From the NCBI GenBank assembly GCA_964036195.1, contig OZ038455.1, positions 3,985,855 through 4,049,854 of the forward strand: a stretch of 64,000 nucleotides of DNA. Reading direction: 5' to 3'. Numbering within the stretch: position 1 is the stretch's first letter; every line of letters starts with the position of its first letter. Below the pieces are notes generated by a model. It was given only the letters and a program-made list of their open reading frames with translations, was not told where the DNA came from and did no database searches. Source of the DNA: Sphaerolaimus hirsutus. Lineage: Eukaryota > Nematoda > Chromadorea > Monhysterida > Sphaerolaimidae. The position numbers and the translations under genes were made by a program. This document shows, in pieces, positions 1 through 64,000 of this stretch.

Positions 1-120
1 TGGCCAAGAAAGTATTGGTTTCCTGATATTTTGGACTTATCAGTTGCTTCGCCAGTGATGTTGCCTAAAGTTAGCTGGCTTTTGTCCAGGCCAGACGGTC
101 GGTTACTTCCTGGAATTTGA
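1..120 (+). CDS. 3' end of a DIRS-like reverse transcriptase/RNase H ORF
   Basis: Frame 1 is open from the window edge to a TGA at 118-120. It reads like the last 39 residues of a YR-retrotransposon RT/RNase H polyprotein: W-P-x-K-Y-W-F-P near the start, then L-P-K-V-x-W-L-L and R-P-D-G-R-L-L-P. A tyrosine recombinase follows about 50-100 bases downstream on the same strand, which is the gene order of DIRS/PAT/Ngaro elements. The body of the ORF lies outside the window. Family assignment rests on the motif pattern plus the neighbouring recombinase, so the clade within YR retroelements is not settled. Confidence 0.6.
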   Translation, partial: WPRKYWFPDILDLSVASPVMLPKVSWLLSRPDGRLLPGI

Positions 121-165
121 AATTTTGAAATTTTTCATGTTTTCAAACAATTTTATTTAAGGGTC

Positions 166-801
166 TCTGCATCCGTTAGTGAAATCGAGATTACGGCTGA
201 CAGTTTGGCTTGTTTCGGGAAAGCTTGCCGTTCGTCGGGCCTTTCAGTTCAAGCTTCATCACTGGCTCAGCAATCGCTCAATAAAACTACCTGGAACCAA
301 TACCAATTGGTCTGGGGTCGCTGGATTTCTTGGGCTCGATCAGTCAATGCCCATTCCTTACGGCCAGATGCGTCTCAGGTTGCAAATTTTTTAGCATATT
401 TACATTCCCTGGGTCTTGGGTACAGTTCCATTTCGGGGGCTAGGTCAGCTCTTGCTACTATGCTTTCTCCCACAATTGGTTCCATTTTGTCGGAGAGCGT
501 TTTGGTTAAACGCGTGCTGGCTGGAATCTACAAATCGAAACCCCCTGTTGCGAAATACAGTTCGATTTGGGATCCCGAAATTGTACTCAACTTTATCAGA
601 TCAAATTTTTCGGATAACAACGCTTTATCCTTGATCAATTTGAGTCAAAAGACGGTTGCTCTTCTGGCTTTGGCAAAGCCGTCGAGAGCTATTGAGCTTG
701 CCAACATTGATTTGTCTTCGATTCATTTCAATGATTCGCATGTAAAGTTTTCTGCGAAAGCGGATGACCTTTTGGACCAATTTCCCGCTTCCAAAATTTG
801 A
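166..801 (+). pseudogene. Tyrosine recombinase, N-terminal half (DIRS-like), broken
   Basis: Reads as the N-terminal DNA-binding part and start of the catalytic domain of a YR-retroelement recombinase, which integrates the circular cDNA. Seen: a W-x-x-Y-x-x-x-W-x-x-W core-binding helix, P-D-A-S-x-V-x-N-F-L-A-Y-L, and a K-T-V-A-L-L-A-L-A-K-P-S-R-A-I-E-L segment that should carry the first catalytic Arg. Similarity ends near base 745; the last 18 codons before the stop at 801 look unrelated. The missing C-terminal half (H-x-x-R box) is on the opposite strand immediately after, so the gene is split by an inversion. The start codon is uncertain; the frame is open upstream to about 157. Confidence 0.65.
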
Positions 802-1052
802 AAAAGAGGGATTCCCGAGGCTAGCGCTTTACTAGCTGAGGCGGCCCGAAAACTATGAGCCGCAAAATTATCAATACCGGCAAGTTTAAGAATTGATAGT
901 AACCAGCGGCGCAGAGTATCACTGGTCGCGTCATTAAACGGTTTTTTAGAAGTAACAAAACATCTTTTAGAAGTGTTAGGTCTAAAGTTAGCAACTTTCT
1001 GAAGGTAAAATTGCAACTGAGCCACTGGACAAATATCCTTCTGTACAAAACG
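727..1052 (-). pseudogene. Tyrosine recombinase, C-terminal catalytic half, inverted
   Basis: On the minus strand the frame is open from the gap edge (1052) down to about 727. It holds K-D-I-C-P-V-A-Q-L, then S-D-T-L-R-R-W-L, then A-H-S-F-R-A-A-S-A-S-K-A (the H-x-x-R catalytic box), then A-G-N-W-S-K-R-S-S-A-F-A-E-N-F. The nucleophilic Tyr expected right after F-A-E-N-F is missing; the sequence changes there, at the inversion point near 740-747. It is probably the other half of the plus-strand fragment, though a second inverted element copy cut by the gap is possible. Not functional as written. Confidence 0.6.
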
Positions 1053-1252
1053 NNNNNNNNNNNNNNNNNNNNNNNNNNNNNNNNNNNNNNNNNNNNNNNN
1101 NNNNNNNNNNNNNNNNNNNNNNNNNNNNNNNNNNNNNNNNNNNNNNNNNNNNNNNNNNNNNNNNNNNNNNNNNNNNNNNNNNNNNNNNNNNNNNNNNNNN
1201 NNNNNNNNNNNNNNNNNNNNNNNNNNNNNNNNNNNNNNNNNNNNNNNNNNNN
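1053..1252. other. Assembly gap of 200 N
   Basis: A run of exactly 200 N bases. The round length suggests a placeholder, so true distance and orientation across it are unknown. Confidence 0.99.
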
Positions 1253-1690
1253 GTCAAAGTGCTGCAAACATTAAAGATACGAAAAGCTCACGCTGCCATG
1301 CAAAAGTTTGGTGAAACTGTTTCTTGTGATGCAGCTTGCTGTGTTGATAGCCTATATTATTAGATTTGTATACATTTCCCTTGATATACATCTTTTGATA
1401 GCTCAATTAGAAAATGGCATGGTATATGATATATCACTTTTGTGCATTCAAAAGCATACAGATGTTTGGCTGCAGCGTCCACTTTTTGTTGGCTTTAGCC
1501 ATTTTTTATTGGATGTACTTCTTTTCGGGGGCCACAGGCCCAAAAAAATTATAAGTTATTGCAAATCAAGCAAATGCCAAATTTGGCACTGAGAAAGACA
1601 ATCTATAGTCAAGAAGAAGCCAAATACTAATATTCAAAATATTTTCAACTTGAATGTCACAAATTTCTGGTTTGTATTAGTATAATTACT
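1253..1690. other. No feature recognised
   Basis: AT-rich sequence without a supported gene. The 94-codon plus frame at 1308-1592 has no recognisable motif or splice context. Confidence 0.4.
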
Positions 1691-2010
1691 TGATTTTTAT
1701 CTGAAATTGTTCACCTGAAAGTTGCCACTTGACATTTGAACTGACATTAAGAACTTGACATTTAGAACCTAAAAGTTATCACTTGACATTTCTGACTTGA
1801 CATTACCCACTTGACAATGACTTGACATGAACCACCTGCCATATTTTCACCTGATAGTTTTCACTTGACATTTATGACTTGACACCTGAAAATTATCACC
1901 TGAAAATTATCAGTTGACACCAAAAACTTGACATTTGAATTGAACTATCACTTGACACCAAAAATGACTTTTACTTGTCATTTGACTGGAATTTCACTTG
2001 AATGTTGGTA
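1690..2010. repeat. Degenerate ACTTGACATT repeat cluster, part 1
   Basis: The decamer ACTTGACATT and variants (ACCTGAAAGT, ACTTGACACC) recur every 10-25 bases. The same motif returns at 3035-3125. It looks like a decayed microsatellite or satellite edge. Confidence 0.7.
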
Positions 2011-2159
2011 TCTCCACTTCATCTCCACTATCACTATCTCCCTGTTAATAGTGCTTTTTTATGCTGTTTTTATCGAGTGGCACCATGGAGTCCAATATGG
2101 CACCATTTTTATGGAGTGGTGCCATAGACTCCAAAGTGGCGCCATCTTATGTATATTTT

Positions 2160-3010
2160 TATTTTTTATTTCAAAATAATTTTTCAAATTTTTTTATATA
2201 TTTTTTTATTATTTTTTTTTCAAATTTTTTCTTCAAATGTTTCATTCAAATTTATTCAAAGTTTTTTATAAATAATTTATTATTTTTTTAAATTTTTTTT
2301 TTAATTTAAAAAAAGTAGAAAAAAAAAAAATTGAAAAATATAAAAATAAAAAAAACTTTAAAAAAACTTTAAAAAAATTTGTTTAATTTTAAAAAATTGA
2401 AAAAAATTTGAAAACAAAATAAATAATAAATAAATAAAAATTTAATAAAATTTTTGAAAAAATTGAACAAATTTGAAAAAATAGATGCTAGAATTAGATG
2501 CCTCAAATCAGAACTACGTACCTCAATTGCCTTAATTTTTTAAAACTTAAAAAAAAATTTAATCAATTTTTTTTATTTGTAACAAAATAAAAAAATAAAA
2601 AGAATAAATAAATAAATTTAAAAAAAACTTAAAAAAAATTTTAATTTAAAAAATGTATTTTTTTTTTGAAAAAAGTAAAAAAAAATTTTTTATTTTAATA
2701 AAAATTTAAAAAAATTGAACAAATTTGAAAAAATAGATGCTAGAACTAGATGCCTCAAATCAGAACTACGTACCTCAATTGCCTTAATTTTTTTAAACTT
2801 AAAAAAAAATTTAATCAATTTTTTTTATTTGTAACAAAATAAAAAGAATAAATAAATAAATTAAAAAAAAACTTTAAAAAAATTTTAATTTAAAAAATGT
2901 ATTTTTTTTGAAAAAAGTAAAAAAAAATTTTTTATTTTAATAAAAATTTAAAAAAATTGAACAAATTTGAAAAAATAGATGCTAGAACTAGATGCCTCAA
3001 TTTGGAACGA
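2160..3010. repeat. A/T-rich low-complexity block with three ~250-bp tandem units
   Basis: Almost pure A/T with a recurring island ATAGATGCTAGAAYTAGATG at 2481, 2733 and 2975 (spacings 252 and 242). The first two are followed by CTCAAATCAGAACTACG and the third diverges. This marks a three-copy tandem repeat with T/A-homopolymer spacers. Confidence 0.8.
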
Positions 3011-3034
3011 AATAGGTGCCTCAATCGCCATTTC

Positions 3035-3125
3035 TGACTTTGTATTACCGCTTGTCATTTATGAGTTGACAGACAACTTGACATTTGACTTGATTTTTCA
3101 CTTGACATTCGACTTGACATTAACC
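3035..3125. repeat. Degenerate ACTTGACATT repeat cluster, part 2
   Basis: Same decamer as 1690-2010. The A/T tandem block separates the two clusters and may have inserted into one array. Confidence 0.6.
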
Positions 3126-3169
3126 ACTACAACTTTATGACTGAAAGTAATCACTGACTCCAAGGTCAC

Positions 3170-3890
3170 ATGCTCAATATCACATCAAGCAGTACTTCAG
3201 GCATGTGTGCGCATACACACAAACATACAAAACATACAAACTTGAATAACTTTTGTAAATCTCAACCAAAATCGCCAAAAATTGGCTCATTTGAAAGCTC
3301 TAGTCATGGCACACATCAACAAATTTTTTTTATTGCCGCATTTGTATTCAAATTTTAAATTTATTGAGGTTTGCAAATTTCAAACAGATACCATCCCAAA
3401 GTGGGCGGAGCCTGTGAAAAAAATTCCCGAAAATAAGAAATGGCATCATATGCTCTTTCATATGAGCCATCAACCATGAAAATCGGTCGTGTTTCAATGA
3501 AGTTATTGCAGTTTGAAGATTGTCGGGAGAACAAGAAGAACAACAAGAACAACGACAACAACACTGTCTAGAAAAGAAAATGTGCAATAACTTCCTCCCA
3601 ACTCGACCATTTGATCTGAAAATTTGCATGGGGGTACTTTTCGACACGGGCTATTCAATGGTATAATTTGTTTTGCCGTAGCTTGTCGCGCTCCGAAGTT
3701 ATTGCGATTTCAATTTTGCGATTTCCGCATTTTGGTGTGTCGGACCATATTATGGGTGGGACGCTTGCGCCCTCCCTCGGCAGCGAGGGATGGCGCTGGC
3801 GCGCCCACCTGATTTTATATTTATCGTACCTACTTGTTTGTTCAAAATTTGTTGTCAGTTTATGACAGAGATAGTTCCAATATCTGTACA
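3170..3890. repeat. Dispersed-repeat remnants with a GC-rich hairpin
   Basis: No gene is supported. 3838-3891 matches the left-central part of the element at 23635-24410 (shared GTTGTCAGTTTATGACAGAG). Bases about 3751-3806 can fold as a GC-rich hairpin, with CTCCCTCG facing CGAGGG around a short loop, inside the arms GGTGGG/CCCACC. Confidence 0.45.
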
Positions 3891-3891
3891 G

Positions 3892-4212
3892 TAGTGATGG
3901 AATGGCGCCACGGCGCTGGCGCCATTTGAGGGCGCCGTTTTTCTGTGGCGCCCTTGGCGCCTGGCGCCCACATTCTGAAAGGCGCCATGGCGCCTTTGGC
4001 GCTTGGCGCCTTTTTCTGTGGCGCCCCTGGCGCCCTATTTTCCAAATGGCGCCATGGCGCCCTTGGTGCTTGGCGCCCTCTTTCCGTGGCGCCCCTGGCG
4101 CCTGGCGCCCTCTTTCCGAATGGCGCCATGGCGCCCTTTTTCTGTGGCGCCCTTGGCGCTCTCTTTACGTGGCGCCCCTGGCGCCCTTTTTTCTGGCGCT
4201 TTTCCATCACTA
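3892..4212. mobile_element. hAT-like MITE, TAGTGATG family (321 bp)
   Basis: Terminal inverted repeats TAGTGATGGAA and TTCCATCACTA. The interior is a degenerate array of the self-complementary hexamer GGCGCC with ATGGCGCC variants. Flanks CTGTACAG and CTGTATAC agree at 6 of 8 bases, an aged 8-bp target duplication. It sits inside a fragment of the related GGTGCC element. Open frames across it in several phases are array artefacts. Confidence 0.85.
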
Positions 4213-4548
4213 CTGTATACTCGGATTTTAAGGGATTTATAGTACTATATGTCCTTGTATACCTATGTTGAGCCATTTTACATATAGTTCTAGCGATTTT
4301 TCTACCTTTTCTTACTTCTACACTTTGAAAAAGCCTATATATCGAACCCCCCGTAACCCGCCCCCCATTTTTTTCAGCTAGGTATCTTTCCAGAGGAGTG
4401 ATTTGGTAAATATATATCCGACCCACCCGAAGGGTCAAAATTTAGGAGACACCTGCATTCGAAACACCCATAAGCGCCAAATCCAGAAAAAAATGACTCA
4501 ACGCTCATTTTAGAAGAAAAATCGGCAACGTTTTTTTATATCGACTCG

Positions 4549-4682
4549 TACGGTTGGGACGATATGACCTTTTGATCTCAATAACGAGGATACATATTGT
4601 ATCGATATTGAATATAGAGTTTCAGGCGAGAACAATTTAATATTTAATATCAATATTGAAAAGTCAAATCATCCCAACCCTA
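4549..4682. mobile_element. Degenerate short TAGGGTTGGGACGAT-type element
   Basis: Imperfect inverted ends, TACGGTTGGGACGATAT at the left and ATCCCAACCCTA at the right, with ATCGATATTGA-like text between. It matches the ends of the element at 54682-55406. No target duplication can be read. Confidence 0.5.
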
Positions 4683-4701
4683 CCTATGGGGATCATATAG
4701 A

Positions 4702-5400
4702 TAGAGGTATTCTAGATTTCGACCCTCTGGGGGTTGGATAGATAGCAAATTTCTCCTCCAGAGGGATAGATAGCTGAAAAAAATGGGGGGGGGCATTCGC
4801 GGGGGTTCAATATATAGCACCAGAATGAAGAAAAGGTAGAAAAATCGTAAAAGTATATGAAAAATCACCAAATATGGGTATATAAGCACATATAGTACTA
4901 AAAATAGCAGAAAAGAGGCAATTAGACGCATGAACTAGTGGTGAAAATCAATAAAACGGGAAGAAAAATAGCAATTTTGATCGCAAATTGAGGTATAGTT
5001 ACTCAAAAATCGCCCCAGATATGTAGATACTGTGCGCGCAGAAATTCCTGTCCGTATTGGCACCAACCAGGGGTCTCCAAGATTTTGGCCCTCAAGGGGG
5101 TTGAATAGATAGCAAATCGCTACTCCGGAGGGATAGATAGCTGAAAATTTTTCCGAGTGGGGGTTGGCAGGGGCAAAATGTATAGGCTTTTTTTAAGGTA
5201 TAGAATGCAGAAAGGGCGAAAAATCGCTAAAATAGGTTAGAAGTAGCAAAAACAGGTGAAAAATAGCAAAAATAGCTATATAACCATGTATATAGCCGAA
5301 AATGGCGATTTTGAAGGTGAAAAACTATAAAACGGAGAGAAAATTAGCGATTTTGAGCGAAAATTGGGCCCAAAAATCGCTCCAGATACAGTGTGCGCAC
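4702..5400. repeat. Two truncated CAGGGGTMTC-family elements in tandem
   Basis: The 5' halves of the family seen complete at 17239-17722 and 57141-57642 occur at about 4702-5035 and 5068-5392. Both carry GATTTYGRCCCTC, GATAGATAGCAAAT and AAAAATAGCRATTTTGA. The second begins with the intact CAGGGGTCTC at 5068. Right TIRs are missing. Confidence 0.7.
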
Positions 5401-6150
5401 ATATTTTGCTGCGCAACGCCACTCTAAAGAGACTCCGCCCACTTTCGTAAATGTTCACGCGGGCCGTCCCTCGAAAATTGCGGATTTTCTATCAGGCTCG
5501 CCTTTTTTGTGTGTGGGCTCAATAATGACAGTTAAATTTCGACGTTTTCTTACATTTGACAGAGAACACATGTAATTTTAACCATCTGTGCGTACGCTCA
5601 ACCCACAATACTCATTTTAAGGCGCGTGATCGGGCTCCAAAAGTTCGTAAAAATCAAAAGTTTGTAAATATAGGGAAAACGACGCGCGTGTCCGAGCAAA
5701 ATTTACGTTTCTTTGATGTAGGCTGCGCGAGTGCGCGGAGTAACAGTGGCACTTGTGTCGGTGCCAATACGCGCAGACTGTAGATAGATAGATTGTTCTA
5801 ACATAACACAGACATTGTTTTTAACATGTAATTATTCTGCATTGCCCGGATCACAATTAAATTTGGAGGGGGTATTTCGAGGGCGGGGCTAATAAATTCA
5901 TAGTGCCCATTTTGACGAAATACAGTATAGGCTTTTTTTGAGGTGTATAAGCAAGAAAAGGGAGGAAAATCGCTAAAAGTAGATGAAAAATAGCTATATT
6001 AGCACATAATATATGGAGACAATAGGAGAATAGGAGAAAATAGGCAAAAATGAACATGAACTAGCGATATATGAAAAATAGGCCCATTTTGTCGCTATGC
6101 GATCTCCAAACGCACATGCGGCAATGTTCAAAGATAAATACTATAGCAAG
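5400..6150. other. Unassigned repeat-like spacer
   Basis: No gene recognised. 5865-6060 resembles the interior of the TACCGTA and CAGGGGT families (GGGGTATTTCGAGG, then AAAATCGCTAAAAGTAG). Confidence 0.35.
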
Positions 6151-6244
6151 TAGGGTTCAAATGGGATTGACTTTTCGGGATCGGGATTGGTTTTTTGAGA
6201 TTTTGGAATCGGGATTGGGGTCACGGGATCCCGTTTGAACCCTA
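6151..6244. mobile_element. 94-bp minimal TAGGGTTC-family MITE
   Basis: TAGGGTTCAAATGGGATT at the left, CCCGTTTGAACCCTA at the right. Flanks ATAGCAAG (6143-6150) and ATAGCAAA (6245-6252) agree at 7 of 8 bases. The interior is only GGGATTGG-type repeats, so this is little more than two TIRs. Confidence 0.85.
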
Positions 6245-6312
6245 ATAGCAAATGGATTGGAAGATTGCTCTGCGACACGTGAAGCCGATATCTAAGTTGA
6301 CATACATGTGTC

Positions 6313-6780
6313 TAGGGTTCAAACGGGATCCCAATCCCGAATCCCACAAAATTTTGGGGTTTTGCAGTCCCGATCCCGAAACTTTTGAAATCCCAATCCT
6401 GATCCCGAAAAAACCCATAATCTCGATGCCGATCCCGGAAAAATGTTTCAAATTAGGCAAATGACCTTTTGGAGCAGAGAAATGGGAACAAAAGCTTCTG
6501 GTGTGCGTTTTACGTCACTCATCTGGCATTACAGGGTGTTTTTATACTCTTTTTTTTGTGAAAAATGGGCGAAAAACCATGTATTTTAGAACCTTTTCGA
6601 AAATAAGAATCCTGATCCCGAAAAAAATGCCAATTCAGATCCCAAAATCTCCAAGAAGCCAATCCCGATCCCAAAATCTTCAAAAACCAATCCCGATCCC
6701 GTGACCCCAATGCCGATCCCGAACCCGAAATCTCAGAATACCAATCCCAATCCCGAAAAGTCAATCCAGTTTGAACCCTA
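6313..6780. mobile_element. hAT-like element, TAGGGTTCAAACGGGAT family (468 bp)
   Basis: TIRs TAGGGTTCAAACGGGATCCC and TTGAACCCTA. Perfect 8-bp duplication CATGTGTC (6305-6312 and 6781-6788). Subterminal arrays of CCAATCCCGAT run inward from both ends. No transposase frame. Confidence 0.93.
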
Positions 6781-6789
6781 CATGTGTCG

Positions 6790-7385
6790 ACTAGTGTGTC
6801 GGCCGCTAGTAGCGACCATTTCCAGTCGTTTAATTGCATTCCGACGCTATTATCGGTGAACCCCTCCCGTATTCAATACAAACTGAAACAAATCTGAAAC
6901 AGCAAACCGTATCAAAATGTTTTTTTGTTTTGGCACGTGGCCAAAAAGCGACGAAACAATTTTATGTCACCAGCTGGATCAATGTGAATGATAAAACGTA
7001 AATTCAAAGGGTAATTCAACAAACCGTCACAATCGCAGATGCCTCATACCAGTGTATATCACTCTGGTGCATTATTTTTATGTAAAGTTATGATGTAGTC
7101 CTAACAAATCAACGATGTGGCGGGAAACATGAACCCGTCACATCAAACGATTTGCGAGGACAATGATCGCTTACCCAATCGTTTAGCTCGTTTCATTTTA
7201 TGCATAAGTGTGAATACATATTATTTAGATAGCATTTAATAATTTCCAACGAAGATAGAAATATTTCTGACGCCGGAAACTTAAAAATAGTATGGCCGGT
7301 CCGCGTACAGGCAATTTTTTATTTTTTTATTTTCTTTTTGCTGAATGCTGATTCATAAGTTTTCGGCTGGCCGTCTCCAGACGAA
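6790..7385. other. Unassigned spacer
   Basis: No gene or clear repeat boundary recognised. 7357-7440 recurs inverted at 42070-42145 (shared GTATCGTGTCTGCCGAGTAT), so at least the end is dispersed repeat. Confidence 0.35.
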
Positions 7386-7389
7386 GACA

Positions 7390-7866
7390 TAACTCCTATC
7401 TATTGGTAGAGTATCGTGTCTGCCGAGTATACAGCAACGACTCCTATCAGTAGACAATAGTGGGTATGGACATTGCAGTGAATTAAATATTTTATCTTTC
7501 ATTTGTAACCATTGTAATTGCTTCATAAAAGTTATTGCCACATCATTCCGAACATTTTAAGTGCTCAACCATCAAAATCGGTTGAAAATTCATGGAAATA
7601 TGCACTTCCTAAGGTGAGACCACTGAGAAACTGCCCGATATTTACTTCAGAAATTCCAGCCCGGTGCGGTGCCTTTCGGTGCTAGCACCGGCAACTCGCC
7701 GGTGCCCTTCGGTGCCGGTGCCATTTTTTCCAAAAGGCACCGGTGCCGGTGCGGTGCGGTGCCATTTTCTGGCCGGTGCCCCAGGGTGCCAGGTGCCCTT
7801 TTCATGCGTTGGCAAAGGTGCCGGTGCGGTGCGGTGCTATTTTTCCCGATGCCTTTAACATCACTA
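7390..7866. mobile_element. 5'-truncated TAGTGATG/GGTGCC-family element
   Basis: Matches the last ~480 bp of the complete element at 23635-24410: the same core (CAGTAGACAATAGTGG, CATTTTAAGTGCTCAACCATC), the same GGTGCCGGTGCGGTGCGGTG array, and the right TIR GGTGCCTTTAACATCACTA ending at 7866. The left TIR is absent. Confidence 0.8.
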
Positions 7867-9573
7867 ATCGCAGCTACACATGTACTAGTTTGTGTAGCGA
7901 TAGACGTTGATATGTCCAAATATAAACACCTTCCCGGACAAGTTCACCACCCATTTTTTTATTTCACTTCGAATGCAATATCTCCATCCATGGGGGTGTT
8001 ATAAAGCTGAAACTTTGTATATATAAAGTTGTAAGACCCCTCTACTCCCCAACAATGGGGGAGGTGCGGCGACTCACTACAGGGTGGGTCGCCCTATATG
8101 CAACAATTTTTTTGGCGTTTTTGGTGTCCCAAACAAGTTCACCACCCACTTGATTGGCTACACTACGAGAGCCATATCTCCAGCTGTGATGGCGGTATAA
8201 AGATGAAACTTGGGGGATGTCTTGCCAACAACCCCCCTCACAATAAACCAGTGGGGCGGCTGCCAACGACCCACTAAAGCATGGGTCACTGCATATAAAG
8301 TTGATCATTTTCTAAAAACAGCCCAAGTGTCCCAAAACAAGTTTATCACCCAACTGCATTATAAAAAGATGTTGTCAGAACTAGCCTGATATAAAATTGA
8401 ATCAGATTCGAACCCTAGTACTGCTCACAAAAAATTTTTCAGGGGGGCACCCACCCCGTCCCATAAACAGCAGACTGAAAATTTCCCTTTAAACCAATTT
8501 TTTGTTTCACACTTACAAAGTTGGTTTACAAAGTTCACTAGAGAATGGTCTAAGGTTCAAAGTTATGTAAACAACATAACCTCTAAAATGCCTCTATAAG
8601 GAAATTTACTTGGGGTGAATTCTATGATGTCAAAATGATGTCATTTCAGGAACAAAATTTGACACAATTTTCACTTTTTCATTCACCCCAAATAAATTTC
8701 CTTATGGAAGCATTTTAGAGGTTATGTTGTTTACATAACTTTGAACCTTAGATCTTCCCCTAGTGAACTTTGTAAACCAACTTTTGAAGTGTGATACAAA
8801 AAATTGGTTTAAAGTGAAATTTTCAGTCCGCTGTTTATGGGACAGGGTGGGTGCTCTACTGAAAAAAATTTATGAGCAGAACTAGGGTTCAAATCTGCTT
8901 CAATTTTATATCAGGTATGTTCTCACAACATTTTTTTGTAATGCAGTTGGGTGGTGAACTTGTTTCTGACACTTGGGCTGTTCTTAAAAAAATTATCAAC
9001 TTTATATGCAGTGACCCATGCTTTAGTGGGTCGTCGGCAGCCGCCCCACTGGTGTATTTTGAGGGGGGTTGTTGGCAAGACATCCCCCAAATTTCAGCTT
9101 TCTACCGCCCTCACAGCTGGAGATATAGCCTTTAAAGTGTAGCTAATCAAGTGGGTGGTGAACTTGCTTGGGACACCAAAAACGCCACAAAAATTGCTGC
9201 ATATAGGGCGACCCACCCTGTTGTGAGTCGCCGCACCTCCCCCCATTGTTGGGGAGTAAGGGGGTCTAACAGCTTTATATATACTAAGTTTCAGCCTTAT
9301 AACACCCCCATGGACGGAGATATTGCGTTCAAAGTGAAATAAAAAAATGGGTGGTGAACTTGTCCGGGAAGGTGTTTACATATACCCTACTTGGACACGT
9401 TGATTACCTGTTTTGTGTATATAAAAGCGTACTCTTTACTATGAATTTCATGAAAATTTCTTACGAAATAATAACCCCCCCCTCGAATAAGCCCTCCCTC
9501 GAAATACCCCCTCAAAATTTCCACTCTGAAAAAATAAACCCCCTGGGGGTATTTCGAGGAAATACGGTATATC
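7867..9573. mobile_element. Remnant of a TA-type element hosting a foldback insertion
   Basis: 7867-7923 and 9378-9573 join into one copy of the family seen whole at 9860-10259 (GTGTAGC, TTGGACAC, GGTATTTCGAGGAAATACGGTA end). The left terminus is lost to the neighbouring GGTGCC element and the middle is split by the palindrome at 7924-9377. Confidence 0.65.
7924..9377. mobile_element. Foldback element, ~1.45-kb near-palindrome
   Basis: Begins AAACACCTTCCCGGACAAG and ends with the reverse complement at 9377. The two ~650-bp arms pair through AGTTCACCACCCA, GGTGGGTCGCCCTATAT and CATAACCTCTAAAATGC around a ~100-base centre near 8640. Host sequence resumes with the same ATATA on both sides, so a 5-bp duplication is possible. 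Open frames such as 8872-9135 fall inside the arms and look non-coding. Confidence 0.85.
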
Positions 9574-9859
9574 CAAATACAACATCACTTTTATGAACTT
9601 GATCTTTTTACTCTTTTCATTGCTATGAAGATAAAAAACAAACAAAAGCATTTTGAGTGTTAGAGCTTTGGATATCTCGCTTTTTTATTTTTCATGTGAT
9701 GTATTTTTGATTGCATGATGGCCTGGAATTTTTCTGCATCCTCCATTTTGGGTGTCCGTAAATCACGATTTTTTTAAGATCCGCAGATGTGAAATGTAAA
9801 ATGTTCAGCGTTCTGGCCAGAGTTGAGAAAACTGCCGAATCTTTTGAAGTGAATGTAAG

Positions 9860-10259
9860 TACAGTATTACCTCGAAATACCCCCATGGGGGTTTATTATT
9901 TCGCCAGCAAAATTTGAGGGGGGTTAATTCGAGGGGGGGGTTTATTCGAGGGGGGGGGGGGGGGTTTATTATTTCGTCAGAAATTTTCGTAAGGATCGTA
10001 GTAAATGGTAGGCATTTGCGTACCCAAAATAGGTAATAAATGTGTCCAAACAGGATATATTTGGACATAAAAACATAGATAGCTACTCTATGTGTAGCTG
10101 CAATGCAAATTAACAGTAATATACATCATGTACATTGCGTACATGACGTATTGATTATGTACATGACGTACATCATTCCGAAGGGGGGGGTATTTCGAGG
10201 GGGGGGTTTATTTTTTCCCCAGCCCATTTTGAGGGGGGTTAATTCGAGGTAATACGGTA
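9860..10259. mobile_element. Mariner-like MITE, TACCGTATTWCCTC family (400 bp)
   Basis: Ends TACAGTATTACCTCGAAATA and TTCGAGGTAATACGGTA, bounded by TA. Subterminal TCGAAATACCCCC/GGGGGTATTTCGA runs. TA target duplication and TIR layout fit Tc1/mariner-derived MITEs. Confidence 0.8.
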
Positions 10260-10462
10260 TTCTTTACTCACCCCCAAGTACAGAAAATGTAAAGTGAAAA
10301 CACTTTTTGCCTGGCAAATGTAAAAGTGTGAATTTTTGAGAAAAAAAAATTCACCAATTTTCACTGAGAATCAGTATATTTTTTGCCCATTTTCACCTTC
10401 AAACGTGTCTATTTTCAGTTTTTTTGGCTATATATGATCTTATTTGTATACACTTTTGTGGC

Positions 10463-10894
10463 TACCGTAAATCCTCGAATAAATCCCCCCCCTCGAATAA
10501 CTCCCCCCTCGAATAACTCCCCCCTGTAAGCTGACTGAGGAAAAAATAACCCCCCCCCCTCAAATAACTCCCCCCTCTTTTATGGGTGAAAAAGAAGTCC
10601 ATGTATAAAAAACGTATTTATGTATACGTTCATTAAAATTCTGCATTATTTTGCATTGATGCACACTAACATTGATTTCATTGCATGAATTACGGGATTT
10701 CTATACTGGCTTACACGTTAATGCAACCTACTTAACCCCATTTAGATAATATATTGATCATGCTTTTTACTCAATATTCCAACGAAAAAAATAACTCCCC
10801 CCCTCGAAAAACTCCCCCCCTCGAATAAGTCCCCCCTCAAAAAATTCTGAGGAAAAAATAACTCCCCCGGGGACTTATTCGAGGATTTACGGTA
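10463..10894. mobile_element. Mariner-like MITE, TACCGTAAATCCTCG variant (432 bp)
   Basis: TIRs TACCGTAAATCCTCGAATAA and TTATTCGAGGATTTACGGTA, TA-bounded, with CTCGAATAACTCCCCC runs. A sequence variant of the TACCGTATTTCC family. Confidence 0.85.
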
Positions 10895-11566
10895 TTTTTC
10901 TGTATATTTTTAAGCGGTTTTCACCCTTTTCGCATTTCCATGCCCTGAAAACACTCTATAAAAGCCTATCAGAAATACGTTTTCTGTACATGCTACCATA
11001 AAATCGTACTGGGGCGTGGCAATACGTGATGTAAGTTGAAATGTGAAATACACAATATAATACACCAACAATTACCGGTCAATATGGGGGTCGCAATTAG
11101 ATAGGCTCTGCGTAGTTGGGGTGATGTGCGAAAATGTCAATATACATGTGAAATCCCGAAAACTAACAGAGAAAAGGGGAGCGTAAAAACCAGCGAATCG
11201 TAATGGATGAAGCACAAAATGTGCGATCAAAAGTCATGCAAATGTGATATGAGAAATAAAATTATACATGGGAATGATGTACAAGAAGCGCATGCTAATG
11301 CCTGAACTGGGGCCCATAACAGATCAGTCATCCACAAACACTGGACTGAATGATGGGGCTTCACAAAAAAGTCACACAACACTGCAAAGAATTCATAAAA
11401 AGTGCTTGAGATAAATGACCGCCGTATCAACAGGGGAAACTGCGCTCGCAAAATGTATGAAAATGCCAATGCAAAGCAATGAAATTGTAAGTCGTAAAAC
11501 GCGTGTGCAGAAAATGCACGAAATGAAGCAAAATACTGGTGTCAAGGTGCAAGACTGTATTTAAAC
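10895..11566. other. Unassigned spacer
   Basis: No gene, splice context or repeat boundary recognised. Confidence 0.3.
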
Positions 11567-11793
11567 TAGCAGGATTCTCTCCGACCTTCGGTCGGGTTTT
11601 GTGGTTCTCTACAATTAATACCATTGGAGAAAATATGATACTTTAGTTAAGTTTGCCCACATGCTAGGCATGTGTTTTGAAATGCGGTATGTAATCTACC
11701 AACAATAACAAGACCAATACCAAAGATGCAATGTTTTGGAATGGATTTTTGTAAACTTCTGTAAAATGGTTGGGCATGAAACTCGGTAGTAAA
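11567..11793. repeat. Inverted partial copy of the satellite-block leader
   Basis: 11567-11615 (AGCAGGATTCTCTCCGACC... CTCTACAAT) is the reverse complement, with a few changes, of 11964-12012 inside the block that follows. The copy contains a short hairpin, CCGAC-CTTCG-GTCGG. This extends the repeat beyond the duplicated boundary at 11794. Confidence 0.6.
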
Positions 11794-12049
11794 ATGTAGA
11801 CAGTTTGCGATTTGGTATGATGGTGTGCAGTGTGCAATCTGTGTGGTATAGGTTTTGTGATATGATAGTGTGGTTTTTGCAAGGTGTCAAACTTTGTTGT
11901 AATCTTCAATTGGTTACATTTGTGCTTTGCTGTTCTTTTTGTGTTTGTAAATCCTTGTGGTATAAATTGTAGAGAACCACAAAACCCAACTGAAGGTTGG
12001 AGAGAATCCTGCTATAGGTACCCACTACTCAGAGGCTTGCAAAAACTGA

Positions 12050-13170
12050 CACCCCAATGGGGACCCCCCTCCAAATGGCACCCCCTGGGGAACCTCCCAA
12101 AAGTGGCACCCCCTGGGAACCGCCCAAAAATGGGACCCCCTAGGGCCCCACAAATATGGCACCCCCTGAGGACCACCAGAAAATGGCACCCCTTAGGGCC
12201 CCCCAAAAATGGCACCCCCTTGGGACCCCATAAAAATAGCACCCCCTGGGGACCCCCCAAACATGGCACCCCCTAGGAACCCCCACAAAAATGGCACCCC
12301 CTGGGGACCCACCCAAAGTTGGCTCCCCCTGGGGACTCTCCAAAAATGGCACCCCCCTGGGGACCCTGTGCATTCTGTGTGGTATAGGTTTTGTGATATG
12401 ATAGTGTGGTTTTTGCAAGGTGTCAAACTTTGTTGTAATCTTCAATTGGTTACATTTGTGCTTTGCTGTTCTTTTTGTGTTTGTAAATCCTTGTGGTATA
12501 AATTGTAGAGAACCACAAAACCCAACTGAAGGTTGGAGAGAATCCTGCTATAGGTACCCACTACTCAGAGGCTTGCAAAAACTGACACCCCAATGGGGAC
12601 CCCCCTCCAAATGGCACCCCCTGGGGAACCTCCCAAAAGTGGCACCCCCTGGGAACCGCCCAAAAATGGGACCCCCTAGGGCCCCACAAATATGGCACCC
12701 CCTGAGGACCAGCAAAAAATGGCACCCCTTAGGGACCCCCCAAAAATGGCACCCCTTAGGGACCCCCCAATAATAGCACCCCTGGGGACCCTCCAAACAT
12801 GGCACCCCCTAGGAACCCCCACAAAAATGGCACCCCCTGGGGACCCACCCAAAGTTGGCTCCCCCTGGTGACTTTACAAAACCCAACTGAAGGTTGGAGA
12901 GAATCCTGCTTTAGGTACCCACTTCTCAGAGGCTTGCAAAAACTGACACCCCAATGGGGACCCCCCTCCAAATGGCACCCCCTGGGGAACCCCCCAAAAG
13001 TGGCACCCCCTGGGAACCGCCCAAAAATGGGACCCCCTAGGGCCCCACAAATATGGCACCCCCTGAGGACCACCAGAAAATGGCACCCCTTAGGGACCCC
13101 CTAAAAATGGCACCCCCTTGGGACCCCCCAAAAATAGCATCCCCTGGGGACCCCCCAAACATGGCACCCC
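12050..13170. repeat. 27-bp minisatellite (AAATGGCACCCCCTGGGGACC)
   Basis: About 40 degenerate 27-base units built on ATGGCACCCCCTGGGGAC plus CCCCCAAAA. Because 27 is a multiple of 3, long frames stay open on both strands with a 9-residue Pro/Gly period (H-P-L-G-P-P-K-N-G on plus). That is a property of the repeat, not evidence for a protein. Confidence 0.9.
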
Positions 13171-15130
13171 CTAGGAATGCATCAGTGCAATCAGTGCAAT
13201 TAGAAACCCACATCAAATCATTTCACAATTTCTAATTTTTTAAGCCCTGGGCATATTTGAAATTGCTACACTCAGAAACCCACAAATCCATCATTTTATG
13301 GTTTGAAAGTTTTTGGCCCAGGGGGTTCATTTTTAGGGTTATGGTAATGTAGTGTCAAAATGAAGTGCATATTTCAAATGAGTGCTGTCAGAAACCCGAA
13401 AATGCATCATTTCTCAAATTGAAAGTATTTGGCCCCATGGGTTCATTTTTAGGGTTATGGTAATGTAGTGTCAAAATGGAGTGCATATATCAAATTGGTG
13501 CAATCAGAGACCCAAATTTGAAATCAGTGCAATCAGAAACCCAAAAATGAATGATTTCACAAATTGAAAGTTTTTGGCTCCAGAGCTTCATTTTCAGGGT
13601 TATGGTTATGTAGTTTTCAGGGTTATGTAGTGTCAAAACAGAGTGCATATTTCAAATCAGTGCAATTAGAAGCCCACATTGAATCATTTCACAATTTCTA
13701 ATTTTTTAAGCCCTGGGCATATTTGAAATCGCTACACTCAGAAACCCACAAATCCATCATTTTATGGTTTGAAAGTTTTTGGCCCAGGGGGTTCATTTTA
13801 GGGTTATGGTAATGTAGTGTCAAAATGAAGTGCATATTTCAAATGAGTGCTATCAGAAACCCAAAAATGCATCATTTCTCAAATTGAAAGTATTTGGCCC
13901 CATGGGTTCATTTTTAGGGTTATGGTAATGTAGTGTCAAAATGGAGTGCATATATCAAATTGGTGCAATCAGAGACCCAAATTTGAAATCAGTGCAATCA
14001 GAAACCCAAAAATGAATGATTTCACAAATTGAAAGTTTTTGGCTCCAGAGGTTCATTTTCAGGGTTATGGTTATGTAGTTTTCAGGGTTATGTAGTGTCA
14101 AAACAGAGTGCATATTTCAAATCAGTGCAATTAGAAACCCACATTGAATCATTTCACAATTTCTAATTTTTTAAGCCCTGGGCATATTTGAAATCGCTAC
14201 ACTCAGAAACCCACAAATCCATCATTTTATGGTTTGAAAGTTTTTGGCCCAGGGGGTTCATTTTAGGGTTATGGTTATGTAGTGTCAAAATGAAGTGCAT
14301 ATTTCAAATGAGTGCAATCAGAAACCCGAAAATGCATCATTTCTCAAATTGAAAGTATTTAACCCCATGGGTCCATTTTGAGGGTTATGGTAATGTAGTG
14401 TCAAAATGGAGTGCATGTATCAAATCAGTGCAATCAGAAACCCAAATTTGAAATCAGTGCAATCAGAAACCCAAAAATGCATCATTTCACAAATTGAAAG
14501 TTTTTGGCCCCAGTGGTTCATTTTCAGGGTTATGGTAATGTAGTGTCAAAATGAAGTGCATATTTCAAATGAGTGCAATCAGAAACCCAAAAATGCATCA
14601 TTTCTCAAATTGAAAGTATTTGGCCCCATGGGTTCATTAACGGGTTATGGTAATGTAGTGTCAATGGAGTGCATATATCAAATCAGTGCAATCAGAAACC
14701 TAAATTTGAAATCAGTGCAATCAGAAACCCAAAATTGCATCATTTCACAAATTGAAAGTTTTTGGCCCCATGGGTTCATTAACGGGTTATGGTAATGTAG
14801 TGTCAATGGAGTGCATATATCAAATCAGTGCAATCAGAAACCTAAATTTGAAATCAGTGCAATCAGAAACCCAAAATTGCATCATTTCACAAATTGAAAG
14901 TTTTTGGCCCCAGTGGTTTCTTTTTCAGGGTTATGGTAATGTAGTGTCAAAATGGAGTGCATTATATATCAAATCAGTGCAATTAGAAACCCACAATGCA
15001 TCATTTCACAATTTGAAAGTTTTGGCCCCATTTTGGGTTCAATTTCAGGGTTATTGTAATGTACTGTCAGAATGGAGTGCATATTTCAAATCATTGTAAT
15101 CAGTAACCCACAAATGCATTATATCACAAT
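13170..15130. repeat. ~117-bp satellite with ~466-bp higher-order unit
   Basis: Monomer landmarks GGGTTATGGTAATGTAGTG, GTGCAATCAGAAACCCA and CATCATTTCACAAATTGAAAG recur about every 117 bases. The variant GAAGTGCATATTTCAAATGA returns at ~13363, 13829 and 14292, giving a four-monomer higher-order repeat. Confidence 0.88.
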
Positions 15131-15605
15131 TTATATTTTTTAGCCCCGGGGGCCTCACTTAAGGATTATGGTAATGTTATTGTTAACTCCCATAAACTCA
15201 GCCCCTAATTTGGCAAACACCCATCAACTCAACTCCCATAAACTCGGCCTCTAATTTGTGAACTTGTGTCAACAGCCCCTTATTTTTAAACTTCTGTCAA
15301 CTCAACCCTAATTTATAAACACCCATCAACTCAACCCTCAATTGTAAACTCAGCCCCTAAAAACTCAAGTCAACCCCCTATACATGTGCAATTGCATTCT
15401 TGGGAAGCAACTTTGCCATCTACTAACCCTGTTTGTCAAGATTGTGGATCGTGTTTGTAAAGGGCATTTGTACTAATAAATAGTGACTGCATTGTGTGCA
15501 AAAACACACACGAATTGGGCACAATGAGGCCTGTGATTGTGCGTCCTATCTTTTACATTAGGCATACCTAGCACGCAATTCTTTCACAATTGTATATGTT
15601 TTGAT

Positions 15606-15931
15606 AACGGGCTGCCAAACTAAAACTGTTTGGCGGAATTGATCGAAATTTTGAGGGGGTGTACACGACACCCCCCACTACTTTACACAGAAAGTTGAAC
15701 CCCCTGGCGACCCCCTGAGAGTAGACCGCTGGAAAACAAAAAGATTTTTTTGAAAATTCTCTGTCCAGGTTTGGCACTGGACAGAGAATTTTCAAAAAAA
15801 TATTTTTGTTTTCCAGCGGTCTACTTTCAGGGGGGGTTGCCAGGGGGTTCAACTATTAATACTTTCAACTTTGTACACCCCCTCAAAATTTTGATCAATT
15901 CCGCCCAACAGTTCGTGTTGGGCAGACCGTT
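15606..15931. mobile_element. 326-bp foldback palindrome
   Basis: AACGGGCTGCC at the left pairs with GGGCAGACCGTT at the right. Arms pair throughout (GAACCCCCTGGC, CCGCTGGAAAACAAAAA, TCTGTCCAG) with an 8-base loop GTTTGGCA near 15769. It starts at the base after the satellite block ends. Confidence 0.8.
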
Positions 15932-16295
15932 ATATAAAACAAACACGGGGTGCCAAACCTCGCGTGCACAGCGATTTTTTCAAAAAAAAAATTCATGTTT
16001 ACGGCGACCCACAGTCAGGTGGGTCGCCGACATCTCCCAGCCCGTATATAGTAGTAGTGGGGGGGGGGTTTCGAGTATATAGCCTCGAAATTGCATATAA
16101 ATCCCCCCACTACAGTTGGAGATATGGCGTCCGGCACCCACCCAGAATTTAGGTGCCAAACCTGGCGTGTCCGCTGTTTATATGCTCATTTGTGTATACT
16201 TGGCGGACCGCATTCTGCATTTTTCTGAAGGAAACATTCCATCATGACGTCATCATTGATTAAATAAAAATACATCCAGCAAAAAAGAAAAAACA
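15932..16295. repeat. Fragment related to the large foldback families
   Basis: Contains GGCGACCCAC...GTGGGTCGCC, AGTTGGAGATATGGCGTCCGG and GGCACCCACCCA, as in the foldbacks at 7924-9377 and 41635-41927. Boundaries unclear; no gene. Confidence 0.45.
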
Positions 16296-16662
16296 TACCG
16301 TATTTCCTCGAAATACCCCCCGGGGGGTGATTGTTTCATAGTGGTCCCGAGAGGGGGGGGGGGGTTAAACGAGGGGGGGTATTTCGAGGGGGGGTTATTA
16401 TTTCACAAGAAAATTTTTGAAAACCAAGTACGAAATTGTCGTCTAAAACGTACGCAGACGTCGAAAAATGCAACAAAAACCGCCATTTATAAGGTTCTGT
16501 AGACTAATATTAGTATGTAGATGGTATGTACACTGTTCTAACGTGACAACGACATTGTTTTAACTGTGTTCTGCAGTACACAGAACACAAACTACAGTTA
16601 TTGTCATGTACGTTCCCTTTACACTCAATTTGGGGGGGGGGGTATTTCGAGGAAATACGGTA
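16296..16662. mobile_element. Mariner-like MITE, TACCGTATTTCCTC family (367 bp)
   Basis: Perfect ends TACCGTATTTCCTCGAAATA and TATTTCGAGGAAATACGGTA, TA-bounded. Internal GTTCTAACGTGACAACGAC and GTAGACTAATATTAGTATG are shared with 22010-22119 and 28190-28270. Confidence 0.92.
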
Positions 16663-16849
16663 TTGGGAAAAAACATTCCGCGTTTGTACGCGACTCCGCC
16701 TTCTTCTTTTTAAAATATTTTTCTTTTTGTGAAAGTGCATACATAAGTATCTATCTCGCGCGTTATCGATGAAGACATAAATAATTTTGGGCGCATACTT
16801 TGCAGTCCGCCGAGTATACAGATAAAACGTCTATAGCCCCAATATAACC

Positions 16850-17015
16850 TATTTTCTTACGTTTATTACCGTTTTTGTATATGAAAAAGCATATCCTTTG
16901 CAATAAATTTCACAAAAATTTCTGACGAAATAATACCCCCCCCTCGAAATACCCCCCTCAAAATTTTCACTCTGAAAAAATAAAACCCATGGGGGTATTT
17001 CGAGGAAATACGGTA
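16850..17015. mobile_element. Right half of a TACCGTA-family MITE
   Basis: Matches 9410-9573, including the terminal GGGTATTTCGAGGAAATACGGTA end; the left half is missing. Confidence 0.65.
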
Positions 17016-17041
17016 TATTTACTCCAATTCTGTGTACTCAC

Positions 17042-17146
17042 CAGGCTGAGAAGGGTCACAGTAAGCGAAGCCCAGCTTAGGTTTCCAATCACCAGAAGCG
17101 GGATCATCGATGCAATCGTTATGATCGCATGGTGACGTGTTGTAAA
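17042..17146 (-). CDS. Cys-rich exon candidate (C-I-D-D-P motif), exon c
   Basis: On the minus strand a coding-like segment runs from an acceptor (ATTCGCAG) to a strong donor (CTG|GTGAGT at 17041-17040), 105 bases or 35 codons. It reads ...S-P-C-D-H-N-D-C-I-D-D-P-A-S-G-D-W...F-A-Y-C-D-P-S. The spaced cysteines and acidic turn look extracellular. C-I-D-D-P-x-x-G recurs in the exon at 25511-25698, so both probably belong to one repeated-domain secreted protein with MITE-filled introns. No family is recognised. Phase 1 at the start; first and last exons are not in view. Confidence 0.55.
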
Positions 17147-17197
17147 CTGCGAATGTAGACACTTTGCATGAAATTTGATATTTTACAGGGAGGGGCT

Positions 17198-18040
17198 GCA
17201 CGGTTCAAACGGGATTGACTTTTGAGATTGGGATCAGGCAGGGGTATCTTGAATTTCGACCCTCTGTGTGGTTGGATAGATAGCAAATCGCTCCTCCGGA
17301 GGGATAGATAGCTGAAAATTTTTCTGGCGGGGGTAGGGGGGGGGGTTGTGGTGGTTCGATATATAGGCTTTTTCGGGCATAGAATGAAGAAAAGGGAGAA
17401 AAATCGCTAAAAGTAGGTGTAAAATAGCTCAAAAATGGTATACAAGAGCATTTAGTACTAAAAATAGCTGAAAATAGGCAAATAGCAACCAGAACTATGA
17501 TTTTGGTAGTGAAAATCTATAAAAAGGTATGAAAAATAGCGATTTTGAGTGAAAGTTGGGGTATAGTTTCTCAAAAATTGCTCCAGATAGGTAGATAGCT
17601 GGGCGATTTGGGGGGGGTAGGGGGTAGTAGCCCAAAATTTTGCCTCTGGGATAGATAGATAGCTGGGCGGTTTGGGGGGGGGTAACCCCCCCTAACCCCC
17701 CCCCCCCCATTCGAGACCCCTGGGATGAGGATAGTTTTTTGAGATTTCGGGATCCGGATCGTGATTGACCTTTCAGGGTCAGGATCAGAATTGGCATTTT
17801 TCGAGATCGGAATTAAAGTCTGCGATTTTTCACAAAAATTCTAGTTTTCAGGCTTTGGTTCATTCAGGGGTGAGCACTGTGAACTTTTCCGGGATCTGGA
17901 TCGGGATTGGGTTTTGCTACATTTGAGATTTCGGGATCGAGATCGGGATTGGGATTGGGGCTTCAGGATGGGGATCAGGATCGGGACCACCAAATCCCAA
18001 CATTTTTCAGGATTCGGGATCGGGATCTCGTTTTAGCCAA
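17198..18040. mobile_element. Degenerate TAGGGTTCAAACGGGAT-family element, split by an insertion
   Basis: Starts near CACGGTTCAAACGGGATTGA and ends near GGGATCTCGTTTTAGCC, with arrays of TCGGGATCGGGATTGG. Interrupted by the CAGGGGT element at 17239-17722. TIRs are degraded and no duplication is readable. Confidence 0.6.
17239..17722. mobile_element. hAT-like MITE, CAGGGGTMTC family (484 bp)
   Basis: Begins CAGGGGTATCTTGAATTTCG, ends CGAGACCCCTG. Flanks GGATCAGG (17231-17238) and GGATGAGG (17723-17730) agree at 7 of 8 bases. Internal hallmarks: GGATAGATAGC, AAAATCGCTAAAAGTAGGTG, G-runs near the right end. Confidence 0.88.
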
Positions 18041-18099
18041 GGGCTTCAGGTCTGAGTGAAAGTCGCTCAAAATTCCCTCTCAAGAAGAAACTCCCCCTC

Positions 18100-18325
18100 A
18101 AATTGGTGCTTGGATCCTTTTTATTGGCGCAATCTGGCACATGGCGCCATTTTTTTGAATAATAACCTTCTGTTGTTGGCGTCATTTTGGCATTTTTATC
18201 TGATGGCGCCATGGTGCGCTTTTCTCTGGCACCATCTGGTTTCCGGCGGCATTATTTTGAATGGCGCCGTGGCACCATTCACGCCTGGCGCCACTTTTCC
18301 TGGCACTTTTCAATCACTGATTGTG
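18100..18325. repeat. Degenerate TAGTGATG/GGCGCC cluster
   Basis: Spaced TGGCGCC and TGGCACC repeats ending GGCACTTTTCAATCACTGA, a decayed right TIR. The left TIR is not found. Confidence 0.55.
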
Positions 18326-18350
18326 ACTGCTTTTCCCGCTAGACGGTTAC

Positions 18351-18552
18351 CAACCAAATTCACACATGCACTGCACAGCGTCGCCATTGTCACATTCGAC
18401 ACCGCCCGCGACGCCGCCGAACTTGACGCAAACGCCGTTGACTTGGCTCCCCAGCGCGAAGTTGGACAACCCGGCACCCCACTCGTCGCACGCCTGCATT
18501 TGGGGCACCCGATTCCAAAAGTCACGCATTTGCGCAATCCAGTCATAGGCGT
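18351..18552 (-). CDS. Cys-rich exon candidate, exon b
   Basis: A GC-rich island on the minus strand between an acceptor (CACTTAAG at 18554-18553) and a donor (TTG|GTAACC; GTTGGT four bases earlier is an alternative). The open frame reads Y-D-W-I-A-Q-M-R-D-F-W, then A-C-D-E-W-G-A-G, V-C-V-K-F-G-G-V-A-G-G-V-E-C-D-N-G-D-A-V-Q-C and M-C-E-F-G. Five cysteines in the second half plus Gly-rich turns suggest a secreted or extracellular domain. It lies on the same strand between two other Cys-rich exon candidates and may be the same gene. Family not recognised. High GC against AT-rich surroundings supports coding. Confidence 0.55.
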
Positions 18553-18620
18553 CTTAAGTGCTTTGGCACTTGTGAATGTCACAAGTGGAATTTTTGGTGT
18601 CACAAGCAGAAATTTCACTG

Positions 18621-19379
18621 TACAGTGGTGGGCATCTTCAGTTAATGCTGTATAAACGTGACAGCTTGAGCTACGGTTGAGCTATCACAGTGAAAATTTA
18701 ACACAACAGAGTAGACTTCATAGGACACCTATTCTGAAGTTTGCAACCCACACGGTATACGTATGGTATACGATAGCATGTCCAGCAAAAATTTATTTTT
18801 AGCGTTTGAAAATCGGGTCAAATCGGCATAAGGAATTTCGACATATCAATGCGACTTCAAAAATGGAATATAAATACAGTTGATGCCGATCATTTTAAGT
18901 GTTAAATGGTCCAAATCGGCCTAGAAATAACTGAATTATTAACCTTCAAATTTGATCGACCGGATCGGCCATGTAAAACGACCATCTTTTTTAGACCCCC
19001 CCCAATTATCTCGGGACTGGAGGACTATTCGAGAAAACAAAAAAAATTGGTCGTAGCCCTGACCCCAAACCCCAAACGTACTCGAAGGGCATCAAGATCG
19101 GTCAATGTACGACAGAATGGGATGACACCAAAACCGGTGACCCCCCCCCTAAAATGCCACCCTTGGTTTATCCTATGGATGACGCCAAGTCACAAAATTA
19201 CACTAAAAACTGTGTGTTCCACAACTCACCCAAAATGTAGTCGTTTGGGTTGCAAACGTCAGAATAACTCTACTCTTATGGAGTCTACTCTATTGTGTAA
19301 AAATTTTCATTGTGATAGCTCAACCGTAGCTCAAGCTATCGCGTTTTTCCAGTGTTAACTGAAGATGCCCACCACTGTA
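18621..19379. mobile_element. Tc1/mariner-like MITE, TACAGTGGTGGGC TIRs (759 bp)
   Basis: TACAGTGGTGGGCATCTTCA at the left pairs with CCCACCACTGTA ending at 19379, TA-bounded, as in Tc1-type CAGTGGTG ends. Subterminal inverted repeat GAGCTACGGTTGAGCTATCA. The 150-codon frame at 18906-19358 overlaps sequence also found at 39690-39860 and 40215-40360, so it is element interior, not transposase. Confidence 0.88.
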
Positions 19380-19450
19380 TTAACCAGTTTGCATCACAGC
19401 CTCATCCTGATGCCAATCAGAGTTGTTGAAAGTACTGAACTTCTTCAAAG

Positions 19451-19692
19451 GCCCTACAAACACTAGTTTCACTGTGACTGATGTGAAAACTAAAATGGCG
19501 ACATGGGGACATCCAGCCTTCTCTCTTTGTATGCTATATGTGTTACACTTTAAAATTTTAAAATTTTTACTTTCATTAATTTAAATTCCAATTAGAATAA
19601 AATCAAATCATTCAACCGTGTTCATTATTTTGCATTTGAAAAAATTTCAGTTTTCACATGCAGTCACAGTGAAAACTAGTGTGTGTAGGCAC
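19451..19692. mobile_element. Short TIR element, GGCCCTACAAACACTAGT (242 bp)
   Basis: GGCCCTACAAACACTAGTTT at the left, ACTAGTGTGTGTAGGCAC at the right. Internal TGTATGCTATATGTGTT and TTTAAATTCCAATTA match the copy at 53531-53775. Flanks leave at most a 3-bp duplication, so a Harbinger-type origin is possible but unproven. Confidence 0.75.
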
Positions 19693-19849
19693 AATGTACC
19701 TAAATGTAAACATTAAGTATTAATTTTCTACTCACTCTCTAAGTAAGGAAAATGTAAAGAAATTTTTTTACTTTTACTCATGAATAAACCTGAGTAAAAT
19801 ACTTTTCCCAAGAAAATACTGTTTGCACTTGTTACGCGTACACGTTCAA

Positions 19850-20496
19850 GGCTATTTACACAGGTCCCGACCGGGGACCGGTCCCCGGCAAAAAAATTTT
19901 TTTTTGAAAGTCTATAATTGGTGTGTATGGGTTGTTTGCATGTTAATTAGGTGAATAATAACCAAATTAGCATGCACAAAATTTTTGCAAGACGGTGACA
20001 CGTGATGATGCATTTTCTTTGGGGGAGTGTATAATTTTTTTTGGATTTTGAATTTTGGCATATGTGTACTCCTTTCCTTAGTGGGTTCGCATGCCAAATT
20101 TCAGCTCAGGGCAATTAGTGAATCCTATTTTATTTAGACTTTAATTTTCATCAATCACTGTATTTTTGTATAGTGATCGAAATCCTGCCAGGGACTGGTC
20201 CCCGGCAATGTCGAAATGGCCCTGACCGGGGTCAAATGTCCCTGGTGATAAATTTTTTTTTTTCAGTAAACAAAGAATTTTGGTCCCCAACCATGGCATG
20301 GGACTAAAAATTTTCCCCTGCTGGGGATGAACATCCGGGTGTGTGTAACCGTGTTGCAGAAATTTTGTGCATGCAAATTTGGTGTTAATAAACCTAATTT
20401 ACATGCAATCAACCCATACACACCAATTACTGACTTTTGACAATTTAAATTCTTTTGCCGGGGACCGGTCCCTGGCCGGGGCCTGTGTAAATAGCC
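19850..20496. mobile_element. MULE-like element with 9-bp target duplication (647 bp)
   Basis: TIRs GGCTATTTACACAGG and CCTGTGTAAATAGCC. Direct 9-bp repeat CACGTTCAA at 19841-19849 and 20497-20505. Next inside are GACCGGGGACCGGTCCC-type palindromes, then long inverted arms (GGTGTGTATGGGTTG / CAACCCATACACACC). A 9-bp duplication points to Mutator-like transposition; no transposase inside. Confidence 0.88.
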
Positions 20497-20529
20497 CACG
20501 TTCAAAGCATATGCGTACGGAAAATGTAT

Positions 20530-21320
20530 TTAATAAATATGTTCCAGATTGAATTTTCTGAAGTGATTACATTGCTATGTATTTACAGAAGTGGTCTCGT
20601 TGAATATTTAAGCTACGCGAGGGCAGTGCCTTTAGAAAATTAAAAAAATCGCAACCAAATCGAAATGGTTGTGTAGACAATAGAAGTGGAAACGAGTCGG
20701 GATGGCGACAATTTTTATCACCTTAAAGAGACTTTAAAACTATTTTATCTATCGTTTGTTTATAGAAAAACAAACGTTGTGCTGTACACATATGAAAAAG
20801 AGCCCTTTTTACATATTCTATGAAGAAAAGTAGTCATTTCTACACTCACAAGAAAAGTACCCACATTTACGCGTAAGTACAAGAAAGTATTTTACGTTTT
20901 CTATACTTTGTGGTGAGTAAAATAAAAATACTTTATGTTTACAATACTTAAAAAAATTCAGTAATTCTAACTAATCTGGTTTTAAATGCATGATAACTGT
21001 GAAAATAAGGTGAAAAAAGTTATCTGAACATGAAAACTACCCAAATACTGCATTGAGAGCTTTAAATCCTAATTTTTCTAAAAATATGAAAACTATTTTT
21101 GAAAATTCAAAAGTTTCCAAAAAATTGAAAACTACCAAAAAATCGAAAATATAAAAATTCAAAAACTTAATCTGAGATTCGAAACGTTTCTATGGGAAAA
21201 ATTCAAAAGGTCATTTTAGAAGAAAAACACCTAAAAATTTAAATACTGTAGTTTTTTCCAGAGAGTTTTCTATGGTTAGAACATATTCATCATGTTCAAA
21301 ACTCAACATCAGCAGGTCTA
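20530..21320. other. Unassigned AT-rich spacer
   Basis: No gene recognised. Contains ACGTAAAA and TACTTTT motifs like hAT/Tol2-type subterminal repeats, without readable ends. Confidence 0.35.
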
Positions 21321-21324
21321 CTGG

Positions 21325-21806
21325 TGCGATTACAGCTAGAACGTAAAATTGCAATGTAAAATTCCATCACAATATGGATTAAATGAAAGTTTATCAATAA
21401 CTTCATTGTGACCAAGGGTCATCATCAGTGGTCACTTCTATTTGATTGTGAAAATTCAAAAATTTCTATTTTACATTATAATTTTATGTCAGCTGAAGAA
21501 AAATCAATTCTACGCTGTGTCAGTGCATGCAATAACCTGGCATAACTGATTTATCGATTGATTAATCATCTGCTGGCGTAAAATTATAACGTAAAATAGA
21601 AATTTTTGAATTTTCACAATCAAATAGACAAAAATCCATTGATGATGACCCTTGGTCATAATGAAGGTATTGATGAACATATTGTCCATGAAAAATTGCA
21701 GACCTGTATCATCAGCCACTTTCATGTAATCCATTTTGCGATGTAATTTTACGCTGGAATTTTAGGTTTAGGTTAGCTTTAGGAATATTATGTTAGCTGT
21801 AATCGC
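21325..21806. mobile_element. TIR element TGCGATTACAGCTA (482 bp)
   Basis: TGCGATTACAGCTAGAACG at the left, TTAGCTGTAATCGCA at the right, with inverted internal pairs (ACGTAAAATTGCAATG, TTGTGACCAAGGGTCAT). A related right half lies at about 25415-25510. No clear target duplication. Confidence 0.65.
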
Positions 21807-23357
21807 ATCATACCATATGACAGCGACAATGTAAAATAAAATTTCGACGTGAAATTATTGAAAAATCCAAATACCGTATGTCCTCGAAATACCCCCCCCC
21901 TCGAAATACCCCCTCCCCTCGTTTGACCCCCCCTCTCGAGACCACTATGAAACAATCACCCCCCCCCTCGAAATACCCCCCCCAGATTAAGTGTAAAGAG
22001 AACGTACATGACAAATACTGCAGTTTGTGTTCTGCGTAGTGCAGAACACACGTTAAAACAATGTCGGAATCACGTTAGAACAGTGTTTATACCATCTACC
22101 TGCTAATATTAGTCTACGGCAGAGTTGCAAAAACGTATTTACGTTTACCCGAAATACCCGGTTATTCGGGTATTTATACTTACGTTTACGTTTACGTTTT
22201 CATAAAATACCGTTACGTTTTGTTACGTTTTCCTGACCGAAATACCCGGGTACCAGAGAAAACGTAAAAAACGTTGTGAGACAAAAAAATTTCAGCAAAA
22301 TGCAACTACCACTATAAATTTCTGACAATTTGAGAGATTTTGCGTGCAAGCGTGCACGTTTCCTCCACAGACGCCGTACTTTCAAAATGGTATATTCAAT
22401 ATTCAAATTTTTCTATAGTTCGACCCCATGTGCAGTGCAGAGTATTAAAATTACTTCCCAAACTCGAATTGTGCCAGATGCTTAAAAAAGAAGTCAGCGG
22501 ACGCTGTTATTTAGTGGCTTTTATGGATTGATTTTGTGCTATTTGAAGATCAAATGTTGAAAAAACTCTGAATCATGATTAGCATTGAAAAAGTCTCTGG
22601 GAGATTTATGTTTAAAAAATCTCAGAAAATATAAGATTTTCTGAGATTTATATTTTTTCCATGATTTTCCAGAGAGATTTAATTATATTTTCTTCTGATT
22701 GGGAAAATCTCTCGAGAAAATCTCTCTATATTTGCCCATTTTCACCTCAAATTCACTAGTTCATGTGCTTTTTTTGCCAATTTTCATCTATTTTTAACTA
22801 CCAAATTATCTCGAAATACACCCATGGGGGTATATGATTTCGCCAGCAAAATTTTAGGGGGGTTAATTCGAGGGGTGGGGTTTATTCAAGGGGGATAATT
22901 CGACATACTACAGTACGGTATATATTTTCTTATTTACCCATTTTTGGCTATTTTCCGCCTATTTGTAGTTTTCCTCCCCTTTTTCTGTTCTGAAATATAA
23001 TTTCTGTACTAAAGTACTTTCAAACAAAAGACACATTATAGTTTAAGTCCTTCAAACAAAAGACACAAACTATTATACACAAAAGAGAATACTGGTACTT
23101 TTTCCGAGGAAATTTAGATGTATTTACTTAGTACTCAAGTATATGTATTTTTGTGTAAATGTAAATATGTTTTAAACCCTCCTGAACCATACTGAACCCC
23201 TGCAGTCCCATGAAGACCCAGTACTCAAAAGTACGGGGCTGTACTGGAGGTCTACATTGGCACTGGAGGTTGCTGTTTACTTGTGCACCAGGTAAATTTG
23301 TGCACTGGGTTCTAGCTATTTTAACAGCTAAAGAGTTGACAGCATCCTTTGGAAATA

Positions 23358-23581
23358 TACTGTATTTCCTCAAAATACCCCCCCCCCCCCACCCCCGGGG
23401 TGATTGTTTCATAGTGCTCCCGAGAGGGGGGGGGGGGTTAAACGAGGGGGGTATTTCAAGGGGGGTGATTGTTTCATAGTGGTCTCGAGAGGGGGGGGGG
23501 GGTCAAACGAAGGGGGGGGGGGTATTTCGAGGGGGGGGGGGGTATTTCGAGGGGGGGGGGGTATTTCGAGGAAATACAGTA
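23358..23581. mobile_element. TACCGTA-family MITE (224 bp)
   Basis: TACTGTATTTCCTC at the left, CGAGGAAATACAGTA at the right, TA-bounded. The interior is long G/C runs with GTATTTCGAG. Confidence 0.82.
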
Positions 23582-23634
23582 GTTACCAAATTTAGGTGAA
23601 AAGGTTGTCTGATAAATTCTGTGGGGATCGTCAC

Positions 23635-24410
23635 TAGTGATGTAAAGTGCCAAAGGTGCTAGCACCAGGCCAAAGTAAAAGGCACCGGGAAAGGTACCGG
23701 CCAAGGCTTCATGTGCTGTGCAATTTTGTCCATAGTATGTGCTTATTCATATTTCAAAAAACAGCGATATATTTACCCAACCGTTTTTGCTTTTTTTGTA
23801 AACCTCCCATCAAATAAATACACCTACTGTGAAATCCATTATACCCGATACGTGATCTGATGAACAAATCTAAAATTTTGTTGAATTTTAAATCATTTTT
23901 ATATTTGATATTTATCTTACTTGTTTGTTCAAAATTTGTTGTCAGTTTATGACAGAGATAGTTCCATTCTCTGTACAGCAACGATTCCGATCAGTAGACA
24001 ATAGTGGCTATGGACATTGCAGTGAATTAAATATTTTATCTTTCATTTGTAATCATTGTAATTGCTTCATAAAAGTGATTGCCACATCATTCTGATCATT
24101 TTAAATGCTCAACCATCAAAATCGGTTGAAAATTCATGGAAATATGCGCTTCCAAAGGTGAGACCACTGAGAAACTGCACGATATTCACTTCAGAAATTC
24201 CAGCCCGGTGCGGTGCCTTTCGGTGCTAGCACCTGCAACCCGCCGGTGCCCTTCGGTGCCGGTGCCATTTTTTCCAAAAGGCACCGGTGCCGGTGCGGTG
24301 CGGTGCCATTTTCTGGCCGGTGCCCCAGGGTGCCAGGTGCCCTTTTCATGTGTTGGCAAAGGTGCCGGTGCGGTGCGGTGCCATTTTTCCCGGTGCCTTT
24401 AACATCACTA
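23635..24410. mobile_element. hAT-like element, TAGTGATG/GGTGCC family (776 bp), complete
   Basis: TIRs TAGTGATGTAAAGTGCC and GGTGCCTTTAACATCACTA. Perfect 8-bp duplication ATCGTCAC at 23627-23634 and 24411-24418. The right subterminal array is GGTGCCGGTGCGGTGCGGTG. This copy defines the family. Confidence 0.95.
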
Positions 24411-25510
24411 ATCGTCACACATGAAAGCAATGTAGTCTAGTAATGTAGGACAAATGTACCTAAATCATATTTTTGTTCATTATTCAGATACTACATGGTA
24501 GTACAGAGTGTGCTGTCAGTAGACAATATGCTCTTATCATATGTCATTGTGAATGAAAAGGTTTAACGACACATAATGTGCTCAATATCTACTCTCAATG
24601 GTTCAAACACCTTGAAATATCGATTCAATCATACTTTAAGTTGAGAGATTCTATGAGATTTTTTTGAACTGCAAGAGATTTATTTTCTCAGAGATTTAAT
24701 TATATTTTCGAAAATGACCCAAGAGATTTCATTATTTATTTTTTTCTTGAGAGATTTTCTGAGATAAATTTTAATTATATTTTCTCAAAATCGGTCGTTT
24801 TTTTCAATGCTAATCATGATACTACCAATTTTTTGTGACATAACACTTGGAAAAACGTTGACAGAATGTGAAAAATTGACTGAAAAACTGGTGAAAAAAT
24901 TGAAGGGCAGCTTCCAACAGACGGTCTCTCCAATAGAAAGTTGGTGAAAAATAGAAGGGCACCTTTCTATTAGATGAAATATGGTAAAAATATTTTACGT
25001 TTACGTTTTATTTTACGTTTTCCCCGGTATTTTAAAAATACCTTACGTTTTAGTATTTATACTTTCATTTTGGAAAAGGTATTTACGTTTACGTTTACGT
25101 TTTCCAAAAATACCAGTATTTGAACAACTCTGGTCTACGGTCTACAGGTCTATACATGTCAGTTATTGATGCATTTTTCCACCCCAGCGCACATCACAAA
25201 CAACGATTTTGTACTAGGGTTTCAAAAAATTTCTGGCGAAACAATGACCCCCCCTCGAAATACCCCCCTCTTTTAACCCCCCCCCCCCCTCTCGGGACGG
25301 GAGCACTATGAAACAATCACCCCCGGGGGTTTTTCGAGGAAATACGGTAGGTATCTAGAAACGTTGGACCGTGCATTTTGGACACGATTAAGAGACGGAT
25401 AAGTACTTGGTCCATGACAAGTTGGTGACCTGTATTATCACCCACTTTTATGCCATTAATTTTGTGGGGTAATTTTACGCTTGAATTTTACGCCTAGCTG
25501 TAATCGCAGC

Positions 25511-25698
25511 TTAACAGGTTAAACGGGCATCTTTCAAACGAACATCGGTGCACTGTGTTGTCTTTCGTTCCATATCACCGGGACAAAGATTTCCTTGATC
25601 AGGATCATCGATGCATTCCCTTCTGATGATTGGCTCAAAACCTGGTTGAATAAAATCGACTCCTTCAGCGGAAGTAGTGCATGCTATAGAAGTTGACT
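25511..25698 (-). CDS. Cys-rich exon candidate (C-I-D-D-P motif), exon a
   Basis: Minus-strand frame after an acceptor (TTAACAG at 25700-25699; TATAG at 25685-25684 is an alternative). It reads S-I-A-C-T-T-S-A-E-G-V-D-F, then R-R-E-C-I-D-D-P-D-Q-G-N-L-C-P-G-D-M, then T-Q-C-T-D-V-R. The frame ends in T-C-stop (TAA 25513-25511), but donors GTTTAA at 25524 or GTTAAG at 25515 could end the exon earlier. C-I-D-D-P matches the exon at 17042-17146. Secreted, repeated-domain protein likely; family unknown. A TGCGATTACAGCTA-type repeat begins at its downstream edge. Confidence 0.55.
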
Positions 25699-25799
25699 CT
25701 GTTAAGTTGAAAAACTGTTTTTGGTAATGGGTTTTTAGTTGCAAACTGTACCAGTTAGTTTACCTAACATATAACCGCCGTCATCTTTTCTCAAATAAA

Positions 25800-25850
25800 C
25801 AGTGTTGCGAAAACGTATTTACGTTTACCCGAATTATCCGGGTAAAAACT
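25800..25850. mobile_element. Orphan left end of a CAGAGTTG-family hAT
   Basis: CAGTGTTGCGAAAACGTATT plus TACGTTTACCCGAATTATCC matches the left terminus at 22120. No right end follows. Confidence 0.6.
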
Positions 25851-26540
25851 TAAAAGCTCCAAATTCAGTTACATGAACTCCAGAATTTATCAAACGTGTC
25901 GCTGAACGTAATTTTTCAATAGGGAAACTGATGAATTTTCATAGTTGTCGTTTTTCATTTTCATTTTGCGGTATTTTTGATGTGTGGTATACTGTATTTA
26001 CTGTATTTACTCAAAATACACCCAGGGTTTAATTCAAGGTGTAAATTTTGAGGAAATATGGTATTTATTGCAGCTTTTTTTGCTGTAGACCTATGCCAAA
26101 AAACTCGGAATTCAGAATACCGCATTACACCCCTCGGAATACCCCCTAAAACTTTGCTGAGGAAATAATAAACCCCTCCTTGAAATACCCTCCCAAGTTG
26201 AGTGATAATAGACTGTACACAAATACGAATACAGGTATTTATCCCCCCATGGACATCTTCCCCCGGGGGATGATATAGTCCTCGAGGACTATATCGCCCG
26301 ACAGTCCTTGAGTTATGAGGACTAAATCAACCCATTATATATATACGTAATGTAATACCTATTGTGTGCATTACATTGACCCGCTGCACGCGGCCTTGCT
26401 TTACATTTGACCCATTGCCCGTGACCCAGGGGCATCTGTTCTGCCGCGTTGACAATCGATTGCCTGATCACTTTCCCAGGCATCGACTTTCCACCCTAAT
26501 CCGCCCCGATATTTTTCTGTTTCCTATCGTTTCACATTCA

Positions 26541-26698
26541 CGGTACCGTTCACTTCGATAAAATCACAAATTGCGTGTAAAGTTTTCCGCAACATATCGA
26601 TATCAAGCGTTCTCAATGTGAAACAAGAACGCTTGATATCGATATGTTGCGGAAAACTTTAAACGCAATTTGTGATTTTATCGAAGTGAACGGTACCG
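26541..26698. repeat. 158-bp hairpin palindrome
   Basis: Arms of ~73 bases from CGGTACCGTTCACTTCGATA to its complement pair with very few mismatches; loop around TCAATGTGAAAC. Confidence 0.85.
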
Positions 26699-27014
26699 TA
26701 CCGGAAAACGTGAAAAATATTCACACTGTTTACCGCAATTTCTAGGTTAACTTTTTACCGAAATCTACTGATTTCCGCACTGCACCTTCTACTGCAGAAT
26801 GGAAAAATTTCCTCTACCGTACAGTTTAAAGCCGCACCGTTCACCGCTACATTCACTGGAATGATTTACATCGGAAAAAATCATTTGAACGAGCACAATA
26901 AATTGTGCTGTCCGAGAAAAAACATGTCAGGCATATTCGATCGGGCACCAGGGCATTCAAGTAGCTCATGTAGCGATATTTGGCCATCTCCACCGTTTTT
27001 AATGGTTTTGCATG

Positions 27015-27254
27015 TGTTGCATTTTGGTCATCATAACAGACAAAACATCAATGCAACACAGACAAAACATTAATGCAACACGGACAAAACATCAATGCAA
27101 CACAGACATAACACCAATGCAACACGACAAAATGCCAAAGCATGTGATCCATTGTTGTTTTGTCTGTGTTGCATTGATGTTTTGTCTGTGTTGCATTAAT
27201 GTTTTGTCTGTGGTTCATTGGCGTTTTGTCTGTTATGATTACCATAATGCAACA
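27015..27254. repeat. Palindromic array of 22-24-bp repeats
   Basis: Four AGACAAAACATCAATGCAAC repeats on the left arm face their reverse complements (GTTGCATTGATGTTTTGTCT) on the right, so the array is both tandem and inverted. Confidence 0.85.
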
Positions 27255-27769
27255 AATGCAACACTGTTAAAAATGAAATCTATATGTGATTCTGATCATT
27301 TTAAGTGTTCAGTGGTGAAAATCGGCTGAGAAATGGCCGAGAAATTGAGTTTTGAAGTTGCATGCATTTTTATTCATGCACTCACACAATCGATAATCGA
27401 TGCCAATGGGCCTAACAGACGTGTGCATAATTGTGGAGCGCCACGCGTCAATAAATAATTTTTAACTGATGCAAGTGTTGTTCTTGCATCACATTAGATA
27501 AAAGAAAAAATCACATAGCACACATTCTTGTGGCCAAACAGACGCCCCAATAGAGTAATTAGACTTTTCAATGTACTATTTAATACTATTTCGTATGGAG
27601 GACTACTTCCCCCCACGTTATAAAAGTCAGGGTGAAGTAGTCCTCGGGCGGAAGTAGTCCTCGAGGGCTATATCAACCCAGGGGGGAAGATGTCCATGGG
27701 GGGATAGGGTACGTAACCCCACAAATACCGCAGTTTGTGATCTGTATGATGCATAAAACACGTTGATAC

Positions 27770-27875
27770 TAGTGATGGAATGGCGCCATGGCGCTGGCGC
27801 CCTTTAATGGCGCCAAAGGGTATACTCGAAATTATTTCGAATCGTTTTGGATGGCGCCGGTAATGGCGCCAAGAT
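27770..27875. mobile_element. Truncated TAGTGATG/GGCGCC element
   Basis: Left TIR TAGTGATGGAATGGCGCC at 27770 and GGCGCC repeats to about 27870; no right TIR. Confidence 0.6.
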
Positions 27876-28008
27876 GCCGGGATGAAAGGTCATATTTCGT
27901 TATAGCCAACTGCTTTTTCTGCTTAATGATGTCATTTAGGTGATATTTAACACATTCACCTTTGTAATTTTTTACCAGTGTTGCAAGTTTGGGTTTGGCA
28001 AAACTGCA

Positions 28009-28445
28009 AAGTTTTCCTCGAAATACCCCCCGGGGGGTGATTGTTTCATAGTTGTCTCGAGAGGGGGGGGGGGGTAGAACGAGGTTATTATTTCGTTTGT
28101 AAGAACATTTTTCTAATCCCAGTACGAAATTGTCGTCTGAAACGTATGCAGACGTCGAAAAATACAAAAAAACCCCGCCATTTATAAGGTTATGTAGACT
28201 AGTATTAGTATGTAGACGGTATAAACACTGTTCTAACGTGACACCAACATTGTTATAACGTGTGTTCTGCATTACACAGAACACAAACTACAGTTATTGT
28301 CATGTACGTTCCCTTTACACTCAATTTGGGGGGGGGGTATTTTGAGGGGGGGGTGATTGTTTTCATAGTGGTCCCAAAAGGTGGGGGGTAGAACGAGGGG
28401 GGGGGGTATTTCGAGGGGGGGGGGGTATTTCGAGGAAAAACGGTA
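28009..28445. mobile_element. TACCGTA-family MITE, left end decayed
   Basis: TTTTCCTCGAAATACCCCC at the left, CGAGGAAAAACGGTA at the right; interior as in 16296-16662 (GTTCTAACGTGACACC, GTAGACTAGTATTAG). Confidence 0.7.
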
Positions 28446-28617
28446 TATCACTATTGGAAAATGTTAATCTCAAATTATTTTTTTCACAGCACTGACATAA
28501 TTGATTAGGTACCTATTTACAATGAAATGTATGAAATGGTTGAATAATTCCACTTGGAAATTATTTTTTATCGTCAGACATACTTCTGTGGGAACTATGT
28601 AGGTACCAGAGTTGCGA

Positions 28618-29280
28618 AAGCGTATTTACGCTTACCCGAAATACCCGGGTAAATGGGTATTTATACTTACGCTTACGCTTACGCTTTCATAAAATACCCG
28701 TACGCTTTTTTACGCTTTCCCGGCCAAAATACCCGGGTACTAAAAGCGTAAAAAGCTTTTCACACTGTTTAGTTTTACGCCTTTGAAAAAGCGTAAAACC
28801 ACAAAAAAGAGTGAACGAGACTACGTACCAAAAAAAAGACCGCGTGTGTGCAGCGATTCACTGGTAATAGTAGCACATGTAGAAATTGTGTCGCGATATG
28901 AATGTTAATACTGTGTCATCGATCAAAATCGTGGTATCAGATTAGAAATTTTGTTGCTGAAAATGGATCACGACGACGATTTTATCGCCGTCGACAGCAT
29001 TAACTCCACGTTATAAGATGAGGATGACATAAGTGTTGCTGCCGATGAATAACGAAACAAAAATATGAGGGCAGACTTTACTAAGTGGACATCTGTGAGA
29101 GCTTGATTTGGAAAGAATTTACTGAGCAAAAAGCCTCTAAAAGATTTTTACGCTTACGCTTTTATTTACGCTTTCCTGAGTATTTTAAAAATACCTTACG
29201 CTTTCAGTATCCATACTCAAGATTTGGAAAGTGTATTTACGCTTACGCTTTCCAAAAATACCGGTATTTTAACAACTCTG
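28618..29280. mobile_element. hAT-like element, CAGAGTTG/GCTTAC variant (663 bp)
   Basis: TIRs CAGAGTTGCGAAAGCGTATT and AACAACTCTG. Perfect duplication GTAGGTAC at 28610-28617 and 29281-29288. Subterminal TACGCTTACGCTT arrays. Homologous, inverted, to 44233-45355. Confidence 0.95.
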
Positions 29281-29347
29281 GTAGGTACCCAACGAGAGAA
29301 ATTGTTCAAGCAAATACGGACTCTATAGACCTTAAGCGATGAACAGA

Positions 29348-29514
29348 TACCGTATTTCCCGTAAGTACCCCCATTTATTTATTTTTTCATAGAGGGAGTT
29401 ACGATGGGTTAGTCAAGGGATGGGGTATTTCAAGGGGGGGCCGGGGGGTAAGTATTTTGGCAGCATTTTCTTGTAGTGCACATTTTGAGCAGGGTATTTC
29501 AATGAAATACGGTA
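29348..29514. mobile_element. Short TACCGTATTTCCC element (167 bp)
   Basis: TACCGTATTTCCCGTAAGTA at the left, AATGAAATACGGTA at the right, TA-bounded; G-run interior. Confidence 0.65.
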
Positions 29515-30300
29515 ATTAAATTTCATAAAAGTTCTGGTGAAATGATTAACCCCTCGCATAAGCCCCTTAGACTAACCCCTCAAAATTTGCTGATGAAGTA
29601 ATAAACCCCTGGTGGGTATTTACTGGAAGTATGGTATATAATATTCATGAGAAGATGAGTTTTGTGGCTTGTGTCATCATCAAAAAAATGGTACAGCATT
29701 TTGCTCTTACAATACAATACAATGTAAAAATTGTGGATTGAGATCACACGCTCGTGGGCCACACAATTTCCTCAAACGAGACACTCGTCCAGTGAATCGA
29801 TTATTCGGTCGCGCCCCGCTGTCCGCATGTGATTTTCTCAGCGGCCAACAATTGTCAATGCACGCCGCTCCTGTGTGCGTTTAAAAACGCCGGTAATTAA
29901 TGAAGCATAACGAACAGGAATGCATACATATATCGTAGCTGTACCTATTTTACCCGACGAAAACTCCAATAATATCATGGTAACCATATCATAAATATAA
30001 ATTACCTATCCACACATGTTATGTGAAATCCCGAGGTAAGTTTTCCCGTCCAGTTTTGTGTGTATTTCATTTTCGGAAATATTACATCTTTTCAAATATG
30101 TCATCCATTTTCCGAGTGACACCTGTGTACTCTGGAGTGGCGCCGACTCTTATCAGTTATTTTGCCGATTTTGTCAAGCAAGAATTTCGTATAAGTCTTG
30201 AGATTCATGAAGATGTGTCTAATATATTCACCCCCCGTGGGCAAAACATCTACTCACTCTCTGCCAGGTAGTCTGTTACCCCCATTTCAATCAAAAATGG
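29515..30300. other. Unassigned spacer
   Basis: No gene confidently recognised. A moderately GC-rich patch at 29740-29890 has an open plus frame but no splice context or motif. Confidence 0.3.
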
Positions 30301-30307
30301 ATATTAC

Positions 30308-30398
30308 CATTTAATCAATTCCGCAGTCCCCAGACATTGCTTCACACCGCACGTGGCACACGTATTGGGTGTCTCGTCGAGCGTCATGCCCGTCACAG
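30308..30398 (-). CDS. Possible 91-bp exon of an unknown gene
   Basis: GC-rich minus-strand segment between an acceptor (ATTGCAG at 30400-30399) and a donor (ATG|GTAATA at 30307-30306). One frame runs through both: T-G-M-T-L-D-E-T-P-N-T-C-A-T-C-G-V-K-Q-C, then L-G-T-A-E-L. A second, Cys-richer frame hits a stop just before the donor. No partner exon was found nearby and no family is recognised. Confidence 0.35.
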
Positions 30399-30654
30399 CT
30401 GCAATAATGATAATCTGCATGAAGTTATTATAAATTTGAAATCTTAAATTTTTTATCCGTCAGGATATTTAATTAAATATGTCTGTGTTTTCAGACCATA
30501 TCTACATTGAAATTATCACTAGCCCGAGTCGCCTCGTCTGTGGACATCTCCATTGTGAGTATCCATTTATGTTACATTAGCACAAATCTCAATTTACATT
30601 TCCACAAATGTCATTTTACATTTGCACAAAACAGTGTACCTTATCAAAAGTATG

Positions 30655-30800
30655 ACGACTAAAGGTGATTTGTCTCACACCTAGAGAACGTCGCCACTGA
30701 CGCCTCACTTCCATTTGTCGCCACGCACTGTGGAACCCGTTGTCTGTCGAGTATCGTCGAGCAAGCGAGCTGCCTGCAGTGGAAGGGAAAAGAGTATCGT
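30655..30800 (+). pseudogene. C-terminal fragment of a LINE reverse transcriptase ORF
   Basis: Plus strand reads A-L-W-N-P-L-S-V-E-Y-R-R-A-S-E-L-P-A-V-E-G-K then a stop (TAA near 30798). This is the L-W-N-x-L-P...I-R-x-A-x-x-L-x-x-F-K tail typical of CR1/Jockey-like non-LTR elements. A stop and phase change lie upstream, so it is a decayed fragment. An overlapping open minus frame (30616-30969) is probably its shadow. Confidence 0.45.
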
Positions 30801-31108
30801 GGAGATAATATTTATAATGTAGATTTTTGATGATGTTAAATACAAGTTTGTTTGACATAAGAAGCCAAGCTGTGTACTCATGTATCAAACTCCCACACCT
30901 ATAAGTCACATGATCAAATGGGTATCCGCCTTGTTCTGAACCCGCGAATCCCACACATGGTTTTATCAACTACAAATTGTGTTTACCTGGAAAAATGTCC
31001 AGATTTTGCAACAAGATGCAGATATTCCCATGTGTATATTTTCACTGGGTCCGGTGAGACTGAATGTCACGCACACCTACCTTACAGGAGTGGGAGATTT
31101 GACACGTA

Positions 31109-31723
31109 CTATACAGCTTCATCTGTCATCCATGAGAAACCCAACATTAGCATGTCATTAATTAGAACCATATGCTTACAGCAGATATGTGCACTGAGCC
31201 AATTGTTTTTAAGTACGCAATCAGAAATGCATTTCGTCAATTTTATCTGATTTCTATATGCATCTAAGTGAGGACAGATATGAAGGGTGTGATAGACTCC
31301 ACACACTATTTTAACATGTACTGAGCTACATTTTGAACAATATTTTTTACCATTTTTTCCATATTGTCTTACCGCATTATGTCGCGCACCAAACCAAGTT
31401 AGTGCATTATATGGTAGCTTAGCCGGATGTAGTTGCGTACCAACATCCGGTCTTAATTCACTTATTTTGTGTGAGGCCACTGAATTTACACAGCTGACAT
31501 GACGATATTTTCTGATAGATAATTTCACATTTGTTTTAGAGAGCATTTTCAACTCTGAGATGGGGTGAGTGCAAAATCCAGAGCTTTCTACATAACGGTC
31601 TTTGATCCTATCCGACGCACCCAATTTTGAGATAAAATTCAGGTTATTTTCCACAGCTATAGCCCGTTTCAAAAGTCTGCGGTCATCTAGCTTATTCATA
31701 TAATTAAAGTAGGTTATGGTCAT
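31109..31723 (-). pseudogene. C-terminal part of a non-LTR (LINE) ORF, 5' truncated
   Basis: A 204-codon minus frame ending in a stop at 31109. Residues ~145-175 carry Y-C-S-K-C...Y-H-T-L-H-I-C-P-H-L-D-A-Y-R, the Cys/His box near the C terminus of many non-LTR polymerases, preceded by A-L-T-W-F-G-A-R-H-N-A. The catalytic domain is missing: upstream the sequence switches at 31727 to the satellite block. The frame has no internal stop, so truncation may be fairly recent. Clade not assigned. Confidence 0.6.
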
Positions 31724-31726
31724 CTG

Positions 31727-34700
31727 ATGTAGACAGTTTGCGATTTGGTATGATGGTGTGCAGTGTGCAATCTGTGTGGTATAGGTTTTGTGATATGATA
31801 GTGTGGTTTTTGCAAGGTGTCAAACTTTGTTGTAATCTTCAATTGGTTACATTTGTGCTTTGCTGTTCTTTTTGTGTTTGTAAATCCTTGTGGTATAAAT
31901 TGTAGAGAACCACAAAACCCAACTGAAGGTTGGAGAGAATCCTGCTATAGGTACCCACTACTCAGAGGCTTGCAAAAACTGACACCCCAATGGGGACCCC
32001 CCTCCAAATGGCACCCCCTGGGGAACCTCCCAAAAGTGGCACCCCCTGGGAACCGCCCAAAAATGGGACCCCCTAGGGCCCCACAAATATGGCACCCCCT
32101 GAGGACCACCAGAAAATGGCACCCCTTAGGGCCCCCCAAAAATGGCACCCCCTTGGGACCCCATAAAAATAGCACCCCCTGGGGACCCCCCAAACATGGC
32201 ACCCCCTAGGAACCCCCACAAAAATGGCACCCCCTGGGGACCCACCCAAAGTTGGCTCCCCCTGGGGACTCTCCAAAAATGGCACCCCCCTGGGGACCCT
32301 GTGCATTCTGTGTGGTATAGGTTTTGTGATATGATAGTGTGGTTTTTGCAAGGTGTCAAACTTTGTTGTAATCTTCAATTGGTTACATTTGTGCTTTGCT
32401 GTTCTTTTTGTGTTTGTAAATCCTTGTGGTATAAATTGTAGAGAACCACAAAACCCAACTGAAGGTTGGAGAGAATCCTGCTATAGGTACCCACTACTCA
32501 GAGGCTTGCAAAAACTGACACCCCAATGGGGACCCCCCTCCAAATGGCACCCCCTGGGGAACCTCCCAAAAGTGGCACCCCCTGGGAACCGCCCAAAAAT
32601 GGGACCCCCTAGGGCCCCACAAATATGGCACCCCCTGAGGACCAGCAAAAAATGGCACCCCTTAGGGACCCCCCAAAAATGGCACCCCTTAGGGACCCCC
32701 CAATAATAGCACCCCTGGGGACCCTCCAAACATGGCACCCCCTAGGAACCCCCACAAAAATGGCACCCCCTGGGGACCCACCCAAAGTTGGCTCCCCCTG
32801 GTGACTTTACAAAACCCAACTGAAGGTTGGAGAGAATCCTGCTTTAGGTACCCACTTCTCAGAGGCTTGCAAAAACTGACACCCCAATGGGGACCCCCCT
32901 CCAAATGGCACCCCCTGGGGAACCCCCCAAAAGTGGCACCCCCTGGGAACCGCCCAAAAATGGGACCCCCTAGGGCCCCACAAATATGGCACCCCCTGAG
33001 GACCACCAGAAAATGGCACCCCTTAGGGACCCCCTAAAAATGGCACCCCCTTGGGACCCCCCAAAAATAGCATCCCCTGGGGACCCCCCAAACATGGCAC
33101 CCCCTAGGAATGCATCAGTGCAATCAGTGCAATTAGAAACCCACATCAAATCATTTCACAATTTCTAATTTTTTAAGCCCTGGGCATATTTGAAATTGCT
33201 ACACTCAGAAACCCACAAATCCATCATTTTATGGTTTGAAAGTTTTTGGCCCAGGGGGTTCATTTTTAGGGTTATGGTAATGTAGTGTCAAAATGAAGTG
33301 CATATTTCAAATGAGTGCTGTCAGAAACCCGAAAATGCATCATTTCTCAAATTGAAAGTATTTGGCCCCATGGGTTCATTTTTAGGGTTATGGTAATGTA
33401 GTGTCAAAATGGAGTGCATATATCAAATTGGTGCAATCAGAGACCCAAATTTGAAATCAGTGCAATCAGAAACCCAAAAATGAATGATTTCACAAATTGA
33501 AAGTTTTTGGCTCCAGAGCTTCATTTTCAGGGTTATGGTTATGTAGTTTTCAGGGTTATGTAGTGTCAAAACAGAGTGCATATTTCAAATCAGTGCAATT
33601 AGAAGCCCACATTGAATCATTTCACAATTTCTAATTTTTTAAGCCCTGGGCATATTTGAAATCGCTACACTCAGAAACCCACAAATCCATCATTTTATGG
33701 TTTGAAAGTTTTTGGCCCAGGGGGTTCATTTTAGGGTTATGGTAATGTAGTGTCAAAATGAAGTGCATATTTCAAATGAGTGCTATCAGAAACCCAAAAA
33801 TGCATCATTTCTCAAATTGAAAGTATTTGGCCCCATGGGTTCATTTTTAGGGTTATGGTAATGTAGTGTCAAAATGGAGTGCATATATCAAATTGGTGCA
33901 ATCAGAGACCCAAATTTGAAATCAGTGCAATCAGAAACCCAAAAATGAATGATTTCACAAATTGAAAGTTTTTGGCTCCAGAGGTTCATTTTCAGGGTTA
34001 TGGTTATGTAGTTTTCAGGGTTATGTAGTGTCAAAACAGAGTGCATATTTCAAATCAGTGCAATTAGAAACCCACATTGAATCATTTCACAATTTCTAAT
34101 TTTTTAAGCCCTGGGCATATTTGAAATCGCTACACTCAGAAACCCACAAATCCATCATTTTATGGTTTGAAAGTTTTTGGCCCAGGGGGTTCATTTTAGG
34201 GTTATGGTTATGTAGTGTCAAAATGAAGTGCATATTTCAAATGAGTGCAATCAGAAACCCGAAAATGCATCATTTCTCAAATTGAAAGTATTTAACCCCA
34301 TGGGTCCATTTTGAGGGTTATGGTAATGTAGTGTCAAAATGGAGTGCATGTATCAAATCAGTGCAATCAGAAACCCAAATTTGAAATCAGTGCAATCAGA
34401 AACCCAAAAATGCATCATTTCACAAATTGAAAGTTTTTGGCCCCAGTGGTTCATTTTCAGGGTTATGGTAATGTAGTGTCAAAATGAAGTGCATATTTCA
34501 AATGAGTGCAATCAGAAACCCAAAAATGCATCATTTCTCAAATTGAAAGTATTTGGCCCCATGGGTTCATTAACGGGTTATGGTAATGTAGTGTCAATGG
34601 AGTGCATATATCAAATCAGTGCAATCAGAAACCTAAATTTGAAATCAGTGCAATCAGAAACCCAAAATTGCATCATTTCACAAATTGAAAGTTTTTGGCC

Positions 34701-35538
34701 CCATGGGTTCATTAACGGGTTATGGTAATGTAGTGTCAATGGAGTGCATATATCAAATCAGTGCAATCAGAAACCTAAATTTGAAATCAGTGCAATCAGA
34801 AACCCAAAATTGCATCATTTCACAAATTGAAAGTTTTTGGCCCCAGTGGTTTCTTTTTCAGGGTTATGGTAATGTAGTGTCAAAATGGAGTGCATTATAT
34901 ATCAAATCAGTGCAATTAGAAACCCACAATGCATCATTTCACAATTTGAAAGTTTTGGCCCCATTTTGGGTTCAATTTCAGGGTTATTGTAATGTACTGT
35001 CAGAATGGAGTGCATATTTCAAATCATTGTAATCAGTAACCCACAAATGCATTATATCACAATTTATATTTTTTAGCCCCGGGGGCCTCACTTAAGGATT
35101 ATGGTAATGTTATTGTTAACTCCCATAAACTCAGCCCCTAATTTGGCAAACACCCATCAACTCAACTCCCATAAACTCGGCCTCTAATTTGTGAACTTGT
35201 GTCAACAGCCCCTTATTTTTAAACTTCTGTCAACTCAACCCTAATTTATAAACACCCATCAACTCAACCCTCAATTGTAAACTCAGCCCCTAAAAACTCA
35301 AGTCAACCCCCTATACATGTGCAATTGCATTCTTGGGAAGCAACTTTGCCATCTACTAACCCTGTTTGTCAAGATTGTGGATCGTGTTTGTAAAGGGCAT
35401 TTGTACTAATAAATAGTGACTGCATTGTGTGCAAAAACACACACGAATTGGGCACAATGAGGCCTGTGATTGTGCGTCCTATCTTTTACATTAGGCATAC
35501 CTAGCACGCAATTCTTTCACAATTGTATATGTTTTGAT
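31727..35538. repeat. 3,812-bp satellite block, copy 2
   Basis: No difference from 11794-15605 was seen wherever compared (offset 19,933); the 27-bp minisatellite lies at 31983-33103 and the ~117-bp satellite at 33103-35063. Left flank is the LINE fragment, right flank GCGCTCAGG; neither matches the flanks of copy 1. Confidence 0.9.
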
Positions 35539-35559
35539 GCGCTCAGGGAAACAAAACAG

Positions 35560-36270
35560 GTGCCCTGAGGAGCGACATACCTCCTGACGCTCCACAGGGT
35601 GAGGCGTCAAACCCCACGACGCAGAACCCGGCGCTCGCCGCGCAGCCGGCCGCGCACAGTGCCGACACCCAGGGACGTATCCAGGATTTTTGAGCGGGGG
35701 GGGGGGCTGCTTGTTTACGGGGGCCGGCGAACGGGGGGGGCTCAGCCCCCCCCCCCTAAAATTTTTCCCTATATAAGGGCGGAAAAGCGTTTTGGCGCTA
35801 GCGCCATACAAAGGCGCCGCGCCATGGCGCTATTGGCGTTGGCGCCAGCGCCAGAAACCGCTTTATATGTATGGAAATATGCATACATATGCGGCGAAAT
35901 TCGCAAAAATGTGTTCATTTTCAAGGATTTTGGTTTAAAGGGGCTGATCCACTGAAAATACACTGCATGGGGAAGAAATTGCGCGCTTGCGCGCAAAATT
36001 TTTAAGAAACATCGAAAAAAATATAGGAAAAGTTGCTTTTTCCGGTACTTTTTAGGTCTCACCCCGGGAAGGGGGGGGGCTGCAGCCCCCCCCGCCCCCC
36101 CCCCCCTGGATACGTCCTTGCCGACACCTCCCATTACTCGGCGCACATCACGCAGCTGGCCGCGCACAAGGCCAGCACCTTGTATAACCACTTTATCTAC
36201 CCGTGTGCCGCGGGGCTCGCTGCCCACCATGCCGCAGGCCGCACTCAAGGCCAAAACCGTGTTCTATCAT
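35560..36270 (+). CDS. GC-rich possible exon interrupted by a MITE
   Basis: After an acceptor-like AAACAAAACAG (35549-35559) the plus frame reads R-S-D-I-P-P-D-A-P-Q-G-E-A-S, then A-A-Q-P-A-A-H-S-A-D-T. It continues beyond the MITE at 36129 with S-H-Y-S-A-H-I-T-Q-L-A-A-H-K-A-S, then Y-N-H-F-I-Y-P-C-A-A-G. Element plus duplication is 459 bp, so removal keeps the frame. High GC contrasts with the surroundings. A minus frame is also open here, so strand is not certain. Ala/His-rich, family unknown; could be a gene exon or retroelement gag remnant. Confidence 0.35.
35670..36120. mobile_element. hAT-like MITE, CAGGGACGTATCCAGG family (451 bp)
   Basis: TIRs CAGGGACGTATCCAGG and CCTGGATACGTCCTTG. 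Perfect duplication CCGACACC at 35662-35669 and 36121-36128. G-run/C-run subterminal blocks (GGGGGGCTG...CAGCCCCCC) and a GGCGCC-rich patch at 35785-35855. Confidence 0.95.
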
Positions 36271-36279
36271 CACCACTTA

Positions 36280-37298
36280 CTAGTGTGCATCAAATGTCAT
36301 GCTCGTATTTTGACGTTCTCTCAAGTTTTTCACTTTTTCACCACATTTTCAACTTTTATTTTATCGGCCGCGCTTCTATTGGCCGCTCCGTCTGTCAGAA
36401 AAATCGATGTACATAACTAAAAAAAAAAATCGAGTCGAGTCGGGTTGATAAAATAAAAATGGTATTTATAAATATGAAAATGTATTTACAAATATTTATT
36501 CTCCATTTCTCAAACTACTTCTAATATATAACCCCCCCTTTTAATATACTCATATTTATCTAATCTTTTTCTACCTAAATAAATAACAAATTTTACAGTA
36601 CTTTCAAAAAGTAGTAAAAGCGAGTACGGGAACTTTTTTTGGAGGAAACGTAAACGTATTTACTCTGTTCTGGAGTATACGTATTTATCGAGTAAAAGTA
36701 GATACCTTTTAACAACTGTGGTTCTGGCATGTTTTGGCATGGTGCAGAAATTTGTGCGAAAAGTTGAAAAAACGCGGGCATTTCATGCCCGCGATTTCGG
36801 TAACATTCATAGCGATGCAATATTTTCTGCAGCCCAATGATTCAGTAGTAAATCATGGCAATAGATATTATGAAAATTACCATATTTCTTCTAGTAGAAC
36901 GGCAGCATACCTCCAATAGAACTGCTGGTTTAGGCACTTTTTTTCCATCGACGAAATAAATAGAACGGCAGGTAAGAAAGTTGATGAAAAAAATAGAACG
37001 GCGCTCTTCTATTAGAAGAAATACCTTATGTTTGATTCGTTGCATAAAATTTTACACCTGTCTGTACTTGATTTATCTTAAATTCTTCACATTCTTTAGT
37101 TCATGTTTTTACTGTAACGTTTGTTGTTTTTATTCTCATTTTCTCATGTTTTTGATTCGCTCAATTCGCTGAAGGAAATACAGATGTTGTTTTTAATCGC
37201 AGATTGGATTATAATTAAAAAGTTCATCAAAATTTTGTGCTCGTTGAAATGTGTATGTTATGCACGCGTGAGTTTTTGCTTTGTCACAATAGCCCAGC
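36280..37298. other. Unassigned spacer with a Tol2-like end
   Basis: No gene recognised. 36595-36722 holds GAGTAAAAGTAGATACC and ends TTTTAACAACTGTG, like the right terminus of Tol2-type hAT elements; similar fragments lie near 38460-38575, 41430-41505 and 23095-23165. Confidence 0.4.
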
Positions 37299-37905
37299 CA
37301 GGGGTATTCTAGATTTCGACCCTCCCGAGGCTACTATCCCCTGATTGGCGCCACACACGCTGGATGTCAACTGGTTTCAGTGTCAACTCGATTTAGCTCA
37401 ATTTTGGTCGCAGGACTATTTTCAAGTGCACATGCGGCAATGTCAAAAAGTAGTCAATATTGCTATGTGCATTTGAACATGGTGTCGCAACCCATAAACT
37501 AAAATATTGACGAAAACCAGTCGACCAGTTGACATTGGGATGTGTCAACTGCTCCAACCGGTTTTCATCAAGATTTCAGTTTTGGGTTGCGAAACACATG
37601 TTCAAATGCACATGGCAATATGGATTCCTTTTCGCCATTGCCGCATGTGCACTTGAAAAATTGTCCTGCGACTCAAATTGAGCTAAATCGAGTTGACACT
37701 GAAACCAGTTGACATGCAGCGTGTGTGGCGCCATACCCCCACAAATCGCTTAACCATCTATTTAGGTATTTATTTGGAGCAAACTTTGAGCAATTTTTCC
37801 CGATTTTCACAAAAAAAATCGCTAAATTTTGCTCGATTTTGTCAATTTTGCCATAAATATCAATTATCGAAGAACTGTTGGCATATACCATACTTCCTGT
37901 ATTTT
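37299..37905. mobile_element. CAGGGGT-family remnant split by a TIR element
   Basis: Starts CAGGGGTATTCTAGATTTCG at 37299. Its sequence resumes after 37732 with ACCCCCACAAATCGCT and TCAAAATTG-type text. The right TIR is absent. Confidence 0.55.
37347..37732. mobile_element. TIR element GGCGCCACACACGCTGG (386 bp)
   Basis: GGCGCCACACACGCTGGATG at the left pairs with CATGCAGCGTGTGTGGCGCC at the right. Long subterminal inverted repeats (GTCAACTGGTTTCAGTGTCA, GTCGCAGGACAATTTTCAAG). Flanks ATT/ATA suggest at most a 3-bp duplication. Same family at 44698-45074; partial copies at 37974 and 51858. Confidence 0.82.
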
Positions 37906-38780
37906 TTATACCGTATTTCTCCGTTCAGATTGAACTGTTTGAATATTGTGCCTGAGTCCACTCATTGTAATTTTGGCCCCACACACGCTAGTTGACATCG
38001 ACACCAAATGTCAACTGGTTCCGTTCCTAATTCGAAGATTGCGTTTGAACGTCGTTCGCCCACTCGTCAGCAAGCTTTGAATCGGGATTATCGTTCTAAA
38101 AATCTCTTGGAGATTTATATTTTAAAAATCTCAGAAAATATAATTAAATGGCAATTTAATTATGTTTATATTTTTTCTGGGATTTTTCAGAGAGATTGAA
38201 AAATATTTTTTATTCTGTGGGAGAAAATATAAAAAAATCTCTATGGAGTCACCTTTTTGAGAATTTTTTTCCCCAATTTCCATACTTTTCGCCCATTTTC
38301 ACCTTCAAATCTACTACAATCCATGCTTTTTCCCTTATTTTGGCTATACTTGTGCTTATTTTTATACCATGTGTGGCTATTTTATTCCCTTTTATGTCTT
38401 GAAAAAGGTTACATAAAAGCCTACGTGATATACAAGTTCTGTACTCGAGTAAATAGTTACAAAAAGTATATGTAAAAGTGAGTACAGGCACTTTCTTCAG
38501 AGAAATGTGAACATATTTACTCATTGCCTTAGTAAACTTGAGTATACATATTTTTTGAGAAAGCATCAGTGTTGATTTGTTGGTTTTACATGGCTGATCT
38601 GGTTATTGACTTTGAAGCTTAATAACTCAGCCATTTCTTGGCCGATTTGTACTGTTAAATATTTAAAATGATCTGCACAACCTGTAGATATTCCATTTTT
38701 GCGGTAGGATAAGTGATGTCAAAATTTCTTCTGCCAATTTGACCCAGTATTTCAACATGTAAAATAAATTTATCTGAACA
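37906..38780. repeat. Repeat fragments
   Basis: 37912-37972 is the left end of the TACCGTATTTCTCC element seen at 40676-41064. 38629-38678 holds the shared core motif in inverse orientation. No gene. Confidence 0.5.
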
Positions 38781-38790
38781 TGCTATCATT

Positions 38791-40001
38791 TACACTACCA
38801 TGCAGAATAGTTGAGACTTTTTTTGCTGCATGACTAACATTGCCAAAATTTTGAAATGTTGTGTGTGCACAACATTTGGATACCATTGGTTGGTACCATG
38901 GGGGGTTGGCTACATGTGCCCAGGATGACTGCTCCTTGACTTCATATATATGCTTATATTCTTAGTGCAGTAACATATTCAGTTTCTTTGTGTTTCAAAA
39001 TAGTTGAGACTTTTCTTGTTTTGGGCAGTAGCTGCCCAATCTCTTATTTTATAGTGGTTATCCAATACCTAGGTTCAATTTTGAACAAGATTTTCAATAT
39101 GGTGGATGTCCACCAGTGTTGCTGTGCTGTGTGCACAGCAAGGAACATTTTAAGCATGAACAGCATATGTTGGACTGTAGCATGTATTTATCTCAGCTGC
39201 AGTTTTGCATTCATTGCCAGCCACTCAGAAATGTGGGTGGGCATACTAATTGAGGTTTTGGCTTTGCTCTATTGTGGAGAAAAGTTGGCCCGACTGAAAT
39301 GTAAGTATTTAGTATGGAAAGAATGTGAAAGTTTGAAGTTCTATAACTTTCAACTGGAATGAGATATTGAATAAAATCGGTTGCCATATGAGTCATCTTT
39401 GTCTACAGTATTTTATAGCATGTTCAAACACAAAAATGTCATACTGAAAGCCCTAGTCAAAATGCATAAAAATTTAGACACCACTGATAAGTTTGAAGTG
39501 TCATAATTTTTGATTGGAATGGGATATTGAAAAGATTGAAAAGCCAGATGAATGCTTTTTGTCCATAGAATATGATATAATGTTCAAAAAAAGTTATTTT
39601 TCGTATTGAAAAACGGTCAAATCGAGCTAATGACAATAGACATCACTGATTCGACCTCAAAAATAGAATTTACAGGTCGTCCTGATCATTTTAAGTGTTC
39701 AATGACACAAATCGGCACAGAAATGTCTGAGTTTTTAGGTTCAAAGTCAATCATTCAGATCTGCCAATTTTTTATTTTTTATCAAACACCTTTTTATAGA
39801 CCCCCCTTATCTCAGGACTGGGGATTATTCAAGCAATCAAAATTTTTTTTGCATATAGCCTCAACATAAAACCTCAGCATACCCAAACAGAATTTAAATT
39901 GGACAAGGTACAACAAAATGGGAAGCAACAAAAGTGTGGTGGACCCCCAGCCTCTATTTCTCTATGGGTGAATAGTCTCAACCATTCTGCACAGTAGTGT
40001 A
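38791..40001. mobile_element. Mariner-like TIR element TACACTACCATGCAG (1,211 bp)
   Basis: TACACTACCATGCAGAATAG at the left and CTGCACAGTAGTGTA at the right, TA-bounded, with GTTGAGACTTTT/AGTCTCAAC next inside. The 124-codon frame at 38988-39362 has no transposase motif. Confidence 0.78.
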
Positions 40002-40026
40002 CTTAAAATAAATATCATATGCATAA

Positions 40027-40360
40027 GTCCCTGGAGGAGTTATTTTTTGTCAGAATTTTTTGTGGGGGACTTATACGAGGGGGGGGGGGGGTTATTTAAG
40101 GATTTACAGTAAATATGTATATATATAAATATATATATGTAAATCACATAAATACAGGGTCAAATCAACATAAAAATGTTGACATCACAAATCCAACCAC
40201 AGAAATTTAATCTATAGATCATTTTAAGTTTTGAACAGTTCAAATCAGGCAGAAATTGCCAATTTATAAGCTTCAAATTCAACTAGCCATGTAAGATTTA
40301 GACCCCCTTATCTCAGGACTGGGAGATTACATTTGAGGAAACAAAAAAAGTTAGTCATAG
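40027..40360. repeat. Fragments of TACCGTAAATCC and mariner-interior repeats
   Basis: 40027-40110 resembles the right part of 10463-10894. 40215-40360 matches 18890-19060 and 39690-39860 (TTTTAGACCCCCTTATCTC). Confidence 0.5.
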
Positions 40361-40621
40361 CTTTCTAGGTGCTCTGCTGCTCATTTGACGGCAATCCAAA
40401 GTCAAATTTCTGGTAGCAAAAAGTCTTCACCGTTTTTGTGAAAACACTATAACAAAGTAAACACATGTAAAAACAATTAATAAGAGTTGCGTACAGGTCT
40501 TATTCATCATTTTAACATCTTTTTCTTTGTTATAATGTTTTCACAAAACGGTGAAGACTTTTTACTACTGGAAATTTGACTGTGGATGGCTGTCAAAGGA
40601 GCAGCAAAGCACCTAGAAAGC
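40360..40621. repeat. 262-bp palindrome
   Basis: GCTTTCTAGGTGCTCTGCTG at the left pairs with CAGCAAAGCACCTAGAAAGC. Arms include AAAGTCTTCACCGTTTT and AACACTATAACAAAG; the loop is about 60 bases. Confidence 0.8.
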
Positions 40622-40675
40622 GAAAAATTGACATGTGGCATAAAGTCACCCTTATCTACGAGAATTCATGCCATG

Positions 40676-41064
40676 TACCGTATTTCTCCGTGTAAAGGAC
40701 CCCCCCCCCCCCCGTGCACAACACCCGAGGTGCTACACAGCTGCATAGCACCCTGGGGTGCTATGCTAGGTTTCAAAAAATCATCCAATTTGAATTGCTT
40801 AAATATCGTGCGCGGCGCGCGCCACTCAATTGTAATTTCGGGGCACGCATTTTTCCACTACATTCCACTACTTGGAACCAAAAAAGCCTAATGGCGTGTA
40901 TTTAAAGGCGTTTTAGAAGTTGAACCCGCTGAATTCGGAGGTGTTTCCGTGTATAACACCCCCTGACCTAACACCCGGGTGTTATACAAGTTTTGAAAAA
41001 AGTTTGCCGGAAAGGGTCTCAAATTTGTATAGCACCCGGGTGCTTTACATGGAGAAATACAGTA
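40676..41064. mobile_element. Mariner-like MITE, TACCGTATTTCTCC family (389 bp)
   Basis: TACCGTATTTCTCCGTGTAA at the left, TACATGGAGAAATACAGTA at the right, TA-bounded; CACCCGGGTG motifs inside. Confidence 0.85.
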
Positions 41065-41634
41065 TTCCCTGACACAGGTTGCACATTAATTGGGGAGACA
41101 TTGATTTGTTTTGTTCCTGGCCAGGAACATACCGAGACACTTTCCCGGAGTGTACATTGAGGTAAATGATTTTTCCAGAAGAATGTAAAATTGAGTAGGT
41201 ACTTTTTCTTCCAAAAAGTGAGCTACTCCTACTATACCTAATACCTCTACATGTGAGAGTGATTTTTACACTGGAAGGCATAACAAAATGTTTTTTATGA
41301 TTATTTAGTATTTTTATTAAAAAATGGTATGATTTCTTCAAGATTTATTTATGTTAGCAACAACAAAAATGGCGATTTGAAATTTCTGAAAAACATTTTC
41401 TGTGCACATGTACTTCTCAAAACTATGTGTACAGGTGAGTACAGGTACTTTAAAAAGTGTAGGTATGTATTTTTGAGTAAATGTAAATACATTTAAACAA
41501 CCATGCTATATCCAGCCACTCCTTGTCAGTGTGTTGCGAGAGAGATACATATGACAGAGAAATATGTGCCAATCAAAGACGAGAATCACCAAACGGCCTT
41601 TCCCTGCATTCGGGATGCCGGAGTTTACATAATG
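41065..41634. other. Unassigned spacer
   Basis: No gene. 41430-41505 resembles a Tol2-like subterminal fragment (GAGTACAGGTACTTTAAAAAG). Confidence 0.35.
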
Positions 41635-41927
41635 TAAACACCTTCCCGGTCACGTCCGGCACCCTATTTTTGATCTTACTTGTGACACCCTATCTCCAGT
41701 TCTGGGACGCGCCAGAAGCTGAAACTTGGGGGAGATATTGGTGCAACCCCCCTCTACTTCGCATGAATTTGGGGGGTCGCCGCGACCCCCCAAATTCATG
41801 CGAAGTAGAGGGGGGTTGCGCCAATATCTCCCCTGAGTTTCAGCCTCTGGGGCGCCCTAGAACTTGGGATAGGATGTAAGAAGTAAAATCAAAAAATGGG
41901 TGCCGGACGTGACCGGGAAGGTGTTTA
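41635..41927. mobile_element. 293-bp snapback palindrome (foldback)
   Basis: Near-perfect arms from TAAACACCTTCCCGGTCACG to its complement; loop of only ~3 bases at GGTCG-CCG-CGACC near 41781. The terminal TAAACACCTTCCCGG is shared with the foldback at 7924-9377, though the bodies differ. Confidence 0.88.
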
Positions 41928-42256
41928 TATTGTTGTGGAACTAGTGTTTATACTCTGCAGTGTGGAATGAAAATGTCACTTTTTTCTACACAAAACCTTC
42001 CATTTTTTACAAGTAACATTTTTAATTGAAAAAATCCTAGCCCCACTCTAAATACTTAGCAACTACAACTATACTCGGCAGACACGATACTCTACAAACA
42101 GATAGGAGTTATGTCTTCGGCTGGCAGACGGCCAGCCGAGAACTTATGGAAGGCGTGCTGACGACGAAGTGGTGACCATCAAGCCGACGTGATGGCGAGT
42201 TGATGATGGTGACGAAAGTGATTGATGGAGTGCTTCCTCCGGACAAATGTACGGCG
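41928..42256. other. Spacer with dispersed repeat
   Basis: 42070-42145 is the inverse of 7357-7440. 42145-42256 is moderately GC-rich with open minus frames but no splice sites or motif; not called a gene. Confidence 0.35.
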
Positions 42257-44232
42257 TAGTGATGTAAAAAGCGCCAGAGTTTTGGCGCCAAGCGCCAAAA
42301 GCGCCATGGCGTTTTTTCATGTGCAGCGCCAAGCGCCAATGGCGCCAAGGGATTTTAGCGCCAAGCGCCATGGCGCTTTTCCAGACCGTGGCGCCAAGCG
42401 CCAATGGCGCCAGAAGACAATGGCGCCAAGCGCCAATAGCGCCAGCGCCAAAAATTTCTTGACTGATTTCTGATTAGCCCCCATAGGTATACATAAATAT
42501 ACAGTATAATATATTTACCATACAATATAAAGTTAGATAGATACTTTTTATATGGATCAAAATCGATGCTAAATACAACAATCTGTTCCTCTATTTGATG
42601 AATGGTGTAGAAGCATGAAAACCCTTCATAATTTGCTTGCGAAATAATAGACATTCTGGGGGTATTTCAAGGATACACGGTATTAAAACTTTGGCCAGGA
42701 TTGTCTAGAGAGATTGAATTATATTTTCTATTATTATTTTGTGAGTAATCTGAAAGAATATAAAAATATATGCAAAATATTACATCTATATTTATTTATA
42801 TCTTTCTAAGGCTTTTCCAGAAAAATCAAATTGTAGTTTTCAGAGATTTTCTGAGATTATTTTTGACTATATATTATCCAAAAAAACAACAGTTTTCAAA
42901 GCGTGATTTAGTATTTATTTATATTAATTGTAACAGATGGAACATACTTTTGAATCACTATATATTGGATGGAACAGAAACATATCATATACTGACGGCA
43001 GATTTGATTCCAACCATCGAAAACGTATGGCGCTTTTCTGGCGCTTTTTTTATTGCTAGCGCCAATAGCGCCACAGCAGTTTAGCGCCATGCGCCAAAAG
43101 CGCCATGGCGCTTTTGATGGTATCGGCGCCAGGCGCCAATGGCGCCACGTCAAAAAAGCGCCAAGCGCCAAAAGGAGTGTGTTCCGTTTTTCATCCCTAA
43201 CGGTTTACATGCTCACGGTTTTCATCTATAATGCTCCGTTTTACTTGCTAAAATATACGGTTTTCAAGCCCCAGACATGTTTTTGCATGCCAAATTGATG
43301 TGCCACTTTTCATCCCAAAGTATAACAGTTTACGTGCCAAAGTATTACGGTTTACAAGTCACAGGCATGCCAAATAAATACCGCAATACCGTATATAGCC
43401 AAATAAATACCGTATAGGGTGCCCTTCTATTTTTTCATCAACTTTTTAAAGGGTTTTAAGGTTCAAATGATATATCGACTACCTAGATTCCATCATACAA
43501 AAGGATGGAACTGTCTGACATCAGTGCTTCCAGCAGTTTTACTATTTACCCTACCTTCTATTGGAGATGTCCATTTATTGGAAACCCGCCCCTCTATTAG
43601 AGGAACTACGGTATGGCACATTTCATGCAAAAGAGTAAATTGGCACAAAACTAGGGTTCAAACGATATATCGTATCGAATATCGAATATCGGATATCGAC
43701 CATTTTTTAATATCGAATATCGAATATCGATATCGAAAATTTTGAAAAAATATCGAATATCGATATCAAAAATTTTGAAAAAATATCGAATATCGATATC
43801 GAAAATTTTGAAAAAATATCGAATATCGATATCGAATATCGACCATTTTTTCAATATATCGAACCTGTATTGTGTCCCCAAATTTACTTTTCATTTTCAT
43901 TTTGAGATGTTTATGGTTGATCTTATGTGCTTATAGTATTGTATTTGATGAGTAAAAGTACAGTATTTATAATGTCATTGTTGTTGGAGTGCTAAATTTG
44001 AAGCCAGAAAATGCTGATATACTTTTTTTTGCAACATGCCCTTAAGCAACTAGGTTAGGATGAACTGTAATATCTACCAATTGTTTTTTGTCTGATACAC
44101 TTTGATTCATCATGTTTTTCTTCTATTTTCTACCATTGAGTGATGTAAAGCTTGTTAAAATCACTTGCACCATTCAAATTTCAGTAAAGAGATGATTAAA
44201 CATGTGTGCAACCACATGAAAATACAATATGC

Positions 44233-45355
44233 CAGAGTTGTTGAAATACCGGTATTTTTGGAAAGCGTAAGCGTAAGCGTAAATACACTTTCCCAATTTT
44301 GAGTATGGATACTGTAAGCGTAAGGTATTTTTAAAATACCTAGGAAAGCGTAAAATAAAGCGTAAGCGTAAATTTTTTTTTGAGAGAGTGCTCTTGGCAT
44401 TGAGCATCGTAAAATACTCTTGCTTTAACATTTAGATCAATGTATCACAGATTCTGTCCATTTTTGCTCAGTTAATTCTTTTCAAAACAAGATCTCGGTG
44501 ACATTTTTCGGTCGTTCATTTGGTAGTCTGCCCACGTAGCAATTCATGAGCAGCGACACGTATATCATATTCTAACTCGGATTTCGTGCTGTCGACGTCA
44601 ACAACATCGTCATCGGAATCCATTTTCTGTCCCAAAATCACTAATCTAACGCCACGGTATTGCTCGACGACACAATATTGACCAGACATTCATATTGGTG
44701 CCACACACGCTGGATGTCGACTGCTTCGGTGTCAACTCGATTTTAGTTTAATTTAGGTCGCAGGACAATTTTCAAGTGCACGTGCGGCAAAGTTGACGAG
44801 AAATTTATATGGCCATGTGCATTTGAACATGGGTTCGCAGCAAACACAAAATTTCTGAAAAACTGTTGGCCCAGTTGACATCCGGATGTCAACTGGTCCA
44901 ACAGTTTCTCATAAATTTTTAGTTTATCGGCTGCGAAATTATGTTCAAAAGCACATGACTATATAACTTCCTCTTAGACTTTGCCGCACGTTCACTAGAA
45001 AATCATCCTGCGACCTAAATTGAACTAAAATCGAGTTGACACCAAAACAGTTGACATCCAGCGTGTGTGGCGCCTTTGCGACACAATTTATACATGTGCC
45101 GCTATTTCCAGTGCAATACTGCGCACACGCAGTCTCTATTTTTTTGTATTTTTTTCATTTTCTTTTTTGTAGTTTTACACTTTTTCAAAAGCGTAAAACT
45201 GGGTCATGTGGAAAGCTTTTTTACGCTTTTAGTATCCGGGTAATTTGGCCAGGAAAGCGTAAGGGTATTTTACGAAAGCGTAAGCGTAAGCGTAAGTATA
45301 AATACACATTTACCTGGGTATTTCGGGTAAGCGTAAATACGCTTTCGCAACTTTG
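44233..45355. mobile_element. hAT-like element, CAGAGTTG/GCTTAC (1,123 bp), nested level 3
   Basis: TIRs CAGAGTTGTTGAAATACCGG and TTTCGCAACTTTG. Perfect duplication CAATATGC at 44225-44232 and 45356-45363. Inverse homologue of 28618-29280. Confidence 0.95.
44698..45074. mobile_element. TIR element GGTGCCACACACGCTGG (377 bp), nested level 4
   Basis: GGTGCCACACACGCTGGATG and CATCCAGCGTGTGTGGCGCC. The host sequence it interrupts (CATTCATATxGCGACAC) is continuous in the related element at 28880-28910, confirming the insertion. Confidence 0.88.
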
Positions 45356-45828
45356 CAATATGCCACTTGAAATATGCCTTGCTATACCAAAAGCATATCG
45401 CAATATCGAATATCGAAAATATCGAAATATCGAATATCGAATATCGACCATTTTTCAATATCGAATATCGAATATCGATATCGAGGTTCCATATCGTATC
45501 GATATCGAATATCGAGTTTCAGAAAAAAATATCGAATATCGATATCGAAAATTTTGAAAAAATATCGAATATCGATATGGAAAAGTCATATCGTTTGAAC
45601 CCTACACAAAACACACAACTTTGGCTTGAAAAGTGGCATACTTATAGCAAGTAAAGTGTCATACTTTGGATGAAAACTGAAACAGTAGAGTTGCAAGTAA
45701 AGTGTCACACTTAGCTAGTAAAGTGACACAGAATGGCATGTAAACCGTGAGCATGTAAGCCGTACGGGATGAAAAGTGGAAAAAGCTCGTCAAAAGCGCC
45801 ATGGCGCTTTTACATCACTAGTACGGCG

Positions 45829-46091
45829 TAATGTCATCCGAGTATACCCAAAGTGATGAAAAGTGTGAATATTCTTGGACACTTAAATGGTGATCTGGCG
45901 TGATTTTTGATTTGAGCATTACGATGGTAAATAAAAACTGCGTTAGAATCCACATTTATTTAAAAATTGACACTGGTCACGCTAAGCTTGCGTGTAAAGT
46001 GTAATGTGGAAAATACAATATGCAGAAAAGCAATAAAGTCACCTGTTTTTATTGTTTACAAAAATCACAGCAATACAATGAGAGGTATACC
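45829..46091. other. Unassigned spacer
   Basis: No gene or repeat boundary recognised. Confidence 0.3.
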
Positions 46092-46682
46092 TACCGTATT
46101 ACCTCCAATTAACCCCCCTCGAAATACCCCCCTAAAATTTGGCTGAGGAAATATTCCCCTTAAAATTGAATGTGAAGAGAATGTCCATGACAAATACCAC
46201 AGTTTGTGATCTGTACAATGCAGAACACACGTTAAAACCGATGATTGAGTGACGTTAGAGTTGAGTGTGTGATAGTGAGTGATCACTTCCAGTGAGTGTC
46301 ATCCCATTTGAGGGCTGTATAAGTAGCACACATAGGCCAGTACAATAATCATAAGTGAACAGTTAACAATGACAACTGAATAAACACCACAACGCCGGCT
46401 GGCTGCCACATGGGGCTGAGGGACCCCAAAATAATTCCCTTAACTTTAGGGAAAGGTTTATGTGTATATACGGTCATATATGACTATAAACACATGTACA
46501 TCTATGTACCTAATTGTTTGATTTTTATACGTTTGACTATGGGGAATTTCCAAAAATTTCTGGCGAAATAATAACCCCCCCCTCAAATTTTGCTGGCGAA
46601 ATAATAAACCCCCTCGAACACCCCCTCAAATTTTGCTGGCGAAATAATAAACCCTCCAGGGGTATTTTGAGGTAATACGGTA
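46092..46682. mobile_element. TACCGTATTACCTC-family MITE (591 bp)
   Basis: TACCGTATTACCTCCAATTA at the left, TTTTGAGGTAATACGGTA at the right, TA-bounded; interior GTGTTCTGC/GCAGAACACACG as in relatives. Confidence 0.82.
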
Positions 46683-47216
46683 TTCATTTTTACAATGTAT
46701 TTTAAATTTATCCGTATCACTCTTAGATAGAAATTTAATTTATAATGGTATATTTTTTCTATTTGATACAAGTTCGCAATATTTTCTTGTAAACATTATC
46801 ATCCATCATCAATCCATACATTCCATGTAACGGTTTTTTTCTTTTGATGAGTCCTCTGTGTTTGCAGTAGTGAAAAAAACAAAACAATTTTCTGTGATAA
46901 TCAAACGGTCAATACTCAGTGTCATACAAATTTACACCAAATCCTCGAATAAATCCTCAGGGGTTTTTTCATCAGAGTTTTTGAGGGGGAAATATTAAGG
47001 GGGGGTTTCCTCATCTGGCGAACGGGGGGGGGGGTATTCAAGGAGGGGAGTTATTCCAGAGGAGAAATTATTCGAGGATTTGCGGTTCACAGTTAAATGC
47101 CATAAATAAAAATGTTGTGAAAAATTTGACTAGGGCTATGAAAAGATGCAAACCCTGTACAAAATATTATACAAATAATTAGAATTTCAGTAAAGGTTAT
47201 CAAGGAGTAGCCTATC
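46683..47216. repeat. Spacer with a decayed TACCGTAAATCC relative
   Basis: 46930-47090 shows CAAATCCTCGAATAAATCCT and TTATTCGAGGATTTGCGG, the decayed ends of the family seen at 10463-10894. Otherwise nothing. Confidence 0.5.
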
Positions 47217-47224
47217 TATCATGG

Positions 47225-47860
47225 TAGGGTTGGCCGATGTTTTTTTAAACGTTTTTTTTTTAAACATGACGTCCGAAATGTTTTTTTTTTAAAAAAACAT
47301 CGACCGAAATTTTTAGTACTAAGCACTAGGTATTTTGCAAAATTTTTGCGCGCAAGCGCGCAATTTCACACACAAATTGACATTGGTGGTTGTTTTCATT
47401 GGTTTTGTGGCATTTTTAGTATCAAAGTGTCCATTTCTATGTGCTACCATGGGTTAATAAGCCGTCATATGTTGCTGTACTATATACTATTGAGGTAATG
47501 TGCTTCCATGTACCTCAACAGTGTGTAACTTCACTCCCAAAGTAACAACCTCCTTTTATGACCTTGTTTGATCACTATTCCGTGCCAAACTTTACCTGAA
47601 GTCACGAACATTCGACTATAACGCGATATATGAACGATATGTCGACAAAAAATGGATATTTTTGACACAAATCACCACTTATAATGCTATCCCATGGCTC
47701 CACAGCCATTATATGGTCATATATAACATCACAGAGTATTGCCACTGTCTGATATACCTATATATGTTGACACAAGGTCATATCTGGGAGCTTTTAAAAA
47801 ACAACGTTTTTAAAAAAAAAACACATCGAGTTAAAAAAAAGAAGTTTTTTTCCAACCCTA
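47225..47860. mobile_element. hAT-like element, TAGGGTTGG family (636 bp)
   Basis: TIRs TAGGGTTGGCCGATG and TTTTTCCAACCCTA with poly-T/AAAC subterminal runs. Flanks TATCATGG and TATCAAGG agree at 7 of 8 bases. Confidence 0.85.
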
Positions 47861-47949
47861 TATCAAGGTAAAAAAATTACACGACATTTTACCGGCACTA
47901 AATTTCGGAGACCCCAATCTTTCCTACTCAGCCACTGGTGGGCGTAGGA

Positions 47950-48093
47950 TAGAAACGGGATCGACATTTCATGCTTGGGGAATTTGTTTTATTATTATTT
48001 TCGGGATCCGGATTGGCATAAAGAATCGGAATTGGGGCTTCGGGATCGGAATCACTGAATCTCGAAAATCACCGGGATCCCGTTTAAACTCTA
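47950..48093. mobile_element. Degenerate TAGGGTTCAAACGGGAT remnant
   Basis: TAGAAACGGGATCGAC at the left, GGATCCCGTTTAAACTCTA at the right; GGGATCCGGATTGGC inside. No duplication readable. Confidence 0.5.
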
Positions 48094-48146
48094 CCCGGGG
48101 GGGGGGGTTCCTGAAACCCCTGTCAAAAACAAAACAAATGAAAAAA

Positions 48147-48336
48147 TCAATCACCCTTCACTTTCCCACTCCCATCATCCAATCTCCACGCGTAAAAAGT
48201 TGCCCCTAATCCTACAGCAAGCATGAAAATGTGCGGCGCGAAGTACACCGAGCTCCAGTAGTTCTTGGTGCTCGTGTAGGACAGCAGAAGGAAACCACAG
48301 GCCATGTATTCCAGGCAGCGAGTGCGCACCCACCAC
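48147..48336 (-). CDS. MBOAT7: MBOAT7 exon H (last coding exon)
   Basis: Acceptor CCCTCAG, 190 bases: one base completing a Leu codon, then W-W-V-R-T-R-C-L-E-Y-M-A-C-G-F, a membrane segment (H-I-F-M-L-A-V-G-L-G-A-T-F-Y-A-W) and a short charged tail G-K-V-K-G-D before the stop at 48149-48147. Aligns with the last two membrane helices of MBOAT7. Confidence 0.9.
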
Positions 48337-51300
48337 CTGAGGGGGGTACAGATGGGGGTTGAGGGGGTGACAGCTAACGCGTTCTACCTGGGGATGGTCG
48401 GCGTTTTTTCAACCGGTTTTTAAAACAATGTTGTTCTTTAAAAAATGCAAGCAAAAACCATTTCAAGACACGACCACATTATGCTTTGATAAACATTTGA
48501 TAAAAAACTTGGTTTGTTTTTTAACGGTGTGTTTCCATCACTAGTGTAACGGACCCGTTGTGAATGTTTGTACATACCGTATATCCTTGAATAAGTCCCC
48601 TGGGGAGTTATTTTTTCGTTAGAACTTTTTGAGTGGGAGTTAATCGAGGGGGCGGAGTTATTCGAGGGGGGGGGGAGTGATTTTTTCGTCAGAAAATGCA
48701 TAATCAATATATTGTATAAATAGGGGGTAATCGGTTGCATAAACCTGTAGGTCAGTATAGAAATTCATTTATTCATGCAAAAAATGAATGCTGATGAAAA
48801 CAAGCTGCAATAAATGCGTCCTTTTTAAGAAAACGTATGTAAAAACGTTTTTTGTATAAGGATATTTTAGTCACCCATATTAAGAGGGGGAGTTATTCGA
48901 GGAGGGAGTTAATTTTTCCTCAGTGTGCTAACAGGGGGGAGTTATTCGAGGTGGGGGACTTAATCGAGGATATACGGTATTTATGGTAACCGGCCCATAA
49001 AGACAAGCTATTCCACAGAGAAACGTTCTTTTGTCTGATCTGCTTTCAATGGGTTTCAATTTCACAATTTTCACTAATTTCTAAATATTTGCGTAATTTC
49101 CTCGTGTGAGCTTTTTATCCAGGGGTCACTCCCAGACCTTGCAAGATGTAAAAAGTCATGAATCATAACATGACAAAATTAGACATTTTACACAACTTCT
49201 GACACTTCATTTGCAAAAAAAATCGCATTTTACACGTCCGAAAGTGGTACCAAACGTGCAATTCAATCCAAAACAACTCCCCCCCACCCCACCAACCAAA
49301 GCACCCTCTTCCACCCACTGACGGGTGTGCCCCCCCTCCCCCCCACCCCCCACAGAGCGAAAACCCTATCCTCGGTCCACGTGCACAGGGGGATCGTCAT
49401 GAAGGACAGATAGTAGCCGGGGTGCAGCCCGTGCCAGTAGGCCGAGCCCAGCATGGTCAGGGATAGTCTGCGGGGGGGGGGGGTTGTGGATTTGGACTAT
49501 TGTGGGGGGGTGGGGGGGGGGGTTAGATAATTAGATAGTGCCAGGGGTCTTCTAGATTTCGACCCTCAGGGGGGTTGCATAGATAGCAAATCGCTCCTCG
49601 GGATGGATAGATAGCTGAAAAATTTTCTGGGGGGGTTGGGAGGGGGGGGTTCGCGGGGGTTCAATATACATACATATAGGCATAGAAAGAAGAAAAGGGA
49701 GAAAAATCGCTAAAGGTAGGTGAAAAATGGGTATATAGCACATATACTACTAAAAATAGCTGAAAATAGGCAGTTAGACGCTAGACGCATGAACTAGTGA
49801 TTTTGGAAGTGAAAATCTATAAAAAGGTATGAAAAATAGCGATGGGTGATTAGAAAAGATTCCGAGTACGAGTGAATGAATATGAATATGAATATGTATA
49901 CTTACCCCTCCCAGCGAAAGTGGCAAAAAATAACAAAATAGCACAAAACAACAAAACAACTAGCCTGTACTTGGTGGGCGCCCTCTTGTACAGAAAAGTG
50001 GCCAGCCAATACTGCACGGATTTGTTCCAAGCGCGCATGCCGCTCCGCAAACCGAAGCTCAATTCGCTTTCGTATATGTCGATGTTGCGGATTGAGTCGA
50101 ATGAATAGCGCACGTTTTTGTTGCTGCGGATTTTTTTTGGGTGGGGGGGGTAAATTTAAGGGCACCTTTCAAAGTGCTGAGTGCTTGTTACAAGCCAAAA
50201 ACGAAATACCGCTCGAATTACCCCCCTCTCAAAATGAACACTGTGAATTAATAAGCCACTCGAAATACCCCTCCCCCTAAATCGAGTGTAAAGCTACGTA
50301 AATCCGTAAATGTAATCTGACGCAAACAAAACCCCGAACCCACCCAATCTCAACGGCACCCCCTTGATCACTCTTTCCCTTGCCACCCTCCCCAGTGGGG
50401 ACCCCCTCCGAATGGGGGGTGCTCTCTTTGACACCCAACCTGCAGCCGATACAGCAGCACTCTGAGAGCAACCAGGGGGCAGTCCCGCACCCTGTAAGTG
50501 TAATGTCAAGTGCTAAGTGTCATGTAAAGTGTCAATTGAAAGAAGATTTTATTACAAAACTTTTGTCAGCTTGCATGAGAATTGACAACTTTACATAACA
50601 CTTAACACTTGACATTACACTTTACAGGGTGCGGGAGCGCCACCAGGCGGTGTACACGCGCGTGCGGAATTGCGCGAACACCGGCATCATGTAGAGGAAA
50701 CGGTATAGGAAGCCGTGTTCCATGTAGAAATCACCGCCGTGCAGAGGCTGGGGGTTGATCGAGGTTCGAGGGGTAATGGAACAGAGATTTTCTTTGTGAT
50801 TAGGAATGGAAATACGTTTGTGAAACGACCATATTTAAAAAGAAATGTTTTCTTTATAAAGCGGTTTGTCAAAAGCTCTCAAATTTTCTGGCCATATTTA
50901 CTCATTCGTGATAGTGGACACGGTAACCTAAAATTGTTCATTTTTTCAAAAACTGTTTTCTTAAAAACAACTTTAGAAAAGTAAAACGCACAGCAATCGG
51001 GAACAGTTTTTGCATTAATAGCATGCCGAGAGCGAACAGGGGCGCGGCGCACAACCTGGGGATGAATTGAATTAGCCCGAAGCGCTTTTTTATCGGGCGA
51101 GCCAATTTTTTTTGTTAAAAATACTGTATTTGCTGGAAAATTCCCCTGTGGAATTATTTTTTCATCAGTCTTTTTAATAGGGTGGGACTATAAGGAGGAA
51201 TTATTATTTCGTCAATATTTTCAAACATCTGTAGTAGTTGAGTGAACTTACTACAAATTAACTTGTAGTTCACTCAATTACTACACATGTTTCTATCAAT

Positions 51301-54300
51301 CAATTTCAAGAAATATGCCTTATTAACAACAAACGCCAAATTTTTGTTCAAATAGGACACAACGAACTAGGAAGTGATCGTGTGCTTAAGGAGGCATAAT
51401 GGGGGATTCCCCCCTCAGTTTCCTAACAGGGGGAATTATTCAAGGGTGAAAATTATTCAAGCAAATTTGGTCGCCACAAATGCAGGGCACAAGAAAACGG
51501 GCAGCCCGAGTAAAAAAAATGTCGGGCAAATTGAATTTGGCACCTGGATCCAATCTCATTGGCGACGGGAATGCTTCGCAGGTGTGAACTGGCAGCTGAT
51601 GTCATCGAGTAATGGGTGCCGTACGTGAAGTAGGGCCCTGCATCAATATGCAAATAGGTAAATATGTAATTATATTATACATTTTGATGCGTACTTAGTG
51701 TACGTGTATGATAAAATATTATGCGATGCGAAAAGTAGTTGATTTAGTTAAATTCAATTTAATAACAAATCCCTGGTATCATAAATGATTGATGAATATT
51801 ATTGTAACTGAAGTCTGCGTCCAGTATTTTACACGGATACATATTTATTTGCGGTTCAATGGCCCTCCACACAGTAGTTGACAAAGACACCAAATGTCAA
51901 CTTGTTCCCATCCCAATTCAAAGCCTACTAACATAAAAGACCCATTTCCAATTTAAAAACCTACCTGTAAACAGCCCAATGAAATTGTAATAATAGAACA
52001 GAGCATCCATGGATGTGGGCAAGTGCTTTAAAGGGGGCGTGGCTTTGTTGCTGCCCTGCGTGTTGCCCGCGGCCAACGTGTCGGACACCTCGAAGGCCAG
52101 GCCGATGCACTGCATGCGAGACATTTTTAAACCAGTTTTAGTTTGGGGCAGTTCACAAGTGGCGATGTAAAAAAAGTCATTTGAGAAGTGAGGAGTAAAC
52201 AGTTGAGAGTCAAGTAAAGTGCGAAGTGACGTGAAGTTTAACTTGTCACTTTTCATTTCACTTCTGACTTTAAATTTGTTTCACTTCCCCACTTGCGAAA
52301 TTGGTACCCGGAGCGCAACTCGACAGGTCCAATGCACAAGGTAACCCGATTTTTATTTGACGGTCAATCGATATAAACTTGTCGGCGGGTTAATTGCATT
52401 TGGCCCCTGGTATCAGTAACACAAAAAAAGCAGTGGCAAAAATTTCATGTAAAAATTTTGTAGGAACTTCACGGACTTCGCAAGTGTCCCTATTCAAGTG
52501 CTCTGATCTCGACAAAGTTGACACTTTTCCGACATTCAATTATGTAGAAGAAAGTGTGAAGTTGTAAAATTGACCAACCCTCAGAGTAAGTATAAGCTGC
52601 ACCGCATTCGCGTGGCTGTTGCACGGGGGTAGCGTCGGGGACGAAATTTAAATTGCCCAACACTTTTTTCGGGTAACCCGATCGAGATTGTGATGGACAG
52701 GTATTGATCAAATAATTATTAAATGAATTTAGAGACAATTTCCAGATTGATGACCCTTTAGGGTGTCAACAAAAACTTTTTGGCGGAAAACGGAAACGGA
52801 AATTTTTTTGCACATGCCGGAAAACGGAAACGGAGAAAACTTTGCACTTGCTGGAAAACGGAAAACGGAAAAATGGAAGGCCGGAAAACGGAAACGGAAA
52901 CGGAAAAATTTGCTGAAATTATGCCGGAAACGGAAAAATTTGCTGAAATTATGCCGGAAACGGAAAAAAAATTTGCAGAAATTTATCCTGAAGTAAAAAA
53001 ATTTGCAGAAATCTCACTAGAAATAGGAAAAATTCACTTCATTGAGAACCTGCATGCATTTTTACCAGTTTGGCTGAAACAGAAAACAGAAAATTGAGCT
53101 GCAAAGTGAAAAAAAGTTGGAAAAACAGACATTTGAACCGGAAAACGGAAAAAGGCTGAAAAACTGAAAAAAATGCCGGAAAACGGAAAATGAGCCGGAA
53201 AAACGGAAACGGAAACAGAAAAAAATTTAGCAGCCGGAAAACGGAAACGGAAACGGAAAAAAATTTGCCTGCGGAAAGCGGAAAACGGAAAGTTGACACC
53301 CTAATGACCCTACACACACACACTCTATAGTTTACTATGTACATAAATTTCGAAAACTCAATATTCAGCTTTGAGTTTACCGGTATGAGGTGTCCGTCAA
53401 CTCCAGTTCAGCGTCAACTGATAATCACTCATCCTAGTAAACTCAAAGATTCAAAGCTAATTTATGAGTTTTCAAAATTTTAGTAGTTAACTAAATAGTT
53501 TGAATAGGCGCAGTACAAAATAAATATAATGGCCCTACACACACTAGTTTTCACCGTGACACGTGTGAAAACTGAAATGGCCACATGGCGACATCCAGCC
53601 TACTCTGTTTGTATGCTTTATGTGTTTTAGTAGTCAAATTTTTAAATTTTAACTTTCATTGATTTAAATTCCAATTAAAATTGAATAAAATCATTCAACC
53701 GCGTTCATTAATTTGCATTTGAAAAAATTTCAGTTTTCACACGAAGTCACGGTGAAAACTAGTGTGTGTAGGCACAATGAATCGGGCAACCCGTAAAAAC
53801 GTGTCGGGCAAATTAAATCCCATCCCAGGTGGTGGGCCAAACGGCAAAACAGCAGGTATGTGAAGCTGAAACACAAACTGACGAAGCCAACGCGCCTGTA
53901 GATTTGGGGGTAACTTTTTTGGGTGACAAATTTTCAATTTCCAAATTTCGTGGATGACAGAGTATGCAATTCGCAATTTTTCAGCAGGATAATGTTATGA
54001 ATTCTGTTGCAGAATATCGATAGCCATTTTTCCATTGTGTTTTTTGTTGGTATATTTATTTACCAGTGTAACACAATCAAATTGAAAGGGTTTCAATCAC
54101 CGTTAATCTGCCTTGAGTGATGTCGCAAAATTTTTCTTGTAGCGATTCATTTGTGCGAAATATCTTTTTACACTGAGAAAGGTGAGCGGAAGCCTCCAGT
54201 GAGAATTTTCCGCCGCTTCTCTGGCATGTCTTCTTAAACTGTTTTGTGTAAAATTGGTGAAAAAAACTATTTTACCACAATTTTTGGCCTAAATCTAAAT

Positions 54301-55594
54301 CCCAAAAACTACCTAAAAACAAACGATCCAAATACCAAAAAAGTAGAATCCCGTTTTAACCCTAGCACAAACCTGGCATCTATCCATTTCAAAATGGCCA
54401 AATTTCCAAGCACGCATCCAATTGAATATGCAGATTTATATCCAGTGACTAAAAATACAAGTGCAGCACCCGCGCACGCGCACAGACGGGCCCTGGGGGA
54501 ATTTTTTTTCAGTAGCCCGAAATGATTTTGTCAGGCTGCCCGATTTTTTGTGTGCAATTTATTCATGCGAGGCAATGAGCTGTTTCGATTGGCCGGTGTC
54601 AATTCCGCAAGTGGAAAAGTGAAATTTTTATTAATCTATTTGCAGAATTGACACCAGGATCAAATCGAGCATCGGTATCAGTAGGGTTGGGACGATATGA
54701 CTTTTCGATATCGATATTCGATATTTTGTCTGAAACTCGATATTCGATATCGATACGATATGGACCCTCGATATCGATATTCAATATTAAAAAATGCTCA
54801 ATATTCGATATCGATATTTCGATATTTTCAATATTTCGACATTTTGCTTTTGGTATAGCAGGGCATATCTCATTTGGCATATTGCATTTCCATTTGATCA
54901 CAAACCCATCTGATAATCTCTACTGAAAAGTAGATGATACAAATTTAAATGGCACACAATGATCAAAATGAGAAAATGATTTAAAAATGTGACAGATGTG
55001 GTAAGGAAAAGGTGCCAGCCCCATTTATAGGTGCCATGTCATGGTGCCATTGATGTTCCCATGTGTAAGTAGCTATTGAACATACATATACTCTTATGTA
55101 GACATCTGAGAGAGCATTTGCACAAGATTTGATGCTGCCGCAAGTGCTGAAACAAAAATACCTGTCATGTGAGAACAAAGCGCATGCTCGCGCCCAAAAT
55201 TTGTTAAAATTGCTTATGAAATCGCCTTCTAATAGTGCCATTCCTAGCTTACTTGAAGTCAGACCCAGGGAGTATAGAATATCAAAAATATCGAAAAAAT
55301 GGTCAATATTCAATATCGATATTTTTTCAAAATTTTCGATATCGATATTCGATATGAAAAAATAGTCGATATCCGATATTCGATACGATATATCGTCCCA
55401 ACCCTATGTATCAATCAATATTTCTCAACAGAATGAATCGGGCTGCCCAAAAAATCGTGCAAAACAAAAACAAAATCCCACCTGTGTTGGGCGGGGCAAT
55501 TTATGACCCGTTGGCACAGTGCCAAACTAGTGAGAAGTATACACAAGTAGATGAGGTCATCGAGACCGGCCAGTGAGATCAGGAAATGCAGCAT
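48147..55594 (-). CDS. MBOAT7: MBOAT7 / lysophosphatidylinositol acyltransferase gene (gene span)
   Basis: Multi-pass ER-membrane enzyme of the MBOAT family. Known role: moves an acyl group, preferably arachidonoyl-CoA, to lysophosphatidylinositol (Lands cycle). At least ten minus-strand exons join in phase into a protein colinear with vertebrate MBOAT7, including R-N-I-D-x-Y, W-N-K-S-V-Q-Y-W (conserved Asn), S-A-Y-W-H-G-L-H-P-G-Y-Y-L-S-F (catalytic His) and the C-terminal C-L-E-Y-M-A-C-G-F. Missing: roughly 50 residues after the first membrane segment, and a few residues before C-I-G-L-A-F-E-V. Introns are full of MITEs; one junction (exons D/E) is interrupted by a TIR element without usable GT-AG sites, and one donor is GC. 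Probably functional, but a disrupted allele is not excluded. Confidence 0.9.
48337..49353 (-). other. MBOAT7 intron G-H
   Basis: GT donor after GCTCT at 49353; AG acceptor at 48338-48337. The intron begins with G-runs and ends with C-runs, and contains the MITE at 48575-48979. No other feature seen. Confidence 0.8.
48575..48979. mobile_element. Mariner-like MITE, TACCGTATATCC variant (405 bp) in an MBOAT7 intron
   Basis: TACCGTATATCCTTGAATAA at the left, TTAATCGAGGATATACGGTA at the right, TA-bounded. Same layout as 10463-10894 (internal GTTACATAAACC/GCATGAATAAATG text). Confidence 0.85.
49354..49467 (-). CDS. MBOAT7: MBOAT7 exon G (catalytic His)
   Basis: 114 bases between the acceptor CCGCAG and a GT donor. 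Reads L-S-L-T-M-L-G-S-A-Y-W-H-G-L-H-P-G-Y-Y-L-S-F-M-T, then I-P-L-C-T-W-T-E-D-R-V-F-A. The His of Y-W-H-G is the family's catalytic residue. Confidence 0.93.
49542..49843. mobile_element. 3'-truncated CAGGGGT-family element in an MBOAT7 intron
   Basis: Starts CAGGGGTCTTCTAGATTTCG and follows the family to AAAAATAGCGAT, where it stops. The right TIR is missing. Confidence 0.7.
49965..50123 (-). CDS. MBOAT7: MBOAT7 exon F (conserved Asn)
   Basis: 159 bases after the acceptor ATCCGCAG. Reads K-N-V-R-Y-S-F-D-S-I-R-N-I-D-I-Y-E-S-E-L, then R-S-G-M-R-A-W-N-K-S-V-Q-Y-W-L-A, then Y-K-R-A-P-T-K-Y-R. The downstream donor is GC (CAG|GCTAGT at 49964-49963); only this choice joins in phase to exon G, so this is a GC-AG intron. 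Confidence 0.92.
50344..50471 (-). CDS. MBOAT7: MBOAT7 exon E
   Basis: Reads L-L-S-E-C-C-C-I-G-C-R-L-G-V-K-E-S, then a Gly-rich variable stretch (S-E-G-V-P-T-G-E-G-G-K-G-K-S) and V-E-I-G. Corresponds to the A-E-C-G-C-I-A-A-G-x-G region and following loop of MBOAT7. Donor G|GTGGGT at 50343-50342 gives the right phase for exon F. The 5' edge is the TSD of the MITE at 50480-50642 rather than an AG acceptor. Confidence 0.82.
50480..50642 (-). mobile_element. 163-bp introner-like MITE exactly between two MBOAT7 codons
   Basis: On the minus strand the termini are TGGCGCTCCCGCACCCTGTA and TACAGGGTGCGGGACTG, about 40-bp TIRs with GTAATGTCAAGTG inside. Flanks CCGCCTGG (50650-50643) and CCCCCTGG (50479-50472) agree at 7 of 8 bases. 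Excising element plus one flank copy (171 bp) restores ...Y-T-A-W|L-L-S-E-C... exactly. The GTAAAG...TTACAG pair just inside would leave 37 extra bases and shift the frame. Related TIRs bound 56258-57839 and 58885-59316. Confidence 0.85.
50643..50747 (-). CDS. MBOAT7: MBOAT7 exon D
   Basis: 105 bases (35 codons, phase 0-0) after the acceptor CCCCCAG. Reads L-H-G-G-D-F-Y-M-E-H-G-F-L-Y-R-F-L-Y-M-M, then P-V-F-A-Q-F-R-T-R-V-Y-T-A-W, matching the F-Y-M-I-P-V-F-x-x-F-R-x-R-x-Y-x-A-W core of MBOAT7. Its end is defined by homology because no GT-AG junction preserves the frame. Confidence 0.88.
50992..51055 (-). CDS. MBOAT7: MBOAT7 exon C2
   Basis: 64 bases between the acceptor ATCCCCAG and the donor GCT|GTGCGT. 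Reads L-C-A-A-P-L-F-A-L-G-M-L-L-M-Q-K-L-F-P-I, aligning with the A-P-L-F-G-L-L-F-L-L...L-F-P membrane helix of MBOAT7. Phases fit both neighbours. Confidence 0.88.
51056..51543 (-). mobile_element. MBOAT7 intron C-C2 consisting of one TIR element (introner candidate)
   Basis: The intron (488 bp) starts GTGCCAAATTCAATTTGCCC and ends GGGCTAATTCAATTCATCCCCAG-side. Reading both ends inward, ATTCAATTTGCCCGACAT... and TTGAATTAGCCCGAAG... form TIRs spaced by T-runs and a second CGGGC box. The junctions ATCCAGGT and CCCCAGGT agree at 6 of 8 bases; such an AGGT-bearing duplication would supply both splice sites at insertion. The G-C box repeat also starts the introns at 55481 and 53824. Confidence 0.7.
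51544..51637 (-). CDS. MBOAT7: MBOAT7 exon C
   Basis: 94 bases between the acceptor ATGCAG and the donor CCAG|GTGCCA. Reads G-P-Y-F-T-Y-G-T-H-Y, then a Ser/Ala-rich stretch and S-I-P-V-A-N-E-I-G-S-R, aligning with G-P-F-F-R-Y-R-T-Y of MBOAT7. Confidence 0.88.
51965..52109 (-). CDS. MBOAT7: MBOAT7 exon B
   Basis: 145 bases from the acceptor CGCATGCAG (it may start a few codons earlier) to a canonical donor ACAG|GTAGGT. Reads C-I-G-L-A-F-E-V-S-D, a polar loop, then L-P-T-S-M-D-A-L-F-Y-Y-Y-N-F-I-G-L-F-T, aligning with the S-L-A-S-E-V-x-D...L-x-Y-x-Y-C-Y-V-G-I-M-T-G region. Confidence 0.9.
52600..52645 (-). CDS. MBOAT7: Possible short MBOAT7 exon between A and B
   Basis: Minus strand reads V-P-D-A-T-P-V-Q-Q just after the inverted end of the GCCC-box repeat (GGGCAATTTAAAT). 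It resembles the L-P-x-P-T-P-x-x-N-A-V-Q stretch expected here. Splice boundaries cannot be fixed, and the residues linking it to exon B were not found. Confidence 0.35.
52750..53300. repeat. GGAAAACGGAAACGGAAA repeat array in an MBOAT7 intron
   Basis: Dense degenerate tandem of CCGGAAAACGGAAA and GAAATTTGC variants, flanked by AGGGTGTCAACAAAAACTTT at 52760 and AAAGTTGACACCCTAAT at 53289. AGGGTGTCAAC/GTTGACACCCT looks like a TIR, so this may be another element of about 540 bp with a subterminal-type array. Confidence 0.7.
53531..53775. mobile_element. TIR element GGCCCTACACACACTAGT (245 bp) in an MBOAT7 intron
   Basis: GGCCCTACACACACTAGTTT at the left, AACTAGTGTGTGTAGGCAC at the right. AAT occurs on both sides, compatible with a 3-bp duplication. 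Close relative of 19451-19692. Confidence 0.78.
53825..53895 (-). CDS. MBOAT7: MBOAT7 exon A
   Basis: 71 bases after the acceptor TCTACAG. Reads R-V-G-F-V-S-L-C-F-S-F-T-Y-L-L-F-C-R-L-A, then H-H-L-G, matching the F-S-Y-L-L-F-F-R...L-G helix. No GT follows; the sequence passes into CTGG|GATGGGATTT, the same repeat that starts the other introns, so a GA donor is the simplest reading. Confidence 0.8.
53896..55481 (-). other. MBOAT7 intron 1 region, one exon probably unseen
   Basis: Starts with donor CAG|GTGGGATTTTG and the GCCCGA-box repeat, and ends TCTACAG. Exon 1 and exon A join in phase, but about 50 residues expected from the family are absent, so a small exon may hide here. Contains the hAT-like element 54682-55406 and GCCCGA boxes at 54525-54545. 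Confidence 0.55.
54682..55406. mobile_element. hAT-like element, TAGGGTTGGGACGATAT family (725 bp) in MBOAT7 intron 1
   Basis: TIRs TAGGGTTGGGACGATAT and ATATATCGTCCCAACCCTA. Arrays of TCGATATTCGATATCGATA at both ends. Flanks GGTATCAG and TGTATCAA share the central six bases. Confidence 0.88.
55482..55594 (-). CDS. MBOAT7: MBOAT7 exon 1 with start codon
   Basis: ATG at 55594-55592, then M-L-H-F-L-I-S-L-A-G-L-D-D-L-I-Y-L-C-I-L, then L-T-S-L-A-L-C-Q: an N-terminal membrane helix as in MBOAT7. Canonical donor ACAG|GTGGGA at 55481-55480. 113 bases, phase 2, compatible with exon A. Weakly conserved N terminus, so assigned mainly by position, hydrophobicity and phase. Confidence 0.65.
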
Positions 55595-55736
55595 TTATGA
55601 TTTGTTTGTGAATAGTAGTATTTCGTGGTAATTATATTAGTATTTATAAAGAAAATTTTAATAAATATATCAGTGTTAGTGTTATCATTTTACCGCTTTT
55701 TCCGATTACTGTGTTGTATAATGTCATAGTTAGAGG

Positions 55737-56012
55737 TAGGGTTCAAACGGATCACGATCCCAAATCCCGATAGTTTGAAAAGCCAATGCCGATCCCGAAA
55801 GTTTTTCAAATCACAATGTCGATCCCGATAAAATTCCGCTAATCCGGAATTGTCCAATTTTAGACAAGGCAAAGTGCATTTTTAGACCTTTTTGTGTAAA
55901 ATAAGAGAACATCCGAAGTTCGAAAACCCAATCTCGACCTAATCCCTATCCCGAAAACTAAAAATAATCACGATATTTCCGATCCCGTACAGTCGACACC
56001 GTTTGAACCATA
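55737..56012. mobile_element. TAGGGTTCAAACGG-family element (276 bp)
   Basis: TAGGGTTCAAACGGATC at the left, CCGTTTGAACCATA at the right; CCGATCCCGA-type arrays. Flanks GTTAGAGG and GTTTTAGG agree at 6 of 8 bases. Confidence 0.75.
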
Positions 56013-56437
56013 GTTTTAGGGCGTAGTAAATTGAAATTTGCTAGACAGTTTCAGCGAAAAACACTGCAATGGATAGTTTCCCAAAAGCGCATTCTATGAC
56101 AACCATGCGAAGCTAAAATTGTGCTTTTTCTTCATTTTATTACGTGAATTGATTATACAGGGGCCAACTGTAATTAACAGAACAGAAAATACTTCAGTAT
56201 AACATCAAAACAGATGAACAATTTGAATCAGCTGAGACCAGTTCCAGACAATTTTAAAGACCCTGTAAAATGTCAAAGTCGTCTAAACGACCATATACCG
56301 TATTACCTCGAAATACCCCCATGGGGGTTTATTATTTCGCCAGCAAAATTTGAGGAGGGGGGGGGGGGTTAATTCGAGGGGGGGCTTATTCGGGGGGGGG
56401 GGGTATTTTTTCGTCAGAAATTGTTGTAGTATCGTAG

Positions 56438-56874
56438 CAGGGCCGTATCCAGGGGGGGGGGGCGGGGGGGGGGCTGCAGCCCCCCCCCCTCCCGGGGCGA
56501 GACCAGAAAGTGACTGGAAAATGCGACTTTTTCAACGTTACCGTAAAAATTTTTGCGCGCAAGCGCGCATTCTTCACCAGACATTAAGGTACTATCATCA
56601 GATTTGCTCCATGTGGCCACAAATCGTTGTAAATACACTCAATGTTGTGCTTTTTGCTGTTTTGTATGTATATTTACATACATATACAGCGTTCCATGGC
56701 GCTGACGCCAACGCCAATAGCGCCATGGCGTGGCGCCTACTAATGGCGCCAGCGCCATAGCGCCATTCCGCCACTATTTAGCTAAAATTTTAGGGGGGGC
56801 TGAACCCCCCCCCCCTCGCCGGCCTCCGTAAACAAGCAGCCCCCCCCCGCTCAAAAATCCTGGATACGTCCCTG
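56438..56874. mobile_element. hAT-like MITE, CAGGGACG family (437 bp)
   Basis: TIRs CAGGGCCGTATCCAGG and CCTGGATACGTCCCTG. Perfect duplication TATCGTAG at 56430-56437 and 56875-56882. GGCGCC-like patch at 56695-56770. Confidence 0.95.
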
Positions 56875-57140
56875 TATCGTAGTATAAATAATAGGCAATT
56901 GTGTACCCAAAATAGGTAATAAATGTGTCCAAACAGGATATATTTGGACATAAAAACGTCCATGTGTAGCAAACTAGTTTTGTGTAGCTGCAATGCAGTA
57001 TGCATTAGCAGTAATAAATACATCATGTACATTGCATACATAATGGCAACATTACAGAGGGGGGTATTTCGAGGGGGGTTTATTATTCCCCCAACCAATT
57101 TTGAGGGGGCGGGGTTAATTCAAGGTGGGATTATTCGAGG

Positions 57141-57642
57141 CAGGGGTCTCGAATGGGGGGGGGGGTTGGGGGTTACCCCCCCCTCCCCCAAACCGCCCAG
57201 CTATCTATCTATCCCGGAGGCCACTCAGCTATCTATCTATCCCGGAGGCAAAATTTTGGGCTACTACCCCCTAAACCCCCCCCCCCCAAATCCCCCAGCT
57301 ATCTACCTATCTGGAGCGATTTTTCAGAAACTATACCCCAATTTTCGCTCAAAATCGCTATTTTTCATACCTATATATAGATTTTCACCTCCAAAATCAC
57401 TAGTTCATGCATCTAATTGCCTATTTTCAGTACTATATGCTCTTGTATACCCATTTTGAGCTATTTTGCACCTACTTTTAGCGATTTTTCTCTCTTTTCT
57501 TCCTTCTATGCCCCGAAAAAGCCTATATATCGAACCACCACAACCCCCCCCAGAAAATTTTTCAGCTATCTATCCCTCCGGAGGAGCGATTTGCTATTTA
57601 TCTATCCAACCACTCGGAGGGTCAAAATTCAAGATACCCCTG
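57141..57642. mobile_element. hAT-like MITE, CAGGGGTCTC family (502 bp)
   Basis: CAGGGGTCTCGAATG at the left, CAAGATACCCCTG at the right. Perfect duplication ATTCGAGG at 57133-57140 and 57643-57650, made from the host TACCGTA element's terminal motif. Confidence 0.95.
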
Positions 57643-57906
57643 ATTCGAGGTAATACGGTAAAATGTCAAAGTCGTCTAAAAAACTCTGTAAGGTGTCAAA
57701 CGTGATGTAAAAGACCATAAAAAGTCAATTGTCAGGCAGTGTCAAAATTCATGTAAAATGTCCTGTAAATGTCAAACGTGTACGTCAGGCATTTTATTTA
57801 CCGAATCTTTACATGATTTCAGACATTTTACAGGGTCTGTGACTGGCACCAGGTGCCAGTTTCTATTTCACATTATAAGATGTTTTTAAATCACATTTTA
57901 CAAAAA

Positions 57907-58104
57907 TCACATTTTCAATTTCTTACTTTTAACCTCAAACTCCGCCTTGAGCGATTGCTCCCATCTCAGAAAATCGTCTTCGCTGAAAGCTCCTGTAGTA
58001 CTTTTCTTCGCGCCGGGTTTTCTAGAATTTTTGGCATCCCAAGTTTTGAATCTTTTCAGCGCTTTCTTGTCACTGTCATGTTTTCTGTGGGCGGACTTTG
58101 TGAG
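57907..58104 (-). CDS. Exon of an unrecognised basic protein (possibly last exon)
   Basis: Minus strand, after the acceptor AATTTTCCAG: L-T-K-S-A-H-R-K-H-D-S-D-K-K-A-L-K-R-F-K, then A-K-N-S-R-K-P-G-A-K-K-S, then F-S-E-D-D-F-L-R-W-E-Q-S-L-K-A-E-F-E-V. It ends at a TGA (57909-57907), or earlier at a good donor AAAA|GTAAGA (57926-57925). Lys/Arg-rich, probably nuclear or nucleolar by composition only. The exon at 59442-59604 on the same strand has similar character and may belong to the same gene. No family recognised. Confidence 0.55.
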   Translation of the reverse strand, partial: LTKSAHRKHDSDKKALKRFKTWDAKNSRKPGAKKSTTGAFSEDDFLRWEQSLKAEFEVKSKKLKM

Positions 58105-58194
58105 CTGGAAAATTGATTGGGGATTGGTTGAAAATGACAAATACGAAATGGCATTGTAAATGGTATCGTATAGAATATCTATTGGGAGATCTTT

Positions 58195-58661
58195 ATGAAC
58201 CCCCCCCCCCAAACCGCTCAATCTATCTATCCCGGAGGCAAAATTTTGGGCTACTACCCCCTAAACCCCCCCCCAAATCGCTCAGCTATCTACATATCTG
58301 GAGCGATTTTTGAGAAACTATGCCCCAATTTTCGCTCCAAATCGCTATTTTTCAGACCTTTTCATAGATTTTCACCTCCAAAATACTAGTTTTTGTTCCT
58401 ATTTACCTAATTTCAGCTATTTTTAGTACTATATGCTCTTGTATACCCATTTTGAGCTATTTTACACCTACTTTTACCTACTTACTTATATACCTACTTT
58501 TAGCGATTTTTCTCCCTTTTCTTCCTTCTACACCCTGAAATAGCCTATATATCGAACCACCACAACCCCCCCCACAAAAAATCCCTATATATCTATCCCG
58601 AAGGCCGCTCAGCTATGTATGTATCCAACCACTCGGAGGGTCAAAATTCAAGATACCCCTG
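58195..58661. mobile_element. 5'-truncated CAGGGGT-family element
   Basis: Right TIR CAAGATACCCCTG ends at 58661; the interior matches 57200-57642 in the same orientation. The left TIR is lost next to the exon at 57907-58104. Confidence 0.8.
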
Positions 58662-58884
58662 TACACAAAATATCAACATCATATCGAATACCGATAGAGT
58701 TTCAAGATGGAAGAATTTGAAATACCGAATTTCAACATAAAAATATCCGACCCCCTGATGAAATTGTTCAGAGAGATTAAAAACCTGAAATAAGTAACGT
58801 GGCGAAAAATTAAATAAAAAGTGCTGAATTTGAGTGCACAACTAGGCTAAAAATCATCAAACTATTGCCCTGGCGGCTGGTCGT

Positions 58885-59316
58885 AGTCCCAGACCCTGTA
58901 AAATTTCAAATTCCAGGTAAAATGTCATGAAAAATGCCAAATGTCCACTTTAAAAAAAACTTTGAAATTTTAGAGGGCGCATTTTACGTAACTTTTGACT
59001 AGTGATGGAAAAAGCACCAGAACTTTTCCGGACCGCATCGCCAAGCGCCATAGCGCTTTTTGCTTTGGCGCTAGCGCCAACGCCAGCGCCAGGCATTTTG
59101 TTCCTGGCGTCGCATAAAAATAGCGCCAAGCGCCATGGCGCTTTTCATGGCTGCTGCGCCAAGCTTCAATGGCGCCACAGCAAAATAGCGCCAAGCGCGA
59201 AAAGCGACATGGAGCATTTTGCTTTGGCGCTTGCGCCATGGCGCTTTTCCATCACTACTTTTGACACTTTGCATAACATTTGACATTTTATACGGAAATT
59301 TACAGAGTGCGGGATT
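58885..59316. mobile_element. AGTCCCAGACCCTGTAAA element, ~430 bp
   Basis: AGTCCCAGACCCTGTAAAAT at the left, TTTACAGAGTGCGGGATT at the right, the same TIR type as 50480-50642. Minus-strand flanks CCAGCGCC and CCAGCCGC are similar, suggesting an 8-bp duplication. The element at 59000-59257 is nested inside. Confidence 0.7.
59000..59257. mobile_element. hAT-like MITE, TAGTGATG/GGCGCC family (258 bp)
   Basis: TIRs TAGTGATGGAAAAAGC and GCGCTTTTCCATCACTA. Perfect duplication CTTTTGAC at 58992-58999 and 59258-59265. Confidence 0.95.
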
Positions 59317-59441
59317 GGCGCTGGAGACAATCAGTTAGGTACTTTCTATATATTCTCAACAAAAAGTAAATATATATCATCATAGCACCCAGTCAAAGTG
59401 GGGACCCCCGAAATAAAACGAACCGCTTTCAAGGGGCCACC

Positions 59442-59604
59442 CCCCTGTCTCGCTGCCTTTCTATGCGCAAATCTCATATATCGCAAATTTTCCGTCGTGT
59501 AATCCGGTTGTTTTCGTTCTCGTTCTTTCTCAATCAGCGATTTTGCACATTTCGACGATTTCGAACGCAAAGTGCCGTCTTTTTGTCGCACTTTTGCGAA
59601 GTGT
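59442..59604 (-). CDS. Exon of an unrecognised basic protein
   Basis: Minus strand from the acceptor CCTCCCAG to a possible donor GGGG|GTGGCC (59441-59440). Reads K-V-R-Q-K-D-G-T-L-R-S-K-S-S-K-C-A-K-S-L, then I-E-K-E-R-E-R-K-Q-P-D-Y-T-T-E-N, then R-Y-M-R-F-A-H-R-K-A-A-R-Q-G. Charged helical composition. Likely the same transcript as 57907-58104. Function not assigned. Confidence 0.5.
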
Positions 59605-59809
59605 CTGGGAGGGGATTAACATTTATCGGATCGATATTTTTGGTATGTAGGCAGGGCGACACATTGATTGAATTTTAAGTTGTAGGGCACTTTAAGTGCA
59701 CTTGAGGGAATTAAAACTGATACACCATTGGATCACCAACAAAACCAACTTCTATTTTCACCCGCAATGTGGAAGAATTAAGCAATACAGCAATTCATTG
59801 CTTCACTAG

Positions 59810-60010
59810 GAAGAAATCATTTTTTGAATCAAAATAGCAAACTTCTCAGCAAGCGATGGGGCCATCTCCGTATATTTATGCATTTGCCAATCGTTTTTTT
59901 CTAACAAAACGTATTCAAAAAGGAAATCTTGGCAACGCGTTCGAAACTTTCCCCAAATATACATACAACGAATCTCAAGGTTCCTTTTTTCTAGTTTCAC
60001 AAAAATAAAT
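59810..60010 (-). CDS. Open reading frame, unknown, possibly an exon
   Basis: Minus frame ending at a stop near 59806 reads K-L-E-K-R-N-L-E-I-R, then W-G-K-F-R-T-R-C-Q-D-F-L-F-E-Y-V, then K-Y-T-E-M-A-P-S-L-A-E-K-F-A. A mixed, protein-like composition with Trp and Met, but no convincing splice sites or family. Confidence 0.3.
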
Positions 60011-60519
60011 ATTTTTCCACGGTAAATAATTTTCTGATAGAATAAGCATGGCCACAAAAAAAGTGTCTGCAAAATTTTATTTCGCACCTAAAATCAACGT
60101 CATCGACACTGCTACACGGGACTTCATTTGTGCATTTTTTCGTTGAACGTCTAGCACTTTTCACGCGCATTGAAGATAGCTCCTGGTCACCTGCGATTTT
60201 ATTTATTTACGTACAAAAAAACTGGATTATAAACGAAAAAAAAATTTTTTCCGGTAGTTCGGGATAGTGATGTGAAAAGCGCCAGAACTTTGGTGCCAAG
60301 CGCAAAAAGCGCCATGGCGCTTTTCCGACCCCAGCGCCAACGGCGCCAGAGAAAAATAGCGCCAAGCGCCAGCGCCAGGCATTTTGTTCCTGGCGCCGGT
60401 CAAAAATAGCGCCAAGCGCCATGGCTCTTCTCATAGGCATGGCGCCAAGCGCCAATGGCGCCACAGCAAAATAGCGCCAAGCGTCAAAAGCGCCATGGCG
60501 CTTTTTGAGTGTGGTCATT

Positions 60520-60725
60520 CTGACATGTTGTGTACTATAACATGTTGTGGAATCTGACATGCCGCCATGGGAATGTAACATGTTGTGGAATGTAACATGT
60601 TGTGGAATGTAACATGCCAAAACGTGAAAGTAACATGTCCAGCGTGAAAGTAACATGCCAAAGCCAAAGGTGAATGTAACATGTGAAGCGTGAACCTAAC
60701 ATGCCCTGCACAAGTGGTCGCAATG
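60520..60725. repeat. ACATGTTA repeat arm, inverted at 62662-62820
   Basis: ATGTAACATGTTGTGGAATG and GTGAAAGTAACATGCC units every 15-25 bases. The mirror copy runs from ACATGCATTGCAACCGGTTG to CACAACATGT, making ~160-bp inner inverted repeats of the host element. Confidence 0.85.
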
Positions 60726-61021
60726 CATGTGTTTTTTTGGAAAGTCATTTTGGAAAATAAAAAGATTTTTTGTTGTGATGGTAATTTTTGCACAGATTGT
60801 TTTTTTGTTAAAACTTGCTTGTTATTTGAATATTTTGCTTTGACTTTTACATTGATAGTTGTGAATGTTTGTTGCTGATTTTTCTTATCTTTTTGGTAAT
60901 GTGTACTAATATATTTACTAAGTTGTATGTGTATGCTGTAGGGTTGGAAAAAATCGATTTTTTTATTGTTGTTGTATTCACAATTGTAACCGATTGTTGT
61001 ATTCACAGCCTACCTTACATG

Positions 61022-62267
61022 CAGGGACGTACGCAGGATTTTTGAGCGGGGGGGGCGGATTGTATACGGAGCCCGGCGAGCGGGGGGGCCCCCCCCCCTA
61101 AAATTTGGCCCTATAATATAGGAATGGAGCCATGGCTAGGGTTCAAACGATATGACTTTTCGATATCGATATTCGATATTCAATATTTTTTCAAAATTTT
61201 CGATATCGATATTCGATATTCGATATTTTTTTCCGAAACTCCATATTCGATATCGATACGATATGGAACCTCGATATCGATATTCAATATTCGATATTGA
61301 AAAATGGTCGATATTCGATATTTCGATATTTTCGATATTTGATATTGCGATATGCTTTTGGTATAGCAAGGCATATTTCAAGTGGCATATTGTATTTTCA
61401 TGTGGTATCACACATGTTTAATCATCTCTTTACTGAAATGTGAATGGTACAAGTGATTTTAACAAGCTTTACATCACTCAATGGTAGAAAATAGAAGAAA
61501 AACATGATGAATCAAAGTGTATCAGACAAATAACAATTGGTAGATATTACAGTTCATCCTTATAACCTAATTGCTTAAGGGCATGTTGCAAAAAAAAAGT
61601 ATATCAGCGTTTTCTGGCTTCACATTTAGCACTTCAACAACAATTACATTATAAATACTGTACTTTTACTCATCAAATACAATACTATAAGCACATCAGA
61701 TCAACCATAAACATCTCAAAATGAAAATGAAAAGTACATTTGGGGGCACAATACAGGTTCGATATATCGAAAAAATAGTCGATATTCGATATCGATATTC
61801 AATATTATTTCAAAATTTTCGATATCGATATTCGATATTCGATATTTTTTCAAAATTTTCGATATCGATATTCGATATTCGATATTAAAAAATGGTCGAT
61901 ATCCGATATTCGATATTCGATACGATATATCGTTTGAACCCTAGCCATGGCGCTGGCGCCAGTTGTAGGCGCCAGCGCCATGGCAATATTGGCGTTGGCG
62001 CTGGCGCCAACGTATACTATAAAGGTGTATATTAAGACCTATGTATAGTACTAAGACCATGTTTGGCACTTTCGAAATGCTGTTGAGGCTCCCAAAAATA
62101 CATATTAAACAATGGGGTGGGGATTTGCGCGCTTGCGCGGAAAATTTTTTTAAAGTGCCTACAAAATTGCAGTAGAAAAGTGCCATTCCTGGCAAATTTT
62201 TATGTCCGGCCCGGGAACGGGGGGGGGGGCGGCCGCCCCCCCCGCCCCCCCCCTGCGTACGCCCCTG
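61022..62267. mobile_element. hAT-like element, CAGGGACGTACGCAGG (1,246 bp), nest level 3
   Basis: TIRs CAGGGACGTACGCAGG and CCTGCGTACGCCCCTG. Perfect duplication CTTACATG at 61014-61021 and 62268-62275. Confidence 0.95.
61137..61943. mobile_element. hAT-like element, TAGGGTTCAAACGATAT (807 bp), nest level 4
   Basis: TIRs TAGGGTTCAAACGATATGAC and TATATCGTTTGAACCCTA. Perfect duplication GCCATGGC at 61129-61136 and 61944-61951. The interior matches 43652-45604 minus its insertion. Confidence 0.95.
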
Positions 62268-62885
62268 CTTACATGCTTAAAAGCACACAGAAATGGGTGC
62301 TACACCACAAAATTGCTTGTAAAAGCCATGAACAGAAGAAACTGGTGTATTGCTTGCATGAAACTGTGCGTATAGGCACAAAATTTTTGCATTTTATGTA
62401 GAGCATGAGTACCAAAATTTTTTACCCAGCAATAAAAAAAATCGCTTGCCAACCCTAGTGTGCTGTGCACTTATCTAGTGAAATAAATTTTCATATTGAT
62501 AATTAATATTCAACCCACTATAATCCTAATCATTTGCACAGGTTCACCAATCATAATATCAAAAATCAATCACTATGAATACACAACACTGTTACAAATT
62601 CACAATACTGCAATAGTCTCTTGCAACAATAGCACTATCAAGCAGGTAAATACTCCTATGTGACACATGCATTGCAACCGGTTGTGCAGGGCATGTTACT
62701 TTCACACTTCACATGTTACATTCACATTTGGCTTTAACATGTTACTTTCATGCTGGACATGTTACTTTCACGTTTTGGCATGTCAGATTCCACAATATGT
62801 TATAGTACACAACATGTTAAAGTGGATTCACCCGCGCTTTTTGCTTTGGCGCTAGCGCCAGCGCCACGGCGCTTTTACATCACTA

Positions 62886-63261
62886 GATCGGGATCGGTGG
62901 CCATTACACACCAGGCAAAATGTCATGTAATATATACCACGTAAAACGTGTCAAATGACACGGTAGATGCAAACAAAAATGACAAATTTCACTTTAAATA
63001 TAAAATGAACAGTAAAATGTGTCAATCACTTGACAAATACGTGACAGTTCACGCCGCTAGACGGGGACATTTAGCTTTCAACGAATGTGTCGCCATTCAT
63101 TTCGATAAAAAGTCGATAAGTTTCGGTACCAGAGGTCTAAATGAACGTATCGGTTCTGTAGCTTGTTACAATGAAGTTTTCCATCCTAAATTTCTTAGTC
63201 TTGAAAAAATTCATCCGACACCGGACACAATAGTCGCATAAAAACCATGGTGAAAACATAC
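62886..63261. other. Unassigned spacer
   Basis: A 97-codon plus frame at 62948-63241 is open but has no motif or splice context. Nothing else recognised. Confidence 0.3.
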
Positions 63262-63336
63262 CGGCGCGGACAAGTTCTAGCGACTTTTGCAGCAACTCCA
63301 CGGACATTTCTGCGCCTTTCCACCAGTTGAAGGTTG
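63262..63336 (-). CDS. Possible 75-bp exon, unknown gene
   Basis: Minus strand between the acceptor AAAAAAACAG (63338-63337) and a strong donor GCCG|GTATGT (63261-63260). The best frame reads T-F-N-W-W-K-G-A-E-M-S-V-E-L-L-Q-K-S-L-E, then L-V-R-A, an amphipathic helix. All three frames are open, so phase is not certain. Could belong with the basic-protein exons at 57.9-59.6 kb. Confidence 0.45.
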
Positions 63337-63339
63337 CTG

Positions 63340-64000
63340 TTTTTTTCAAGCAAAATCTGTTATGAAAGCGGACAAAATCTGGCTCAGTGCCAAAATATTA
63401 TAAACATTAATGGGGAAGGAAGATGTACGGCGTAGATTGAGATTTAATTAACCCGATGCGATTTTTCGGACTGACCAATGCATTGATTTCATTTTTATAT
63501 TTTATTTTTGAAGCCTTTGATTAGCTGCGGGACATTACGTGGACAAATTTTGCAAGTAGACAGGTGAAAAATGTGGGTTATTACAAGCATGAATGTGACG
63601 TGTAAACTGACACATGTCAAGCGATTTTCACATTAAAATACCACTTTTATTGTCACTCGCGAAATTAGCTACCAAACTGTAAGTCGGGCTGCCCGAAAAA
63701 TCGAGTTAACTAAAAAACGTATTTACCCGCGCACGAAAATTACGTTTTTTCTCTCCATATTCGATATTCAAAAATTGATTATTGTCAATTACTTTATTTT
63801 TCTTCACTTTGTTCAGATTGATCACATGAAAATTCACATTCAATTCAGCATTTTTTATTAAATTGTAAAAAAGTCCCGCATAAAATGATATCACCAACAG
63901 AGGAAACGAGTGCACAATAAATATTTATGCAACAATGTAAAAAACCAAAAAGTTATTCCCCACACAAAAATACACTGCCAAAATAAGTTTCAGCTTGACA
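63340..64000. other. Spacer with GCCCGA-box repeat ends
   Basis: 63432-63470 (TTTAATTAACCCGATGCG) and 63683-63712 (TCGGGCTGCCCGAAAAATCG) match the ends of the repeat that starts MBOAT7 introns, in an arrangement compatible with an element of about 250-280 bp. No gene. Confidence 0.45.

Follow-up and report, generated by a model that had tools for sequence, protein, structure and literature searches.

A short element with terminal inverted repeats lies within the conserved coding sequence of an MBOAT7 gene in the window (the whole 64,000-nt stretch of DNA analysed, C7:3985855-4049854 of a searched genome of 348,482,957 bases in 762 contigs), which raises the question of whether it is removed from the transcript as an intron and, if so, at which splice sites. 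Judging from sequence comparisons, it is probably an introner, i.e., a non-autonomous MITE that makes a 3-bp CWG duplication and produces many introns with GT-TG ends, and the MBOAT7 copy would be a GT-TG intron whose exact removal restores the protein.

The gene was located by tblastn with a human MBOAT7 query: three exons matched with E values of about 1e-6 or lower, along with four further stretches that are weaker but collinear; human residues 113-193 were not found by tblastn at the locus, and residues 1-93 gave only chance-level matches. The three strong exons contain no stop in their coding parts and keep the RAWN and SAYWHGLHPGYY stretches, which we take to have a catalytic role. All five of the other MBOAT7 acceptors that could be placed are AG. 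The original prediction had put the element between a Trp and a Leu codon and its exact boundary at non-canonical ends, and both statements hold: exact removal (GT...CTG, 50473-50643, 171 nt) joins ...VYTAW to LLSECC... (...GCCTG to GTTGCTC in the nucleotide sequence), the joined peptide matches human MBOAT7 without a gap over 38 residues (PDB 8erc, phmmer, E 1.2e-5), and the boundary that matches the protein is GT...TG. A Pfam scan of the joined MBOAT7 peptide gave no match.

The inverted repeats described in the original prediction are confirmed, the inner arms (50496-50530 and 50588-50622) being 94% complementary over 35 nt and the outer arms (50472-50497 and 50622-50647) 85% complementary. 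Folding of the gene-sense RNA from 50465 to 50652 gave one long hairpin of -106.2 kcal/mol (shuffle mean -43.6; z = -17.3; 0 of 200 shuffles as good), in which the stem pairs the inner GTAAAG with the inner TTACAG and the exon ends come to lie near the stem base. The duplication needs correction, as it spans 3 bp instead of 8 (CTG when read with the gene; CAG on the plus strand, at 50644-50646 and 50473-50475); the element measures 168 nt between the two duplication copies, and the intron 171 nt. The CCCC preceding the duplication is the element end, common to many aligned copies, and the longer duplication had been called because this end resembles the CCGC of the exon. An element with an 8-bp duplication, such as hAT, is not what we found, only CWG being duplicated, and hAT-type ends, compared by the terminal features known for that group, are not favoured, as the CAGGGTG motif lies inside the repeat and not at its end. 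The coordinates of the element and of the exons are collected in Table 1.

Table 1. Features of the MBOAT7 locus and its element, in positions of the window.
Feature	Positions	Strand	Basis or remark
Predicted intron	50473..50643	-	GTGGCG...CCCCCTG, 171 nt, GT-TG ends; from coordinates and gapless protein match over the junction
MITE/introner between target duplications	50476..50643	-	168 nt; from family alignment and ends
Target duplication, 5' copy (CTG in gene sense)	50644..50646	-	closes the upstream exon; CWG duplication seen genome-wide
Target duplication, 3' copy (CTG in gene sense)	50473..50475	-	putative TG acceptor
Terminal inverted repeat arm, intron 5' end, two segments	50588..50647	.	
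Terminal inverted repeat arm, intron 3' end, two segments	50472..50530	.	
Inner donor-like GTAAAG	50620..50625	-	paired within the hairpin stem
Inner acceptor-like TTACAG	50492..50497	-	ends 19 nt before the TG boundary; may serve as first-step AG
MBOAT7 exon upstream of element	50644..50747	-	acceptor CCCCCAG
MBOAT7 exon downstream of element	50433..50472	-	conserved part only
MBOAT7 exon, conserved RAWN stretch	49970..50123	-	acceptor CCGCAG
MBOAT7 exon with SAYWHGLHPGYY	49362..49467	-	acceptor CCGCAG
MBOAT7 C-terminal exon, matched part	48204..48336	-	acceptor CCTCAG

The element is a member of a large MITE family whose copies are dispersed through the genome. The search with the window copy yielded 922 first-look candidates, of which 40 were scored (74 match rows), and in their best rows the 39 other copies among these 40 were 72-80% identical to the window copy; the family consensus yielded 4230 candidates (40 scored), with long matches of up to 90%. 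Exact 15-mer ends numbered 1706 + 1602 (reversed control 0), and all these counts exceed what chance would give. In gene sense, intact-end copies have the form CWG/GTGCCAG...GACTGCCCC CWG/ (slashes mark the boundaries), the typical ends of the aligned copies in one orientation are CWG/GTGCCAGTCCC...GGGACTGCCCC/CWG, and a sizeable share of the aligned copies have decayed ends. When the element is removed together with one duplication, a 3' copy CAG leaves a GT-AG intron and a 3' copy CTG a GT-TG intron; the acceptor is thus by position the second CWG copy, and this duplication-derived site would be the one used in splicing. Many similar dispersed copies lying as putative introns in coding sequence, as is typical of introners, were found here (849 copies of a strict pattern, and homology across junctions). 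One variant (L078, C1:1366958-1367125) begins with GGGGCAG at both ends and has no GT donor in either orientation. Fragments of related repeats are also present in the window at 56238-56277, 57706-57849, 58877-58945, 59245-59319 and 17158-17190.

Copies in coding sequence were sought in two samples. The first comprised 61 loci and is biased to high-scoring copies; the second followed the order of the C1 list, with 20 TG ends (16 usable; 20 of the first 21 listed places, C1:2291629 left out) and 20 AG ends (14 usable; listed places 2-21, with C1:5515192 placed last, the first place being the other end of L078). A 5' end could not be recognised in four of the 20 TG and six of the 20 AG copies, which did not enter the ORF work.

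A second case of GT-TG ends is a DDX47-like gene (L086, in C1:3432781-3433191), where exact removal would join ...ATTCCG to GTCGCA; the joined peptide matches Pfam DEAD (2.2e-12) and runs without a gap through the junction against PDB 3ber (E 1.5e-22); its element is 185 nt long, which is not a multiple of three. DDX47 is an essential gene. In a six-frame genome search, the joined DDX47 peptide matched its own locus at 95 and 100% and nothing elsewhere above 54% (17 rows), so no intact second copy was detected. A third GT-TG copy lies in an MFS/transporter-like ORF (L017; Pfam MFS_1 4.4e-9; PDB MCT1 E 0.00068, junction without gap), and a fourth in an NHL-like sequence (L096; Pfam 0.009, under the cut-off; PDB matches to NHL domains with a 2-residue gap beside the junction). 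In the DDX47-like and MFS-like copies the 5' duplication copy is CCG and not CTG. GT-AG copies were found in a STAG sequence (L124; Pfam 6.8e-10; gapless PDB match to SA-1), a PAP2 sequence (L013; Pfam 3.5e-12, spanning the junction, with insertions relative to the profile), an LRR sequence (L102; Pfam 1.7e-5, the match stopping just beyond the junction) and a C2H2 zinc-finger sequence (L036; Pfam match); 7tm_2 (L136, 0.0097) and Neurensin (L015, 0.014) remained under the Pfam cut-off. The STAG, PAP2, 7tm_2 and Neurensin copies have CTG as 5' copy and CAG as 3' copy. PDB searches gave no match for the peptides of L095 and L136 and only two matches near E 0.9 for L087. Among the usable C1 copies, 2 of the 16 with TG and 3 of the 14 with AG showed some level of homology; as the Pfam scan covered sense peptides of 7 and 6 of these copies and the AG flanks were shorter, the two rates count as no more than similar.

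Some copies appear to have been duplicated with their surroundings. The zinc-finger copy and its neighbour L042 (C16:17518728 and C16:17531065) lie in adjacent C2H2 zinc-finger sequences, both GT-AG and inserted at the same finger, and the insertion is probably older than the duplication of these sequences. Likewise, two AG copies (5' flanks L106 and L108) have nearly identical, coding-like 3' flanks, L107 and L109 (GNLSMYLLPPNE...); they likely come from a duplicated gene carrying one and the same insertion, and both were dropped from the ORF work.

As a control, joined peptides were compared between orientations: Pfam matches over the cut-off were obtained for 6 of 30 sense peptides vs 0 of 30 antisense peptides (one antisense peptide reached E 0.07, below the cut-off), a comparison that is supportive only, the sense set being hand-picked and the antisense set consisting generally of the longest peptide per intact-end copy. 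The peptide list held 92 sense and 74 antisense entries, of which 30 antisense were scanned; among the 30 sense peptides scanned, that of L090 was too short for the list. Flanks of 45 nt were open in 16 of 20 GT..CTG copies and 25 of 27 GT..CAG copies vs 18 of 37 with degenerate ends (Fisher p 0.026 and 0.0003), an excess in the intact-end copies that base composition may cause. Compared with shuffled flanks, GT-TG copies showed no significant continuity of the reading frame across the junction (7/10 at 90 nt, shuffled mean 7.4; 9/13 at 75 nt, shuffled mean 10.2) and GT-AG copies only a suggestive one (13/13 vs 9.9 at 75 nt, p = 0.019; 11/13 vs 8.8 at 90 nt, p = 0.13), the flanks being short and GC-rich, which gives the test low power; a further test against shuffled pairs was likewise not significant. 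The near-duplicate loci L020, L042 and L046 were excluded from the frame tests and from the analysis of ACAG and its offset.

If the intron were spliced at an ordinary AG, the pairs to be considered are GTGGCG to CTGCAG, a GC donor to the inner TTACAG, or the inner AG with a frameshift. The inner GTAAAG...TTACAG pair is out: as originally predicted, it breaks the frame, leaving 18 + 19 = 37 nt. The accompanying claim that no GT-AG splicing could remove the element is correct for exact removal but too broad otherwise, as in-frame, stop-free GT-AG pairs exist in MBOAT7, such as GTGGCG...CTGCAG (acceptor 33 nt downstream, 11 residues lost) and GTGTAC...CTCTCAGAG (9 residues lost); their products, however, lack at least 9 conserved residues that align gaplessly with human MBOAT7. 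In-frame GC-AG pairs would cost no residue and would lengthen MBOAT7 by 8 or 10 residues (GCTCCC or GCACCC to TTACAG) and DDX47 by 7 or 11, although the donors GCTCCC, GCACCC and GCCACT are far from GCAAGT, the usual GC donor. The MFS-like copy has an in-frame GT-AG pair that adds 3 residues (ATG/GTAGGA...TTTACAG). In DDX47, the 14 GT-AG pairs listed (of 16) all come at the cost of conserved residues, which are either replaced or lost. Human AG-to-TG mutants do use nearby AGs (PMC2374985), which speaks for an ordinary AG here as well. Under this account, the exact fit of the whole element in both MBOAT7 and DDX47 would have to be a coincidence, and we regard it as unlikely.

The duplications themselves bear on the fate of the TG ends. 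We counted the strict pattern C[A/T]GGTGCCA N150-180 GACTGCCCCC[A/T]GG genome-wide and obtained 849 copies, with 5'/3' pairs of CTG/CTG (328), CAG/CAG (335), CTG/CAG (134) and CAG/CTG (52), the reversed control being 0 for each pair type. Both duplication copies agree in 663 of the 849 (odds ratio 15.8, worked by hand). The mixed pairs should be about equally frequent under neutral decay, yet the 3' copy is CAG in 134 of the 462 copies with 5' CTG and CTG in 52 of the 387 with 5' CAG (134 vs 52, binomial p = 1.6e-9). This imbalance suggests an ongoing replacement of 3' TG ends by AG; its simplest cause would be selection favouring the 3' T-to-A change in copies within genes, assuming equal mutation rates at both ends, and the excess of 3' AG itself marks TG as the inferior acceptor. 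Such conversion would imply that TG copies first survive in genes. If TG were never spliced, coding copies could feed the CTG/CAG class only through 5' A to T changes, and an excess of 82 produced in this way would demand that coding CAG-born copies outnumber all others by about 1.6:1, which, on the same assumption, the 328 CTG/CTG copies do not permit.

These counts also weigh on the second option offered by the original prediction, an unspliced insertion that disrupts the MBOAT7 allele of the sequenced animal. The 94% complementarity of the inner arms over 35 nt agrees with such an insertion, as does the fact that no MBOAT7 paralogue or second haplotype that could serve as an empty site was seen among nine MBOAT-family matches. 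However, at 72-80% identity to the window copy the 39 other listed copies do not look like products of a recent burst, members of the family are also inserted in other conserved genes, including the only DDX47-like locus detected, and the CTG/CAG excess would need TG copies that persist in genes. A disrupted allele, which fits poorly with DDX47 and with the 134:52 ratio, is quite unlikely. Of the two options, the evidence favours an intron that derives from a transposon and has non-canonical ends: copies of the family lie within several conserved coding sequences, and at two of these sites, both with GT-TG ends, the protein match crosses the junction without a gap. Pseudogenes or errors of assembly at MBOAT7 and DDX47 are highly improbable, for although near-duplication of contigs occurs in the assembly at least once (C720 vs C14) and only the three strong MBOAT7 exons match on their own, those exons are stop-free with RAWN and SAYWHGLHPGYY kept, DDX47 is unique in the genome search and the family has thousands of candidate places (4230).

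A transposon-derived GT-TG intron could arise as follows. As the element end starts with GT, an insertion in gene sense could create an intron immediately, the donor GT being the first two bases of the element and the acceptor the second copy of the target duplication, which would give a normal AG where it is CAG and a TG where it is CTG. The hairpin of the whole element would draw the two exon ends close to each other, the intron would be defined in the first step by the ACAG that lies 19 nt before the boundary, and the TG would be joined in the second step, perhaps as an AG-TG tandem. All 10 TG copies picked have this ACAG at a distance of 19 nt on the upstream side (three of them, L039, L088 and L090, show little coding sign beyond short ORFs), the arrangement being carried by the element repeat, and splicing these 10 copies from their usual donor to the ACAG would put them out of frame. 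TG ends presumably work less well and would tend to give way to AG over time; both the splicing at TG and its efficiency are what we infer from these patterns. With a confidence only slightly better than even, we further propose that the transposon makes GT-TG introns in bulk, i.e., that about half of the genic insertions are born with TG, are spliced well enough by means of the AG-TG tandem and the hairpin for important genes to stay functional, and later become GT-AG by a single T-to-A change. If true, this would be a visible route from non-canonical to canonical introns, and the repeated creation of TG acceptors, with matched AG and TG copies in one genome, would offer a natural experiment in how acceptors are chosen, what a TG costs and how new introns settle into genes, with a bearing on why some tunicates tolerate unusual introns.

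A preference for CWG is a Harbinger trait. Like the MITEs of the PIF/Harbinger type (PMC2213677), the family combines a 3-bp duplication (both copies agreeing in 663/849) with terminal inverted repeats and short copies. Introners with terminal inverted repeats and target site duplications have been described as copies of non-autonomous DNA transposons that become introns (Gozashti et al. 2022, PMC9860276); they take one splice site from the element and the other from the duplication, as the family in MBOAT7 would, exact removal preserving the mRNA in most families. Section 7 of that paper mentions rare GC and GA 5' splice sites and no TG acceptors born from the duplication, and its main text contains neither the word tunicate nor ascidian, nor noncanonical in the unhyphenated spelling. 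In the open-licence literature, neither GT-TG introners nor introners in ascidians appeared in the titles or abstract openings among the matches listed.

In the tunicate Fritillaria borealis, only 5% of the introns are canonical, AG/AC (18%) and AG/AT (16%) are the commonest others, and U2AF is duplicated (PMC13326754). Unlike those introns, the MBOAT7 copy would keep a GT donor and have its acceptor at TG, and the five other placed MBOAT7 acceptors are AG. In the present assembly, U2AF1-like exons lie at C14:3032343-3037998, with a near-identical copy on a small contig (C720:101293-108657) that is probably the other haplotype of C14; a second, more divergent U2AF1-like locus (C16:15183258-15191469) may be ZRSR2 or a paralogue. 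In the mitochondrial COX1 of the assembly, reading AGR as Gly (the ascidian code) gives Gly at positions known to be Gly, and on this ground the analysis placed the animal among the tunicates.

TG 3' splice sites have been described in 36 human genes, always as alternative sites and only with an AG within 28 nt, and human AG-to-TG mutants showed no splicing at TG; the proposal made there is that an AG is needed in step I and that a TG can be selected in step II (Szafranski et al. 2007, PMC2374985). The copies described here resemble these tandems in having a GT donor, a putative TG acceptor and an AG within 28 nt, in this case 19 nt upstream in all ten picked copies. They would differ from the human cases in that a transposon family makes the TG acceptors repeatedly and that the TG is required for the correct frame.
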